A stretch of DNA of 64,000 nucleotides, taken from Pseudomonadota bacterium. Its GTDB lineage: Bacteria > Myxococcota_A > Bradymonadia > Bradymonadales > GCA-2716585. Each line of letters opens with the position of its first letter. Position 1 is the stretch's first letter. Below are positions 1 to 64,000 of the stretch, piece after piece. The notes under the pieces are model-generated. The model was not told the DNA's origin, made no database searches, and saw only the letters and a program-made list of their open reading frames with translations. The position numbers and the translations under genes are program-made. The DNA lies in NCBI GenBank assembly GCA_005804885.1, contig SYOX01000050.1:1-64000 (forward strand). The letters are read 5' to 3'.

Positions 1-22
1 CGGCGCGATCGTGGCGGCCCGC

Positions 23-1222
23 TCACGGCGCCTCCAGGCCGAAGGCGGCGGCGAGCGTGGCGGTGAGCTGCCGGGGCTGGCCGCCGCAGCCGTCGCCGAG
101 GAGGTCGAGGGCCAGGGCGGCGATCTCTTCGAGGGCGCCGGCGTCGAGCAGGGCGGCGGCGCCTTCGAGCAGGGGCCTGGCGAGGTCGGGGGCCAGGAAG
201 ATCGAGGCGAGGTCGATGAGGCGCTGGCGCAGGTCGGGATCGCTCTGGAGGACGGCGAGCAGGTGGTCGACGAGGTCGAGGGCGGGTCCCGGGTCGTCGC
301 CGAGGAGGTCGAGGGCGGCGGAGGGGTCGGGGCCGAAGGCAGCCAGGATGTCGTAGAGGGCGTCGCCGAGGAGGCGGGCGCCGCCGCTCGTGCGGCCCTC
401 GCTGTCGACGCGCTCGACGGCGTCGACGCAGCGCACGGCCGCCTGGACGAGCGGGAGGCCCTGTTCGTCGAGGGCGGCGTCGAGTTGATCGAGGAACTGG
501 CGCATGGGGGGCTCGTCGGCGGGGATGATGAGGCCGAAGACGCCGGCCAGGGCGTCGAAGTCGAAGGGGTCGGCGGCGAGCAGATCAAAGAGCGTGATGA
601 GGAGCGCGACGAGGGCGCGTCGGCCCGCCTGGCCTGCGGCCGGGTCGAGGAGAGGGGCGAAAAAGTCGAGGAAGCGCGGGTCTTTAGCCAACGTGACGAG
701 GGCGTCGATCAGCGGCCTGTCCTGGGCGACGGCGCGCAGCGTGCCGGTCAGGGTGCCCTCGGGGCAGGTGCGCGCGGCCTCGGCCAGGGCGTCGAAGACG
801 AGCAGCCGGTCGAGGGCCTGGGGCGATCCCGCTGGCGGCGCGATGAAGGGGGCCAGGGCGTCGGCCAGGGCCTCTCCGAGCCCGGCGAGGGCGTCGGGGC
901 GCAGATCGGGGGCGTCGAGGTCGTCGAGCAGGCCCCCGTCGCTCAGGCGCTCGACGAAGGCCAGCAGGGTGCCGAGGAGCAGTCCGAGGGGGTCGTCGCC
1001 GTCTGGGGTGGCCAGGGATTCGAGGGCAGCGGCCAGGGGGGCCAGGGCGCCGCCATCGATGGCGGCCAGCGTGCCCTGGAGGGCCTCGTCGACGTGGGGG
1101 CAGGCGGCCGGTGGCAGGTCAGCCAGGGGCGCGTCGACGTCCTCGCCGCATCCGAAGGCGAGCAGGAGGGCTGCGGCGGCCAGGGCGCCGAGCGCGGGGC
1201 GCGTGAGGGGGTTGCCGGCCAT
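23..1222 (-). CDS. hypothetical lipoprotein
   Basis: 399-aa ORF; N-terminal hydrophobic segment ending in lipobox-like LLAFGC; helical Leu/Ala/Asp-rich body. Confidence 0.7.
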   Translation of the reverse strand: MAGNPLTRPALGALAAAALLLAFGCGEDVDAPLADLPPAACPHVDEALQGTLAAIDGGALAPLAAALESLATPDGDDPLGLLLGTLLAFVERLSDGGLLDDLDAPDLRPDALAGLGEALADALAPFIAPPAGSPQALDRLLVFDALAEAARTCPEGTLTGTLRAVAQDRPLIDALVTLAKDPRFLDFFAPLLDPAAGQAGRRALVALLITLFDLLAADPFDFDALAGVFGLIIPADEPPMRQFLDQLDAALDEQGLPLVQAAVRCVDAVERVDSEGRTSGGARLLGDALYDILAAFGPDPSAALDLLGDDPGPALDLVDHLLAVLQSDPDLRQRLIDLASIFLAPDLARPLLEGAAALLDAGALEEIAALALDLLGDGCGGQPRQLTATLAAAFGLEAP

Positions 1223-1233
1223 GGTCGGCGATC

Positions 1234-2517
1234 TCAGGTGAGGGTCTCGATGTGGTAGATGGCGTGGAAGAGGATCATCAGCCAGGCGTTGTTCTTGAGC
1301 TTGAGCTGAAGTTCGAAGGGGGAGAACCAGGCGGCCTCGCCGACGAAGGAGGAGCCGTCGCGCAGCGTGACGCGGAGCTGCCGGTTGGCGCTCTGGGCGC
1401 GCTCGATGGTCTCGATGATGAGCTGCTGCTCCAGGCGGTCGGTGGCGTCGTGGGCGGCGTTCAGGGCGCGCTCTTTGACGGCGGGGTCCTGGGAGGCGAG
1501 GCTGAAGATGGCGGTGGCCGCGTCGGCGGGGCAGAAGAAGAGGACCTGGAGCTTGGACTGCTTGGAGCGCTCGGTGGGGCGGGCGTTCTGGAGGCGCCAG
1601 GAGAAGGGGTTGTCGTCCTGGACGAACTGGGCCTCGAAGTGGCCGTCGTAGAGCTTGAAGTGGTGGTGCCGCCCGGACTCGGCCAGGTCGGCGTAGCGAG
1701 CGCGGGCCGAGGCGGTCTTGGCGATGAAGTCATCGACCTGCTGGTCGTTGAGGTTCATCATGCCCATCAGGCGGACGAACTTGCGGTGGTGCTTGGGGTG
1801 CTTCGTCCAGATCTCCAGGGTGCGGGGACCCCAGCCGCAGTTGGCGGGCGCGACGCGGGCCAGGGCGTCGAGGTCGAGGTCGAAGCGGGCCATGCGGCGC
1901 GTGTGGCGCTTCTTCATGAAGGGGTATTTCTTGTGGAGCTCCTGGCCGAGCCGCTCGATCTCCTCGGTGTCCTCATCGGGCTCGAAGGGCAGGCCGAAGT
2001 CGCCGCGCGCCCAGCGGATCGCGGTCATGGGGGTGAGCTTGTGGCCGCGCGCGGCGGCGGCCTTGATGCGGCCCTTGGCGCGCTCCCAGATGAAGGCCCA
2101 GCGCTCGTCCTGGGTGGCGAGCTTGGGCAGGCTGTTCTCGCCCGAGGCGATGGCGCGCGAGATCTCCAGGCTCAAGCCGGTGTGGGTGGCGAAGGTGCGG
2201 ATCTGTTTTTCGCGCATGGCGTCGATGCGCGTGCGGTCCTCGGCCAGCCAGAAGGCCCTGGCGCGGGTCATCTCGGGGTTCTGCTCAAGCAGCGTCTTGG
2301 CGCGGAAGCTGCGGGCGAACTCGGAAGGGAAGCGCATCTTGAACTCGTCGAAGGACATCTCGCCGGAGGCGATGCGCCGGGCCATGGGCTTGCGCAGACA
2401 CTCGGTCTCCATCAGGCGCTTCATCTCGACCTTGGCCTCCGCGTCGAGGCGAGGGGGCCGGGTCTTTCGGACGGGCTTGTTTCCTTCCGGGCGAGGTTTG
2501 CGGGTGGGCTTGTTCAT
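1234..2517 (-). CDS. basic protein with C-terminal Hfq/Sm-like segment
   Basis: 427-aa ORF; C-terminus RQLRVTLRDGSSFVGEAAWFSPFELQLKLKNNAWLMILFHAIYHIETL resembles Hfq Sm1/Sm2 (G..V..F..F...L...HAI); 11-bp gap to downstream lipoprotein gene. Confidence 0.7.
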   Translation of the reverse strand: MNKPTRKPRPEGNKPVRKTRPPRLDAEAKVEMKRLMETECLRKPMARRIASGEMSFDEFKMRFPSEFARSFRAKTLLEQNPEMTRARAFWLAEDRTRIDAMREKQIRTFATHTGLSLEISRAIASGENSLPKLATQDERWAFIWERAKGRIKAAAARGHKLTPMTAIRWARGDFGLPFEPDEDTEEIERLGQELHKKYPFMKKRHTRRMARFDLDLDALARVAPANCGWGPRTLEIWTKHPKHHRKFVRLMGMMNLNDQQVDDFIAKTASARARYADLAESGRHHHFKLYDGHFEAQFVQDDNPFSWRLQNARPTERSKQSKLQVLFFCPADAATAIFSLASQDPAVKERALNAAHDATDRLEQQLIIETIERAQSANRQLRVTLRDGSSFVGEAAWFSPFELQLKLKNNAWLMILFHAIYHIETLT

Positions 2518-2770
2518 GGATTACTTTCCTCTCTTTCGTCGCGTCCGCGGGGGTGTTGCGGCCGCGAGCAACCTCTGGCGTCGATCAGTCGAGGATCGGT
2601 CGCCGACCTTGCTTTTCGATGGGCACCCCAGGGTTCGGGTGTGCGCTGCGCCCGTGTAACAGAGCGCGGCCCTGTGTTATGCACCCTCAAGGCCAAAGTC
2701 GACAACTTCAATCAGGGCGCGGCGCGCGATTAGGGCGCGGCGCGTCGATCCTGGCGCGATCGCTGGGATC

Positions 2771-3907
2771 TCATCGCGGCGCCAGGGCGCGGCGCGCGCG
2801 CTCGATCCACCAGCGCATCAGCCGCGGCGCGCGGTCGAGGTCGGCCTCGGTGGGCAGCGGCAGAGGCGCGGTGGAGCGCGTGGACCAGAAGATCAGCGGC
2901 CCTGGGGTCCGGCGCCGGAGCCGGGCGATGAGCGCGGCGGCGGACTTGCCGCTGTAGGTCGTGTCCAGCGCCAGCCCCATCGCGCTCTGGAAGACCTCGA
3001 CGGCCTCAAGGCCGCTCGGGGTGGCCTCGCCGTAGCCCGCCCCGATGAAGCCGCGATCGACCTCCAGCCCGGCGCGCAGCGCGCCGTAGCCGATGGCCAG
3101 CCGGGGGTCGCCGGCCAGCAGCGCGAGGTGGCGGGAGGTGGCCTCGGCCAGCCGCGCGATCCTCGCCGCGCTGGTGATCGGCCAGGGCGTCACCCGGACG
3201 GCGATCAGCCGGGGCGGCCGCCGCCACCCCACCCCCGCGCGCGCCGCGTGGTGCAGGCCCACGAGCAGCCCCGCCGAGGTGCAGGTCGAGCCCACCCCCA
3301 CGATGATCTCGCCGGCTTCGGGCGGCGCGAGCCCGCGCTCGACCTGCCGGGCCAGCTCGATCCCGGCCGAGACGTAACCCAGCGCGCCCAAAGGGGTCGC
3401 GCCGCCGGGGACCATCACGCTCACCCTGCCGCCGCCCGGCGCGCCCCGCAGCCGCGCCGCCGCCAGGCCCAGCGGCAGCGCGGACCAGTGCGGCAGCGCC
3501 GTGGCGTGCGCCGTGGCCGAGAGCGTCGCCAGGAGGTTGTCCAGCGCCGCCTGGGAGGGCGGCTGGGGGAAGAGCAGCGCGCCGGCCTCCAGGCCGATCC
3601 GCTGGGCGTGCAGCAGCGTCGCCACGGCGTGGTTCGAGCCGAAGGCGCCCGTGGCCACGATCCGCGCGGCCCCCTTGGACTGAGCCTCGCCCAGCAGCAC
3701 CTCCAGCGTCCGCACCTTGTTGCCCCCGTAGAGCGGGGAGGTCAGATCGTCGCGCTTGATGAAGCCCGCGCCGGTCGGCAGCCCCAGGGCGGCCTCGACC
3801 CGCTCCAGCGGCTCCAGCGGCGTCGGCAGCTCCCCGAGCTCCAGCCAGGGGACGCGGTCGGCCAGCTGCGGCCACAGCGAGAAGATCGCGCGATCGGGTG
3901 GCTTCAT
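2771..3907 (-). CDS. pyridoxal-phosphate enzyme, D-cysteine desulfhydrase / ACC deaminase-like
   Basis: KRDDLTSPLYGGNKVRTLEVLL PLP-Lys region, GAFGSNHAVA, VGVGSTCTSAGL; start ATG overlaps upstream stop (ATGA). Confidence 0.85.
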   Translation of the reverse strand: MKPPDRAIFSLWPQLADRVPWLELGELPTPLEPLERVEAALGLPTGAGFIKRDDLTSPLYGGNKVRTLEVLLGEAQSKGAARIVATGAFGSNHAVATLLHAQRIGLEAGALLFPQPPSQAALDNLLATLSATAHATALPHWSALPLGLAAARLRGAPGGGRVSVMVPGGATPLGALGYVSAGIELARQVERGLAPPEAGEIIVGVGSTCTSAGLLVGLHHAARAGVGWRRPPRLIAVRVTPWPITSAARIARLAEATSRHLALLAGDPRLAIGYGALRAGLEVDRGFIGAGYGEATPSGLEAVEVFQSAMGLALDTTYSGKSAAALIARLRRRTPGPLIFWSTRSTAPLPLPTEADLDRAPRLMRWWIERARRALAPR

Positions 3908-5334
3908 GCCGCTGGCCTGGCGCAGAAGCGCAGGGCGACCTCGGCCCCGGGATCGGCGATGACCCGCAGCTCGGCCCGGCCCGGATCCCAGGTCGCCGCG
4001 AAGCCCTCCCCCTGCCCGTCGACCTCGCGGGGGCCTTCGGGGAAGCGCCGCGAGGGTATCGCGATCTCCGTAACCCCGCTGCCCTGCACCCAGCGGACCT
4101 CGCAGACGCCAGCGGCCGGATCCCAGGTGAAGCCCCCCGTCGGGCCGGCCAGCTCCCCGGCCAGCGCGCGGATCCAGGGCCGCACGTAGGCGTCCAGGAT
4201 CTCGCGCTCCTGTCCGTGGATGTCCACCACCGATAAGTCCTCGCCGTTCCAGATGTTTTCGTTTTCTGAGTGCTCCCAGAGGGTGGCCGACAGGCGCCGC
4301 TGGTCGATGACGTCCATCGCTCGCCGCAGCCACTCGGCGCCGCCGCTGGCCCCGCGGCCGACGCCGAACTCTCCGAGCAGGATCGGGGTGGCGCGCCGGT
4401 CGCGCCACTCGGCCATGGCCTCCAGCGGCGGCTCGGGCGCCATCCCGCTCCAGGGCTTGCCCGTGATCAGGCCAGGATCGTAGAGGTGCGGGGCGAAGAC
4501 GAGGCCCTCCCCCTCGGGGCGGACGTGGGTGACGCGGCTCGACAGCGCGTCGATGCCGGGGCCGTCGAAGAAGACCAGGGCGCCCGGGGCCTCGGCCTGG
4601 ATGATCCTCGCCAGCCGGGCGTGGAAGGGGGTCAGGACCTCGCGCTTCCAGGCGTCCAGATCCGTGGCCGTCCCCCAGCCTGGCTCGTTGATGATCTCGA
4701 AGCCGACCACGCCGGGGTGATCGGCCAGGGTCGAGGCCATCCGGCGCCACATCGCCTCGAAGGCTGTCTGGATGCCGTCCTCGTCGGCCCAGAAGCGGTC
4801 AAAGGCGCGCTGGACCGCCGCGTCCTGGATGTACTTGAAGAACCAGTGGGGGTCGTCGTGCCGGGGCGGGCCTGGGTCGGGGTCCTCCAGCGTCCAGAGC
4901 GGAAAGCCGTCGCCGCAGAAGGGCGAGGCGTAGATGTCCTGGTGGAAGTCGACGATGACGCGCAGGCCCAGGGCCCAGGCGCTGTCGATCAGGGTCCGGT
5001 AGCGGTCGAGGTAGCGCGCGTCGATGTGGCCGCGCGTCGGCTCCAGGGCCTCCCAGGAGAAGGGCAGCCGGACGGCGTCCAGGCCCCAGGGGCCGAGGCG
5101 CGCGAAGAAGGCGTCTGCGGCGGCGCGGACGCGGTCGATCGGCGCGCCTTCGTCGATGATGAAGGGCAAGAAGGGCGCGTACTTGGAGCGACCTCCGGTG
5201 TTGATCCCGCGCATGACGACGTCGCGGCCGTGGGCGTCGCGCAGGCGGCCGAGGGGGTCGACGATCAGGCGCGCGTCGGTTCGCTCGACGGGGGGGATCG
5301 CGCGGGTGCCCCAGGTGGTCATCGTCACGTTCAT
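3904..5334 (-). CDS. glycoside hydrolase family 5, endoglycoceramidase/cellulase-like
   Basis: GINTGGRSKYAPF, RLPFSWEALEPTRG, DFHQD, GFEIINEP (acid/base Glu), ILLGEFGV (nucleophile Glu); start chosen at MNVTMTTWG. Confidence 0.85.
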   Translation of the reverse strand: MNVTMTTWGTRAIPPVERTDARLIVDPLGRLRDAHGRDVVMRGINTGGRSKYAPFLPFIIDEGAPIDRVRAAADAFFARLGPWGLDAVRLPFSWEALEPTRGHIDARYLDRYRTLIDSAWALGLRVIVDFHQDIYASPFCGDGFPLWTLEDPDPGPPRHDDPHWFFKYIQDAAVQRAFDRFWADEDGIQTAFEAMWRRMASTLADHPGVVGFEIINEPGWGTATDLDAWKREVLTPFHARLARIIQAEAPGALVFFDGPGIDALSSRVTHVRPEGEGLVFAPHLYDPGLITGKPWSGMAPEPPLEAMAEWRDRRATPILLGEFGVGRGASGGAEWLRRAMDVIDQRRLSATLWEHSENENIWNGEDLSVVDIHGQEREILDAYVRPWIRALAGELAGPTGGFTWDPAAGVCEVRWVQGSGVTEIAIPSRRFPEGPREVDGQGEGFAATWDPGRAELRVIADPGAEVALRFCARPAA

Positions 5335-5685
5335 GCGGGCCTCGGGTCGAAGTCGGTGCGCGGTGCGGCGTTCGGAGTCGCAGCGTAGAGAGCGGGGCGA
5401 CGCCCTGTCAACAGGATCGGGGACCGCTTCAGCGTCGGTCGTCGGCCTCCCTGGCAATTGATTGCAGGGGCTGCCCGGTCGAAGCTTGACGGGCGGCGCG
5501 AGGGCGGTTAATGTTCCGCGCCCTTTGGGGTCCTTGGGGTCCCTTGGGGATGTTTCGCGCAGATCGACGGTTTGTGGCGGGGCGCCTTCGCGATGCGAGG
5601 CGGCGCAACCCCCCCGTCCGGCCCAGGTCGAGTGTCGTTTGCGCGCTTGGATTCATCATCAAGTGGTTGTGAGAGAGGGTGATCG

Positions 5686-5997
5686 ATGTACGCAGTGGTC
5701 AAGACAGGCGGAAAGCAATACCGCGTTCAGAAGGGCGAGGAGCTCAACATCGAGCGGCTGCCCGAGGAAGTCGGCGGCGAGGTGATCTTCAGCGAGGTTC
5801 TCCTGATCGGCAATGGGGAGAGCACGACGGTGGGTCGCCCGATGGTCGAAGGGGCCAGCGTCAAGGCGAAGGTCATCCGGCAGGATCGGGAGCGAAAGAT
5901 CATCGTCTTCAAGCACATGCGTCGCGCTGGCGTCCGGAAGAAGCGCGGCCATCGTCAGTCCTACACGCGGGTGCGTATCACTGAGATCACGACCTGA
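5686..5997 (+). CDS. rplU: 50S ribosomal protein L21
   Basis: MYAVVKTGGKQYRV...RRAGVRKKRGHRQSYTRVRI. Confidence 0.98.
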   Translation: MYAVVKTGGKQYRVQKGEELNIERLPEEVGGEVIFSEVLLIGNGESTTVGRPMVEGASVKAKVIRQDRERKIIVFKHMRRAGVRKKRGHRQSYTRVRITEITT

Positions 5998-6033
5998 TCT
6001 CCCCAACCCCGCAGCATCAATCAGGAGGGCATC

Positions 6034-6294
6034 ATGGCTCACAAAAAAGGACAAGGTAGCACGCGCAACGGCCGCGACTCGGCAGGCCAGCGGCGCGGCA
6101 TCAAGAAGTTCGGCGGCGAGAGCGTCGTGGCGGGCAACATCATCATCCGCCAGCTGGGCACCAAGATCCACCCGGGGACCGGCGTGGGCATCGGGCGCGA
6201 TTACACGATCTTCGCCGTCACCGACGGCGTCGTCGAGTTCTCCCGCTTTGGCAAGACGCGCAAGCGCGTCTCGGTCGTGCCTGTCGAGGCTTGA
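6034..6294 (+). CDS. rpmA: 50S ribosomal protein L27
   Basis: [28 protein letters not shown]...[20 protein letters not shown]. Confidence 0.98.
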
Positions 6295-6300
6295 TCCGCC

Positions 6301-6362
6301 CTCAGGTTCAGGGGCGACGACGCGGCCAGCCGCCGCGCCTCTCAGGCCGCCCCTGACCTGAG
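6301..6362 (+). promoter_or_regulatory. long intergenic stem-loop between rpmA and obg
   Basis: CTCAGGTTCAGGGGCG (6301-6316) pairs with CGCCCCTGACCTGAG (6348-6362), one bulged T; inner GC-rich sub-hairpin GCGGC-CA-GCCGC; no T-tract. Confidence 0.55.
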
Positions 6363-6463
6363 CAGGTCGACCCCTTCGCCACCTCGCCCCACCCCTTCCC
6401 GTCCAATCCCCAGCGTCCGCGCCAGACCCTGTCTGGCCCGCGCCGCAGCGTGAGCGCGCCGCC

Positions 6464-7546
6464 ATGTTCGTCGATGAAGTCCGCATCAGTGTCGAGGGGG
6501 GCCGCGGCGGCCACGGGATCGTGGCGTGGCGGCGAGAGAAGTTCATCGTCTTCGGCGGCCCCTCCGGCGGCGACGGCGGGCGCGGCGGCAAGGTGGTCGT
6601 CGAGGCCGCCCCGAACATCACCACGCTGCTGGATCTGCGCTACCGCCGCATCATCAAGGCCGAGAACGGCGTCAGCGGCGGCCCCAAGTGCCTCCACGGT
6701 CGCACTGGCAAGGATGAGGTGCTGGCGGTGCCGGCCGGCACCCAGATCTTCGACGACGAGACGGGCGAGCTGCTGGCTGATCTGGTCGAGATCGGCCAGT
6801 CCTTCGTCGTGGCCGTCGGCGGCCGCGGCGGCCGCGGCAATGCGCGCTTCGCGACGCCGACGAACAGGGCGCCGGACCACTGCGAGGAGGGCCGCCTGGG
6901 GCAGATCCGGCAGATCCGCCTGGAGCTCAAGCTGCTGGCGGACGTGGGGATCATCGGCTACCCCTCTGTCGGCAAGTCCACCCTGATCAGCGTCATCAGC
7001 AACGCTCGCCCCAAGATCGCGGCCTACCACTTCACGACCCTGGCGCCGAACCTCGGCGTGGTCGGCTGGAAGGACTACCAGTCCTTCGTCGTGGCCGACA
7101 TCCCGGGGCTCATCGAGGGCGCCGCCGAGGGCAAGGGCCTGGGCCACCAGTTCCTGCGCCACGTCGAGCGCTGCGGGCTGCTGCTCCACATGATCGAGGT
7201 CCCGCCGCCCTTCGATGACGGCGCCGACAACGACTGGACCGAGCGCGACCCGATCCAGGACTTCGAGCGGATCAACCGCGAGCTGGCGCTCTTTGACCCC
7301 GAGATGGCCGAGCGCCCCCAGATCGTCGCCCTCAACAAGGTCGACCTGCCCTTCGTCGCCGAGCGCGAGGCGGAGCTGCGGGCGCACTTCGACAGCCTGG
7401 GGATCCCGATGTTCTCGATCTCGGCGGCGGCGCGCATCGGGGTCAAGGAGCTGGTCGACGCCCTCGGCGAGCGCGTCATCGGCCGGCGCCAGGAGGCCGC
7501 CCGCGAGGCCGCGCTCGCCACCAGACCTCGTCACGGGGATTGGTAG
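6464..7546 (+). CDS. obgE: GTPase Obg/CgtA
   Basis: MFVDEVRISVEGGRGGHG Obg domain, GYPSVGKST P-loop, DIPGLIEGA, NKVD. Confidence 0.97.
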   Translation: MFVDEVRISVEGGRGGHGIVAWRREKFIVFGGPSGGDGGRGGKVVVEAAPNITTLLDLRYRRIIKAENGVSGGPKCLHGRTGKDEVLAVPAGTQIFDDETGELLADLVEIGQSFVVAVGGRGGRGNARFATPTNRAPDHCEEGRLGQIRQIRLELKLLADVGIIGYPSVGKSTLISVISNARPKIAAYHFTTLAPNLGVVGWKDYQSFVVADIPGLIEGAAEGKGLGHQFLRHVERCGLLLHMIEVPPPFDDGADNDWTERDPIQDFERINRELALFDPEMAERPQIVALNKVDLPFVAEREAELRAHFDSLGIPMFSISAAARIGVKELVDALGERVIGRRQEAAREAALATRPRHGDW

Positions 7547-7580
7547 CTGTCACATCGTTTCAGGTTTGAGACAGCGTCGA

Positions 7581-8582
7581 TCAGGGAAACTTGAACTCGG
7601 CGGTCATGGCGCCGTGATCGGAGCCGCCCAGGCCGCGGTCGCCGTCGCGGAATGCGTTGGCCGAGTCGGGGACGTAGCTCCCGGTGCCGACGGCCATGTA
7701 GAGGTGGTCGAGCTCGTTGAGCTGCCCCCTGAAGTTGTAGGTCCAGGCGCGCTCCAGGCTCACGTCGGAGGCGGCGCGCAGCAGCAGGCCGCCGTCCTCA
7801 AGGGCGTTGAGGGGCGCAGAGCCCGGGACGTCGTTGAGGTCGCCGCCGAGGACGACCAGGGCGTCGGGCTCGCGCTCGACGGCCTCAAGGACGATCTTGA
7901 GGGCGCCCTGGGCCTCGGCCAGGCGCCGGTCGGGGTCGTCGTTGTTCTTGGACTTGAAGTGGGCGGAGAAGACGACGATCTCCTTGTCGCCGAAGGCGAG
8001 CTGGACCTCCAGGAACTCGCGGGCGAAGGTCGTCGTGCCGCCGCCGTTGGGGCGCGGCAGGCGCTTGAAGCGGTGGGTGACGACGCGGCGCTTTCGGCCC
8101 CCGGAGAGCACGGCGACGTCGATGGAGGCGGTCCCGCCGGTCTCGCCCAGGACGGCCACGGGGTATCGGTCGGCCAGTCGGCTCTGGAGGGCCAGCAGGC
8201 TCTCCTCGGTCTCGACCTCCTGCAAGAGGACGACGTCGGCGTCGAGGCGCTCGATGGCGCGGGCGAGGATGTTGGCGCGGGCCTCGAACTGCTCGACGGT
8301 CGGCAGCTGCTCCCAGTAGCCCTCGCCGCAGTCGCCGCTGTCGCAGCGGGTGTCGAAGAAGAGCGCGACGTTGAAGGTGGCCACCCGGATCGTCTCGGGG
8401 CCGGCGGGGGCGTCCTCGGGATCGGGAGTGGCGGGCTGGGGTTCGGCCTCGTCGAGCGCGACGGGGTCGGGCTCGGGGGCCTCGGGCGGCGGCGTCTTGC
8501 AGCCGGCCAGCGCCGCCGCGATCAGCAGGGCTGCCGCCAGGGTCCGCGAGACGGGGCGCCGGGCGAGGGTGGGGGCGCTCAT
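7581..8582 (-). CDS. endonuclease/exonuclease/phosphatase family lipoprotein
   Basis: MSAPTLARRPVSRTLAAALLIAAALAGCK lipobox; RVATFNVALFFD, DVVLLQEVET, VVLGGDLNDVPGS, LGGSDHGAMTAEF. Confidence 0.85.
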   Translation of the reverse strand: MSAPTLARRPVSRTLAAALLIAAALAGCKTPPPEAPEPDPVALDEAEPQPATPDPEDAPAGPETIRVATFNVALFFDTRCDSGDCGEGYWEQLPTVEQFEARANILARAIERLDADVVLLQEVETEESLLALQSRLADRYPVAVLGETGGTASIDVAVLSGGRKRRVVTHRFKRLPRPNGGGTTTFAREFLEVQLAFGDKEIVVFSAHFKSKNNDDPDRRLAEAQGALKIVLEAVEREPDALVVLGGDLNDVPGSAPLNALEDGGLLLRAASDVSLERAWTYNFRGQLNELDHLYMAVGTGSYVPDSANAFRDGDRGLGGSDHGAMTAEFKFP

Positions 8583-9763
8583 GAGGGGCTCCTGACGAAG
8601 TCGAGGGTGGGCTCGGCGGTGGCGCAGTCGAGGCGCAGGCAGGTCTGGCCGGAGAGGAAGTCGGTCAAGCTCCGGCCGCAGAGCTCGGCCCGCCAGCCCC
8701 GCGCGAGGTGGGGGGCCTTGCCGGGCGGCTGGCCGCTGTCGCGCCAGTCGAGCAGTCGCGTCAGGTCCTCGTTGCTGCCCAGGAGCTGGGGTGCGACCGC
8801 GTGGCACTCGGCCAGGTGGAGCATCACCGCCGAGAGCAGCTTGAGGATCATCGCCTCGCCGGGCCGCGGGTTGCGCCTGGGGATGAAGGGGCAGTCCGCC
8901 TCGGGCGTGGCGACGCCGCGGGCGACGGCGCTGACGATCTCCTCCAGGGTGAGCGCGTGGTTGAGGTTGCCGACGCCGCGCACGCGCTGGACGGCGTCGG
9001 CGCTCCTGGGCTTGCGCCGGGCGAGCTCGACCAGGAGGTCGTCGCGCAGGATCTGGCGGATGGGCTTGTCGAGGGCCTTGGCGCGGCCGTCGCGCCACAG
9101 CGCCAGCTCGGCCAGCACGGCCAGCTCCCGCCGGTCGAGGCTGCCGCCGCCCGCGACTCGCCTCCAGGGCTGCTCGGTGTCGACCTTGAGGAGGCGGGCG
9201 CGCGCGCGGGCCATCTCGTCGTCGAGCCACGCGACCCGGCCCATCGCCTTGAGCTTGTCGCCGAGGCGGTCGCGGATCGTCAGCAGGTGCTCGACGTCGT
9301 CGAGCGCGTAGTCGAGCTGATCGTCGCTCAGCGGCCGCTTGCGCCAGTCGGTCCGGGTCTGCTGGTCGGCGGCCTCCAGGCCCAGGATGCGCTGGGTCAG
9401 CCGCTTGTAGGACAGCGGGTAGCCGTCGCCGGTCAGCCCGGCGGCGATCTGCACGTCGAAGGTCGAGGGGGGGATCTGCCCGGTGGCCCGCAGGCAGAAC
9501 TCCATCTCGGCCTGCCCGGCGTGGACGACGATCTCGCGGCCGGGATCGAGGAGCAGCGCCCAGAGGGGCGACAGATCCTTGACGGTCAGGGGGTCGATCG
9601 CGACGGAGAGCTCGTCGGTGGCGATCTGGACGAGGCAGAGCTTCGGGGCGTAGGTGTACTCAGGCACGAACTCCGTGTCGAGGGCCAGGCGCCGGACCCC
9701 CTTGAGGTCCTCACAGAGCTTGAGCAGGGGTTTGGAGCTCGTGACAAGCGGCAGGCGGTTCAT
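8579..9763 (-). CDS. rnd: ribonuclease D-like 3'-5' exonuclease with HRDC-like region
   Basis: LALDTEFVPEYTYAPKLCLVQIATDE, DVQIAAGL, LDYALDDVEHLL DEDD-type motifs; ATGA overlap with downstream gene. Confidence 0.85.
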   Translation of the reverse strand: MNRLPLVTSSKPLLKLCEDLKGVRRLALDTEFVPEYTYAPKLCLVQIATDELSVAIDPLTVKDLSPLWALLLDPGREIVVHAGQAEMEFCLRATGQIPPSTFDVQIAAGLTGDGYPLSYKRLTQRILGLEAADQQTRTDWRKRPLSDDQLDYALDDVEHLLTIRDRLGDKLKAMGRVAWLDDEMARARARLLKVDTEQPWRRVAGGGSLDRRELAVLAELALWRDGRAKALDKPIRQILRDDLLVELARRKPRSADAVQRVRGVGNLNHALTLEEIVSAVARGVATPEADCPFIPRRNPRPGEAMILKLLSAVMLHLAECHAVAPQLLGSNEDLTRLLDWRDSGQPPGKAPHLARGWRAELCGRSLTDFLSGQTCLRLDCATAEPTLDFVRSPS

Positions 9764-9784
9764 GGGACTCCTCAAGGGCGCGAT

Positions 9785-10810
9785 CTAGAAGCGCACCGGG
9801 AACTCGCCAGAGCCCAGCCCCTGCCCGATGAAGATGAAGGAGCCCAGGTCGTCGCTGATGGCCACGCTGTAGGGGTCGTCGTCGAAGCGCCCGCACTGGG
9901 TCTGGCCCAGCTCGTAGACCCGGATTGTGTCGCCGAGGCCGAAGATCCCAGGCTGAACGCTCGTGTCGAAGGAGAGGATGATGAAGCCGCCGTTGAGCGC
10001 CACGATCCCCTTGATCTCGCAGTCCGAGTCCGGCGCCCCGAGCGCCTCGCCAGGGTCCGGGGCGTTGTTGCGCCGGTCGTCGACCTCCACGTCCTGGATC
10101 ATGCTGGCGAAGCGCTCGACGCCGTCGGGGCCGCTGATGCTGACGGCGTCGATGTCCGCGCCGGGCTGATCGCCCTGCAGGCGGCCGCCGTCTTCGATCA
10201 ACACGAAGCGGAATTGGCCGTCAGGGTCCGGCCCAGGGTCCGGGCCGGGGTCCGGGGGCGGGGTGGGGTCAGGGGCGGGCTCGGTGCCGTCGATGTCCCC
10301 GACGCAGCGCTCGGCCCCGCCGTTGAAGAAGTCCTCGCAGTCCAGCGCCACGAGGCACTCGAAGATCTCCTGGCGCTCGTCGGCGTCGAGGTTTTCGGTG
10401 CTGTCCTTGCAGTCGAAGGTGCAATCCTGAGGATCCTGATCGACGCACTCGGCCAGCACCTCGCAGACCTGGTCGCAGGTGAGCTCTTCTTGCGTCGAGC
10501 AATCCGAGGGGCAGCTGCCTCGCTCTTCATCGTCGCAGACGCCGTCGCCGCACAGCGGCTCATCGCCCTGGCACTGGCCGTCGACGCACTCCGAGGCGGG
10601 GCATCGATCCCCGCAAGGGAGCTCGCCCTCTCCGATGGGCACGCACAGCGCGCGGGCGCACACCAGCTCCAGGCGGCAGTCCGTGTCGGCGAAGCAGGCC
10701 TCGCCCTCAGCGCCGAGCCTGTCATCGAGGTCGGCAGCGCAGGAGGTCAGGGACAGCAGCCCGGCGAGAGCGCCAGCGGCGGTCAGGAGGCGGTGTGTGG
10801 TTGAGGGCAT
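9785..10810 (-). CDS. Cys-rich lipoprotein of unknown function
   Basis: MPSTTHRLLTAAGALAGLLSLTSCA lipobox; Cys-rich N-terminal half; Pro-Asp-rich linker (PDPTPPPDPGPDPGPDPDG). Confidence 0.75.
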   Translation of the reverse strand: MPSTTHRLLTAAGALAGLLSLTSCAADLDDRLGAEGEACFADTDCRLELVCARALCVPIGEGELPCGDRCPASECVDGQCQGDEPLCGDGVCDDEERGSCPSDCSTQEELTCDQVCEVLAECVDQDPQDCTFDCKDSTENLDADERQEIFECLVALDCEDFFNGGAERCVGDIDGTEPAPDPTPPPDPGPDPGPDPDGQFRFVLIEDGGRLQGDQPGADIDAVSISGPDGVERFASMIQDVEVDDRRNNAPDPGEALGAPDSDCEIKGIVALNGGFIILSFDTSVQPGIFGLGDTIRVYELGQTQCGRFDDDPYSVAISDDLGSFIFIGQGLGSGEFPVRF

Positions 10811-10961
10811 GATCCTGTCGGCTTCCTTGAGCCCGGTGGCGGTGTCTGCCGGCGAGCGCGACCCTGCCCGGCGCGCGCTCCGCGCGGTGTAGCATCCTAC
10901 CACACTCAAGGGGCCGCGAGCGACCCGGATCGTCAGGCGAGTTCGGGAGGCTCAGGCTGGC

Positions 10962-11486
10962 TCAGAGGCGCTCTTTGAGGAAGGCGAGCAGATCGTGGGT
11001 CTTTTGATCCCGCGCGACCTGCTCGACCGTCACCAGCCGCGTGCGCAGCAGCGCCCGCTTCATCAGCGGTCGACGGCCATCGAGCTCGACGAGCTGCTCC
11101 AGGGCCTTCTGCACGATGGACTCCTCGGGGTGATCGAGCATGCGCGTCAGGAGGTTCTGATCGTCAGGCAGCTCGTACTTCTCAAGGATCTGGTTGCAGA
11201 TGACGTTGAACTCAGCCTGCGTCTCGGCCTGCCGGGCCTGCCTCAAGAGTTGCTGGCGCTCGGCCGCGTCCCCGCTCTGGCTGCTGATCCCCGACACGAT
11301 GCTCTTGAGACTCTCGGGCACCTCGCCCTTGTCAAAGAGCTTGTTGAGGTCGGACTTGTATCCGCTCGTGGCCTTGGGGTTGGAGCTGGCCCCGCCGGGG
11401 GTGTGGATCCTGAAGCGCCCCTGGTTGGAGGGTGTGGTGGTGCTTCGACCTTGATCGATCTCGCGCCAGCTCTTCTTTCGGTTCAT
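10962..11486 (-). CDS. hypothetical protein
   Basis: ORF starting MNRKKSWREIDQGRSTTTPS; helical C-terminal half; no family recognised. Confidence 0.6.
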   Translation of the reverse strand: MNRKKSWREIDQGRSTTTPSNQGRFRIHTPGGASSNPKATSGYKSDLNKLFDKGEVPESLKSIVSGISSQSGDAAERQQLLRQARQAETQAEFNVICNQILEKYELPDDQNLLTRMLDHPEESIVQKALEQLVELDGRRPLMKRALLRTRLVTVEQVARDQKTHDLLAFLKERL

Positions 11487-11727
11487 GGCAATCTCCCTTG
11501 CCCTGGGAAACAGGAGTGGTGTTGAGGTCCTCAATGCCTCGACGCATCTTGGAGAGGTCCTCGGAGAGGGTTGGTTGGTGTCGAGTTCGGAAATAGAGAG
11601 TAGAGGAGCAACGCCAACTTGCTCGCGTAAGATTGGCGAGACGCGCTGCTGGAAACTTCTACCAACTTAACTCAACTTGTCGCCGCCCGCAACCACCCAT
11701 CTGCGCTTTGACGCAACGGGGCGCTTC

Positions 11728-11755
11728 TTGACAGCCCGTAGGGGGCTCGCATAGC
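11728..11755 (+). promoter_or_regulatory. candidate sigma70-like promoter for downstream sulfatase block
   Basis: TTGACA (11728-11733), 16-nt spacer, CATAGC (11750-11755); -10 is weak. Confidence 0.25.
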
Positions 11756-11797
11756 GTTCGCGTCTGGATCGCCGATGTGGGATAAGCACGGCGGGAG

Positions 11798-13771
11798 GTG
11801 GTGCATCGCCGGTTGCACGGACGCAAATCGAGGTGTGGCTTGGAGAAGTGGGTAAAGGGCGCGCTGGCGGGGCTGGCGGGCGGGATGATCGCGGGCGCGC
11901 TCACGGGCTTGTGTGAAGGTCTGGTGATCTGGGCGCTGGATCCCTCGGCGGGCGCCTGGGCGCCCCTCTACGGGGTGGTCTTCTACGCGGCGCTGGTGGC
12001 GCCCGGCGCGCTGGGCGTCGGGCTGCTGGCCGGGGCCCTCGGGGCGTGGCGCAAGATCGACGGCTGGACGGCGCGATGGGCGTGGTTCGCCGGGATGCTG
12101 GCGGTGCTGCTCCCCGTCATGCTGGTCGTGGCGCGCTTCCGGATCATCCGCGACATCTTCCACGAGAAGCTGGCGATCGCCTCGGCCGCAGGGATCGGGG
12201 TTCACCTGGGGCTGCTGATCGGGGCCGCGGCGCTCGGCCTCGGCCTGTGGTGGCTGCTCGACCCGCGCCAGGGGGCGCGGCGCCTGGGCCGCTTGCCTTG
12301 GCCCGCGGTCACGGGGGCCTCGCTGGCGCTCATGGCGCTGCTGGCCCTGCCCTTCGGGCTGCTCGGCGGCGGCCCGGAGGAGGCCGTCGAGCCCGCCGCC
12401 AAGGGCGCCTCGGGCCCGCCCGTGATCTTGATCATGGTCGACACGCTGCGCGCCGACCGGCTCACCAGCTACGGCTACGCCAAAAACACGAGCCCGAACC
12501 TGAGCCGCTTCTCCGAGGGGGCCGTGCAGTTCGACCGCGCCTTCGCCCAGGCCTCATGGACGCGGCCCTCCGTGGCCAGCCTGCTGACCTCGCTGCCGCC
12601 CTCGGCCCACAAGACGATGTACAAGGCCGACCGCCTGCCCGAAGACGCCGAGACGCTCGCGGAGGCCTTCAAGGCCGGCGGCTTTACCACCGGCGGCCTG
12701 GTGACCAACTACAACATCGCGCCCTACTTCAACTTCGCCCAGGGCTTCGACTCCTACCGCTACCTCGACCCCGACTACTACTTCTGGGCCGACGAGGGCT
12801 CCAGCAAGCTCTCCCTGCACAACCTCGCCCGCGTCGTGCGCGAGAAGGTCGCCCCCGCCAACGACAGCCCAGCGACCTACTACCAGGACGCCCAGGTGAC
12901 CACCGACGCCACCATCGCCTGGATCGACAAGCGCAAGGATGCGCCCTTCTTCCTCTTTGTCACCTACATGGACCCCCACGACCCCTACTTCGTCCGGCCG
13001 CTCAACGGCGAGGCCTACTCGCGGGCGGCCAACGTCAACCCCGATCCGAGCATGGCGGGGCGGCTCAGCGAGGTCTACGACGGCGAGATCGCCTACTGGG
13101 ACGAGCACTTCGGCCGCCTCGTGGCCCACCTCAAGGCCATCGGGATCTACGACAAGGCGATCATCGCGGTGACCTCCGATCACGGCGAGGAGTTTCATGA
13201 GCACGGGGGCTGGTGGCACGGGACGACGCTCTACGACGAGCAGATCCACATCCCCTTGATCATCAAGATGCCCGCAGGCAGCCCGGCCGGCTTCGCCCGC
13301 GACGACCTCGCGCGCTCCATGGACGTCGCCCCGACGCTGCTGACGGCGGCCGGCCTCAAGGCCCCCGAGGGGTGGCGAGGCCGGGACCTCTTCGGCAAGG
13401 TCGCCGCGCCCGAGGCCGTCTTCGCCGAGGAGGACCACGAGGGCAATGTCCTGCGCGCGCTGCGCGGGCTGAGCTGGAAGATCATCGAGGCCAACGCGGG
13501 CAACCCCCGCGGGCTGGCCCCCGTCGAGCTCTACGAGCTGTCCGAGGACCCCGGCGAGCTCAAGAACGTCGCCGCCGAGCGCGGCGGCGTCCTGCCCACC
13601 CTCCAGGCCGCCCTCCAGAAGGCCAGCGAGGGGGCCATGGAGGGCACCCTCCAGCGCGATCAGCTCGCGCTGGACGAGAGCAGCCGCGAGCGCCTCAAGA
13701 GCCTCGGCTACATCACCGAAGAAGACCCCGAGAAGAAGAAGGACGATGAGGCCCCCGCTCCCAAGGAATGA
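11798..13771 (+). CDS. membrane sulfatase-fold hydrolase/transferase
   Basis: Several N-terminal TM segments then VILIMVDTLRADRLTSYGY, SWTRPSVASLLTS, AVTSDHGEEFHEHGGWWHG; start uncertain (GTG 11798 or TTG 11840). Confidence 0.85.
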   Translation: MVHRRLHGRKSRCGLEKWVKGALAGLAGGMIAGALTGLCEGLVIWALDPSAGAWAPLYGVVFYAALVAPGALGVGLLAGALGAWRKIDGWTARWAWFAGMLAVLLPVMLVVARFRIIRDIFHEKLAIASAAGIGVHLGLLIGAAALGLGLWWLLDPRQGARRLGRLPWPAVTGASLALMALLALPFGLLGGGPEEAVEPAAKGASGPPVILIMVDTLRADRLTSYGYAKNTSPNLSRFSEGAVQFDRAFAQASWTRPSVASLLTSLPPSAHKTMYKADRLPEDAETLAEAFKAGGFTTGGLVTNYNIAPYFNFAQGFDSYRYLDPDYYFWADEGSSKLSLHNLARVVREKVAPANDSPATYYQDAQVTTDATIAWIDKRKDAPFFLFVTYMDPHDPYFVRPLNGEAYSRAANVNPDPSMAGRLSEVYDGEIAYWDEHFGRLVAHLKAIGIYDKAIIAVTSDHGEEFHEHGGWWHGTTLYDEQIHIPLIIKMPAGSPAGFARDDLARSMDVAPTLLTAAGLKAPEGWRGRDLFGKVAAPEAVFAEEDHEGNVLRALRGLSWKIIEANAGNPRGLAPVELYELSEDPGELKNVAAERGGVLPTLQAALQKASEGAMEGTLQRDQLALDESSRERLKSLGYITEEDPEKKKDDEAPAPKE

Positions 13772-15161
13772 GGGCCCGCTGACCCTCACCCGCGGGGCCG
13801 CGGACCGCGCCCTCGTCGTCGGCCTCGACTGCGCTTCGCCTGCGCTCGTCTTCGACCGCTGGAGGGCGCACCTGCCTCACCTGGGCGCGCTGATGGCCCG
13901 CGGCGCCCACGGCCCGCTGCGCTCCTGTCACCCGCCCATCACCGTGCCCGCGTGGCGGATCATGGCCAGCGGCCTCGACGCCGGCCAGCAGGGCGTCTAT
14001 GGCTTCACCTCGCGCGTCGGCCCCGCCCCCGATGACCTCGCCTTGACCCACAGCGGGCTCTTTGAGGCCCCCGCGATCTGGGATCGCCTCGGCGCCGTGG
14101 GCTTGCGCACCACCCTCGTCGGGCTGCCCGGCACCTGGCCCCCCTTCGAACTGGTCGGCAAGCTCGTCACCGGCCCCATGACCCCCGAGGGCGCCCCCTT
14201 CACCTGGCCTGCGAGCCTGGCCGCGAGGGTCGAGGCCGTCTCGGGCGGCGCCTACGCCTTCGACGTGCCCGGCTTCCGCGATCTGGACCCCGAGGCGCTC
14301 ATCGAGCGGGTCGAGGCCATGACCGAGGCCCGCTTCGACCTGATCTCGGCGCTGGCCGACGACGACGACTGGAACCTCCTGTGGTGCGTGGAGATCGGCC
14401 TCGACCGCCTCCAACACGCGCTCTGGCACGCCGTCGACCCGCGCCACCCGCGCTACACCGGCCCCTCGCCCCTGGCCGACCGCCTGCGCGCCTACTACGA
14501 GCGCCTCGACGCCCGGATCGGCGACCTCGTCGCCCGCTGCGACGACGGCGACACCGCCTTCTTCGTCGTCAGCGACCACGGCGCCCGGCCGATGGAGGGC
14601 GGCGTCCTGATCAACGAGTGGCTGCGGCGACAGGGCCACCTGCGCCTCAAGCGCGAGCCCACCTCCCCCGAGCGGCTGGCGCTGCGCGACGTCGACTGGA
14701 CCCGCACCCGCGCCTGGGCCGCCGGCGGCTACTGCGCCCGCGTCTTCCTCAACCTCACCGGCCGCGAGCCCGAGGGGATCGTCACCCCCGAGCAGGCCCC
14801 GGCGCTGCTGGCCGAGCTGGCCGCCGGCCTGGAGGCCATCCCCGGCCCCAAGGGCGACCCCATGAAGACCCGCGCGCACCTCGCCGACGACCTCTACGGG
14901 GTCAATCGCCGCGGCGCGGCGCCCGATCTGACCGTCTACTTCGACGACCTCGCCCGCCGCGCCCTGGAGACCGTCGGCGCCGACAGCCTCCACGCCGAGG
15001 CCAACGACGAGGGCTTCGACGCCGCCAACCACGACTGGGAGGGCCTGCTCATCGCCGCCGGGGCCGGGGTCGCGGCGACAGGCCGGGTCGAGGGCGCCGC
15101 GCTGATGGACGTGGCCTCCATGCTCGAGCGCCTGCTCGGGGTCGCCGAGGCCGCGCGATGA
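13746..15161 (+). CDS. alkaline phosphatase-fold / type I phosphodiesterase family protein
   Basis: ALVVGLDCASPALVF, ITVPAWRIMASGLDAGQQGVYGF, FFVVSDHGARPMEGGVLINEWL. Confidence 0.85.
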   Translation: MRPPLPRNEGPLTLTRGAADRALVVGLDCASPALVFDRWRAHLPHLGALMARGAHGPLRSCHPPITVPAWRIMASGLDAGQQGVYGFTSRVGPAPDDLALTHSGLFEAPAIWDRLGAVGLRTTLVGLPGTWPPFELVGKLVTGPMTPEGAPFTWPASLAARVEAVSGGAYAFDVPGFRDLDPEALIERVEAMTEARFDLISALADDDDWNLLWCVEIGLDRLQHALWHAVDPRHPRYTGPSPLADRLRAYYERLDARIGDLVARCDDGDTAFFVVSDHGARPMEGGVLINEWLRRQGHLRLKREPTSPERLALRDVDWTRTRAWAAGGYCARVFLNLTGREPEGIVTPEQAPALLAELAAGLEAIPGPKGDPMKTRAHLADDLYGVNRRGAAPDLTVYFDDLARRALETVGADSLHAEANDEGFDAANHDWEGLLIAAGAGVAATGRVEGAALMDVASMLERLLGVAEAAR

Positions 15162-16825
15162 CGGCCAGAGTGATCGTCATTGGCCTGGACGGCCTGGAGC
15201 CGACCCTCGTGCAGAGGTGGATCGACAGCGGCGACATGCCCGCGATCGGGCGCCTGCGCGAGCGCGCCCGCTGGGGGGCGCTGCGCTCGACCCTGCCCTG
15301 CGCCACCTTCCCGGCCTGGACGTCCCTCATGACCGGTGTAAACCCTGGAGAACACGGCGTTTTTGACTTCGCCCGGCTGATCAAGGGCAGCTACGACGTG
15401 GCCTTCGACGGGGCGCTGGCCCGCCGCCGCCCGACCCTCCAGCGGCTGGTCAGCGACGCGGGGATGCGCGTGGCCAGCATCGGCTTCCCCGGCACCTGGC
15501 CCCCCGAGCCGATCAACGGCGTGGTCATCAGCGGCTTCGACTCGCCCGTCGCCGTGGGGATCGACGACAGCTTCGTCCACCCCCCGGAGCTGGCCGCCGA
15601 GCTCCGATCGCGCTTCGGCCGCTACGTCTTTGCCGACTTCGCCGAGACGCACACCTGGCTGCCCGGCTGGCACCGGCGGGCGGCCGACAAGCTGGCGCGC
15701 GGCCTTGAGCGCAGGCTCGCCCTGGCCGACCACCTGCTGGGCCGCGAGCCCTGGGATCTCTTCATGGTGCACTTCGGGGAGTCGGACACGGCAGGGCACC
15801 ACTTCTGGGCCTTCCACGACCCCGCGTCCCCGAGGCGGCCGACCTCGGTGGCGGCGGATCTGGAGGGCGTGCTGCGGGGCATCTACGTGGCGCTGGATCG
15901 CGCCGTGGCGCGGCTGGTCGAGCGGGCCGGCGAGGGCGCGGCGGTGCTGCTGGCCTCCGATCACGGCTTCGGCGGGTCCTCGGCCAAGGTCCTCCATTTG
16001 AACCGATGGCTGGCCGAGCAGGGGCACCTGCGCTTCAACCCCAGGCCGGGCTTGACGCAGCGCGCCACGGCGCTGGGGATCAAGGCCGGCATGGCGCTGG
16101 CGCCCGGCAGGCTTCAGGAGCGCCTGTGGCGGCTGGCGAGGCCGCTGGCGGGGCGGGCCGAGGCGCGGCGGCGCTTCGGGGGGATCGATTGGGGCGGCAC
16201 GCTGGCCTACTCCGAGGAGCTGTCCTACCACCCCTCGATTCGCCTCAACGTCCAGGGCCGCGAGCCCATGGGCCGGCTCGCGCCGCGGGAGGTCGGGCCC
16301 TTCACGGATCGGCTCATCGAGGCCCTGGAGGCGCTGCGGGACCCGTGGAGCGGGCGGCCGGTGGTGGCGCGGGCGTGGCGCCGCGAGGCGCTCTACCAGG
16401 GCGCGGCGGTCGATCAGGCGCCCGAGGTGGTGCTCGACCTTGCCCTCGACGGCCAGTACACCTACAACTGCCTGTCGTCTCAAGGCCCGGGGCCGGCCTG
16501 GCGGTGGCTCTCGGCCGGAGAGCGCCTCGGGGCCAAGGGCGCGGGGATGAACGGCACCCACAGGAGAGAGGGCTTCTGGCTGCTGTCGGGGGAGGGCAGC
16601 GCGCCGAGGCGCAAGCGGGCCGAGATGGTCGACATGGCCCCGACGGTGCTGGCCGCCCTCGGGCTCGCAGCGCCCTCCTGGCTCGAAGGTTGCTCTCAAT
16701 GGCGCCTCCAGCCTGACGCCCGACCGCTCGGCGACGTCGAGGCGACGCGGGCCGCGCGGGGCGGCTACACCCCGGCGCAGCAGGCGATCGTCGAGGCGCG
16801 TCTGCGAAAGCTGGGTTACATCTAG
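15158..16825 (+). CDS. alkaline phosphatase-fold / type I phosphodiesterase family protein
   Basis: VIVIGLDGLEPTLVQRW, CATFPAWTSLMTGVNPGEHGVFDF, LLASDHGFGGSSAKVLHLNRWL; ATGA overlap with previous gene. Confidence 0.87.
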   Translation: MTARVIVIGLDGLEPTLVQRWIDSGDMPAIGRLRERARWGALRSTLPCATFPAWTSLMTGVNPGEHGVFDFARLIKGSYDVAFDGALARRRPTLQRLVSDAGMRVASIGFPGTWPPEPINGVVISGFDSPVAVGIDDSFVHPPELAAELRSRFGRYVFADFAETHTWLPGWHRRAADKLARGLERRLALADHLLGREPWDLFMVHFGESDTAGHHFWAFHDPASPRRPTSVAADLEGVLRGIYVALDRAVARLVERAGEGAAVLLASDHGFGGSSAKVLHLNRWLAEQGHLRFNPRPGLTQRATALGIKAGMALAPGRLQERLWRLARPLAGRAEARRRFGGIDWGGTLAYSEELSYHPSIRLNVQGREPMGRLAPREVGPFTDRLIEALEALRDPWSGRPVVARAWRREALYQGAAVDQAPEVVLDLALDGQYTYNCLSSQGPGPAWRWLSAGERLGAKGAGMNGTHRREGFWLLSGEGSAPRRKRAEMVDMAPTVLAALGLAAPSWLEGCSQWRLQPDARPLGDVEATRAARGGYTPAQQAIVEARLRKLGYI

Positions 16826-16843
16826 GATTGCGAGAGGCGGAGC

Positions 16844-17629
16844 ATGGCAGGGGCGACACAGGCAGCGCGGCGAGAGCAGCGGGCGGAGCACATCGAGGCG
16901 CCGCATCTGGTGGACGCCAGCGCGCGGGGACGCCAGAAGGTGTCGGTGGTGTTGCCGGCGCACACCGAGGCGGCGGTGATCGGCCCGCTGGCGGTGTCGT
17001 TCCTTGAGGCGGCGCGGCGCGCGGCCTGGGAGGTGGAGGTGATCGTCGTGGACGACGGCAGCACCGACGGCACCTCGGAGGCGGCGCGGCGTGCGGCCGG
17101 CGGCGATCCGCGCGTGAGGGTGTTGCGGCGGGAGTCCTGCGGCGGCTATGGGCGCGCGCTGCGCTCGGGCTTCGAGGCCGCGGTCGGGGACTGGATCTTC
17201 TTTACGGACGGGGACGGCCAGTTCGAGGCCGACTCGCTGCCGGGCTTCCTGGGGGTCGCCGACGACGGGCTCGCCGAGCTGATCGTCGGGGTCCGGCGCC
17301 CGCGCAGCGACTCGCCCTCGCGCCGGGCGATGGGCTGGGCGTGGTCGCGGCTGGTGCGGGGGGTCTTCAGGGTCGAGGCCAGCGACGTCAACTGCGCCTT
17401 CAAGATGATGCGACGGGAGGACGTCGAGCGGATGGCGCTGGGCTCGGACGGGGCCTTGATCAACGCCGAGATCTTCCACAAGGCCCGTCGCGCCGGGCTC
17501 CGCGTCCATGAGCGGCCCGTGACCCACCTGTCTCGCCTGACCGGCCGCGCCACGGGGGCTCGCCCCGAGGTCATCGGCCGCGCCCTCGGGGAGCTGCTCC
17601 GCTACCGCCTCAGGACGCTGTGGCGCTGA
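16844..17629 (+). CDS. glycosyltransferase family 2
   Basis: KVSVVLPAHTEAAVIG, VIVVDDGSTDGTSE, DWIFFTDGDGQFE. Confidence 0.9.
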   Translation: MAGATQAARREQRAEHIEAPHLVDASARGRQKVSVVLPAHTEAAVIGPLAVSFLEAARRAAWEVEVIVVDDGSTDGTSEAARRAAGGDPRVRVLRRESCGGYGRALRSGFEAAVGDWIFFTDGDGQFEADSLPGFLGVADDGLAELIVGVRRPRSDSPSRRAMGWAWSRLVRGVFRVEASDVNCAFKMMRREDVERMALGSDGALINAEIFHKARRAGLRVHERPVTHLSRLTGRATGARPEVIGRALGELLRYRLRTLWR

Positions 17630-18873
17630 TGGCCGCCGTGAAGGCAGGGGGCTCGGGGGCTCGCCCTGCGTCGCCGATGTCGATCACGGCGCGGCCGCGG
17701 CGCGTGCTGATGCTGGCGGCCTGCCCCATGCCCGCGCCCCAGGGCACGCAGGTCTACGTCGGCCAGCTGGCCGACGCGCTGGCGCGGCGTGGGCACGCCG
17801 TGGAGCTTGTCACCTACGGGATCGGCGTCGGGGATCTGCGGGCGCACGACGGCGCGGCGCGCTTTGCGGTGTGTCGCGCGCGGGCCGCTCCTGGGCACCG
17901 GAAGACGGCCCCCGGCCCCTCCTGGGGGCGCCCGGCCGCCGATGGCCTCCTCGTGCTGGCGGCGCTGGGCGCGGCGAGGCGAGCGCGGGCGTCCGGTGCG
18001 CCCTTCGATCTGATCCACGCGCACAACTACGAGGGGGCGCTGGTCGGGGCGCTGGTGGGGCGCCTGTCGGGGCTGCCGATGCTCTACCACGCCCACAACC
18101 TGATGGGCGACGAGCTGGGGACCTACTTCGACGAGCCCGGCATGAAGGCCCTCGGCGCCGCCTTCGGGCGCTGGCTGGACGCGCGCGTGCCGCCGCTGGC
18201 GGACGCCGCCGTGGCCATCAGCCGCGCGGCCCAGCGCCGCCTGGAGATCGCCCGCGGAGGCCCCGTGGCGTGGCTGCCGCCGGCGGTAGACTTCGGCCCG
18301 CCCGTCGCGTCTTTGCCATGCAAGCCATTGATTTATATTGGTAATGTTGACGGGTATCAGGGGGTCGAGGTGATGCTTGGGGCGCTGTCGCGCCTGAGGG
18401 GCCGCGGGGACGCGGGCTGCACGATCGTGACTGCGGACGAGCGAGCGGCGGGGCAGGTGGCGGCCTTCGGGCTCGGCGAGCGGGTGGAGGTGGTCGAGCA
18501 CGGCGACTTCGAGGCGGTCAAGGGGAGGCTGGCGGGCGCGCGGGTGGCGCTGCTGCCTCGGGTCGTGGCCTCGGGCTACCCGATCAAGCTGCTCAACTAT
18601 CTGGCGGCGGGCAGGCCCGTGGTGGCGTGTGAGGGCGGCGCGCAGGGCCTGGGGCTGGCCGAGGGGGTCGTGTCGACGCCAGACGGCGATGAGGGCGCCT
18701 TCGCCGCGGCGATAGAGCGGCTGCTCGACGATCGCGCGATGGCGGTCGTCCTGGGCGAGCGGGCCCGTGAGGCCTCGGCGCGCTTCGCGTGGCCGGCCAG
18801 CGTCGAGGCGCTGGAGGCCGTCTACGAGGAGATGCTCGGGGGCAAGGGGTTGCCATCGAGGGCGCGAGGGTGA
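17629..18873 (+). CDS. GT4-like glycosyltransferase
   Basis: PQGTQVYVGQLADALARRGHAVELVT, LIHAHNYEGAL, PIKLLNYLAAGRPVVACEGG; start codon TGATG-coupled to previous stop. Confidence 0.87.
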   Translation: MAAVKAGGSGARPASPMSITARPRRVLMLAACPMPAPQGTQVYVGQLADALARRGHAVELVTYGIGVGDLRAHDGAARFAVCRARAAPGHRKTAPGPSWGRPAADGLLVLAALGAARRARASGAPFDLIHAHNYEGALVGALVGRLSGLPMLYHAHNLMGDELGTYFDEPGMKALGAAFGRWLDARVPPLADAAVAISRAAQRRLEIARGGPVAWLPPAVDFGPPVASLPCKPLIYIGNVDGYQGVEVMLGALSRLRGRGDAGCTIVTADERAAGQVAAFGLGERVEVVEHGDFEAVKGRLAGARVALLPRVVASGYPIKLLNYLAAGRPVVACEGGAQGLGLAEGVVSTPDGDEGAFAAAIERLLDDRAMAVVLGERAREASARFAWPASVEALEAVYEEMLGGKGLPSRARG

Positions 18874-19042
18874 TCTCTGTCCTGCCGCCTGGAGCCCGGC
18901 GAGGGATTCGTTGTCGTCGCGGGCGCAAGGGTGATCGTGGTGGGTCAGGGCCTCGAGTGCCTGGCGGGGCAGAGGGTCTTCTGGAGGGCAGGGTGTGCGA
19001 GGGCTGGGCGCAGGGAAGCGCCGGGCGAGGCAGGGGGAGAGG

Positions 19043-21520
19043 ATGGACGGGGTGAGGGTTGAGGCGCGGGGCGATCTTTCGGGGCGATTTGTCGGGTCGG
19101 CGGCCTTCGGGCTCTTCGCGGCGGCGGCGCTGGCGTGGCTGTCGGGCTGCGGGCCGAGGGCGATCACGCAGGGGGAGGGCGAGGTCGTGGCGCGGCCGGC
19201 CGGGGCGGCGGTGATCCAGGAGGGGGAGTACCAGAGGCTGCTGTCGGGCTCGCGGCTGCGGGCCTCGATGTTGGATCAGTCGCACTTCGTGGAGCGATCC
19301 AGGCAGGGGCTCGTGACCATCGATCTGGGGTCGGTCGACGCCCACAAGCACATCAACGGGGGCTGGAGGGCGGGCTGGCGGGTGGAGCCGGCGGGGATCG
19401 ACAAGTCAGGGCGGACCTGGCTGGAGACGGACAGCAAGAGCGCGCGGGCCTTCTTCAAGCACGACAAGGGTGGCTTTGATCGCGTCGCGGTGAGGATGCG
19501 GGCGGCCCGCAAGTCCAACAAGGTCGTGGTCTACGTCAACGACGAGTCGCTGGCGACGCTCCAGATCGACGAGGCGTGGCAGGATTACGTCGTCGAGGTG
19601 CCTGAGAGCGCCACGAGGGCCGGGGAGAACCAGCTCCTGCTGCGCTTCTCCTCCGAGGCGAAGGTGGACGGGCGGACCCAGGCGGCGCTGGTCGACGCGG
19701 TGACCATCCTGCCCAGGGGGATGAAGCTGGCCGACGCGCCCAGGGGTGAGATGCTCGGGCAGGTGGCCTTCGGCAAGGCGAGCCACGCGGCCTTCCTGGC
19801 GGTGTCTCCGCAGACCTTGACCTGGAGGGTGCAGCTGCCGGAGGGGGCCTCGACGCTGGCGATGGCCTTCGGGGCCAAGGAGGCCGGCGCGCGCTTCACG
19901 GTGAAGGCCAAGGCCGACACCGTCGCGCAGGCGACGGTCTTCAACGAGGCGCTCGACGGCGCCGGCGCGGGGCAGTGGCGCTATGGGACGGCGGATCTGT
20001 CGGCCTTCGCTGGCACGGTGGTGGAGCTGGAGGTGATCGCGGGGGGGAAGTGGCCCGAGGGTCAGATGGCGGCCCTCGGGACTCCGGCGATCTACAGCCC
20101 GCCCTTCAAGGACGGGGCCGAGGCGCCGAAGTCCCCAGGCGTGCCGGCGCAGAACGTGCTGATCTACCTGATCGACACGATGCGCTACGACAAGTTCGAC
20201 TTCTACAACCCGAAGTCGAAGACGAAGACGCCCAACATCAGCGCCTTCGCCCGGGAGGCGACGATCTTCGAGGCGGCCTACACCAACGAGAACTGGACCA
20301 AGCCCTCGACGGCGACGATCCTGACGGGGCTGTATCCCGACACGCACAAGGCCAAGGAGGACTCTTCGAAGCTGCCCCAGAGCGCGGTGACGATCGCCGA
20401 GCACCTCAAGGGGGCGGGCTTTCGGACGGGGTCCTTCATTGCCAACGGCTATGTGTCGAACAAGTTTGGCTTTGATCAGGGGTGGGATCATTACACGAAC
20501 TACATCCGGGAGGAGCGCAACACGGACGCGGACAACGTCGTGAACGAGGCGCTGGCCTGGATCGACGGTCAGAAGGGGGGGCGCTTCTTCGCCTACCTGC
20601 ACACCATCGATCCGCACGTGCCCTATTCGCCGCCGGCCGAGTTTCGCAAGATGTACTGGGATCGGAAGTACAACGGCCCGATCAAGTCGCGCTCGACCGG
20701 GGATCAGCTGGCCGAGATCAAGACCGGCAAGCTGTCGGTCAGCGCCGACGACAAGCGCTACCTGGAGGCGCTCTACGACGGCGAGGTGAGCTTCAACGAT
20801 CACCACTTCGGCCGGCTGATCGAGGGGCTCAAGGCGCGGGGGCTCTACGACAACACGATTGTCGTCATCATCGCGGATCACGGCGAGGAATTCTGGGATC
20901 ATGGATCGGTGGGGCATGGTCATTCGCTCCATGAGGAGATGATCCACTCGCCGTTGGTGGTGCGCTACCCGAACATGGTGGCCTCGGGTCGGCGGCTGCC
21001 GCATGTGGTCAGCATGGTGGATCTGAAGCCGACCTTGCTGGACGCGCTGGGGGTCAAGAGGCACGACGCGCTCGAAGGGGTCGGCTTCCTGGACGCCTTC
21101 GACGGGGTGGGTCTGGGGCACCCGAGGGTGGCGATCAGCGACTTTTTGTACCGCAAGAAGTCCATCCGGGCGGGGCGCTACAGGTGGGTGACGACGGGGC
21201 GCGATGGTGTGCTCTACGACGCGGTGGGGGACGGCCGTGACGCGAAGAACCTGATCGATGATCACGCGATAGGGCTGGCCTTTGTCAGGAGCCACCTGGG
21301 GGTGTTCATGGGGGCGGCGGACAAGACGCGCTGGTGGGAGCGGGATCGCAAGGCGGCGCGCAAGATCCAGATCGAGGCGGACAACCTCGACGAGATCGAC
21401 GACGAGACGCGGGCGATGCTGGAGGCGATGGGCTACGTCGAGGGCGCCAAGGGCGCCGTCGAGGATGGCGAGGGTGGCGAGGGCGACGAGGGGGAGGAGG
21501 ATCAGGGTGACAAGGAGTAG
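19043..21520 (+). CDS. sulfatase-fold lipoprotein with N-terminal beta-rich region
   Basis: Lipobox LAWLSGC; NVLIYLIDTMRYDKFDFYN, NENWTKPSTATILTGLYPDTHKAKED, IIADHGEEFWDHGSVGHGHSLHEE; paralogue of 25973-28420. Confidence 0.88.
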   Translation: MDGVRVEARGDLSGRFVGSAAFGLFAAAALAWLSGCGPRAITQGEGEVVARPAGAAVIQEGEYQRLLSGSRLRASMLDQSHFVERSRQGLVTIDLGSVDAHKHINGGWRAGWRVEPAGIDKSGRTWLETDSKSARAFFKHDKGGFDRVAVRMRAARKSNKVVVYVNDESLATLQIDEAWQDYVVEVPESATRAGENQLLLRFSSEAKVDGRTQAALVDAVTILPRGMKLADAPRGEMLGQVAFGKASHAAFLAVSPQTLTWRVQLPEGASTLAMAFGAKEAGARFTVKAKADTVAQATVFNEALDGAGAGQWRYGTADLSAFAGTVVELEVIAGGKWPEGQMAALGTPAIYSPPFKDGAEAPKSPGVPAQNVLIYLIDTMRYDKFDFYNPKSKTKTPNISAFAREATIFEAAYTNENWTKPSTATILTGLYPDTHKAKEDSSKLPQSAVTIAEHLKGAGFRTGSFIANGYVSNKFGFDQGWDHYTNYIREERNTDADNVVNEALAWIDGQKGGRFFAYLHTIDPHVPYSPPAEFRKMYWDRKYNGPIKSRSTGDQLAEIKTGKLSVSADDKRYLEALYDGEVSFNDHHFGRLIEGLKARGLYDNTIVVIIADHGEEFWDHGSVGHGHSLHEEMIHSPLVVRYPNMVASGRRLPHVVSMVDLKPTLLDALGVKRHDALEGVGFLDAFDGVGLGHPRVAISDFLYRKKSIRAGRYRWVTTGRDGVLYDAVGDGRDAKNLIDDHAIGLAFVRSHLGVFMGAADKTRWWERDRKAARKIQIEADNLDEIDDETRAMLEAMGYVEGAKGAVEDGEGGEGDEGEEDQGDKE

Positions 21521-21565
21521 GGGCGCGATGGGCGCGGTCGCGGTGCCTGATGGGGGTGGGGGCGG

Positions 21566-22690
21566 TTGAAGATCCTGCTCATCTCCAAGCCGCTGTGTCC
21601 GCCGTGGCACGACTCGGGCAAGAATTGGGCGCGGGACGTGGCGACCTACGCCAGCGGCGAGGGTTTCCAGCACCACGTCCTGGTGCCGTCGGGGCATGAG
21701 GGCTGGTCGGGGGTCGAGGGCGTGGTGGTCGAGCCGATCTACGCGGGCGGCGGTCGCTACTCGCCTCGGCTGCTGGACAACGTGCGGGCGATGCGGCGGC
21801 TCGTGGAGCGGTGTCCCTGCGACGCGGTGCACTTCTGCTTTGCCCCCAACCGGCGGACCAGCGGGCTGGCCCGTCTGGCGATGAGGTGGCGCAAGCAGCC
21901 GTCGATCCACACGATCTTGAGCGTCCCGGCGCGCTTCGAGGAGGCCCGGTCGATGATCTTTGCCGACCGGGTGGTGTGCGTGTCGCGGTCGACGGCGGAC
22001 AGGCTCTCGGAGATCGGCGTGCGGGGCGTGGAGGTTGTCCTGGCGGGCATCCCTGTCGAGGCGCCGCTGCGCGAGGGCGGCGGGGAGCGGCTGCGGGAGG
22101 CGGCGGCGGCGCTGGGGGTGGAGGGGGGTCGCCCGGTGGTGCTCTTTCCGGGCGATTACGAGTTCAGCCAGGCCGCGGACGTCTTTGCCGGCGCGGTCGA
22201 GCGGCTGTGGCGGGAGACGGAGGCGGTCTTCGTCTTCGCGTGTCGGATCAAGCGGGCGGCGTCGCTGGAGCGGGAGCGGGCGATCCAGGCGCGGCTGGCC
22301 GAGCCCTTCAGGGCGGGGAGGGTGCGCTTCTTGAGGGAGGTCGGCGACATGAGGGCGCTGCTGGCGCTGTCGAGGGCGGTGGCCTTGCCGGCGGAGTCGA
22401 CCTTTGCCAAGATGGATCTCCCGTTGGTGATCCTGGAGGCGATGGCCGAGGGGGTGCCCGTGGCGCTGGCGGACGTCGCGCCGCTGCGCGAGGTGCTCGG
22501 CCAGGAGCAGGAGGGCGGGGCGCTGGTGCCGCCGCTGGACCCCGGCGCGCTGGCCGAGGCGCTCAGGCCCTGGGTGTTGGATGAGGAGGCGGCGCGCCAG
22601 GTGGGGTCGGCGGGCCGCGCGCGGGTCATCCGGCGCCACGACGCGGCTGTAAACTGCCGTATCTACAGAGATATTTACAGTTCCCTGTGA
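21566..22690 (+). CDS. GT4-like glycosyltransferase
   Basis: KILLISKPLCPPWHDSGKNWARDVA, VVCVSRSTADRL, STFAKMDLPLVILEAMAEGVPVALADV; TTG start. Confidence 0.83.
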   Translation: MKILLISKPLCPPWHDSGKNWARDVATYASGEGFQHHVLVPSGHEGWSGVEGVVVEPIYAGGGRYSPRLLDNVRAMRRLVERCPCDAVHFCFAPNRRTSGLARLAMRWRKQPSIHTILSVPARFEEARSMIFADRVVCVSRSTADRLSEIGVRGVEVVLAGIPVEAPLREGGGERLREAAAALGVEGGRPVVLFPGDYEFSQAADVFAGAVERLWRETEAVFVFACRIKRAASLERERAIQARLAEPFRAGRVRFLREVGDMRALLALSRAVALPAESTFAKMDLPLVILEAMAEGVPVALADVAPLREVLGQEQEGGALVPPLDPGALAEALRPWVLDEEAARQVGSAGRARVIRRHDAAVNCRIYRDIYSSL

Positions 22691-22712
22691 AGGTGTTGCT
22701 GGAGGTGGCGCG

Positions 22713-23423
22713 ATGTTGGACAACCGATCCTACTACGATGAGTTCTCGAGCTGGTACGAGAAGGAGCGCCACGAGGGCTACCACGCGCTGATCGACGATC
22801 TGGAGACGGAGCTGGTGCTGCCCCTGTGTCGGGATCGGGATGTGCTGGAGATCGGCTGCGGGACGGGCTTGATCTTGAGGCGGGTGGCGCCGGTGGCGCG
22901 CTTCGCGGCCGGGCTGGACATCAGCGAGGGGATGCTGGAGGTGGCGGCGGGTCGGGGGCTGGTGACGGTGCAGGGCAGCGCGACGGATCTGCCCTTCGCC
23001 GACGGGAGCTTCGACGCGCTCTACAGCTTCAAGGTGCTGGCGCACGTTCAGGACATTCGCAAGGCGCTGCGGGAGTTTGTCCGCGTGACGCGGCCGGGGG
23101 CGACGCTGGCGCTGGAGTTCTACAACCGGCAGTCGCTGCGCTACCTGGTCAAGCGGGCCACGAGCCCCGGCGCGATCAGCGCGAGGACGGATGAGTCGGC
23201 GGTCTATACGCGCTGGGACACGCTGGGGGAGCTGCGGGCGATGTTGCCGCCGGAGCTGTCCGTGGAGCGTGTGGCGGGGGTGCGCGTCGTGACCCCGGCG
23301 GCGGCGGTCCACCGTATCCCTGGGCTGCGGCGGATCTTTGGCGCGGCGGAGGTCTTCGCGCGGGACTCGCGCCGGCTGGGGCGCTTCGGGGGCTTCCTGG
23401 TCCTCATCCTCAAGCGGGCCTGA
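22713..23423 (+). CDS. class I SAM-dependent methyltransferase
   Basis: DVLEIGCGTGLILRRVA, LDISEGMLEVA, ATDLPFADGSFDALYSFKVLAH. Confidence 0.92.
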   Translation: MLDNRSYYDEFSSWYEKERHEGYHALIDDLETELVLPLCRDRDVLEIGCGTGLILRRVAPVARFAAGLDISEGMLEVAAGRGLVTVQGSATDLPFADGSFDALYSFKVLAHVQDIRKALREFVRVTRPGATLALEFYNRQSLRYLVKRATSPGAISARTDESAVYTRWDTLGELRAMLPPELSVERVAGVRVVTPAAAVHRIPGLRRIFGAAEVFARDSRRLGRFGGFLVLILKRA

Positions 23424-24378
23424 GGCCTTGTCGCGCGTCGCCGGTCAGGGAGGCGATGGTGTCCTGGACGGTGACGAGGGGGTGGCGGGGGTTGAAGGCG
23501 AGCTCAAGGCGCGCCTTGGCGGCGTCGATCTCGGCGGGCATCAGGGTGAGCAGGTCGAGGGCGGCGGCGGCGGGCGGGTAGAGCCGGGCGAGCGCGGGCG
23601 CCGCGCGCTCAAGCCATCGGGGGAGATCGGGGAGGTCGAGGTCAAGGCGGGGTGGGGTGGCGCGGGTGGCGTCCGCGACGGCTCGGGCGAGGTCGGAGAG
23701 GTCGATGGGGGAGGCGGCCAGGGCGTAGCGCTGGGCGGGTCGCGCCCGCTGGAGGGCGGCGAGGTGGGCGTCGGCGAGGTCGCGGAGGTCGACGAGCGGG
23801 AGGGAGGCGCGGGGAAGGGCGGGGAGCTGGGCGCGGATCAGGGCGTCGATGAGGGCGGCGACGCCCCTGGGCGGGGCGCCGGGTCCGGCGACGAGGGCGG
23901 GCAGGAGGGTGGAGGTGGTCATGGCGTAGCTGTTGGCGGCCAGGACCTCCCACTCGATGGCGAGCTGGGCGTCGGGGCGTGGGTGCCTGGAGCGGCCCGG
24001 GATCAGCGCGTCGCGCTCGGTGGCCGGGTGCGTGGGGCGGCCGAGGGCGCAGGCGCAGCCGGTGTGGATGAAGCGGCGGACGCGGGCGCGCTCGGCGCCG
24101 TCGAGGAGGGCGCGGACGCGGGCGATGCCGTGGCGAAGGGCCTCGGCGCGTGGCAGGTCGAGGTCGTGGGCGTCGAGGTGGAGGGCGGCGTCGCAGCCCT
24201 CGGCGGCGCGGGCGACGGCGTGGGGGTCGTCGAGGTCGGCCTCGATCCAGTCGACGGGGGCGTCGCGGCGGGGCGAGCCGGGCGCGCAGGTGGCGCGCAC
24301 CCTCAGGCCAGCGTCGGAGAGCTTTCGGCAGACGGCGGCACCAACGAACCCATTGGCGCCGATGACGAGGACCTGCAC
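23410..24378 (-). CDS. NAD-dependent epimerase/dehydratase family protein
   Basis: VQVLVIGANGFVGAAVCRKL (GxxGxxG), DWIEADLDDP; GTG start; 14-bp convergent overlap with methyltransferase. Confidence 0.82.
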   Translation of the reverse strand: MQVLVIGANGFVGAAVCRKLSDAGLRVRATCAPGSPRRDAPVDWIEADLDDPHAVARAAEGCDAALHLDAHDLDLPRAEALRHGIARVRALLDGAERARVRRFIHTGCACALGRPTHPATERDALIPGRSRHPRPDAQLAIEWEVLAANSYAMTTSTLLPALVAGPGAPPRGVAALIDALIRAQLPALPRASLPLVDLRDLADAHLAALQRARPAQRYALAASPIDLSDLARAVADATRATPPRLDLDLPDLPRWLERAAPALARLYPPAAAALDLLTLMPAEIDAAKARLELAFNPRHPLVTVQDTIASLTGDARQGLRPA

Positions 24379-24481
24379 GGGTGGCTCCGGGGGAGGTGGG
24401 CGCCGCTGTTGTCTGGGCGCCGGACGGCGTGATATGGACCACACCACGAGACAGGATGCAACCTCAAGGTGAGGACAGCCC

Positions 24482-25324
24482 ATGGCACGCTTCAAGCCGC
24501 TTGAGCACATCTCCTCCTGGCGTCGGATCGCCAACTTCATGTGGCGCGACCACACCTCGCCGCAGATCCTGGGCTTCGACGACGTCGACATGACCGAGAT
24601 CGAGCGGCTCTTGCCGGTGTTGCGCGAGGAGACGGGGCAGAAGGTCACCTCGACGCACTTCTCGGTCAAGGCGATGGGGACGGTGATCGCCAACAACCCG
24701 GATCTGAACGTGCTGCTGGTGCGCGGGGTGCCGATGAGGCGCACGACGGTGGACATCTTCGTGCAGGTGGCGATCAAGGGCGGCGGCGCGGGGGAGTCGG
24801 CGGGCAGCGCGGATCTGTCGGGGATCAAGATCAAGAACGTCGATCAGAAGTCGGTGGTGGACATCGCGCGGGAGCTGGACGAGCGGGCCAACAAGGTGCG
24901 CGAGGGCCAGGACAAGGACATCGAGAACACCAAGCGGCTGCTCGACAGCGTCCCGAAGCCGATCCTCGGGGCGATGATGAAGGGCATGACGCGGGCGATG
25001 TTCGACGGGGAGATGGATCTGGGGCGGCTGGGGGTCAAGTTCGACCCCTTCGGGTGCGCGATGATCACGAACTGCGCCAGCTTCGGCGTGCACGCCGGCT
25101 TCGCGCCGCTGGTCCCGATGGCCCGCACGCCGATCATCTTCCTGCTGGGGCGCACCGATCCGAAGCCGATGGTGGTCGACGGCGAGATCACGATCCGCCC
25201 GATGTGTCGCAACTGCGGCACCTTCGATCACCGGCTGCTGGACGGCTACCAGATCGGGCTGATCTGCTCAGAATACAAGGTCTTGATGGAGGATCCGCTC
25301 GGATCAGGGCTCGCGATCCGCTAG
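24482..25324 (+). CDS. stand-alone 2-oxoacid dehydrogenase E2-type acyltransferase catalytic domain
   Basis: VTSTHFSVKAMGTVIANNPDLN, CAMITNCASFGVHAGFAPLVPMARTPIIFLLG, TFDHRLLDGYQI (DHRxxDG); no lipoyl domain present. Confidence 0.8.
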   Translation: MARFKPLEHISSWRRIANFMWRDHTSPQILGFDDVDMTEIERLLPVLREETGQKVTSTHFSVKAMGTVIANNPDLNVLLVRGVPMRRTTVDIFVQVAIKGGGAGESAGSADLSGIKIKNVDQKSVVDIARELDERANKVREGQDKDIENTKRLLDSVPKPILGAMMKGMTRAMFDGEMDLGRLGVKFDPFGCAMITNCASFGVHAGFAPLVPMARTPIIFLLGRTDPKPMVVDGEITIRPMCRNCGTFDHRLLDGYQIGLICSEYKVLMEDPLGSGLAIR

Positions 25325-25405
25325 CGCGGGCCGGGCTGCGGCGTCGGGGCGGGTGTGTGTGTCAAGGCAGAGACGAGGCCCTTGGGGCCTGAGGGAGGTG
25401 TTGCG

Positions 25406-25648
25406 GTGGAGGTCCCCTACAAGATGCTCAGCGAGCAGGCGCTCCGGGGCGTGATCGAGGAGTTCGTCTCGCGCGAGGGTACGGACTACGGCGACAGGAT
25501 CTACTCGCTGGACGAGAAGGTGAAGCACGTGATGGGTCAGCTCGTGCGCGGCGAGGCGTCGATCGTTTTTGATCAGGAGACGGAGACGTGCAGCATCGTG
25601 GGCGCCGAGCAGCTTCGGTGGGCGCTGTTGACTCCTGAGGACGATTGA
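25406..25648 (+). CDS. YheU-like (UPF0270) small protein
   Basis: VEVPYKMLSEQALRGVIEEFVSREGTDYGDRIYSLDEKVKHVMGQLVRGEASIVF; GTG start. Confidence 0.8.
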   Translation: MEVPYKMLSEQALRGVIEEFVSREGTDYGDRIYSLDEKVKHVMGQLVRGEASIVFDQETETCSIVGAEQLRWALLTPEDD

Positions 25649-25972
25649 CCCACAGTGTGGTCCGACGAACGCGGTTGTCCCACACCATCGAAAGGGCAGC
25701 CGGCCCCCCTGCACGGGGGCGATCGCGCCGAAGTCCATGATGGACAAGGACTGATCCACGAAGGAATGATCGGATCAGACCGAGGCTCAGGAGAGAGCGA
25801 AGCGCGCGGGAGGTGAGCGGCACAGGCCGTTTGCCGTGGTCGACAGAGAGCACGAGGCGTCGAGAGGCGCCGCACGTCAAGCTCATCGACCATCTCCGCC
25901 ATGGCCGTCATCAAGCGGCGATCGATCTCTCGAAGCCTTTGTCAGATCCCCAGAATTTCAGGTGAAGAGCCA

Positions 25973-28420
25973 ATGAGCGAGAAGCAGCGTCAGGAGTCCG
26001 TGAAGTTCAACCGCAGGGGCTTCTTGCAGTCTCTGGGGGCGCTGATGGCCACGACGGCCGTCGGCTGCGGTCAGGAGAAGGCCAGCACGGACTCGCCCAA
26101 GGGCGAGTCTGCGGAGGGCAAGGGGCAGGGCGTGGGCGACGCGCCCAAGGCGTCCGAGGTGTCGAAGCTGGCGGGCTTCCGCCAGGACAACCGGCTGCGG
26201 CTGTCGCTGACGGAGATGGCGCACTTCGCCGATCGCTCGCGGGAGGGGCTGCTGGCGATCCCGCTCGGGACGGTGGCCGCGCGCAAGTACACCAACGGGG
26301 GCTGGCGCTCGGGGTGGAGCGTCAAGTTGTTCGGCGAAGGCAAGGATGCCTACGCCGAGGCCGACAGCAAGAGCGCGCGGGTGTTCTTCAAGCACGACAA
26401 GGGCGGCTTTGACCGGATCATCGTGCGGATGAAGGCGGTCAAGAAGTCCAACACGGTGACCTTCTACGTCAACGACGAGGCGATCAGCACGACCGACATC
26501 GACAGCAGCTGGAAGGACTACACGGTCGAGGTCCCGCTCAACGCGACGCGGGACGGCGAGAACCAGCTCATGCTGCGCTTCAAGTACGACACCAAGGAGG
26601 CCGGGCGCACGCAGGCCGCCCACGTCTCGGCGGTGCACGTGATGCCCAAGGGGGCAAAGATCGAGGACGCGCCCTCCGGCCCGCCCGTCCAGAAGGTCAC
26701 CTTCGGCGGCCTCGCCTTCGACGCCCTCGTGGCCTCCTCGCCGCAGACCTACGGCTACCTGCTGGAGGTGCCGGTCGAGTCGCCGAAGCTGGCGGTGGCC
26801 TTCGGCGCCAAGGCGGCGGGGGTGAAGTTCTCCATCTCGGCGGTCAGCGACAAGACCCCGAAGAAGTCCCTGATGGAGAAGTCGGCCGAGGCCGCCGGGC
26901 GCTGGCAGGAGGAGATCGTGGACCTGTCGGGCTTCGCCGGGCAGGTCGTCGAGCTGACCCTGACGGTCAGCGGGCAGTTCGGCGCCGAGCAGGTGGCCGC
27001 CTGGGGCCAGCCCGCGATCCACAGCGAGGGGGTCAAGGCGGCCCCGGCGGCGGGCAAGGAGGCCAGGAACGTCCTGGTCTACCTGATCGACACGATGCGC
27101 TACGACAAGTTCTCGTTCTACAACGACAAGACCAACTGCAGCACGCCCAAGATCGACGCCTTCGCCAAGGAGGCGACGGTCTTCGATGCGGCCTACGACA
27201 ACGAGAACTGGACCAAGCCCTCGACGGCGACGATCCTGACGGGCCTGTACCCCGACACCCACAAGGCCAAGGAGGACACCTCGAAGCTGCCGGCGGACGC
27301 GAAGATGATCTCGCAGCACTTCAAGTCCAAGGGCTTCAAGACCGGCTCGTTCCTGGCCAACGGCTACGTCTCGGACGCCTTCGGGTTCAAGAAGGGGTGG
27401 GATCATTACACGAACTACATCCGGGAGGAGCGCAACACCGACGCGGACAACGTCGTCAAGGAGACGCTGAACTGGATCGAGACGGTCAAGGGGGAGCGCT
27501 TCTTCGCCTACGTCCACACCATCGACCCGCACGTGCCCTACTCCCCGCCGCAGGCGTGGCGCGAGAAGTACTGGAAGAAGGAGTACACCGGGCCGATCAA
27601 GCCGCAGGCCACCGGGGATCAGCTCGCCGAGATCAAGACCGGGAAGCTGGAGGTCAGCCGCGAGGACAAGAACTACCTCGAGGCGCTCTACAACGGCGAG
27701 ACCTCCTTCAACGACGACTGCTTCGGCACGCTGGTGCAGGGCCTCAAGGACAAGGGGCTCTACGACAACACCGTGATCGTGATCATCGCGGACCACGGTG
27801 AGGAGTTCTGGGATCACGGCTCGGTGGGCCACGGCCACTCGCTCTACGAGGAGCTGGTCCACTCGCCCCTGCTCGTGCGCCACCCGACCATGACCACCGC
27901 AGGGCGCCGCATCCCCCACGTCGTCAGCATGGTCGATCTGGCCCCCTCGCTCTTCGCCATGACGGGCGTGGAGAGCCACGACGCGGTGGAGGGCAAGAGC
28001 TGGACCGACACCTTCGACGGGATCGGAGATCCGCACCCGAGGATCGCCGTCAGCGACTTCTTGTACCGCAAGAAGGCCGTCCGCGTCGGCCCCTACAAGT
28101 GGCACACCATCGGCCGGGGCGGCGAGCTCTTCAACGTGGTCGAGGATCGCGACGAGAAGCGCGACCTGATCAACAAGGAGTCCATCGGTCGCGCGTATGT
28201 GCGCAGCGTGTTTGGTCTTTTCTACGGGGCGGGCAACAAGACCGCGTGGTGGGAGGCCGCCGAAAAGGCCGGCCCGGCGCTGGAGCTCAAGCCCGACAAC
28301 GTCGAGGCGATCGACGCGGACACGGCCAAGATGCTCGAGGCGATGGGCTACGTGGACGGCGCCAAGGGCGAGGTCAACGCGGCCGAAGACAAGAAGAAGA
28401 TGAAAGAGGAGGACAACTGA
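25973..28420 (+). CDS. sulfatase-fold protein with Tat-type lipoprotein signal
   Basis: NRRGFLQSLGALMATTAVGCG twin-arginine + lipobox; NVLVYLIDTMRYDKFSFYN, NENWTKPSTATILTGLYPDTHKAKED, IIADHGEEFWDHGSVGHGHSLYEE. Confidence 0.88.
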   Translation: MSEKQRQESVKFNRRGFLQSLGALMATTAVGCGQEKASTDSPKGESAEGKGQGVGDAPKASEVSKLAGFRQDNRLRLSLTEMAHFADRSREGLLAIPLGTVAARKYTNGGWRSGWSVKLFGEGKDAYAEADSKSARVFFKHDKGGFDRIIVRMKAVKKSNTVTFYVNDEAISTTDIDSSWKDYTVEVPLNATRDGENQLMLRFKYDTKEAGRTQAAHVSAVHVMPKGAKIEDAPSGPPVQKVTFGGLAFDALVASSPQTYGYLLEVPVESPKLAVAFGAKAAGVKFSISAVSDKTPKKSLMEKSAEAAGRWQEEIVDLSGFAGQVVELTLTVSGQFGAEQVAAWGQPAIHSEGVKAAPAAGKEARNVLVYLIDTMRYDKFSFYNDKTNCSTPKIDAFAKEATVFDAAYDNENWTKPSTATILTGLYPDTHKAKEDTSKLPADAKMISQHFKSKGFKTGSFLANGYVSDAFGFKKGWDHYTNYIREERNTDADNVVKETLNWIETVKGERFFAYVHTIDPHVPYSPPQAWREKYWKKEYTGPIKPQATGDQLAEIKTGKLEVSREDKNYLEALYNGETSFNDDCFGTLVQGLKDKGLYDNTVIVIIADHGEEFWDHGSVGHGHSLYEELVHSPLLVRHPTMTTAGRRIPHVVSMVDLAPSLFAMTGVESHDAVEGKSWTDTFDGIGDPHPRIAVSDFLYRKKAVRVGPYKWHTIGRGGELFNVVEDRDEKRDLINKESIGRAYVRSVFGLFYGAGNKTAWWEAAEKAGPALELKPDNVEAIDADTAKMLEAMGYVDGAKGEVNAAEDKKKMKEEDN

Positions 28421-28439
28421 GCCCCTGACGCCCCACGAG

Positions 28440-28758
28440 CGCCCCACGCTCCTCGCACCGCCCGTTGGGCGGGCTCGTCGGGGGGGGCTTGGATGCCCGG
28501 GGTGGGCTGCGCCCTGTCGGTCGCAGGCCAGCGCACGACCGAGGTCGACACCAGGGAGTGTGTCTCTGGTTGCCTTGCTGCTTCCCCATCCAAGGCCCTC
28601 TCAACAGGGTGATCCCTCCTTGCGCTTCTGTGTCACCCTTGCGTCGGCCTGCGCCCAGCGGGCGCAGCCCTCACTGCGCTTCCAGCCCCACCCGACGAGC
28701 CCGTCCCCGACAGGGGCGGTGCGAGGAGCGTGGGGTGGTGCGAGGAGCGTGGGGCGCT
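28440..28758. repeat. mosaic inverted-repeat element, copy A
   Basis: Left arm CCCCACGCTCCTCGCACCGCCC..GGGCGGGCTCGTCGGG (about 28442-28485) inverted at about 28685-28738; inner arm GGGCTGCGCCCTGTCGGTCGCAGGCCAGCGCACGACCGAGGTCGACACCAGGGAG; terminal 19-nt tandem GGTGCGAGGAGCGTGGGGY x2. Confidence 0.8.
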
Positions 28759-28847
28759 TGCGCGGCGAGGGTCTGGCGCGCTACGATGCGCGACAGTTCA
28801 CGCGCACGGGCGAGGCAGGATCAGAGGCACAGACGCTGAGCGGTATC

Positions 28848-31800
28848 TTGGAACCAAGACTCCCTGGAATCGGCGACCAGGTGGCGGGGCGCTACCGGAT
28901 CGTCAGCAAGCTGGGCAGCGGCGGGTTCGGGGTGGTCTTTCACGCCCGTCAGGAGTCGATGGGCCGGGACGTGGCCATCAAGTTCCTGTCGCCGGAGGTC
29001 AGCAATGATCCCGTGGCGGTGGAGCGCTTCAGGCGCGAGGCCTTCTACTCAAGCGGCCTGCGGCACCCGAACACGATCGTCATCCACGATTACGGCCAGA
29101 CCGACGACAAGCTCTTCTACATCGTGATGGAGCTGCTCGAAGGCCAGCCCTTGTCCAAGGCGATCTTCGTCGGGGGGGGGCTGTCGCTGGGCAGGGCGCT
29201 GCACATCGGCGAGCAGATCCTGCGCTCGCTCGGCGAGGCGCACCAGCGAGGGCTGGTGCATCGGGACCTGAAGCCTGAGAACATCTTCCTGGTGGATCTG
29301 CTCGGCGAGGAGGACTTCGTCAAGGTGCTGGACTTCGGGCTGTCCAAGGCCTTGTCACCGGACAACCCGGCCTTGACCCAGGAGGGGGTGGTCTTCGGGA
29401 CGCCGCTCTACATGGCGCCGGAGCAGGCTTATGGGGAGGAGGTGCTGCCGGCCTCGGATCTCTTCGCCTTCGGGCTGCTGCTCTACGAGATGTTGCGGGG
29501 CGAGCGGCCCTTCCGGGGTCGGACCTCGATGGAGGTGCTGCTGAAGTTGACCCAGGAGGCGCTGCCGAGGTTGCCGGCGCCGCTGGAGGGCTCGCCGGTG
29601 CAGGTCTTCGTGGATCGGCTGACGCAGAAGGAGCCTGGGGATCGCTACCCCAGCGCGGTCGAGGCGCTGCCAGAGCTTCAGAAGTTGTTGCGCGGCGATA
29701 GTTTGCGCGACATGGGCGATCTCGGTTCGGTGTACGTGGGGCTCAAGGCGCGGCCAGCGGCGCTCAAGGCGCCGCCGCCGCCGCCGCTGTCGCCGCTGTC
29801 GCCGGTGGAGCCTTCGGCGGCGACGCCGAGGCCGGCGCGGCCATCGACCTTGGAGCCGGCCTCGTCGCTGTCGCCGATGTCGACGTCTGGGCGGGTCAAG
29901 GCGAACGTGATCGGGGCGCAGGACATCCTTGGGGATCTGTTTGCGCCGGAGGAGCTTGAGGCCAGCGTGCGGCAGGTGGTGCGGGCCGAGTCGATCGCGT
30001 CGGGCAAGATGCCGTCTCTGGACGTGGACGCGCCGGGGGCGGTGTCGATCAACCTGGACGTGGCCCGGACGCCGTCGTCGACGCGCAGGCGGTACAGGGA
30101 CAGGGGGGCGCGGACGCTCATCACGACGATAGACGCGGTGTCGGACAGCCGCCCGGGGGAGGAGAAGACGCTCTCGGAGGTGTCCTTCGACGCGCCGCTG
30201 ATCGGCCGTCAGGAGGAGCTGCTGGCCTTGGATCAGCGCGGGGTGCAGGCGCTCAAGGGCGTCGGCGGGATGGTGCTCTTCGAGGGCGAGGCGGGCGTGG
30301 GCAAGACGCGCCTGGTCGAGGAGTTCAAGAAGATGATGATCCGCCGGGGCGCGGCGGTCTTCGAGGGGGCGTACAGGGAGAACAGCATCGGGCCGGGGAC
30401 GGGGTTGAGGCAGGCGGTCGAGCAGCTCTTGAGGATCAACGCGCTGAGCGACGAGAAGGCGCAGCAGGTGGTCGAGCGGAGGCTGGGCAAGCTGGAGATC
30501 GACGCGCCGGAGTTCGTCCCGATGCTCATGAGGGCGCTGCGTCCGGGTCTGGTGCAAGGCGAGCCGACCTCGGTGATGTCGCGCACGAGCGCGCCGGTGG
30601 CCTTCCGGGTGCTGGAGCGGCTCCTGATCCGGGAGGCGCAGATCCGCCCGGTGGTGCTGCTGGTCGAGGATCTGCACTGGGCCGATCCTTTTACGCTGGG
30701 GTTTACCGAGTATCTGGTCAGCGACCTTGGGGATGGGAGCGAGGCGCCGGTCGAGCGCCTGGTGAGGTCGGACAAGCCGCTGCCCTTCTTGTGCGTCTGC
30801 ACGCTGCGGCGCAGCCACATGACCCAGCAGGCCTCCGTCGTGGGGGCCGTCCAGAGCATGGGGCGCAGCCTCGGCAAGAGCTTCATGCGGCTGGAGGTCA
30901 ACCCGCTGGATCACAAGGGCGCGTCCCAGCTGATCCAGCATGTGCTGCCTCTGGAGGTCGGGCTGCGGCAGCGGCTCATCCGGCACGCCAAGGGCAACCC
31001 GCTGTATTTGTTGCAATTTTTGAGGCTCGTCGCCCACGGCAATGGGGTCAGCTACAGCGAGGGGGGCTGGGAGCTGCGCTCGGGCGCGCTGTCCGAGGGG
31101 ATGCCTGGGTCGCTCCAGGAGCTGCTCCAGCGGCGGCTGGAGCAGGCGGTGCGGCAGGATCCGGAGCGGGATCTGCTCGGGGACGTGGCGAGGCTCTCAT
31201 CGGTGCTGGGGTCGCGCTTCAGCCACAAGCTGCTGGAGAGCTTCTTCGTCAACCTGGGCCGGCCCGAGCTGGTGCGCAAGCTGACCGGCGTGCTGGACGC
31301 GCTGGTGCAGGTGGGGTTGATCGAGCGGGTGGCCGTCTCGCCGGGGGAGGTCGATTACCAGTTCGTCCACGCGATGGTGCAGGAGACGCTGTCGAGCTGG
31401 TTGAAGCAGGATCCGTCGGTGTCCTCCTACCACGAGGCGGCGGCGCGGGCCAAGGAGGTCTCGGTCGCCAACGACCCGACGACCTCGATGAGCCTGCACG
31501 CCGACGTGGCCCAGCACTGGGAGGCGGCCGGGGAGGCGGAGCGGGCGATCGAGTTCCGCCTCAGGAGCGCGCGGGCGGCCGAGCGCAGCCTGGATCTGGA
31601 GACGGCGCGGCTGCTCTACCGCAAGGTGGAGGAGGAGCTGGGGCGAGACGGGATCGCCAGCTCGGTGCGGGTCAACGTCCAGCTCCGGCTCGGCGCGCTG
31701 CACATCCGGCTGGGGGCGCTCGGTCCGGCCGAGGACATCCTCAAGCGCGGCGCCGACGCGGCCCGCGCGCTCTCGGACGCCCGCGCGGAGGGTCGCGCGC

Positions 31801-33113
31801 AGATCCTGATCGGCAAGGTCTACACGCTGCAGAGCCGCCACCGGGAGGCGCTGCGCTGCTTCCGGCGGGCGACGGCCTGCTTGACCGAGCTTGAGCGGCC
31901 CGACGCCGAGGACGAGGTGGGCCTGGCCGAGGCCCAGCTCGGGCAGGCCGAGGTGGCTCGGCTGCGCGGCGAGCTGGGCACGGCCGAGGGGGTCCTGGCC
32001 GAGGCGCTGCACAAGGCCCGGCGGGTCGACGCGGTCGAGGTCGAGGCGCAATGCCTGCACAACCTCGGGCGCATCGCCCACCTGTGCGGTCGGCTCAAGG
32101 ACGCGCTCGGGCTGCTCAAGGACGCCGGCGAGCGCTTCGAGCAGTGCGGGCAGGTCATCGCGCGGGCCTCGGTGAACGCCGATCGCGGCCTGTCCCAGCT
32201 CTACACCCAGGGCCGGGTGCCGGCCGAGGCCTCGATCCGGCAGGCGCTCGACGTGCTGGAGGCCGCCGGCGATCAGCTCCTGAGCGCCCACACCCGCGTC
32301 TACCTGGGGATCGCGCTGCGGCGCGGGGCCGATCTGGAGGCCGCGGCCAAGGTCACCAACCAGGCGCTGTCCGTCTTCAACCGCCTGCAGAACATCTACG
32401 GGATCGCCAAGGCCACCCTGCTGCTGGGCGAGATCGTCTTCTTGCGCGGCGACGTGGCCCTGGCCCAGAACCTCGGCAAGCAGGCCCTGGGCCTGCACGA
32501 GAAGATCGGCGACGCCCACGGCACGGCCATGAGCCTGATGTTCCTGGGCTCCTGGGCGCTCGATGGCGGGGAGATCGATCAGGCCGAGGCGCAGCTGACC
32601 CACGCGATGAACATGTTCGAGAAGGGCGGCATCCTGCTCTATCGGCCCCAGTGCCAGCTGCAGCTCGGCCGCGTGGCCCAGAGCCGGGGCCAGATCGAGC
32701 GCAGCCGCGCCCTGATCACCGAGTCCTGGCAGGAGGCCCGCGCCAGCGGCAACCGCGAGATGGAGTGCAATGCGGCCCTGATGCTCGGCACCGGCGCGCT
32801 GATCGAGGGTCACCTGGGCAAGGCCCGCGGCTTCATACAGACCGGCCTCAACGTCGCCCGGGATCTGCGCCTGGAGCACACCCAGGTCCTGCTGCTCTTC
32901 GGCCTGGCGCTGATCGAGACGCTGTCCAACAACGTCGAGGAGCGCCAGAAGGCCGTCGACGCGATCGTCGCCTTCAGGCGCCGCGCCTCCGACCACGAGC
33001 TCTTCCTGCGCGAGAGGGTGGCCGCCATCGCCCGCTCCGTCTCCGTCGTCCGCGGTCTGACCGAGGCCGATCACTACCGACGGGCCGCCCTGGCCGTCCT
33101 GCAGCTCATCTGA
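28848..33113 (+). CDS. Ser/Thr protein kinase with AAA ATPase and TPR-like region
   Basis: YRIVSKLGSGGFGVVFHA, VAIKFL, LVHRDLKPENIFL, VLDFGLSKAL kinase motifs; FEGEAGVGKTRLVEEF Walker A; long helical repeat C-terminus. Start uncertain: ORF extends up to 28560 through the repeat element. Confidence 0.9.
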   Translation: MEPRLPGIGDQVAGRYRIVSKLGSGGFGVVFHARQESMGRDVAIKFLSPEVSNDPVAVERFRREAFYSSGLRHPNTIVIHDYGQTDDKLFYIVMELLEGQPLSKAIFVGGGLSLGRALHIGEQILRSLGEAHQRGLVHRDLKPENIFLVDLLGEEDFVKVLDFGLSKALSPDNPALTQEGVVFGTPLYMAPEQAYGEEVLPASDLFAFGLLLYEMLRGERPFRGRTSMEVLLKLTQEALPRLPAPLEGSPVQVFVDRLTQKEPGDRYPSAVEALPELQKLLRGDSLRDMGDLGSVYVGLKARPAALKAPPPPPLSPLSPVEPSAATPRPARPSTLEPASSLSPMSTSGRVKANVIGAQDILGDLFAPEELEASVRQVVRAESIASGKMPSLDVDAPGAVSINLDVARTPSSTRRRYRDRGARTLITTIDAVSDSRPGEEKTLSEVSFDAPLIGRQEELLALDQRGVQALKGVGGMVLFEGEAGVGKTRLVEEFKKMMIRRGAAVFEGAYRENSIGPGTGLRQAVEQLLRINALSDEKAQQVVERRLGKLEIDAPEFVPMLMRALRPGLVQGEPTSVMSRTSAPVAFRVLERLLIREAQIRPVVLLVEDLHWADPFTLGFTEYLVSDLGDGSEAPVERLVRSDKPLPFLCVCTLRRSHMTQQASVVGAVQSMGRSLGKSFMRLEVNPLDHKGASQLIQHVLPLEVGLRQRLIRHAKGNPLYLLQFLRLVAHGNGVSYSEGGWELRSGALSEGMPGSLQELLQRRLEQAVRQDPERDLLGDVARLSSVLGSRFSHKLLESFFVNLGRPELVRKLTGVLDALVQVGLIERVAVSPGEVDYQFVHAMVQETLSSWLKQDPSVSSYHEAAARAKEVSVANDPTTSMSLHADVAQHWEAAGEAERAIEFRLRSARAAERSLDLETARLLYRKVEEELGRDGIASSVRVNVQLRLGALHIRLGALGPAEDILKRGADAARALSDARAEGRAQILIGKVYTLQSRHREALRCFRRATACLTELERPDAEDEVGLAEAQLGQAEVARLRGELGTAEGVLAEALHKARRVDAVEVEAQCLHNLGRIAHLCGRLKDALGLLKDAGERFEQCGQVIARASVNADRGLSQLYTQGRVPAEASIRQALDVLEAAGDQLLSAHTRVYLGIALRRGADLEAAAKVTNQALSVFNRLQNIYGIAKATLLLGEIVFLRGDVALAQNLGKQALGLHEKIGDAHGTAMSLMFLGSWALDGGEIDQAEAQLTHAMNMFEKGGILLYRPQCQLQLGRVAQSRGQIERSRALITESWQEARASGNREMECNAALMLGTGALIEGHLGKARGFIQTGLNVARDLRLEHTQVLLLFGLALIETLSNNVEERQKAVDAIVAFRRRASDHELFLRERVAAIARSVSVVRGLTEADHYRRAALAVLQLI

Positions 33114-33117
33114 CCCC

Positions 33118-33984
33118 ATGCCCAAGTCCCCGCAAACCCTCCTGATCCTGACCGTGGCCCTGAGCGCCCTCTGCGCCGCCTTCGCCGCCGGGGCCAGCGC
33201 CGGCCCCTGGATCAAGGCCCCCGGCGAGGCCTTCGTCAAAGGCGGCCTGACCCATTACAGCGCCGAGGACTCCTTCAACCAGGGCCGCGACACGGGGATG
33301 GCCTACACCGGCCAGACCTTCAACGTCTACGGCGAGGTGGGGCTCGTCGAGGGCCTCCAGGCCGTCGTGGATCTGCCCGTCGTCATGGGCGTCAACACCT
33401 CGGCGGCCGGCGTCCGCTACACCAACCAGAGCCTCGGCGACCTGCGCCTGGAGCTCGACGGCGCGCTGCTGCCCGAGCTGCCCCTGGCCATCGGCGTCGA
33501 GACCAAGATCCCCCTGTACACCCCCATCGGCCGACAAGGCCCCGGCGATCCCGCCGCCGACTTCCCCCGCTCCCGGATCAACTTCCCCGACCCCGGCGAC
33601 GGCAATGTCGACATGACCCTCAAGCTCCTGACCGGCCTGTCGCTCCACCCGACGCCGGCCTGGGTCACCGCCGAGCTGGGCTACCGCGCCCGCTTTGGCG
33701 GCTTCGTCGACGGCCTGACCGCCTCCCTCGGGGCCGGCTGGTTCGTCTGGCCCGAGCACGTCGCCCTCGGCCTCTACGGCAATGCCCTCGTCAACCTCGG
33801 CCAGGACGCCGACCCCGCCCTTCGCTCCACCAAGCAGTTCACCTACGTCCAGGCCTTCGTCCTGATCACCGCCGCCCCCCTCGCCGACGACCTCTCCCTG
33901 ACCCTGTCCGCCGGCGCCGTCGTCCAGGCCGACAACACCTCGCGCGGCACCGACCTCGGCCTGGGGGTCTCCTATGCCTTCTGA
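33118..33984 (+). CDS. secreted / outer-membrane beta-barrel-like protein
   Basis: Signal peptide; alternating amphipathic strands; C-terminal ..LGLGVSYAF. Confidence 0.65.
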   Translation: MPKSPQTLLILTVALSALCAAFAAGASAGPWIKAPGEAFVKGGLTHYSAEDSFNQGRDTGMAYTGQTFNVYGEVGLVEGLQAVVDLPVVMGVNTSAAGVRYTNQSLGDLRLELDGALLPELPLAIGVETKIPLYTPIGRQGPGDPAADFPRSRINFPDPGDGNVDMTLKLLTGLSLHPTPAWVTAELGYRARFGGFVDGLTASLGAGWFVWPEHVALGLYGNALVNLGQDADPALRSTKQFTYVQAFVLITAAPLADDLSLTLSAGAVVQADNTSRGTDLGLGVSYAF

Positions 33985-34987
33985 GAAGCCGTCCGGAAAC
34001 TCCAGGCCCCCCCGCGCCCTGCTCGCCTCAGGCCTCCTCCTCACCCTGCTCGCCTGCGGCGACCTCACCGTCGACCTCGACCCCGCCGCCAAGGACCGAC
34101 TCGCCGAGTTCATCGAAAGTGACGGCGGCACCGCACCCGAGGGCGTCGACGGCGATCCAGAGCCCAGCCCCGAGCCCGAGCCCGAGGCCACCCCGGAGCC
34201 CGATCCCGGCGGCGTCGATCTGAGCGGCCGCGACCGCCTCGACCACCTGGCCCTCGACGCCGTCCTTGACGGCTTCGTCCAGGAGGGGCTGGTCGACTAC
34301 CCCGCCCTGGCCGCCTCCGCCGAAGGGCGCCTCCTGCTCGACCGCGCCCTCGCCCTGATCGCCGACGTCGACCCCGCGCAGCTCGCAGATCCCCCCGAGC
34401 GGCTCGCCTTCTGGCTCAACGCCTACAACGCCCTCGTCCTTCATCAAGCCCTTGTCGATGTCTCTATAAATCCTGTATTCTCGACTTCAGATGACGACTT
34501 CTCGTTTTTCAAGGCGCAGATCCATGCCGCCGCCGGGCTCACCTTGAGCCTCGATCAGATCGAGCACGGGATCATCCGCGGCCAGCAGGACCACCCCTCG
34601 ATGGTCGACCTCGACGCCGAGCGGCGCGCGGCCATAGGGCGACACCACGCGGACCTCTGGGGCGGCGCCGCGCCCGACCCCAGGATCCACGTCGGTCTCA
34701 ACTGCGCCGCCACCTCGTGCCCGCTCCTGCCCTCCTTCGCCTTCCGCGGCGATCGCGTCGCGGCCCAGCTCGACGCCCGCGCCGCGCTCTTCGTCGCCGA
34801 TCCGGCACGAGGCGCAGGACCCCAGGGCGTCTCCAGCCTCTTTGACTGGTTCGCCGCAGACTTCAGCGCCCCCCCCTTCGGCTCGGCCCGCGGCTTCATC
34901 GAGGCCTTCCGCCAGGACACCGCCGACGTCGCCTTCGATCGCCTCCTGCCCTACGACTGGACCCTGAACTGTCGAGGCTGCCCGTGA
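33974..34987 (+). CDS. DUF547-domain lipoprotein
   Basis: Lipobox LLTLLAC; AFWLNAYNALVLHQ, LSLDQIEHGIIRG, DPRIHVGLNCAATSCPLL, LPYDWTLN. Confidence 0.87.
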   Translation: MPSEKPSGNSRPPRALLASGLLLTLLACGDLTVDLDPAAKDRLAEFIESDGGTAPEGVDGDPEPSPEPEPEATPEPDPGGVDLSGRDRLDHLALDAVLDGFVQEGLVDYPALAASAEGRLLLDRALALIADVDPAQLADPPERLAFWLNAYNALVLHQALVDVSINPVFSTSDDDFSFFKAQIHAAAGLTLSLDQIEHGIIRGQQDHPSMVDLDAERRAAIGRHHADLWGGAAPDPRIHVGLNCAATSCPLLPSFAFRGDRVAAQLDARAALFVADPARGAGPQGVSSLFDWFAADFSAPPFGSARGFIEAFRQDTADVAFDRLLPYDWTLNCRGCP

Positions 34988-35090
34988 TCGCCTCCGGCCC
35001 CGGAAGCACCTTGTTCCACGCTGTATACATCGGACTCCAGTTGATGCCTCCTCGATAAGGCGCCGACTCGCAACCCCAGAGAGCTCAAGC

Positions 35091-36845
35091 ATGATGACGC
35101 AAAGACCCTCCGCGCGGTGGCCCTGGATCGCCGCGCTGCTGTTGCTCCTGGCCTCCGCGCCGGGCTGCGCTGGCGCCCCTGAGCGCGCCCCTGAAAGCTC
35201 GGAACAGGTCGCTTCCGCGCTGAACGCGGCGTCGGACGCGGCGGAGGAGGCCTCCCGTCGGCGCCGCCCGAGGCTCGTGGTGGTGGTGGTCTTTGATCAG
35301 CTGCGCGCCGATTACATGGCGCGCTTCGGAGAGCGATTCCTGCCCCCAAGGGGCGAGTCGGGCGAGCCGGGCGGGTTTCGATACCTGATGGAGACAGGGG
35401 CCTTCTATCCCCTGGCCGCCCACCAGACCCTCCAGGGCATGACCTGCCCGGGCCACGCCAACATCTCCACCGGCTCCTGGCCCGCTCGCCATGGCATCGC
35501 GCTGAACTCCTGGGTTGATCCAGACACGGGCGCCAAGACCTACTGCACCTTCGACCCCGCCTCGCCCCTCGTCGGCCCCGCCGAGGTCAAGGCGGGGGAG
35601 GGCGCCTCGCCGCGCGCCCTGCGAGGGCCGACGCTGGGCGACGAGTTCAAGGGCTCAGGCCGGGGATCGCGGGTGGCCTCGGTCGGGATCAAGGATCGCG
35701 GCGCCATCGTGCTGGGCGGCTTCGGCGCCGACGCCGTGCTCTGGTTCGACGACGAGAGCGGGGGCTGGGTCACCAGCCGGTTCTACGCCCCCGACGGGTC
35801 GCTGCCGCCCTGGATCGCCCCCGTCAACGCGCGGCTGGCCCAGGAGCGAGGCCAGGAGCTCACCGTGTCGGTGTCCCCCGAGGGCGGCCCGCCCTGGAAG
35901 GTCAAGTCCGGCTCCGAAGAGGCGCTGGCGAGCCCCTGGGGCAATGCGATCACCGTCGAGGCCGTCGAGGCGGCCATCGACGGCCTCCAGCTCGGCCAGC
36001 CGCGCGCGTCGACCGGCCCCGAGGGCGCTCAGGCGCCGGGCGAGGTGACGGACGTCCTGATGGTGAGCTTCTCGTCGCTGGACAAGGTGGGGCACTCGGT
36101 GGGGCCGGATGATCCTCGGCTCTCCGATCAGATGGTGGACTCGGACAGGGCGCTGGCGCGGCTGCTCAGGACGCTGGAGGCGAAGGTCCCAGGGGGGCTC
36201 TCCGAGGTGGTCGTGGCGGTGACGGGCGATCACGGCGTGTCGCCCTTGCCCGAGGTGCTCAGGGCGCAGCGCGTCGAGGTGGAGGTGATCGACGAGAAGG
36301 AGGTGGCCAAGGCGCTCGACGCGGGGCTGAAGGCGCGCTTCGGCGAGGCGAAGGGCGGGGGCTGGGTGGTGGGCATGAAGTACTTCCACGTCGTGCTCAA
36401 CCGGGCGTCGATCAAGGCCAGCAAGCTGGACATCGCGGAGGTTGAGCGCGAGGCGGCGCGGCTGCTGGCGGCCACCCCCGGCTTCATCGGCGCGCTGACG
36501 GCCACCGACATCCGGGAGCGGCGCCTGCCGGGCGGGCTCCTGGAGCGCCAGGTGCTCAACGGCTGGGTGCCCGGGCGCAGCGGCGACGTCGTGGGGATCT
36601 CCAAGGCCCACGCGATCCCGAAGGGGGCGCCGGCCAACCACATCACGGGGATGAGCTACGATCGCTATGTGCCCTTGATCATTGGGGGATTTGGGATCAG
36701 GCCGGGGCTCTACCCCGAGGCGGCCGAGATCGTGGATCTGGCGCCGACGCTGGCCTTCATCGGCGGGGTGCTGCCGCCGCCGCTGTCCGAGGGCAGGGTC
36801 TTGAGCGAGTGCCTGGATCGGGATCAGCTCAGGCCGCGCTTCTGA
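35091..36845 (+). CDS. PafA-like alkaline phosphatase family protein
   Basis: VVVVFDQLRADYMARFGERFLP, HQTLQGMTCPGHANISTGSWPARHGI, AVTGDHGVSPLPEV. Confidence 0.88.
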   Translation: MMTQRPSARWPWIAALLLLLASAPGCAGAPERAPESSEQVASALNAASDAAEEASRRRRPRLVVVVVFDQLRADYMARFGERFLPPRGESGEPGGFRYLMETGAFYPLAAHQTLQGMTCPGHANISTGSWPARHGIALNSWVDPDTGAKTYCTFDPASPLVGPAEVKAGEGASPRALRGPTLGDEFKGSGRGSRVASVGIKDRGAIVLGGFGADAVLWFDDESGGWVTSRFYAPDGSLPPWIAPVNARLAQERGQELTVSVSPEGGPPWKVKSGSEEALASPWGNAITVEAVEAAIDGLQLGQPRASTGPEGAQAPGEVTDVLMVSFSSLDKVGHSVGPDDPRLSDQMVDSDRALARLLRTLEAKVPGGLSEVVVAVTGDHGVSPLPEVLRAQRVEVEVIDEKEVAKALDAGLKARFGEAKGGGWVVGMKYFHVVLNRASIKASKLDIAEVEREAARLLAATPGFIGALTATDIRERRLPGGLLERQVLNGWVPGRSGDVVGISKAHAIPKGAPANHITGMSYDRYVPLIIGGFGIRPGLYPEAAEIVDLAPTLAFIGGVLPPPLSEGRVLSECLDRDQLRPRF

Positions 36846-37132
36846 AGGTAGACCTTCATCATGATCTGCATGATGTCCGCGTCGTCGGCGGGGCGCTCCT
36901 TGCGGACGAGCCAGCGGCGATAGGCGTCGATCTGCTGCTCGACGAGCGGGCGGAAGTCGTCGTCGAGGACGAAGAGCAGGCGCGCCAGGGGGCTGACCTC
37001 GGCGGGGCCGTTGGCGACGTGGTCGCGGATGCGGTCGAGGTCCCCGCCCCGGCTCTGCGTGTCGGCCTTGTCGATGAGCGCGGCGATGGCGCGCTCGAAG
37101 CTCTCCTGGGTGTGAAAGGGGGCCTGTGTCAT
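36824..37132 (-). CDS. hypothetical protein
   Basis: 102-aa ORF MTQAPFHTQESFERAIAALIDK...; placed directly after the FNR gene on the same strand; convergent 22-bp overlap with PafA-like gene. Confidence 0.55.
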   Translation of the reverse strand: MTQAPFHTQESFERAIAALIDKADTQSRGGDLDRIRDHVANGPAEVSPLARLLFVLDDDFRPLVEQQIDAYRRWLVRKERPADDADIMQIMMKVYLQKRGLS

Positions 37133-37142
37133 GGGAGCCTCC

Positions 37143-37952
37143 TCATGGCTTCTTCTTCTTGATGATGGCGGGCTTGAACTCGACCGCGGCGGGGGCCGCC
37201 TCGTCCGCCTTCTTGGGGTCGGGGGGGGAGGCGAACTTCTCGGTGCGGATCTCGCGTCGGTTCAGGCCGCGCTCGACGAAGACGTCGCGCATCGCGTCGA
37301 TCATGGGCGGGACGCCGCACAGGTAGGCGGTGGTGCGACCGGGCACGATGTGGTCGGCCAGCTCGTCCATGAAGGCGGTGACGTAGCCGACGGGGCCGCC
37401 CCAGTTGTCCTCAGGGCGCGGCTGGCTGACGATGGCCCTGTAATGGATGTTCGGGCAGAAGGCGTCGAGGTCCTGCCACTCGTCGTGGTAGAGCAGCTCG
37501 TCGCCGTGGCGCACGCCCATGAGCATCCAGACGCGGCTGTGGGCCGACGCCTTGATGATCTGGTCGCGCATCGAGCGGAAGGGCGCGATGCCCGTGCCGG
37601 TGGCCACGAGGATGATGTCGTCGGGGGACTCGTCGCGCAGGGTGAAGCGCCCGAAAGGGCCGGAGGTCTTGATCTCGTCGCCGACCCGGAGGCCATGCAG
37701 CAGCGTCGATCCCTTGCCGAAGTCCACCCGCTTGACGCACAGCGAGAAGCCCCCCACCTCGCCTGGGACCGCGGAGATCGAGTAGGAGCGGTTGATCTCG
37801 ACCCCTTCCTCGTTTTGGAAGTGGATCATGACGAACTGCCCAGGGATGTAATCGAAGCCCTCTTCACCCTCCGGGGCGAAGGTGATGTGCTTGACGTTCG
37901 AGCACAGATCGCGGGTCTGAACCACCACGCTCTGAAAGTAGGTTCGGGCCAT
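37143..37952 (-). CDS. ferredoxin--NADP reductase / FAD-NAD(P) oxidoreductase
   Basis: YIPGQFVMIHF, NRSYSISAVP, ILVATGTGIAPFRSM, YLCGVPPMIDAM. Confidence 0.9.
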   Translation of the reverse strand: MARTYFQSVVVQTRDLCSNVKHITFAPEGEEGFDYIPGQFVMIHFQNEEGVEINRSYSISAVPGEVGGFSLCVKRVDFGKGSTLLHGLRVGDEIKTSGPFGRFTLRDESPDDIILVATGTGIAPFRSMRDQIIKASAHSRVWMLMGVRHGDELLYHDEWQDLDAFCPNIHYRAIVSQPRPEDNWGGPVGYVTAFMDELADHIVPGRTTAYLCGVPPMIDAMRDVFVERGLNRREIRTEKFASPPDPKKADEAAPAAVEFKPAIIKKKKP

Positions 37953-38079
37953 GAAGTCGCTCCATCCCTCGTGCCAGAGCCCCAGGACTACCATAAGAGC
38001 GGCCGACCTCACAAGGCGCGCAAGGACGCCCAGCGCTGCGGCGCAGGTTCGCTCGGTGCAGTCACGATCGCACCGCCCC

Positions 38080-38580
38080 CCAACGCTCGACGATCGCCCC
38101 ACGCTCCTCGCACCGCCCCCTGCGGGGGACGGGCTCGTCGGGTGGGGCTAGAACGCTGACCGGTTTGACTCCCGTCGGCCAACGGGCCGACAACGCCGAT
38201 GCCGGCGTCGTCGATGCTCGGCGGGCCAAAGGCCCGCCTGTGCTCTCCTCCTTGGCCTCGACGCTGTCGGCCTCGCCGGCCTCGGTCCCTCAAACCAATC
38301 AGCGTTCTAGAAACTCGGGATGGGCTGCGCCCTGTCGGTCGCAGGCCAGCGGGCGGGTGAGTGCGGATCGAAGGGCCGGATCACCGCGTCGAAGTGGGCC
38401 TGTAGATTGGGGTTTTCGCTCTCCCTGGTGTCGACATCGGTCGTGCGCGGGCCTGCGACCGACAGGGCGCAGCCCCCCTGAAATTCTAGCCCCACCCGAC
38501 GAGCCCGTCCCCGGAGGGGCGGTGCGAGGAGTGTGGGGCGATCGTCGAGCGTGGGGTGATCGTGGAGCGTGGGGCGAGGG
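38080..38580. repeat. mosaic inverted-repeat element, copy B
   Basis: Outer arms about 38083-38152 / 38483-38545 near-perfect inverted repeats; nested arms TAGAACGCTGACCGGTTTGA (38149-38168) / TCAAACCAATCAGCGTTCTA (38290-38309); inner arms shared with copy A; hairpin GGCGGGCC-AAA-GGCCCGCC (38220-38238). Confidence 0.85.
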
Positions 38581-38656
38581 CTGGAGACACCGCCGTCGAT
38601 CTGCTAAGGATCGTGCCGTGGCAGGAGGCGAGCGCGGGGATGATCAGGAGGTCGCC

Positions 38657-39529
38657 GTGAGGGGAGGGGGGTGGGTCGGCGCGGCGGCGCTGGTGGGGAT
38701 CCTGTGGGCGGGGTCGGCGGCCTGGGCGCAGGAGTCGGAGGGGTCCTCGCTGCGCGAGGAGAACTTCGATCGGGCCACGATGGGCATGGGGAGGGTCAGG
38801 CTCGGGGTCTCGACCCCTCCCGAGCGCGGGTCGGCCCGTGGGGTGTCCTTCGAGGTGCTGGCGCCCTTCTTGATGGCGCCGCTGAGCGAGGAGGCCGAGG
38901 ACCACGACGCGCTCTGGTCGGTGGGGTTCTCGATCTTGAGGTTCGAGGATCTGGACCTCTCCGATGAGCTTCGGACGGAGAGCTCGCTGGGCGGGCTGCG
39001 CGTCGGGGTGCGCCACGACGCTCGGCTGTGGGGTGCGGAGACGGGGCTGGAGCTGATCACGGTGGCCTTCGATGAGCTCTTCGTCCTGAGCCCGACGCTG
39101 GGCCTGCGGATTGGAGATCCCGACGTCGTCATGTTCACGGCCCGGCTGGACATGCGGGGGCTCTTCGCCGTATCGACGAGCGAGACTGCGGAGCAGCGGC
39201 TGCGCCAGAACTACGACCTGCAGGCGGCCGTGGCGCTGCCCCTGAGCAAGATCCTGCACCTCCAGGGGCGATTGCGGCTGCGGGACGTGGCCGATCCCAG
39301 GTCGGACTCCTTCGGCGGCGCGTTCAGGCAGCGCGACGCGTGGCTCGTGGCCGGCTTCGAGGCGGCGATCGACGTCGACGTCAGGCTGCTGCCGCTCTTC
39401 GTGGGGTTCGGCTTCCGGGAGGTCTTTGAGCACGCCTACGGCGTCGAGGCGGTCGAGGCGCCGGGCCAGCAGTTCCTGGTCCTGGTCGAGACGACGCTGG
39501 GGATGGTCGGGACCTCGGGGCTCTGGTAG
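38657..39529 (+). CDS. secreted / membrane protein of unknown function
   Basis: GTG start giving signal peptide VRGGGWVGAAALVGILWAGSAAWAQ; amphipathic beta pattern; upstream ORF extension lies in the repeat element. Confidence 0.6.
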   Translation: MRGGGWVGAAALVGILWAGSAAWAQESEGSSLREENFDRATMGMGRVRLGVSTPPERGSARGVSFEVLAPFLMAPLSEEAEDHDALWSVGFSILRFEDLDLSDELRTESSLGGLRVGVRHDARLWGAETGLELITVAFDELFVLSPTLGLRIGDPDVVMFTARLDMRGLFAVSTSETAEQRLRQNYDLQAAVALPLSKILHLQGRLRLRDVADPRSDSFGGAFRQRDAWLVAGFEAAIDVDVRLLPLFVGFGFREVFEHAYGVEAVEAPGQQFLVLVETTLGMVGTSGLW

Positions 39530-39603
39530 TCGGGAGGGCGCGGTCGCCTTGAGCCGGCCAGGGGCCGGGCGGGGCGCGGTCTGGATGTGGGGAGGCGGTT
39601 GGA

Positions 39604-40581
39604 GTGGGCGAGGTGGTTGTGAAGGGCAAAGGGATCCTGGAGGACGTGACCAAGGCCGTTGGCAACACCCCGTTGGTGCGGCTGCGGAGGGTGGTGGAGG
39701 GGTGTCAGGCCGAGATCCTGGTCAAGATGGAGTCGATGAACCCGCTCTCCAGCGTCAAGGATCGGATCGGGGCCAGCATGGTGGAGGCGGCCGAGGCGGC
39801 GGGCAAGCTGGGGCCGGGGTCGGTGCTGATCGAGCCGACGAGCGGGAACACGGGGATCGCGCTGGCCTTCGTGGCGGCGGCCAGGGGCTATCGGCTCAAG
39901 CTGGTGATGCCGGACAGCTACAGCCAGGAGCGGCGGCTGATCTTCCGGGCGCTGGGCGCGGAGCTTGAGCTGACCCCGGGGCACCTTGGGATGCAAGGCG
40001 CGGTGGACAGGGCGCTGGCGCTGGCCGCGCGGCTCGACGACGCGCTGGTGTTGCAGCAGTTCGAGAACCCGGCCAACCCGGCGGCCCACGAGCGCTCGAC
40101 GGCCGAGGAGATCTGGCGCGACACCGAGGGCAAGATCGACGCGATCGCGACGGGCGTGGGGACGGGCGGGACGATCAGCGGGGTGACCCGGGGGCTGCGG
40201 AAAAAGAAGAGTGATTTCATGGCCTTCGCGATCGAGCCGGATCGGTGCGCGGTGATCTCGGGGGGGCCGCCGGGGCCGCACGAGATCCAGGGGCTCGGGG
40301 CCGGCTTCGTGCCTGGGAACCTCGACCGGGGCCTGCTCAACGGGGTCGTGCGGGTGACGGACGAGGAGGCCTTCGAGATGGCCCGCCGGCTGGCCAGGGA
40401 GGAGGGCCTGCTGGTGGGGATCTCCTCGGGGGCCAACGTGGTCGGGGCGCTCAAGGTGGCGCGGCTGCCGATGATGAAGGGGCGCCGTATCGTGACGGTG
40501 TGCTGCTCGGCCGGCGAGCGCTACCTGTCGACGAGGCTCTTTGAGCATCTGCGGAGCGCGGACCTGGAGGGCGAGTCATGA
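39604..40581 (+). CDS. cysK: cysteine synthase (O-acetylserine sulfhydrylase)
   Basis: VGNTPLVRLRR, NPLSSVKDRIG, EPTSGNTGIALAFVAA, TGVGTGGTISGV, VGISSGANV. Confidence 0.93.
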   Translation: MGEVVVKGKGILEDVTKAVGNTPLVRLRRVVEGCQAEILVKMESMNPLSSVKDRIGASMVEAAEAAGKLGPGSVLIEPTSGNTGIALAFVAAARGYRLKLVMPDSYSQERRLIFRALGAELELTPGHLGMQGAVDRALALAARLDDALVLQQFENPANPAAHERSTAEEIWRDTEGKIDAIATGVGTGGTISGVTRGLRKKKSDFMAFAIEPDRCAVISGGPPGPHEIQGLGAGFVPGNLDRGLLNGVVRVTDEEAFEMARRLAREEGLLVGISSGANVVGALKVARLPMMKGRRIVTVCCSAGERYLSTRLFEHLRSADLEGES

Positions 40582-41372
40582 ACTGGGGAGAGCGTCAGCG
40601 AACGCAGGTGAAGGTGACGCCGCCGACGCTGCCGGAGCCAGGGCTCCAGGGGATGCTGGCGATGATCCGGGAGGACATCGAGGCGGTGCGCGGCAATGAT
40701 CCGGCGGCGCGCGACCGGATTGAGATCCTGACCTCCTACCCGGGCTTGCACGCCATCTGGATGCACCGGGTGGCGCACGCGCTGTGGGGTGTGGGGATGA
40801 CGACGCGGGCCCGGATGGTGTCGAACCTGACGCGGGCGATCACGGGCGTCGAGATCCACCCTGGGGCGGTGCTGGGGCGCCGTGTGTTCATCGACCACGG
40901 GATGGGGGTGGTGATCGGGGAGACGGCGGTCGTGGGCGATGACTGCCTGATCTACAAGGGGGTGGTGCTCGGCGGCACGTCGCTGGAGCGCACCAAGCGG
41001 CACCCGACGCTGGGCGCGGGGGTGGTGGTGGGCTCCAACGCCTGCATCCTGGGTCGTGTGATGATCGGCGACGGGGCCAAGGTCGGCTCGTGCTCGGTGG
41101 TGATCCGCGACATGCCCGCGGGGGCGACGGCGGTGGGCGTCCCTGGTCGGATCGTGTCGACCACGGAGTCGCACGGGCCGCTGGACCACGGGGATCTGCC
41201 CGATCCGATCGCGACGGTGCTACGGGCGCTTCTGGAGCAGGTCGAGGGCCTCAGCGAGCGGATCGAGGCGCTGGAGGGCGTCCAGAGCGCCGATCACCGG
41301 GAGGAGGAGGCGGAGCTGCGCGCGATGAGGGCCGAGCTGGCGGCCGTGATCTACGAGGACTTCGGGGACTGA
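40578..41372 (+). CDS. cysE: serine O-acetyltransferase
   Basis: HAIWMHRVAHALW, GVEIHPGAVLGRRVFIDHGMGVVIGETAVVGDDCLIYKGVVLGGT hexapeptide repeats; ATGA overlap with cysK. Confidence 0.93.
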   Translation: MNWGERQRTQVKVTPPTLPEPGLQGMLAMIREDIEAVRGNDPAARDRIEILTSYPGLHAIWMHRVAHALWGVGMTTRARMVSNLTRAITGVEIHPGAVLGRRVFIDHGMGVVIGETAVVGDDCLIYKGVVLGGTSLERTKRHPTLGAGVVVGSNACILGRVMIGDGAKVGSCSVVIRDMPAGATAVGVPGRIVSTTESHGPLDHGDLPDPIATVLRALLEQVEGLSERIEALEGVQSADHREEEAELRAMRAELAAVIYEDFGD

Positions 41373-41465
41373 GCGCCCGCCCAAGGCCCGGATTGACGAA
41401 AGGCGCGGGCTGTTCTATCAAGCTGCACACGAGACGGGCGCGCGACGCGAGAGCAGGAGACGAAC

Positions 41466-43781
41466 GTGAACACCGAGAGCACCACCCCCGAGACCGAGCT
41501 GGAGACCTCCCTGATGGAGGCCGAGGGCGTTCATCAGGACGATATTAAACTGGACGACGCCCAGAGGGGCGCCGGTGAGGGTGAGCACGACGGTGAGGAC
41601 GAGGCCGGGGAGGCTCGGGAGCTTGAGCCTGGCGTCTTCTGGTCGGCGAGGGTCGAGGAGATCGGCCAGGAGCGCGTGGTGGTGTCGCTGGGCGACGGGG
41701 CCCAGGGGGTCTTCGACGTGCGCGAGGCCAGGGCGGCGGACAAGTCCTTCATGATCAAGGTCGGCGATGAGATCGAGGTGCTCGTCGACGAGAAGGCGCC
41801 GGAGGGCGTCTGGCTCGTGTCGATGGAGAAGGCCGAGAAGGTGAGGGTCTTCAACCGCCTCACGAAGCTGGCCAAGGAGCGGACGACGGTCAAGGGGGTG
41901 ATCACGCGGCAGGTGCGCGGGGGTCTGTCGGTGGACATCGGCGTGAGGGCCTTCTTGCCAGGTCAAGAGTCGGGCTTCCGCCGCGAGGACGCCCAGCGCG
42001 TGATCGGCCAGCGGATCATCTGTCAGATCCAGAGCTTCGATCGGCAAAAAGGCGAGGTGGTGCTGACGCGCAAGTCGCTGGTGGAGAAGGCCGACAAGGC
42101 GGCCAAGGCGGCGCTCTACGAGCGGATCAAGGTGGGGGACGTGGTCACCGGCGTCGTCTCGAGCGTGACGAAGTTCGGGGCCTTCGTGGACATCGGCGGG
42201 TCGGACGGGCTGCTGCACGCCACGGAGATGAGCTGGGATCGGGTCGGGGACCCGGCCTCGGTGGTGTCGGTGGGCGACGAGCTGGAGGTCCAGATCATCG
42301 AGCTGGACAGCAAGAAGGATCGGATCGGGCTGTCGCGCAAGGCGCTGGTGCCCAACCCCTGGCTGACCTTCGCCGCCGATCACCCGGAGGGGTCCAGGGC
42401 CTCTGGCGTGGTCACGTCGCTGACGGACTTCGGGGCCTTCGTGGACATCGGCGGGGTCGAGGGGCTGGTGCACGTCAGCGAGCTGAGCTGGGATCGCAAC
42501 GTGCGGAGCGCCAAGGGCTTTCTGGAGAAGGGCCAGAAGGTGGAGGTCTTCATCAAGGAGTTCGACGTCGAGAACCAGCGCATCAGCCTGAGCCTCAAGC
42601 GCCTTGAAGAGAACCCCTGGTCGTCGCTGGTCAAGAGTCTGGAGGTGGGCGGTCGGGTCAAGGGCAAGGTGCGCAGCGTCGTCGACTTCGGCGTCTTCGT
42701 CGAGGTGCTGCCCGGCGTCGAGGGCCTGCTCCACGTCTCGGATCTGTCCTGGACCGAGCGGCTCTCCACGCCCCACGACTTCCGCGACTTTCAGGAGGGC
42801 GAGGAGGTCGAGGTCGTCGTGCTGGGCATCGACATGGATCGCGGCCGGGTGAGCCTGGGCGTCAAGCAGCTGACCAGGGAGCCCTGGGAGGCCGCCGGCG
42901 AGGGGTTGCGCAAGGGCGGGGTGCTGGAGGTGACGATCGTGCGGACGATGCCCTTCGGGGCCTTCGCGACGATCGTGCCGGGCCTTGAGGGGCTCATCCA
43001 CGTCTCCGAGCTGGCCGTCGACAGGGTCGACAGAGTCGAGGACGTCGTCAAGCCCGGCCAGACGGTCAAGGTCCGCGTGCTGGAGGCCGATCGCAAGAAG
43101 GGCAAGGTGTCGCTGTCGATCAAGGCCTTCTTGACGGAGGAGGGCGGCGCGATGACCTCCTACACCGAGCAGTCCACCGGCGGGACCTCCTTCGGTGCGC
43201 TGCTCAAGGCGCAGGGGCTGGTCCAGGGCGAGCCCGAGGCGCCTGCGCCCAAGGCGCCTGGGCCCAAGGCGAAGGCCGTCAAGGCAAAGGCCGCCGCGCC
43301 CGAAGCGGTCGCCGAGGCCGCTGCGCCTGAGGAGATCGTCGAGGCCGCCGCGTCCGAAGCGATCGCCGAGGCCGCCGAGGCCGTCGCGCCCGAGGCCGCC
43401 GAGGCCCTCGCGCCCGAGGCGGGCGCCGAGTCTGTCGAGGCCGTTGAGGCGGAGGTGGTCGCGCCCGAGGAGGTCATCGAGGCCGAATCGAGCGCCAAGG
43501 CCGCCCCGGTCGAGGCGGAGGTGGTCGCGTCCGAAGAGATCGCCGAGGCCGTCGAGGCCGGGGCCGCCGAGCCTGAGGCGAGCGCCGAGGTCGAGGCGAG
43601 CTCTGAGCCCGAGGCGAGCGCCGAGGCCGCTGAAGCCGAGGCGAGCGCCGAGGCTGGCTCTGAGGTCGGGGCGAGCGATGAGTCCGCCGAGGCCGTCGAG
43701 GCGGAGGCCTCCGAGGCCGAGCCTGCCGGGTCCGGCGAGTCCGATGAGGCCGCTGTCGATGTGACCGAGGAGCCCTCCTGA
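41466..43781 (+). CDS. rpsA: S1 RNA-binding repeat protein (ribosomal protein S1-like) with Glu/Ala-rich tail
   Basis: About six S1 motifs (e.g. GVVTSLTDFGAFVDIGGVEGLVHVSELSWDR); ~190-aa low-complexity E/A/V/P tail; GTG start. Confidence 0.85.
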   Translation: MNTESTTPETELETSLMEAEGVHQDDIKLDDAQRGAGEGEHDGEDEAGEARELEPGVFWSARVEEIGQERVVVSLGDGAQGVFDVREARAADKSFMIKVGDEIEVLVDEKAPEGVWLVSMEKAEKVRVFNRLTKLAKERTTVKGVITRQVRGGLSVDIGVRAFLPGQESGFRREDAQRVIGQRIICQIQSFDRQKGEVVLTRKSLVEKADKAAKAALYERIKVGDVVTGVVSSVTKFGAFVDIGGSDGLLHATEMSWDRVGDPASVVSVGDELEVQIIELDSKKDRIGLSRKALVPNPWLTFAADHPEGSRASGVVTSLTDFGAFVDIGGVEGLVHVSELSWDRNVRSAKGFLEKGQKVEVFIKEFDVENQRISLSLKRLEENPWSSLVKSLEVGGRVKGKVRSVVDFGVFVEVLPGVEGLLHVSDLSWTERLSTPHDFRDFQEGEEVEVVVLGIDMDRGRVSLGVKQLTREPWEAAGEGLRKGGVLEVTIVRTMPFGAFATIVPGLEGLIHVSELAVDRVDRVEDVVKPGQTVKVRVLEADRKKGKVSLSIKAFLTEEGGAMTSYTEQSTGGTSFGALLKAQGLVQGEPEAPAPKAPGPKAKAVKAKAAAPEAVAEAAAPEEIVEAAASEAIAEAAEAVAPEAAEALAPEAGAESVEAVEAEVVAPEEVIEAESSAKAAPVEAEVVASEEIAEAVEAGAAEPEASAEVEASSEPEASAEAAEAEASAEAGSEVGASDESAEAVEAEASEAEPAGSGESDEAAVDVTEEPS

Positions 43782-43976
43782 TCCTTCCGCCGAGCGGGGT
43801 CGCGGGCCGCCCCTGGAAGACCCCGATGGCGTCGTCGAAGCCGACGCGTTGCCGTCGACGTGTCGGCCGAGCGAGCTGATCTGGCGCGCTCGACATCTCC
43901 CTCGTCGAGGTCGAATCTCCTCGCCTGCTGGCCCTGAGGGGCGGCGCTCGCCGCTGGCGCCTGTACGCCGATTCCG

Positions 43977-44726
43977 ATGACGATTCAACATGTTGCAGAT
44001 CACGTCTACCTCCACCCCGGGCCTCTGAGGGCGGCGCGCTTCGTGGCGCGGCCGCACCGCTTCTGCGTGGAGGCGAGGCTGGAGGAGGGGGGCGCGGCGA
44101 TCGCGTGCCACCTGGCCGATCCGGGGCGCCTGGAGGGGCTGCTTGTGCCTGGGGCGGCGCTGCGGGTGCTGGGGCCCTTCGGCCCGCCGCGGAAGCTGGC
44201 CTGGAGCGCGGCGCTGGTCGAGGTCGGCGGCGTCTGGGTCAACCTGGTCACGACCGTGCCCAACGTGCTCTTCGAGGGGCTGTTGAGGGCGGGGCACCTG
44301 CCGGGGGTGGCGATCCCGGAGCGGATCGAGGCGGTCGAGCGGGAGGTGTCGATCGGGGGCAGCCGGATCGACTTCCGCGTTCATGACGACGAGGGGCCGT
44401 GTCTGGTCGAGGTCAAGAGCGTGACCTTCGAGGCCGGGGCAGGGGTGGGGCGCTTCCCGGACGCGCCGTCGGCCAGGGCCAGGCGGCACGTCCGGGAGCT
44501 GGGAGAGCGCGCGCTGCGGGGCGAGCGGGCCGCGGTGGTCTTCATCACGGGGCGCGGGGATCTGTCGAGCGTCGCGCCGGCCGAGGCGGTGGACCCGGAC
44601 TTCGCCGAGGCGCTGCGCGAGGCCGCCGCGGCCGGGGTGTCGCTCCACGGCCTGCGCTTGACCTTCGACGAGGTGGGGGCGGGCGATCCGGCCCCGATCC
44701 CGGTGAGGACAGGCGAGCCGCCTTGA
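43977..44726 (+). CDS. sfsA: SfsA family protein (DNA-binding / sugar fermentation stimulation)
   Basis: ARFVARPHRFCVEARLEEGG..CHLADPGRLEGLL, SRIDFRVHDDEGPCLVEVKSVT, GRFPDAPSARARRHVRELGE. Confidence 0.9.
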   Translation: MTIQHVADHVYLHPGPLRAARFVARPHRFCVEARLEEGGAAIACHLADPGRLEGLLVPGAALRVLGPFGPPRKLAWSAALVEVGGVWVNLVTTVPNVLFEGLLRAGHLPGVAIPERIEAVEREVSIGGSRIDFRVHDDEGPCLVEVKSVTFEAGAGVGRFPDAPSARARRHVRELGERALRGERAAVVFITGRGDLSSVAPAEAVDPDFAEALREAAAAGVSLHGLRLTFDEVGAGDPAPIPVRTGEPP

Positions 44727-44757
44727 GCGGGGGAGCGCGGCGGCGCTGGCGGGCGCG

Positions 44758-45180
44758 TCAGGCGGGGAAGCGCTCGGCGAAGAAGGCGGCGAGCCGATCC
44801 CGGATGGCGGCGCGGGCGACGCGGAAGCGCTGGAGCTGGTCCTCGTCGCTCTCGTCGTCGAAGCCGGCGGGGTCCTGGATGGGCCAGTGGAGGCGCTCGA
44901 CGGCGCGGGGGAAGATGGGGCAGACCTCCTCGGCGCAGAGGGTGACGACGAGGTCGATGTCGTCCAGGGGGAGGTCGTCGGTGGACTTGGAGGAGTGGGA
45001 GGTGATGTCGATCCCAAGCTCCCGCATGGCGGCGATGGCCTGAGGGCGCACCCTGGTGGGGACGCTGCCGGCGCTGTAGATGGTGACGCCCTCGGGGGCC
45101 ATGTCGCGGGCCAGGCCCTCGGCCATCTGGCTGCGGGCCGAGTTCGCCACGCACATGAAGAGGATGATCTTGGGGGTCAT
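44758..45180 (-). CDS. arsenate reductase / low-MW protein-tyrosine-phosphatase-like (thioredoxin-type ArsC)
   Basis: [17 protein letters not shown] (CX5R), [33 protein letters not shown]. Confidence 0.85.
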
Positions 45181-45365
45181 GGTTGCTCTCGGGTGTTTTG
45201 GCGTCGTCGGCCGTCGAGGGGCCATGAAACACCGAGCGGCCTTGAAGTTCAAGGGCGGGTCGGTGGGCGCTTTGCGCGCGGGCGCAATGATCTTATGATG
45301 GGGACATGGCAGGCGCCGCGTTCTCGGCTTGGAGCGCGCAACCCACTGAGAGAGATCTCGATCCC

Positions 45366-48300
45366 ATGGAAAACGCTCTGGACTTCCGCGATGAGCAGGA
45401 GAAGGTCGAGCCCTCCCCTTTGATGGAGGCGGGGCTGGAGGAGCCGCAGCAGGACACGAAGATCGAGGACACGCTGGCGCAGTCGGTCACGCCGACGAGC
45501 ACGCCGGAGCAGGCCGCGCAGGTGGTCGGTCAGTTCTCGCCGGAGCAGCAGCAGCAGTCCTTGATGTGGCTCAACAGCCACCGCGGGGCGCTCTTTGCCA
45601 GCCAGGTGGCGTCGATCCTGGACGGAACGGGCAGCGTGATCGACAAGCAGCTTGAGTCGCTGGGGGCCTCGGCGGGTCAGGCGGCGGGTCAGGCGGCCAG
45701 CGGCTTCCAGTTCGGGATCGCGGAGCAGACGGCGGCCGATCAGCAAAAAGACAAGAAGTACGCGGGCAAGGAGACGCTGGCGACCTACACCGATCCGCTC
45801 ATGGGGCAGTTCCAGGTGCTCTTTGACGTGGACCAGGGGGTCAGCGCCTCGTTGATGGACGGGGTGGTGACGGTCTTTGCGAAGTCGGGCTTGACGCTAA
45901 GGACGCCGCAGGGGTTGCCGGACGTGACGATCAAGCTCGTCCGGGTGGATCTGAAGACGGGCGCGGCGTCGATCGTGAGCGATCCGAAGATCGGGGCCTT
46001 CGAGGAGCGGCTGATTACGGAGGGTTTGAGGTCGAGCTTGCTGGCGGGCGTGGGGAAGATGGACTCGCAGGCGGATCTGGCCACGACCTTGGGGCTGGAG
46101 GTCAACAAGGAGGGCAAGATCCCGCTCTACGAGTCCGTCTGGGCGGACGTGTATCTGGACGCGAGCGCGGCGATCACGACGACGATGTCGGACAGCAAGG
46201 TGACGCTGCACTTCAGCGAGCCGATCTTCTGCGACATCCTCGGGCCGGTGAACCTGCACATCATGGCGATCGCGTACGACTTCCGGACGGCTTCGATCGA
46301 CTTGATCCCCCCGGCGACGGGCGGCGCGGTCGGGGTGGTGCTGGAGGAGTACGCCAGCCAGCTGGGGGAGGGCTTCGCCAACGACTTCATCCGGAGCAAG
46401 ATGCCGGCGGCGATGAAGGTGGCCGGCTACAGCCCGAAGAAGGATCCGAAGCTGACGGAGAACTTCAACGCGCTGCTGACCAACCTGGGGGTGTCCAAGG
46501 GGGACAAGTCCGAGGTGGACAAGGCGCGGGCGGCCGAGGAGGTCAAGGAGGCCAGGGGGGCAGCGCCGGCGGCCGACGCGGGGTCGGGAGGTTCGGGCGC
46601 CGAGGGTCCGCAGTGCGCGCCCCTGGAGGGCGACTTCGTGCCCTTGTACACGGTGAGCACGGCCTCGGGGACGATCGCGCTGGCGGTCGACAAGGGCGAC
46701 GCCTTCGACGTGAGCAAGTCGGCCACGGAGATCCGGCTGGGGGCCTCCAGGGGGATCTACGTGGTGGCGCCGGGTGCGCCCTACCTGTCGGAGCTGCGGA
46801 TCTTCGACGTGCGCTACGGGCTGGCCGACGGCAAGATCCAGATCAGCGCCTCGGAGGAGGTCGGGGAGCTGGTCACGGAGGTGCTGGAGTCGCTGATCCG
46901 CACCCAGGTGCTGCCCAGGATGCCCGGCGAGGTGCTCAGCAAGCTCGGGGTGGGCAAGGACCCGTCGCAGATGGAGGAGTCCGGCGACGAGGAGGTGCTC
47001 TACGCGGTCGAGGCGCCGGGGCTGGGCCAGGTGCAGGTGATGGCCGACGCCTCCGACACGGTGAAGATCTCGCGGGGCGAGACGCGCCTGGAGATCGCGT
47101 CGGCCAAGGGCGTGCGGCTGCGGGTGCTGGGCGCGGACTGGATCCCGGATCTGGTCATCGGGCTGCTGGCCTACGACACGGAGACCGGGCAGGTCGCCAT
47201 CGAGCCGCCGTCGGGCGGCGAGCGTCTGGACGCAGGGCCGCTGACGGAGAAGATCGTCGAGGCGATCATGCGCACGCAGCTCTTGCCGCTCTTGCCGGGG
47301 GAGGTGCGGGACTCGGCGGGGCTGGAGTCCTCGAAGGATCCGACGGCGGTGCCGGAGGCGCAGGGCAATGTGATCGTGAGCGACACCTGGGGTCCGCTCG
47401 GGCAGGTGGACGTCTCGCTGGCGCCGGGCGACACGATCGGCTTCAAGAACGGGCCGGAGGGCGCGGTGGCGACCATCAGCCAGGGCTTGATGGTGCGTGC
47501 GCCCTCGCTGGGCTTCGTGGTGCGGATCTTCGAGCTGGGCTACGATCCTGTGACGAAGAAGGTCACGACGCGCTCGGAGCCGAAGCTGGGCAGCTACGAG
47601 GAGGCGCTGATCGGGGGCGCGCTCGGCGAGTTCGTCATGCCGCAGCTGCAGGCCTGGATCGCGACCCACGACGAGGATCTGACCGACAAGCTGACGGTCT
47701 TGTATCGATCCGAGATCGAGGGCTTCGGCCAGTACAAGATCTGCGTCGAGGCCGGCGACTCGGTCCAGCTCCAGCAGGACGACGCGTCGCTGACCTTGAG
47801 CAGTTCGAAGGGGATCTTCTGGATGTCCGAAGGCGGCGACATCCAGAAGGTGTTGCCCTCCAACCGGATCACGCAGATCAGGCTGGACCTGAACACCGGC
47901 GAGATGACGATCAACGCCCGCTCGGGGGTGGGCCTGCTGGGCGAGCGCATCGCGACGCGCTTCTTGCAGTTCATGGCGCTGCCGCAGATCGACCCGGCGC
48001 TGCGCGAAAAGCTCTTCGGGGGCAAGGATCCGCTGCAGAAGGAGGAGGCCAAGGTGCCCGGGGCGCTCGGCAATGTGCTCTGGGAGGGGGATCTGGGCGG
48101 GCTGGGGCCGATCGACGTCTCGATCAAGGACGGCGACACGCTCGGGGTCGCGCAAGGCCCCGAGGGCATCAAGATCAACGTCGGGGGCGGCGTGCGCGTG
48201 CGGCTGCCGAAGATGGGGTTGACGGCGCGGATCTTCGAACTGGGCTATGACCCGCAGACGGGCAAGCTGACGGCGAAGTCCGATCCGCCCATGGGGCCCT

Positions 48301-50252
48301 ACGAGCAAGAGATCGTCGTCGGGGCGCTTGAGGCCTACGTGATGCCCTCGATCCAGGACTTCATGTCCAGGCAGGACGCCAACCCGAAGGACAGCACGCG
48401 GGTGCTCTTCAAGGCGGACCTGGGGGGTCAGGGCTCGGTGCGGATCTGCGTCGAGCAGAGCGACACGCTTCAGATCGATCAGGACGCCGAGTCGATCTCG
48501 GTCTCGGCGGCCCAGGGGATCTTCTGGCTGGCCGAGGGGGAGCTGTCCAGGACGCTGCCGGCCAACCGGATCCGCCGCGTGAGCATGTCGCTCAAGACCG
48601 GCGAGGTGGAGATCGACGCGGATCAGGACATCGGCCCGCTGGGCGAGCACGTGGCCACGCGGGTGATCCAGTCGGCGGTGCTGCCCCGGATCGACGCCAG
48701 GACGCGCGACATGCTCTTCGGGGGCCAGGATCCGCTGCAACAGGAGAAGCCGGCCTTGCCCAAGGCCGGTCAGGTGCTCTACAGCGGGAAGGTGGCCGGG
48801 ATGGACTTCGACGTGAGTCTGGCCGGCGGCAAGTTCTCGATCGACGCTCTGCCCGGCGGGCAGCTGGCCTTCGGGGCCAACAGCGGCGGGCTGATGCTCC
48901 GGGTGCCCCAGATGGCCCTGGCCGTGACGCTCTTTGACATCGCCTACGACCCCAAGGCGGCCACCCTGACCCACCTGCGGACCCACCCGCCGGTCGGGGC
49001 CGGGGAGCTGGAGCTGCTCCAGGCGGCCATCCGGCAGTTCGCCCAGCCCGCCATCGCCGAGTACGTCAAGCCCGAAAAGGGCGACGGCGCCAAGGGCCTG
49101 CGGACGGTGGCGGCCTTCGGCGGCGTCTCGCTCAAGGTGCCGGTCGAGGGCAGCGTGAGCGTCAACCACGGCGACCGCTTCACCGAGGTCCGCTCCGAGG
49201 CCGGCATGGTCATCGAGAGCGGCCTTCTGTCCGAGGCGCCGCCTCGGCTGCGCTCGGTGCGCTACGAGCACGGCACGGGTCGCATCAGCCTCGATCTCGT
49301 CAACACGGTCGACAACACCGTCTACAAGGATCAAACGGAGGTCTCGGGCTTCACCCAGGACGTCATCAGCGGCCTGGTGCGCCGCCTCGTCGACCCGCAC
49401 CTGACGCCGGAGATGCGCGCGATGGGCCTGGCCGGCGCCGAGGCCCAGCCCGAGACCTCCGCGCGCCCTCGCCAGGGCGAGACGACCTGGATGGACATCA
49501 CCAGCGAGGCCGTCGGTCGGGTGCTGCTCTTCACCCAGAAGGACGACGCGATCTCGCTCGTGGCCGGCAGCGAGGAGTTCAACCTGACCTCCAAGGGCGG
49601 CGTCCGGCTCGTCCTGCCCGATCTGGGCGTCAGCCAGACCTTCTCCTCGCTGCGCTACCACCTGGGCACGGACGACGTCCAGCTCACCGGCATGGGCCGC
49701 CTGGAGCACGCGCTGATGCGCAATGTCGCCCGCGCCATGGTCGGGCCGCTGCTGGCCCAGCAGGGCGTGGATCTCAAGGACCCCAAGGGGATGGGCCAGC
49801 AGCTGCGCGAGCAGCAAGAGGAGACCAAGAAGGGCGAGCTGCTCATCAAGACCGACGGCGCCGAGCTCTACGTGCCCTCCAACTGCGTCATGACGGCCAC
49901 TCTGACCGGCGCCGGCCTCCGGGTCGGCTTCGAACCCAAGATCTGGATCGACGGGCCGAGCTTCGGCAACTTCTACCTCGACAAGATCAAGTACGACTTC
50001 GCCACGGCCAGGACCGAGGTCGACATCGACGGCTCCAACATCCTCTCGGCGATCTTCGAAGGGGTCGGCGAGGACAAGGCCACCGCCCCCCTGGCCGAGC
50101 TGCTCAAGCAGAAGATGCCGGCCGCCATGCGCGCGCCCGGCTACAACCTCTTCGCCGACCCCAACAAGTCCGTCAACCTCGCCCAACTCTTCAAGAATTT
50201 CAATCAGCCCGCCCCTGAGACCGAGGCCGACAAGGGCAAGAAGAAGAAGTAG
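45366..50252 (+). CDS. large modular repeat protein of unknown function
   Basis: ORF 45306-50252; about 12 degenerate ~115-aa modules (G-D-x..G-hhh..hYD..TG..h..MP); no signal peptide; Lys-rich C-terminus GKKKK; start 45306 or 45366. Confidence 0.75.
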
Positions 50253-50636
50253 CCCGCCCGCCCCAGGCTGCCTTGCGCGCGGCCTCCCAATTACGTGCGC
50301 ACCTGTTGAGAGAGCTTTATCCTGGGGCTGGGGCGCGCTTTACTTTCGAGGGCCATCTGCATACCCTCGGGGGCGGCACGGCGCTTGCTCTTCTCAGGCG
50401 ATCGGTGAATCGAAGTCTCGCGTCGATCCTCTCGGGAGAGATCGCATTCGACGGGGCGCAACCCCTGATGCCGGTGACTTGGGGTGGCGCGCCGGGCATG
50501 GAGCGTCGCGGGGCAGGCGAGGCGAGCGTCAGCGTGTTGACAAGGGGTCTTGTCGGGCGCTGCCAAGCGTCAAGGTCAGAGTCGAAAGGGCCGCGCAACC
50601 CAAGCGGGTTGAGGCCAGGAAAGCAGGGAGAGTGGC

Positions 50637-53600
50637 ATGGTCGGACATGCGGGTTCTGGAGAGGTCGGCGTCGGCCGTCTGATGGTGCTTGGCGGCGTGC
50701 TGCTGGCGCTCGGGGCGATTGTCCCGGCGTGCACGTGCGAAGGCCCGACGGTGCCGATCCCGTCCGTCCCGGACGTCGGCCTGGATGTGTCGCCCGACTT
50801 CGACGCGGATGTCGATGAGGGCGAGGATACGGAGGTCGAGGACGTCGCCGACGCGGACCTGCCCGACGACGCGGACGATGACGCCAGCGACGTCGACGGC
50901 GATGCCGGGGACGACGCTGGGGACGTGGTCGAGGAGGATCGCTTCCTGGCCAGCTGCCTCTTCCCGGTGCTGGATTGCCTGGGCGCCAACGCCGAGGCGG
51001 TCAGCTGTACGATCAACACGGTGAACGGCGAGACGGCGGTCAGCTACGGCAACGGCCGGGCGGCGCGCTGGTCGCGGGATGGACAGGGGCAGGTCTTCTT
51101 CGAGGCCTTCGTCGACTCGGCGCTGTGCTACGAGGCCCAGGCGCTCGATCCGCTGGACGTGCCCTTCGCCTGGGACATCACCTCGGGCGGCGATCAGCCG
51201 GCGCGCTTCGGCGTGGCCCGCGACGAGGACGATCGCTCGATAATCGTCGTGACCTGCCCGGACGCGAGCGTCGAGCGCTACCGGGTCGAGGAGGTCCAGC
51301 CCTACCTGCCCTCGATCCTGGCCGCCGATGACGAGCTGTGCGTCCCCCTCGGGCCGCCCCGCTGCGAGGAGAACCCGGATTGTCAGATTTTTGATGAATC
51401 CTTTGAGTGCTGCCCTGTCGCGGGGACCGCGCGCTGCCTGGTGCCCAACCAGTGCCCGGCCATCCCGGAGGCGCCGCCCGAGCTGGACAGCTGCCTGACG
51501 GAGATGCTCGACTGCTTCGGGCTGCGGCACGTGCCGCTGGCCTGCAGCATCGATCCGAACGTGGGGACGACGGACGTCGCCTACACGCGGGGTCGCCGCG
51601 CGGTCGTCACCAACGACGGCTTTGACAACTTCACCATCGAGACGAGCTCCGAGCGGGGCCTGTGCTACGTGGCCGCGACGCCCAGCCGGGAGCCCTTCTC
51701 GCAGATCAACTTCACGGATCCGAACACGAACGAGTCGGCCCAGGTGACCTTCGAAGGGGGCCGGGCGCGGGTGGTCTGCGCGGACAACACGCGCGAGGAG
51801 CACGACGCCGAGTCCATCCTCCAGTACGTGCCGATCCTGCTGGACGAGACCGAGGACATCTGCACGGTCGAGCCGATCAACGTCTGCTCGCCGGGCGATC
51901 CGGAGCGCGATTGTGAGGCGGGGCTGTGCTGCCCGACGCTGGACGGCAACCGCTGCCTGGACGTCGAGGCCTGCCCCGAGGTGCGCGACCCCTGGGACAC
52001 GAGCTGCATGCGGCCCCTGATGGACTGCTTCGGGGCCAACCAGGCGCTGGCGATCTGCATCGAACACACCGATCTGGAGATCACCGAGGTCGGCTACGTC
52101 TCGGGCGCCAGAGCGACCTACTACGTGGACCAGGGCCGGCAAACCCGGCGCACCTTCTTTGAGCGCGATCGCTGCTTCGAGGCCGTGCAGGTGACGGACG
52201 ACGGCTCCAGCTTCGAGATCTCGGATCTGACCAACGGCGACCTCTACGAGGTCCGCTTCGTCGGCGACGAGGCGCAGATCACCTGCCCCGACGCCGCCCG
52301 CGAGTCGGTCCCTGCCCGCAGAGTCCGGTCCTACCTGCCCGCTCGCCCCAACCCCCTCCAATGCAACGACCCGCTGCGCGACGACCAGTGCTCAGGCAAC
52401 AACGACTGCGGCGATGGCCTGGAGTGCTGCAACGTCGGCGACAGGAACCTGTGCCTGGTCGAGGGCGACTGCGATGACTTCCAGCCGCGCCAGGCCTGCA
52501 GCGGCGACAACCAATGCGGAGAGGGCTCGGAGTGCTGCGAGCTCTCCCCCGTCCGCGTCTGCAACCCTCGCCTGTGCGGCGACGACCAGCTCTGCTGCGC
52601 TCTGGAGCGGGCCGAGGTCTGCGCGCCGGGTGGCGTGTGCGACCGCGGCGACATCTGCGATCCGGGCAACCCCGACGACTGCAACAACGGCGAGCTGTGC
52701 TGCTCGACCCTGGACGGCAACCGCTGTCTGAATGTTCAGACCTGTCCCGACCTGAACGATCCCTGGGGCACGAGCTGCCTCTTCGGGACCTTCGAGTGCT
52801 TCGGCACCGTCCAGGATCTGCTCTCCTGCACCTTCGATCCAGCCCTGGAGATCTCCGAGGTCGAGTACGAGTCGGGGGCGCGGATGGTCTTCTACGAGTC
52901 GGCCCAGCGCCCCGGTCGGCGGGCCAGCTTCGGCGGCCAGCCCTGCTTCAACGCTCTGGAAGGGCCAGATGGCCTCGAGGTCGAGGATCTGCTCACCGGC
53001 GAGCGCTTCGTCGTGGAGTTCAACCGCGGCGACGCGCAGATCACCTGCCCCGGCGCCGAGGTGCAGGTGGTCCCGGCCTCGGACGTCCTGGCCTACCTGC
53101 CGCAGGCGCCGGACAGCTCGATCTGCGAGCTGCGCGATCGCAATGACAACTGCGATCAGGACGCTGACTGTGGGCCGGGCCTGGTGTGCTGCGATACGGG
53201 AGACAGGAACCTGTGCCTGGCGTCCGACGACTGCGAGCGGAGCCAGCCGCTGACGACCTGCCTCGACAACAGCCAGTGCGGCCGGGACGAGGTCTGCTGC
53301 GAGCGCGAGCTGGTCAACGTCTGCGACGTGGCCGTCTGCGGCGACAGGCTGTGCTGCTCGACCCCCTCGTCGCTGGTCTGCGGCTCGGACACCGAGTGCA
53401 ACCGGGTCGACGCCTGCGACCCGCTCGACCTGAGCTCCTGCCAGCCCGGCGAGCAGTGCTGCGAGACGGAGCTGGGCAAGCGCTGCCTGGGCAATGTGGG
53501 CGTCTGCCCCGATCCCGATGATCCCATCGGGACGAGCTGCATCGCCCTGGTCCTGGAGTGCTTCGGGGCCAACAACGAGCTCGACAGGTGCACCGACCAG

Positions 53601-56600
53601 GGCGGCGGGCTGGGGATCACGCAGGCGACCTACGTGTCGGGCAGCTCCGCGCTCTTCTTCACCCACGAGCGCGAGTTCGGCGCCCGGACGGCCAACAGCG
53701 TCGACGATTGCTACCAGATCCTGGGTTCGGAGCGCTCGGGCTTCGAGCTGGTCGATCTGCTCAGCGGCAACAATTACAGCATCTCGGTGGTCGGCCCCGA
53801 GGCGACGGTGAGCTGCCCCTTCTCGCGCACCTCGGTGATCCCGATCAGGGAGCTGCGGCCCTACCTGCCCGTGGCGCCGGAGCCGGAGCTCTGCGATGTG
53901 GCTCCCCGCCAGGACGAGTGCACCCAGGACAGCGACTGCAATGACAACCAGCTCTTCTGCTGCAACGTCGGCGATCGGAACCTGTGCCTGATCAGCGATC
54001 ACTGCCAGGAGTCTCTGCCGAGGGTCGCCTGCGACGACGAAAGCCAATGCGCCGACGGCGAGGTCTGCTGCGGGTTTGCCCGTGCGCGGGTCTGCGATCC
54101 GGCGTTGTGCGATGGCGAGCTGTGCTGTGACCTTCAGGGCATCTCGGTCTGCACCGGCGACCTGGAGTGCGACTCTCAGGTCTTCGACGAGTGCGAGGTC
54201 AACAACCCCGACGCCTGCCCTGGCGACGACTCCTGCTGTCCGACCGATCAGGGCTCGCGCTGCCTCCCCGTGGATGGCGGCCAGTGCCCCAGCCCCATCG
54301 CGGGGACGTGCCTGGAGGGCCCGCTGGAGTGCTTCGGCCGCAACCCGACCTTCAACCAGTGCCTGGTGCGCGACGAGCCCAACCGCTCGATCTCGGTGAC
54401 CTACGCCGAGGGCTCGCGCAACCTCTTCACCGACCAGGGGGGCCAGGAGCACCGCCTGTCGGGCTTCGGCCCCACGGACTGCTTCGAGGCGCTGGCCAAC
54501 GGCAACGGCTGGGATCTGCTGGATCTGGAGACGGGCGACAGCGTCAGCCTGACGATCAGCGGCAGTCAGGTCTTCGCGACCTGCCCGGACAACACCACCG
54601 CGCGGGCGCCCCTGGCGCTGATCCAGGAGTACCTGCCGGCGCCCCCGATCGAGGACCAGTGCGTCTCGCCGCAGATCCAGTGGGAGGCGAGCTGCCTCTT
54701 CGGCCTGCTGGAGTGCTCGGGCGCTGACCTGGTCCAGGACTCCTGCATCGATTACGGGGATCTCGTCGACCGCACGGAGGTCGATTACGGCGGCGGCGTC
54801 GTCGGGATCTTCTCCAACAGGGCCGGTGTGCCCATCGTCCAGACCAGGGCGGACGGGCTCCCCTGCTTCGAGGCGGCCGTGGGCGACACCTCGCTCCAGA
54901 TCGTCGATCTGATCTCGGATGAAGCCTATCAGGTTGAATTTGCAGGTAATCTGGCCACCATTCGCTGCCCGAACGGGCGCTTCCAGGCGGTCGACAGCGC
55001 CTTCATCGGCCCCTACATCCCGGAGCGGCCTGCCGCCGAGCTGTGTGAGGCCGCGCCGCGCAATGATCTGTGCCAGGTGGACGCGGACTGCGGCGATCCC
55101 CAGTTCGTGTGCTGCGACGTGGGCGAGGCGAACCTGTGCCTGTTGGAGGAGGGTTGCCTCAGGAGCGAGCCGAGGCCGCTGTGCGATCAGATCGAGGACT
55201 GCGCCTCGGGTCAGTTCTGCTGCGATCGCGCCAACGTCAGGGTCTGCGATCCGGATCTGTGCGGGGACGCGATCTGCTGCGATCAGCCCTCGGCGCAGGT
55301 CTGCGGGACGGAGGACGAGTGCAACGGGATCTTTGACCTGTGCAGCCCGCAGGAGCCGGGCAGCTGCGGGCCGGGGTCGCTGTGCTGTGACACGATCGAT
55401 GGCAACCGCTGCATCGGGGAACAGGTCTGCCCGCCGCCGCCGGACCCGCTGGAGGGCAGCTGCATCCACTCGACGCTGCTGTGCTTCGGGCGCTTCAACG
55501 AGCTGGCCCAGTGCATCGACTACGGCCAGGACGTGGACGTGACGCTGGCGCAGTACGTCGGCGGCCAGAGCGCGACCTTCTACACCTCGTCGGGGCGGCC
55601 GGCGCGGCGGACCTCCTTCGCGGAGGGCTTTGAGTGCTACGACGCCTTCGAGGACGAGGCCGGGGGCTTCCAGGTCCAGGATCTCTTCGACGGCGGGGTC
55701 TACGAGATCGCCTTTGACGGGATCGAGGCGGTGATCACCTGCCCGGACGCCAGCGTGGAGAGGGTTCGTCGCTCGGCGGTCAGGGACTACTTCACCGCGC
55801 GGCCGCAGCCCGAGGAGTGCCAGCCGCCGGGGCGTGACGACGAGTGCCAGGTGAACGCGGACTGCGACGATCTCGTGCCGGGCTTCGAGTGCTGCGACGG
55901 CGGGGACCGCAATGTGTGCGTGGAGCCGGGCAGCTGCCCGCTCAACAGCCCCCACGCGACCTGCGACGTGGCCGAGCACTGTGGGGGAGGCCAGGAGTGC
56001 TGCGATCTGGGCTTCGCGCGGATCTGCGATCCGACGGTGTGCGGCGCCGATGTGTGCTGCAACGTCTTCCAGGCGCGGGTCTGCGGCGAGAACGCCGAGT
56101 GCAACAACTTCGTCGACGTCTGCTCGCTCGGCGCCCAGGACTGCCCCGGCGACGGGGTGTGCTGCGCGACGAACAACGGGTCGCGGTGCTTCGAGGGGAT
56201 CAACGATCGGGCCAACTGCCCGGTGCCGGAGAACCCCTTCCCGGAGAGCTGCCTCTTTGACGCCTTTGACTGCGCCGGTGAGGCCGGGGAGATCGATCAG
56301 TGCGTGGATCTGGGCAGCCAGCGGCTCTCGGTCAGCTACAGCGGCGGCTCCCAGGTCGTCTTCGAGGTCCTCGGCGGCCGGGAGTTCCGACGGGTCAGCT
56401 CGGGCGGGCAGGGCTGCTTTACGGCGCTCACCCGTGGAGATGGCTTTAACATCAGTGACTTGCGAAACGGCGGCGCCATCGACATCACCTTCCAGGGGGC
56501 CAACGCGCGGGTGACCTGCGCCGACGACACGATCGTCAACATCCCGCGCCCGATCCTTGAGGCCTACCTGCCTTCGGGGCCAGTGCCGCAGCAGTGCCAG

Positions 56601-59600
56601 AGCGCCGAGGCCGGCTGGAGGGGGAGCTGCCTCTTCGGGCTCTTTGAGTGCTTCGGGGACGAGAACCGCTTCGACGCCTGCCTGGATTACGGCACCCTGA
56701 ACTTCACCTCGGTGGATTACAACTCGGGCAATGTGGCGACCTTCTTCAACGACCGCGATGGCGCGGAGGTGGTCAGGACGCGGGACGTCAACCAGCAGCC
56801 TTGCTTCCGGGCGGAGGGGAATCCGGGCACGGGCTTCGAGGTCGAGGATCTGCTGACGGGCGAGCGCTACGGGCTGGCCATCCAGGGCGACGTGGTGAGG
56901 ATCACGTGTCCGGACGACAGCGTCGCGGACGTCCTGAGCGCGTTCCCGCTGGCCTACATCCCCTCGCGCCCGGACGCAAACCTCTGCGAGGACTTCAACC
57001 GCGAGGACCGGTGCCAGGTCAACTCGGACTGCGGCAATGGCTTTGTGTGCTGCGACCTTGGGGATCAGAACTTCTGCACCACCCGCGAGAGCTGCGAGAG
57101 GAGCCGACCGAGGCCGACCTGCGACAACAACAGTCAGTGTCAGGAGGGGACGACGTGCTGCGAGTTCGGCCCGTCGATCGTCTGCGATCCGGATCAGTGC
57201 GGCGGCCAGCCTTGCTGCAGCATCGATCGGACGGACGTGTGCGGCACGGCCGACGACTGCAATGGGATCTTCAACGTCTGCACGCTGGGCGACAACTCGA
57301 CCTGCGGCAACCGCGAGCTGTGCTGCGAGACCAATGAGGGCGACCGCTGCGTCGTGGGTAACGTCTGCCCGCCGCCGCCGGACCCGTTGATCGGCAGCTG
57401 CCTCTTTGACCTCTTCTCGTGCTTCGGGCGCCTGAACGAGGTCGACAGCTGCGTCGATTACGGCAGCCTGGACATGACGGAGACCACCTACACGGGCGGG
57501 AAGAGGGCGGTCTTCTACACCCACGAGGGCGAGCCGACCCGGATCGCGGGCGACAACCTGACCTACTGCTTCGAGGCGGTCGATCTGGGAGATGGCTTCC
57601 AGATCCGGGATCTGGACAACGGGGACATCTACAGCGTGGCGCTGGGCCAGGGGGTCGCGACGATCCAGTGCCCCGACGCGGCGCTGGAGCAGGTGCCGCT
57701 GGCTGGGCTGCTGGCCTACCTGCCGGAGCGCCCTGCGGCCGAGACCTGCGCGCCCTTCGAGATCGACACCGGCGAGTGCGCGGTCGACGCGGACTGCCGC
57801 GACCTCGATCCGCTGCTTGAGTGCTGCGACACCGGGGATCGGACGGCCTGCCTGGCGCCTGACGGGTGCCGCAGGAACCAGGTCCGGGCGACCTGCAACG
57901 AGAACGCCGACTGCGGCCAGGGTCAGGAGTGCTGCAGCCTGTTCACGACGCGGGTCTGCGACCCGACGCTGTGCGGCGAGGCGCTGTGCTGCGACGTGGG
58001 CGGTGATCCGGTCTGCGGGACGCACCTGGAGTGCAACGAGATCCTTGACGTGTGCGAGGTGGGCAACAACGCCACGTGCGGCAACGGCGAGCAATGCTGC
58101 GACACGATCTCCGGGTCCCGCTGCATCGCCGACAACGGCGGCCAGTGCCCGCCGGTGCCGGATCTGTTCGCGGAGAGCTGCCTCTTTGAGGCCTTCGAGT
58201 GCTTTGGGCGCAACGCGCAGCTGCTGGCCTGCTTCGACGTGGACGGCCTGAGGACCGAGGTGACCTACACCAACGGCTCGCGCAACCGCTTCTTCGAAGA
58301 GGGCGGCTTCGAGGGCAGGCTCTCCGGCAATGCCTTCCGCGACTGCTTCAGGGCGGTGGCGACGGACGCGCCCGAGGGCGGCTTTACGGTCATCGACGCG
58401 CGGACGCGCCAGGAGTCGTCGGTGACCTTCATCGGGGACCAGGTGCAGATCCTGTGCAGCGACTCGACGGTGTTCAACGTCGCCCGCACCAGGGTCGAGG
58501 CCTACCTGCCGGCCCGGCCCGAGCCCGTGGCCTGCGACAACGCCGAGGCGCAGTGGCAGCGCAGCTGCCTCTTCGGGACCTTCGAGTGCTTCGGCGACGA
58601 GCTGCAGGTCGATCAGTGCGCCAACCACATCGGGCTGGGCATCCAGCAGGTCGAGTACGCCAGCGGCTCCCAGGCCAGCTACTTCTTCACGGGGGGTCAG
58701 CGGGCCTTCCGGGCGCGCTCGGCCACCGAGCAGTGCTTCCAGGTGCTGGCCGACAACCAGGGGGCTCTGCAGGTCCAGGATCTGATCACCGGGGAGGTCT
58801 TCGGGATCAGCTTCAACGGCGACGCGGCCCAGATCACCTGCCCTGGGCAGCAGATCCAGACCGTCCTGCGCTCCAACGTCGACGCCTACCTGCCCGACGT
58901 GCCCGACCCCTGCGACCCGGCTCCCCGCGACGATCGCTGTCAGGCCGACGCCGACTGCCGCGATCCGCAGCTGATCTGCTGCGACAGCGGGGACAGGAAC
59001 ACCTGCGCGACGCGGGACGACTGCGCCCGCTCGCAGATCCGCGTCGGGTGCGACCTGGAAGGCGTGCAGGGCGAGCAGCTTGAGCAGGGCACCTGCGAGC
59101 AGGGCCAGTTCTGCTGCGGCGTGTCCCCGCGGCGCGTCTGCGACCCGAGCCGCTGCGGCGGCGAGCTGTGCTGCACCGTCGAGGAGGGGCTGGCCTGCGG
59201 GACCGAGCGCGACTGCGCCGGGATCGTGGACGTCTGCACCCTCGGCGACGCGGGCAGCTGCGCCCAGGGCCAGGTCTGCTGCCCGACCGAGATCGGGACG
59301 GCCTGCGTGGTGGGCAACATCTGCCCGCCGCGGGCCAACACCATCGACGACACCTGCCTCGGCGGCGTCGTCTCCTGCTTCGGCCCGCGCCAGTTCGAGT
59401 CCTGCGAGGTCACCCCGGGCCTGGACCGCGTCGACTCGGCCTACAGCCTCAACGGCGAGGTGATCCACTTCACCGATCAGGGCGCCCCGGCGCTGTTGAC
59501 CGCCTCCAACGGGCTGGCCTGCTACTCGGCCAGGGTGCTCAACGGCGGCGACGCCTACGAGATCGTCGACGTGTCCACCGGCGACCGCTTCGAGATCGCC

Positions 59601-62600
59601 GTCGACGGCATCAGCGCCCTGGTGACCTGCCCGGACGCCACCGTCCAGCCCGCCCTCCTCGAGGATCTGTTGCCCTTCGTCCCGGCCCGGCCGCTGGACA
59701 ACCAGTGCACCAACATCCCTCGACAGGACGAGTGCACCAACGACGCCCAATGCGGCCAGGGCCTCGTCTGCTGTGATACCGGCCAGTCCAACGCCTGCCT
59801 CGCCGTGCAGACCTGCTTCCGCCAGACCCCCAGGGAGACCTGCGCGGGCGACGGCGCCGACTGCGGCGAGGGCCGGCTCTGCTGCCAGATCACTGAACAG
59901 CGGGTGTGCAACCCCTCGACCTGCGGTCTCAACCAGGTCTGCTGTGACACCAACGAGGCCTTCGTCTGCGGCACGCCCGACGAGTGCGCCGACATCTTCG
60001 ACGAGTGCGACGTCAACAACCCGACCTTCTGCGCCCAGGGCGACCTGTGCTGCCCGACCCTCGGCGGCAACCGCTGCACCGTCGGCGGCGTATGCCCCGA
60101 GGAGCCCGATCCCATCGACAACACCTGCCTCGCCGACGTCTTCGAGTGCTTCGGCCGCGACAGAGCCCAGACCGCGTGCGTCGACTTCGGCATCCTCGAC
60201 CGCACCGAGGCCTCCTACGGCGCCGATCAGGCCGTCTTCTACACCTACAGGGACCAGAGCGCCGTGCGCACGCGCTCGCTGGGCCAGCCCTGCTACGAGG
60301 CCATCGACTCCGGCGAGGGCGGCTACCTGATCACAAACCTCAACAACGGCGATGTCTTCACCGTGGCTCTCCAGGACGGCGCCGCCCTGGTGACCTGCGC
60401 CGACAACAGCCAGCAGGTCACCGACTTCGGAGCCCTGCGCCGTCACATCCCCCAGCGGCCCGCCGCCAACGCGTGCCAGGTCGCCGTCCGCCAGGACGAG
60501 TGCACCAGCGACGCCCAGTGCCGTGGGATCGACCCGACCCACATCTGCTGCGACATCGGCGATCAGAACATCTGCGGCAACCGCGAGACCTGCGCCCGGG
60601 CCACCCCCGTGTCCGACTGCGTCGAGAACACCGACTGCGCCGAGGGGACGCTCTGCTGCGTCTTTGAGAGCGCGCGCTATTGCGACCCGACCTCGTGCGA
60701 TGACGACCTCAACCCCTGCTGCAACCGGAACGAGGGCCGCGGCTGCGCCACGGAAGACCAGTGCAACGGGAGGTTTGACCGGTGTGACCTGAACGACCAC
60801 TCCACCTGCGGACCCGGCGCGGTGTGCTGCCCGAACTTCGGCGGCGCCATCTGCCTCGGGGGCGACGCCTGCCCCGAGCCGCCAGACGAGATCGAGGCCT
60901 CGTGCATCGGATCGACGCTGGGGTGCTTCGGCCGCGATCAGGTTCAGCTGGCCTGCGTGGATTACGGCACTTTGGACCGCACCGAGGTGTCCTTCGAAGG
61001 CGGCACGAGCCTGATCTTCTTCGAGCGCTTCGCGTCCGAGGCTCGCCGAGCGCTCACCAACGGCGTCGAGTGCTACGACGCCGTGCGGACCGAGGCGGGC
61101 TTCGAGGTCCGCGACCTCTTCCTCGATCAGAACTACGCGATCGCCATCAACGGCGGCGTGGCCGAGATCACCTGCCCCTTCGGAAACCAGACCCAGCAAG
61201 TGCCGCTGGATCTCCTGCTGGCCTACTTGCCGGATCGACCGGCGCCCAACACCTGCGCGCCCTTCGATCGCAATGACGAGTGTGTCAACGACGCCCAGTG
61301 CGGCGACGTCAACCTGGGGTGCTGCGACATCGGCGACCGCAACATCTGCCTGACCCGGGAGTCCTGCACCCGCAACCAGCCTCGCCCCTTCTGCGACGGC
61401 AACGACGCCGACTGCGGGCAGGGTCAGTTCTGCTGCGAGATGCCCAACGTCCGGGTCTGTGACCCCGAGATCTGCCCTCGGGACCAGGCCTGCTGCGACA
61501 AGACCGCCGCCCTGGTCTGCGCCACCGACCGCGAGTGCAACGGGATCATCGACCTGTGCGACACCAACGACGCCGGCTCCTGCAACCCGAACGAGCGCTG
61601 CTGCGAGCTCGCCCAGGGCACCCGCTGCCTCGTTGGCCTGCAGCAGTGCCCCGCGCCGCCCGATCCCATCGTCGGCACCTGCCTGGAGTCGACCTTCGGC
61701 TGCTTCGAGCGCAACCACACCCTGACCTCGTGCGTGGACTTCGGCGGCGCGCCGGATCGCACCGAGGCGACCTACAACAACGGCGCCGTCGGCGTCTTCT
61801 TCTCCCGCCGCCAGGTCCCGGCCATGCGCGCCGTCAGCCAGGCCGGCATCGCCTGCTTCAACCGCTTCGACGTGGTCGAGGACGGCTCCATCGTGATCGA
61901 GGAGCTGATCGATGATCAGAACGGGCCGCGCGTGCTGACCCACCGGGTCGCCTTCGTCGGCCCCAACGCCGTGATCACCTGCGCCGACGCGGCCGAGTTC
62001 ACCCTGCCCCGCTCGGCCGTGGAGGCCTACCTGCCCGATCGCCCCGACGCCGGCCAGTGCGCGCCGCCCGTGCGCGACGACGAGTGCCAGCGGGACGCCG
62101 ACTGCCTCGTGCCCGGCGAGTTCTGCTGCGACATCGGGGATCGGACCGCCTGCCTGCCCGGGCAGGGCTGCTTCGAGAACACCCCCCGGCCGATCTGCGC
62201 CATCGACAGGAACATCGAGGGCGACGTCGACGAGACCTGCCCCCAGGGGACCCTGTGCTGCGATGTCCCCACCCGCGTCTGCGACCCTGCCATCTGCGGC
62301 GGCGAGGTCTGCTGCACGCCTCCCATCGATCAAGCCCCGACCGTCTGCGCCACGGAGGACGAGTGCAATCAGATCGCGGACTTCTGCGCGCTGGACAACC
62401 CGGCCTCCTGCCCCGACAACGCGCTGTGCTGCCCGACGGCCCAAGGCAACCGCTGCATCATCGGCGAGTGCCCCGAGCCGCCCGATCCCGTCCTTGAGAC
62501 CTGCCTCCTGACCCCCTTCGGCTGCTTCGGCGCCGACAACGTCCTGAACGCCTGCGTGGACTTCGGCGACCTCGACCGCACCGAGGTGACCTTCTCCAGC

Positions 62601-64000
62601 GGCGCCGAGGCCCTCTACTTCACCGACTCGCTCGGCCGGCCCACCATGCGAGCCTCCGACGGCGTCGTGAGCTGCTTCGACGCCTTCGAACTCGAAGGCG
62701 GGTCCATCGAGATCCAGAGCCGCCTCAACCCCAACGACAACTTCACCATCGAGTTCTTCGGCCAGGACGCCCTGATCGTCTGCAACCTGAACAATGAGTT
62801 CCTCGTGCCGCGCGCCGCCCTCGATCGCTACCTGCCGGCTCGACCCGCCGCCAACGCCTGCGGCGCGCCCGTGCCCAACAACGAGTGCGACATCGATCTC
62901 GACTGCCTGGAGCTTGACCCGAACCTGCGCTGCTGTGACATGGGCGACCGCAAGATCTGCGGCTCCAGCCAGGAGTGCTCGCTCGGCGTCCCTCGCCGCA
63001 CCTGCATCCAGGACGGCAACGCCCCCGAGGTCGACAGCGCCTGCCCCGGCCAGGCCCCCCTGTGCTGTGAGGTCCCCGGCGTGAGGGTCTGTGACCCGGA
63101 CTTGTGCGGCGATCAGGTCTGCTGCTTCCCCATTGTTCAAGACTTCGGGGTCTGCGGGACCAGCGCCGAGTGCAACGGGCTGGTCGACTTCTGCGCCCAG
63201 AACGCCGACTGCGTCCAAGGGCAGGCGTGCTGTGAGACCAACCAGGGCAACCGCTGCATCAACGGCGGCCAGTGCCCCGACCCGCCCGATCCCATGGACG
63301 GCAGCTGCCTGCAGCCGACCCTCCAGTGCTTCGGCCGCAGCCGCGAGGTGATCAGCTGCGAGGACTTCGGAGACCTCGACCTGACGGTGGCCCAGTACGA
63401 CGCCGACGTCATCGCCCACTACTACACCCACCAGGGCGCGCCCGTCCGCCGCACCGAGCTGCCCAACGCACAGCCCTGCTACGAGGCCATCCAGGTCGAC
63501 GGCGGCGGCTTCCAGATCCTCGACCTGTCGTCCAACGAGGCCTTCCAGGTCGCCTTCAACGGCCAGACGGCCACGATCTCCTGCCCTGGCAACGTCGTGG
63601 AGACCGTCCCGACGGCCGCCGTGCTGGCCTACATGCCCGACCGGCCCGCCCAGAACGCCTGCGCCCCGGCCAATCGCGGCGACCAGTGCCAGCAGGACGC
63701 CCAGTGCCGCGCCATCGACTCGCGCCTCGGCTGCTGCGACGTCGGCGACCAGAACATCTGCGGATCGGGGCAGTCCTGCGCCCAGAACATCCTTCGCCAG
63801 ACCTGCGACGACGAGGCCGACTGCGCCCAGGGCGACGTGTGCTGCCCGATGGTCAACGCCCGAGTCTGCAACCCCAGCGTCTGCCTGCCCGGCCAGACCT
63901 GCTGCAACCCCGCGCTGACGAGCGTCTGCGCGACCCGGGTCGAGTGCAGCGGCGTCCTTGATCACTGCGTGCTCGGCGATCCTCTCTCCTGCGGCAACGG
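50637..64000 (+). CDS. giant Cys-rich tandem-repeat lipoprotein, incomplete at window end
   Basis: ATG 50637 with upstream AGGGAG; in-frame stop at 50610; signal MVLGGVLLALGAIVPAC; acidic linker; 19 copies of [ST]CL..xxxECFGxx domain; none of the >=60-aa + strand ORFs listed after 50637 lies in this frame, consistent with an uninterrupted frame to the window end. Confidence 0.9.
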   Translation, partial: MVGHAGSGEVGVGRLMVLGGVLLALGAIVPACTCEGPTVPIPSVPDVGLDVSPDFDADVDEGEDTEVEDVADADLPDDADDDASDVDGDAGDDAGDVVEEDRFLASCLFPVLDCLGANAEAVSCTINTVNGETAVSYGNGRAARWSRDGQGQVFFEAFVDSALCYEAQALDPLDVPFAWDITSGGDQPARFGVARDEDDRSIIVVTCPDASVERYRVEEVQPYLPSILAADDELCVPLGPPRCEENPDCQIFDESFECCPVAGTARCLVPNQCPAIPEAPPELDSCLTEMLDCFGLRHVPLACSIDPNVGTTDVAYTRGRRAVVTNDGFDNFTIETSSERGLCYVAATPSREPFSQINFTDPNTNESAQVTFEGGRARVVCADNTREEHDAESILQYVPILLDETEDICTVEPINVCSPGDPERDCEAGLCCPTLDGNRCLDVEACPEVRDPWDTSCMRPLMDCFGANQALAICIEHTDLEITEVGYVSGARATYYVDQGRQTRRTFFERDRCFEAVQVTDDGSSFEISDLTNGDLYEVRFVGDEAQITCPDAARESVPARRVRSYLPARPNPLQCNDPLRDDQCSGNNDCGDGLECCNVGDRNLCLVEGDCDDFQPRQACSGDNQCGEGSECCELSPVRVCNPRLCGDDQLCCALERAEVCAPGGVCDRGDICDPGNPDDCNNGELCCSTLDGNRCLNVQTCPDLNDPWGTSCLFGTFECFGTVQDLLSCTFDPALEISEVEYESGARMVFYESAQRPGRRASFGGQPCFNALEGPDGLEVEDLLTGERFVVEFNRGDAQITCPGAEVQVVPASDVLAYLPQAPDSSICELRDRNDNCDQDADCGPGLVCCDTGDRNLCLASDDCERSQPLTTCLDNSQCGRDEVCCERELVNVCDVAVCGDRLCCSTPSSLVCGSDTECNRVDACDPLDLSSCQPGEQCCETELGKRCLGNVGVCPDPDDPIGTSCIALVLECFGANNELDRCTDQGGGLGITQATYVSGSSALFFTHEREFGARTANSVDDCYQILGSERSGFELVDLLSGNNYSISVVGPEATVSCPFSRTSVIPIRELRPYLPVAPEPELCDVAPRQDECTQDSDCNDNQLFCCNVGDRNLCLISDHCQESLPRVACDDESQCADGEVCCGFARARVCDPALCDGELCCDLQGISVCTGDLECDSQVFDECEVNNPDACPGDDSCCPTDQGSRCLPVDGGQCPSPIAGTCLEGPLECFGRNPTFNQCLVRDEPNRSISVTYAEGSRNLFTDQGGQEHRLSGFGPTDCFEALANGNGWDLLDLETGDSVSLTISGSQVFATCPDNTTARAPLALIQEYLPAPPIEDQCVSPQIQWEASCLFGLLECSGADLVQDSCIDYGDLVDRTEVDYGGGVVGIFSNRAGVPIVQTRADGLPCFEAAVGDTSLQIVDLISDEAYQVEFAGNLATIRCPNGRFQAVDSAFIGPYIPERPAAELCEAAPRNDLCQVDADCGDPQFVCCDVGEANLCLLEEGCLRSEPRPLCDQIEDCASGQFCCDRANVRVCDPDLCGDAICCDQPSAQVCGTEDECNGIFDLCSPQEPGSCGPGSLCCDTIDGNRCIGEQVCPPPPDPLEGSCIHSTLLCFGRFNELAQCIDYGQDVDVTLAQYVGGQSATFYTSSGRPARRTSFAEGFECYDAFEDEAGGFQVQDLFDGGVYEIAFDGIEAVITCPDASVERVRRSAVRDYFTARPQPEECQPPGRDDECQVNADCDDLVPGFECCDGGDRNVCVEPGSCPLNSPHATCDVAEHCGGGQECCDLGFARICDPTVCGADVCCNVFQARVCGENAECNNFVDVCSLGAQDCPGDGVCCATNNGSRCFEGINDRANCPVPENPFPESCLFDAFDCAGEAGEIDQCVDLGSQRLSVSYSGGSQVVFEVLGGREFRRVSSGGQGCFTALTRGDGFNISDLRNGGAIDITFQGANARVTCADDTIVNIPRPILEAYLPSGPVPQQCQSAEAGWRGSCLFGLFECFGDENRFDACLDYGTLNFTSVDYNSGNVATFFNDRDGAEVVRTRDVNQQPCFRAEGNPGTGFEVEDLLTGERYGLAIQGDVVRITCPDDSVADVLSAFPLAYIPSRPDANLCEDFNREDRCQVNSDCGNGFVCCDLGDQNFCTTRESCERSRPRPTCDNNSQCQEGTTCCEFGPSIVCDPDQCGGQPCCSIDRTDVCGTADDCNGIFNVCTLGDNSTCGNRELCCETNEGDRCVVGNVCPPPPDPLIGSCLFDLFSCFGRLNEVDSCVDYGSLDMTETTYTGGKRAVFYTHEGEPTRIAGDNLTYCFEAVDLGDGFQIRDLDNGDIYSVALGQGVATIQCPDAALEQVPLAGLLAYLPERPAAETCAPFEIDTGECAVDADCRDLDPLLECCDTGDRTACLAPDGCRRNQVRATCNENADCGQGQECCSLFTTRVCDPTLCGEALCCDVGGDPVCGTHLECNEILDVCEVGNNATCGNGEQCCDTISGSRCIADNGGQCPPVPDLFAESCLFEAFECFGRNAQLLACFDVDGLRTEVTYTNGSRNRFFEEGGFEGRLSGNAFRDCFRAVATDAPEGGFTVIDARTRQESSVTFIGDQVQILCSDSTVFNVARTRVEAYLPARPEPVACDNAEAQWQRSCLFGTFECFGDELQVDQCANHIGLGIQQVEYASGSQASYFFTGGQRAFRARSATEQCFQVLADNQGALQVQDLITGEVFGISFNGDAAQITCPGQQIQTVLRSNVDAYLPDVPDPCDPAPRDDRCQADADCRDPQLICCDSGDRNTCATRDDCARSQIRVGCDLEGVQGEQLEQGTCEQGQFCCGVSPRRVCDPSRCGGELCCTVEEGLACGTERDCAGIVDVCTLGDAGSCAQGQVCCPTEIGTACVVGNICPPRANTIDDTCLGGVVSCFGPRQFESCEVTPGLDRVDSAYSLNGEVIHFTDQGAPALLTASNGLACYSARVLNGGDAYEIVDVSTGDRFEIAVDGISALVTCPDATVQPALLEDLLPFVPARPLDNQCTNIPRQDECTNDAQCGQGLVCCDTGQSNACLAVQTCFRQTPRETCAGDGADCGEGRLCCQITEQRVCNPSTCGLNQVCCDTNEAFVCGTPDECADIFDECDVNNPTFCAQGDLCCPTLGGNRCTVGGVCPEEPDPIDNTCLADVFECFGRDRAQTACVDFGILDRTEASYGADQAVFYTYRDQSAVRTRSLGQPCYEAIDSGEGGYLITNLNNGDVFTVALQDGAALVTCADNSQQVTDFGALRRHIPQRPAANACQVAVRQDECTSDAQCRGIDPTHICCDIGDQNICGNRETCARATPVSDCVENTDCAEGTLCCVFESARYCDPTSCDDDLNPCCNRNEGRGCATEDQCNGRFDRCDLNDHSTCGPGAVCCPNFGGAICLGGDACPEPPDEIEASCIGSTLGCFGRDQVQLACVDYGTLDRTEVSFEGGTSLIFFERFASEARRALTNGVECYDAVRTEAGFEVRDLFLDQNYAIAINGGVAEITCPFGNQTQQVPLDLLLAYLPDRPAPNTCAPFDRNDECVNDAQCGDVNLGCCDIGDRNICLTRESCTRNQPRPFCDGNDADCGQGQFCCEMPNVRVCDPEICPRDQACCDKTAALVCATDRECNGIIDLCDTNDAGSCNPNERCCELAQGTRCLVGLQQCPAPPDPIVGTCLESTFGCFERNHTLTSCVDFGGAPDRTEATYNNGAVGVFFSRRQVPAMRAVSQAGIACFNRFDVVEDGSIVIEELIDDQNGPRVLTHRVAFVGPNAVITCADAAEFTLPRSAVEAYLPDRPDAGQCAPPVRDDECQRDADCLVPGEFCCDIGDRTACLPGQGCFENTPRPICAIDRNIEGDVDETCPQGTLCCDVPTRVCDPAICGGEVCCTPPIDQAPTVCATEDECNQIADFCALDNPASCPDNALCCPTAQGNRCIIGECPEPPDPVLETCLLTPFGCFGADNVLNACVDFGDLDRTEVTFSSGAEALYFTDSLGRPTMRASDGVVSCFDAFELEGGSIEIQSRLNPNDNFTIEFFGQDALIVCNLNNEFLVPRAALDRYLPARPAANACGAPVPNNECDIDLDCLELDPNLRCCDMGDRKICGSSQECSLGVPRRTCIQDGNAPEVDSACPGQAPLCCEVPGVRVCDPDLCGDQVCCFPIVQDFGVCGTSAECNGLVDFCAQNADCVQGQACCETNQGNRCINGGQCPDPPDPMDGSCLQPTLQCFGRSREVISCEDFGDLDLTVAQYDADVIAHYYTHQGAPVRRTELPNAQPCYEAIQVDGGGFQILDLSSNEAFQVAFNGQTATISCPGNVVETVPTAAVLAYMPDRPAQNACAPANRGDQCQQDAQCRAIDSRLGCCDVGDQNICGSGQSCAQNILRQTCDDEADCAQGDVCCPMVNARVCNPSVCLPGQTCCNPALTSVCATRVECSGVLDHCVLGDPLSCGN

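Follow-up and report, generated by a model that had tools for sequence, protein, structure and literature searches.

The stretch of DNA analysed here (the window) covers the first 64,000 bases of a contig 69,386 bases long, and it ends within a giant Cys-rich gene that runs past the window edge, opening at ATG 50637 on the plus strand and closing at TAA 66213-66215, such that the full gene spans 50637-66215 of the contig. The preliminary description, drawn up from the window, had reported a frame open from this ATG through base 64000 with at least 4454 codons; translation bears this out, as no in-frame stop lies between 50637 and 64000, and the full length is now established as 5192 codons, with the stop on the same contig. 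The start context, AAAGCAGGGAGAGTGGCATG, contains a plausible ribosome-binding site. The gene was correctly said to be absent from the list of open reading frames that accompanied the sequence, but its absence stems from the ORF lister and not from biology, most simply because the lister omits frames running off the end; once open ends were allowed, the gene was included as '3open'.

The encoded protein of 5192 aa (552 kDa) is strongly acidic, with Asp and Glu making up 16% of its residues, and contains 528 Cys (10.2%), including 72 CC pairs. Lys occurs only five times (0.1%) and Arg amounts to 5.6%. A Lys content of 0.06-0.13% is seen in homologues, and 0.8-8.6% in ten other genes of the window. 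The features of the locus are collected in Table 1.

Table 1. Features of the giant gene and its upstream neighbour; the last two rows lie beyond the window and are given in contig positions.
Feature	Position	Strand	Basis
Upstream 1648-aa protein, neighbour of the giant gene	45306-50252	+	
Giant Cys-rich lipoprotein gene, part inside the window	50637-64000	+	
Signal sequence ending IVPAC, Cys32 likely lipidated	50637-50732	+	translation
Asp/Glu-rich spacer	50733-50951	+	translation
A domain 1 (head type)	50955-51329	+	
A domain 2 (head type)	51492-51848	+	
A domain 3	52005-52364	+	
B segment, four C-C-CC-C-C modules, 22 Cys	52371-52769	+	
A domain 4	52776-53126	+	
B segment	53133-53531	+	
A domain 5	53538-53894	+	
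B segment	53901-54296	+	
A domains 6 and 7, tandem, no B segment between	54309-55046	+	
B segment	55050-55454	+	
A domain 8	55461-55820	+	
B segment	55824-56243	+	
A domains 9 and 10, tandem	56250-56987	+	
B segment	56991-57389	+	
A domain 11	57399-57749	+	
B segment	57765-58172	+	
A domains 12 and 13, tandem	58179-58910	+	
B segment	58917-59348	+	
A domain 14	59355-59708	+	
B segment	59712-60119	+	
A domain 15	60126-60476	+	
B segment	60480-60896	+	
A domain 16	60903-61256	+	
B segment	61260-61673	+	
A domain 17	61680-62060	+	
B segment	62067-62492	+	
A domain 18	62502-62861	+	
B segment	62871-63299	+	
A domain 19	63306-63662	+	
B segment, window part (runs on to 64079)	63666-64000	+	
A domain 20, past the window	64086-64439		
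A domain 21, past the window	64740-65096		

Following an N-terminal head, the protein is built from two alternating units. Domain A, of 118 aa with six invariant Cys, is present in 21 copies, and most of these are separated by segment B, of 137 aa with 22 invariant Cys; the exceptions include three sites at which A domains stand as doublets (A6-A7, A9-A10, and A12-A13). The B segments resolve into modules with the Cys order C-C-CC-C-C, of which the complete protein has 68 (about 70); CC-x7-C occurs in 62. After A21, a Cys-only tail runs for about 370 residues to the stop at 66215. The head corresponds to what the preliminary description had set out, namely a lipoprotein-type signal followed by an acidic spacer: residues 1-32 resemble such a signal when read by eye, with a hydrophobic core and then IVPAC, and the lipobox is non-canonical in this copy. 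Heads of the same signal-Cys-acidic-spacer kind were found in five relatives (G002, G003, G004, G011, and G012), with signal ends including LLAGC, FATAC, and WAPGC, likewise by eye.

That the gene might be an assembly artefact, or a non-coding frame kept open by high GC, deserves consideration given that the genome (hereafter G000) is in 428 contigs with 6.6% contamination, and that a long open frame lies antisense to the gene. The composition of the gene is strongly coding, with GC of 0.64/0.50/0.93 at codon positions 1/2/3. Of the other two sense frames over the same stretch, one is interrupted by 66 stops and one by 70, and two of the antisense frames are interrupted by 108 and 114. The remaining antisense frame is stopped only once, since TTA and CTA codons are absent from the giant gene and TCA occurs in it a single time. 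The antisense open frame observed in the window at 52392-63998 (minus strand, over 3850 codons, 3877 aa on the contig) is thus a by-product of the codon bias of the giant gene. No long tandem array was found in the gene by Tandem Repeats Finder, and the A domains share a mean identity of only about 33% at the protein level, so that collapse of short reads is of no concern here. An orthologue with all Cys kept exists in an independently assembled genome, G002, which represents another genus of the same family; it is a 5214-aa open frame (contig C574), or 5193 aa from the likely start, and closure of the frame as an artefact just past the window is thereby contradicted. With an orthologue and no repeats at the DNA level, an artefactual origin was rejected and must be regarded as extremely unlikely; the giant gene is confirmed as real and complete.

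The G002 orthologue repeats the order of 21 A domains, the three doublets included. For every A module of G002 the best match is the same-numbered module of G000 (mean 53% identity versus 32% off the diagonal), indicating that copy number and order are conserved and not drifting. In a tree of the A domains of both proteins, most same-numbered pairs are sisters and nearly all others are separated by one or two further domains. A recent tandem duplication was likewise rejected, the modules being 33% identical within the protein and orthologous in register with G002. All 528 Cys of the G000 protein align to Cys in G002 while the other positions are 49.9% identical, the next best kept residues being Trp (88%) and Tyr (71%), with NG86 estimates of dN 0.39 and dS 0.87 for the pair. 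It follows that each Cys is under selection, since all were kept while the remainder of the protein diverged to about 50% identity.

The preliminary description considered a surface-anchored, disulfide-dense fibre or adhesin plausible, a view that is partly supported. Its disulfide density is well served by these figures: the Cys are even in number and entirely conserved in both full orthologues, and the 528 are very probably disulfide-bonded, judging from the sequences. One might alternatively picture a cross-linked matrix, in which intermolecular disulfides join the chains into a sheath or surface layer in the manner of the chlamydial Cys-rich outer-membrane proteins, for which the very high Cys content and the probable lipid anchor would be suitable properties. 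That the Cys count is even in the two full-length orthologues, as it is in every A unit (6) and B unit (22), favours closed intramolecular pairing instead, leaving such a matrix improbable.

Members of the Bradymonadales are facultative predators, mainly of saline places, with genomes of 5.0-8.0 Mb (PMC7460792). Domain A was detected in eight of the 58 nearest genomes, all belonging to one order, and in the same eight among 57 genomes of the class; none was found elsewhere among 379 genomes of the phylum, for which fewer candidates were scored per genome. G004 contains two further giant copies broken by contig ends (5' parts C166 and C610, 3' parts C434 and C612), of which C610 retains all three A doublets, the A6-A7 doublet being common to it and G002, and matches 356 of the 462 G000 Cys within the aligned range. 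The homologue in G003 is only 1236 aa long with three A domains, and the sister family has single-A-domain frames of about 330-600 aa; this series of shorter relatives suggests that the giant grew from a short ancestor. A head-only paralogue in G000 itself (contig C167, L040:5757-8336, minus strand) has two A domains and adjoins a sigma-factor-like gene. Elsewhere in the phylum, a few genomes gave weak matches to B-like stretches. No plasmid-borne relatives were found, and a scan of named genomes with the C-terminal part of the giant returned no match.

Domain A is apparently a new domain family. No Pfam match was obtained with pieces of 1572-1587 aa of the giant protein, and the N-terminal 1587 aa and C-terminal 1572 aa matched no NCBIfam family up to E 1, the Cys-rich repeat of Myxococcus included; the sequence profile of domain A found no relative among PDB sequences. 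An AlphaFold2 model of domain A, with window sequences as input, reached pLDDT 96 and is mostly beta, with a helix and nine consecutive strands, and a model of A plus B, again from window sequences, reached pLDDT 90. Foldseek searches with domain A against the PDB and BFVD gave nothing below E 1e-3, and it is in this sense, unmatched in the PDB and in viral models, that it is termed an orphan fold. Consecutive antiparallel strands are common to domain A and its Foldseek neighbours, the polo-box, MORN, and WD40 beta folds, but none of these constitutes a match, as E is never below 6e-3, the TM-score never exceeds 0.40, and the rmsd is always greater than 6 Å. A polo-box fold, the best PDB match at E 6e-3, was rejected with a TM-score of 0.24-0.28 and an rmsd of about 14 Å.

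The identity of segment B bears on a second reading, that of an armour or shield in which the B modules are small inhibitor-like domains coating the cell against proteases, its own secreted ones or those it encounters, with no specific adhesion. The C-C-CC-C-C order, which in inhibitor cystine knots and colipase-like modules goes with I-IV, II-V, III-VI pairing, is present in 68 modules and resembles that of inhibitor-type miniproteins, which would count towards this reading. Six of 12 B segments weakly match WAP (PF00095), the best at E 0.0027 and below the Pfam cut-off, and the top PDB sequence matches of the B profile, Dickkopf/colipase-type Cys modules headed by Dickkopf-1 chains (E 0.2), are non-significant. 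The near absence of Lys noted above may also be read in favour of a shield. WAP four-disulfide cores and B modules are both small, Cys-rich, and equipped with a CC pair, but the WAP spacing after CC is 3-4 residues and that of B is seven: the core CC-x3/4-C-x3/4-C of eight Cys does not occur once, the modules being CC-x7-C-x4/5-C, and membership of WAP was rejected. The Dickkopf N-terminal Cys-rich family (PF04706) was rejected as well, as 12 B segments gave no match even at E values as high as 10. No inhibitor loop was identified, and protease evasion through scarcity of Lys is unsupported because Arg is plentiful and trypsin sites are consequently not avoided. A protease shield is considered unlikely.

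The 1648-aa protein encoded upstream of the giant gene has no Pfam or NCBIfam match and contains internal repeats of the form GxLGxVDVS...RIFELGYDP. Its type occurs in this family and in one other family of the class; the homologue adjoins the giant gene upstream in G004:C610 and lies on another contig in G002. Genes of cysteine synthase (PALP) and serine acetyltransferase type occupy 39604-41372 of the window, some 10 kb before the giant gene. A functional tie of these to the giant gene was rejected, as the same conserved block in G002 is far from the giant gene, and their proximity is probably a chance of the neighbourhood.

Downstream, a second gene begins about 770 bp past the giant gene and is interrupted by the contig end in G000; it is kept beside the giant gene in G000, in G002, and in both 3' pieces from G004. 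Its product is secreted, with an N-terminal domain of the form YFGGHCRIC...TYACSNGHGSW and PF11617 (MopE) motifs, which score above the Pfam cut-off in the G000 fragment (202.9 bits). The G002 partner (L058:3413-18187) is a 4924-aa frame in which PF11617 reaches 1057 bits over 33 stretches, with further matches to LamG (lectin-like) and FG-GAP, and G002 thus presents two giant genes side by side, the A-domain lipoprotein and its partner. The C-terminus of the partner, e.g. GNCSAPSFTGNNPAPAGGFGLLLLLGLGLIVVRRKR, has a Cys, a hydrophobic stretch, and RRKR, and resembles MYXO-CTERM by eye, although no NCBIfam model of this kind (TIGR03901 type) matched at E <= 0.1. MYXO-CTERM is a tag by which Myxococcota sort proteins to their surface, with myxosortase and type II secretion taking part (PMC11980579). 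A protein with MopE motifs is also found 3' of the short G003 homologue, and a weaker one 3' of that in G012. Matches to the downstream domain in a scan of named genomes were confined to metagenome-assembled genomes ('uncultured proteobacterium'). Two further G000 frames combine a YxGGxCxxC...YACSNGHG N-terminal domain with a MYXO-CTERM-like end, one of 4017 aa on contig C364 (L059:2117-14170) and one of 1287 aa on C164 (L060:3921-7784); no A-domain lipoprotein was found on the stretch read beside either.

As the PF11617 family is named copper-binding, a metal or redox sink may be envisaged, in which the Cys and acidic residues of the giant (528 Cys, 16% Asp and Glu) bind metals together with the MopE-motif protein downstream. 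Its Cys are nevertheless even in number and lie at fixed positions in confidently modelled exported modules, as is expected of disulfides, with six per A unit and 22 per B unit without exception, and a sink of this kind is judged to be quite improbable.

The reading preferred here, to which about an even chance is assigned, is that of an exported lipoprotein forming an outer-membrane-anchored, disulfide-stapled stalk that acts with the downstream partner in surface contact; its anchoring in the outer membrane, its exposure, and its role in adhesion are what we infer from the features above. The protein would be exported by Sec and lipidated at Cys32, a periplasmic DsbA/VKOR system would oxidise it to yield about 264 mainly intramolecular disulfides, and type II secretion would then move it to the outer surface. 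G000 contains 17 DsbA-type matches, two VKOR, and the type II secretion secretin GspD. Matches to the DsbA family number 15-22 per genome in G000, G002, and G004, several falling in one frame, and 11 in G012. The resulting stalk would be stiff and resistant to proteases; the fixed number of domains argues for a fixed length, by rough estimate of the order of 200 nm. The downstream protein, whose lectin-like and MYXO-CTERM-like features favour a role in surface contact, would be the likely ligand-binding partner of the stalk, and the two would attach to cells or surfaces. This last step is the weakest of the proposal; it is on account of the partner that adhesion appears the likeliest use of the giant. 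Counting against the stalk are the non-canonical lipobox IVPAC, the lack of any domain with known binding function in the giant, the gap of ~770 bp to the partner gene, which makes co-transcription only putative, and the partner-type copies on C164 and C364, beside which the stretch read shows no A-domain lipoprotein. More tentatively still, and with doubt outweighing confidence, the giant may represent an undescribed, order-specific class of bacterial surface fibre stapled by disulfides, combining an orphan 118-aa fold, ~70 miniprotein modules, and ~264 disulfides per chain at a fixed length, and paired with a giant lectin-like protein of MYXO-CTERM type.

If the Cys are indeed oxidised, about 264 correct disulfides per chain would be an extreme task for bacterial oxidative folding. 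Domain A, as an apparent new family, can be named and its structure solved. The way in which these bacteria grip other cells, their own kind, or surfaces may find its explanation in the giant pair, and such an attachment role is testable in the relatives with short versions.

Giant surface proteins as such are already known. The giant adhesins of the RTX, BapA, and Ig-like repeat types share with the present protein a length of thousands of residues, a repetitive build, and an assumed surface role, but they are nearly Cys-free and composed of Ig-like or RTX repeats, whereas the protein described here is disulfide-dense and composed of an unmatched domain. To our knowledge, a giant with 10% Cys, an unmatched repeat domain, and complete Cys conservation has not been described, and no published report of one was found in open-licence papers. 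A parallel may also be drawn with TraA of Myxococcus, a MYXO-CTERM cell-surface receptor with Cys-rich repeats and a role in contact (PMC3325183, PMC11980579), inasmuch as both would be surface proteins of Myxococcota type, partly Cys-rich and active in contact, the last being putative for the giant. TraA is far shorter, with the Cys of its C-terminal tag at residues 686-687 (PMC11980579), and is anchored at its C-terminus, whereas the giant, for which NCBIfam offers no match, bears a lipoprotein-type signal at its N-terminus and extends over 5192 residues.
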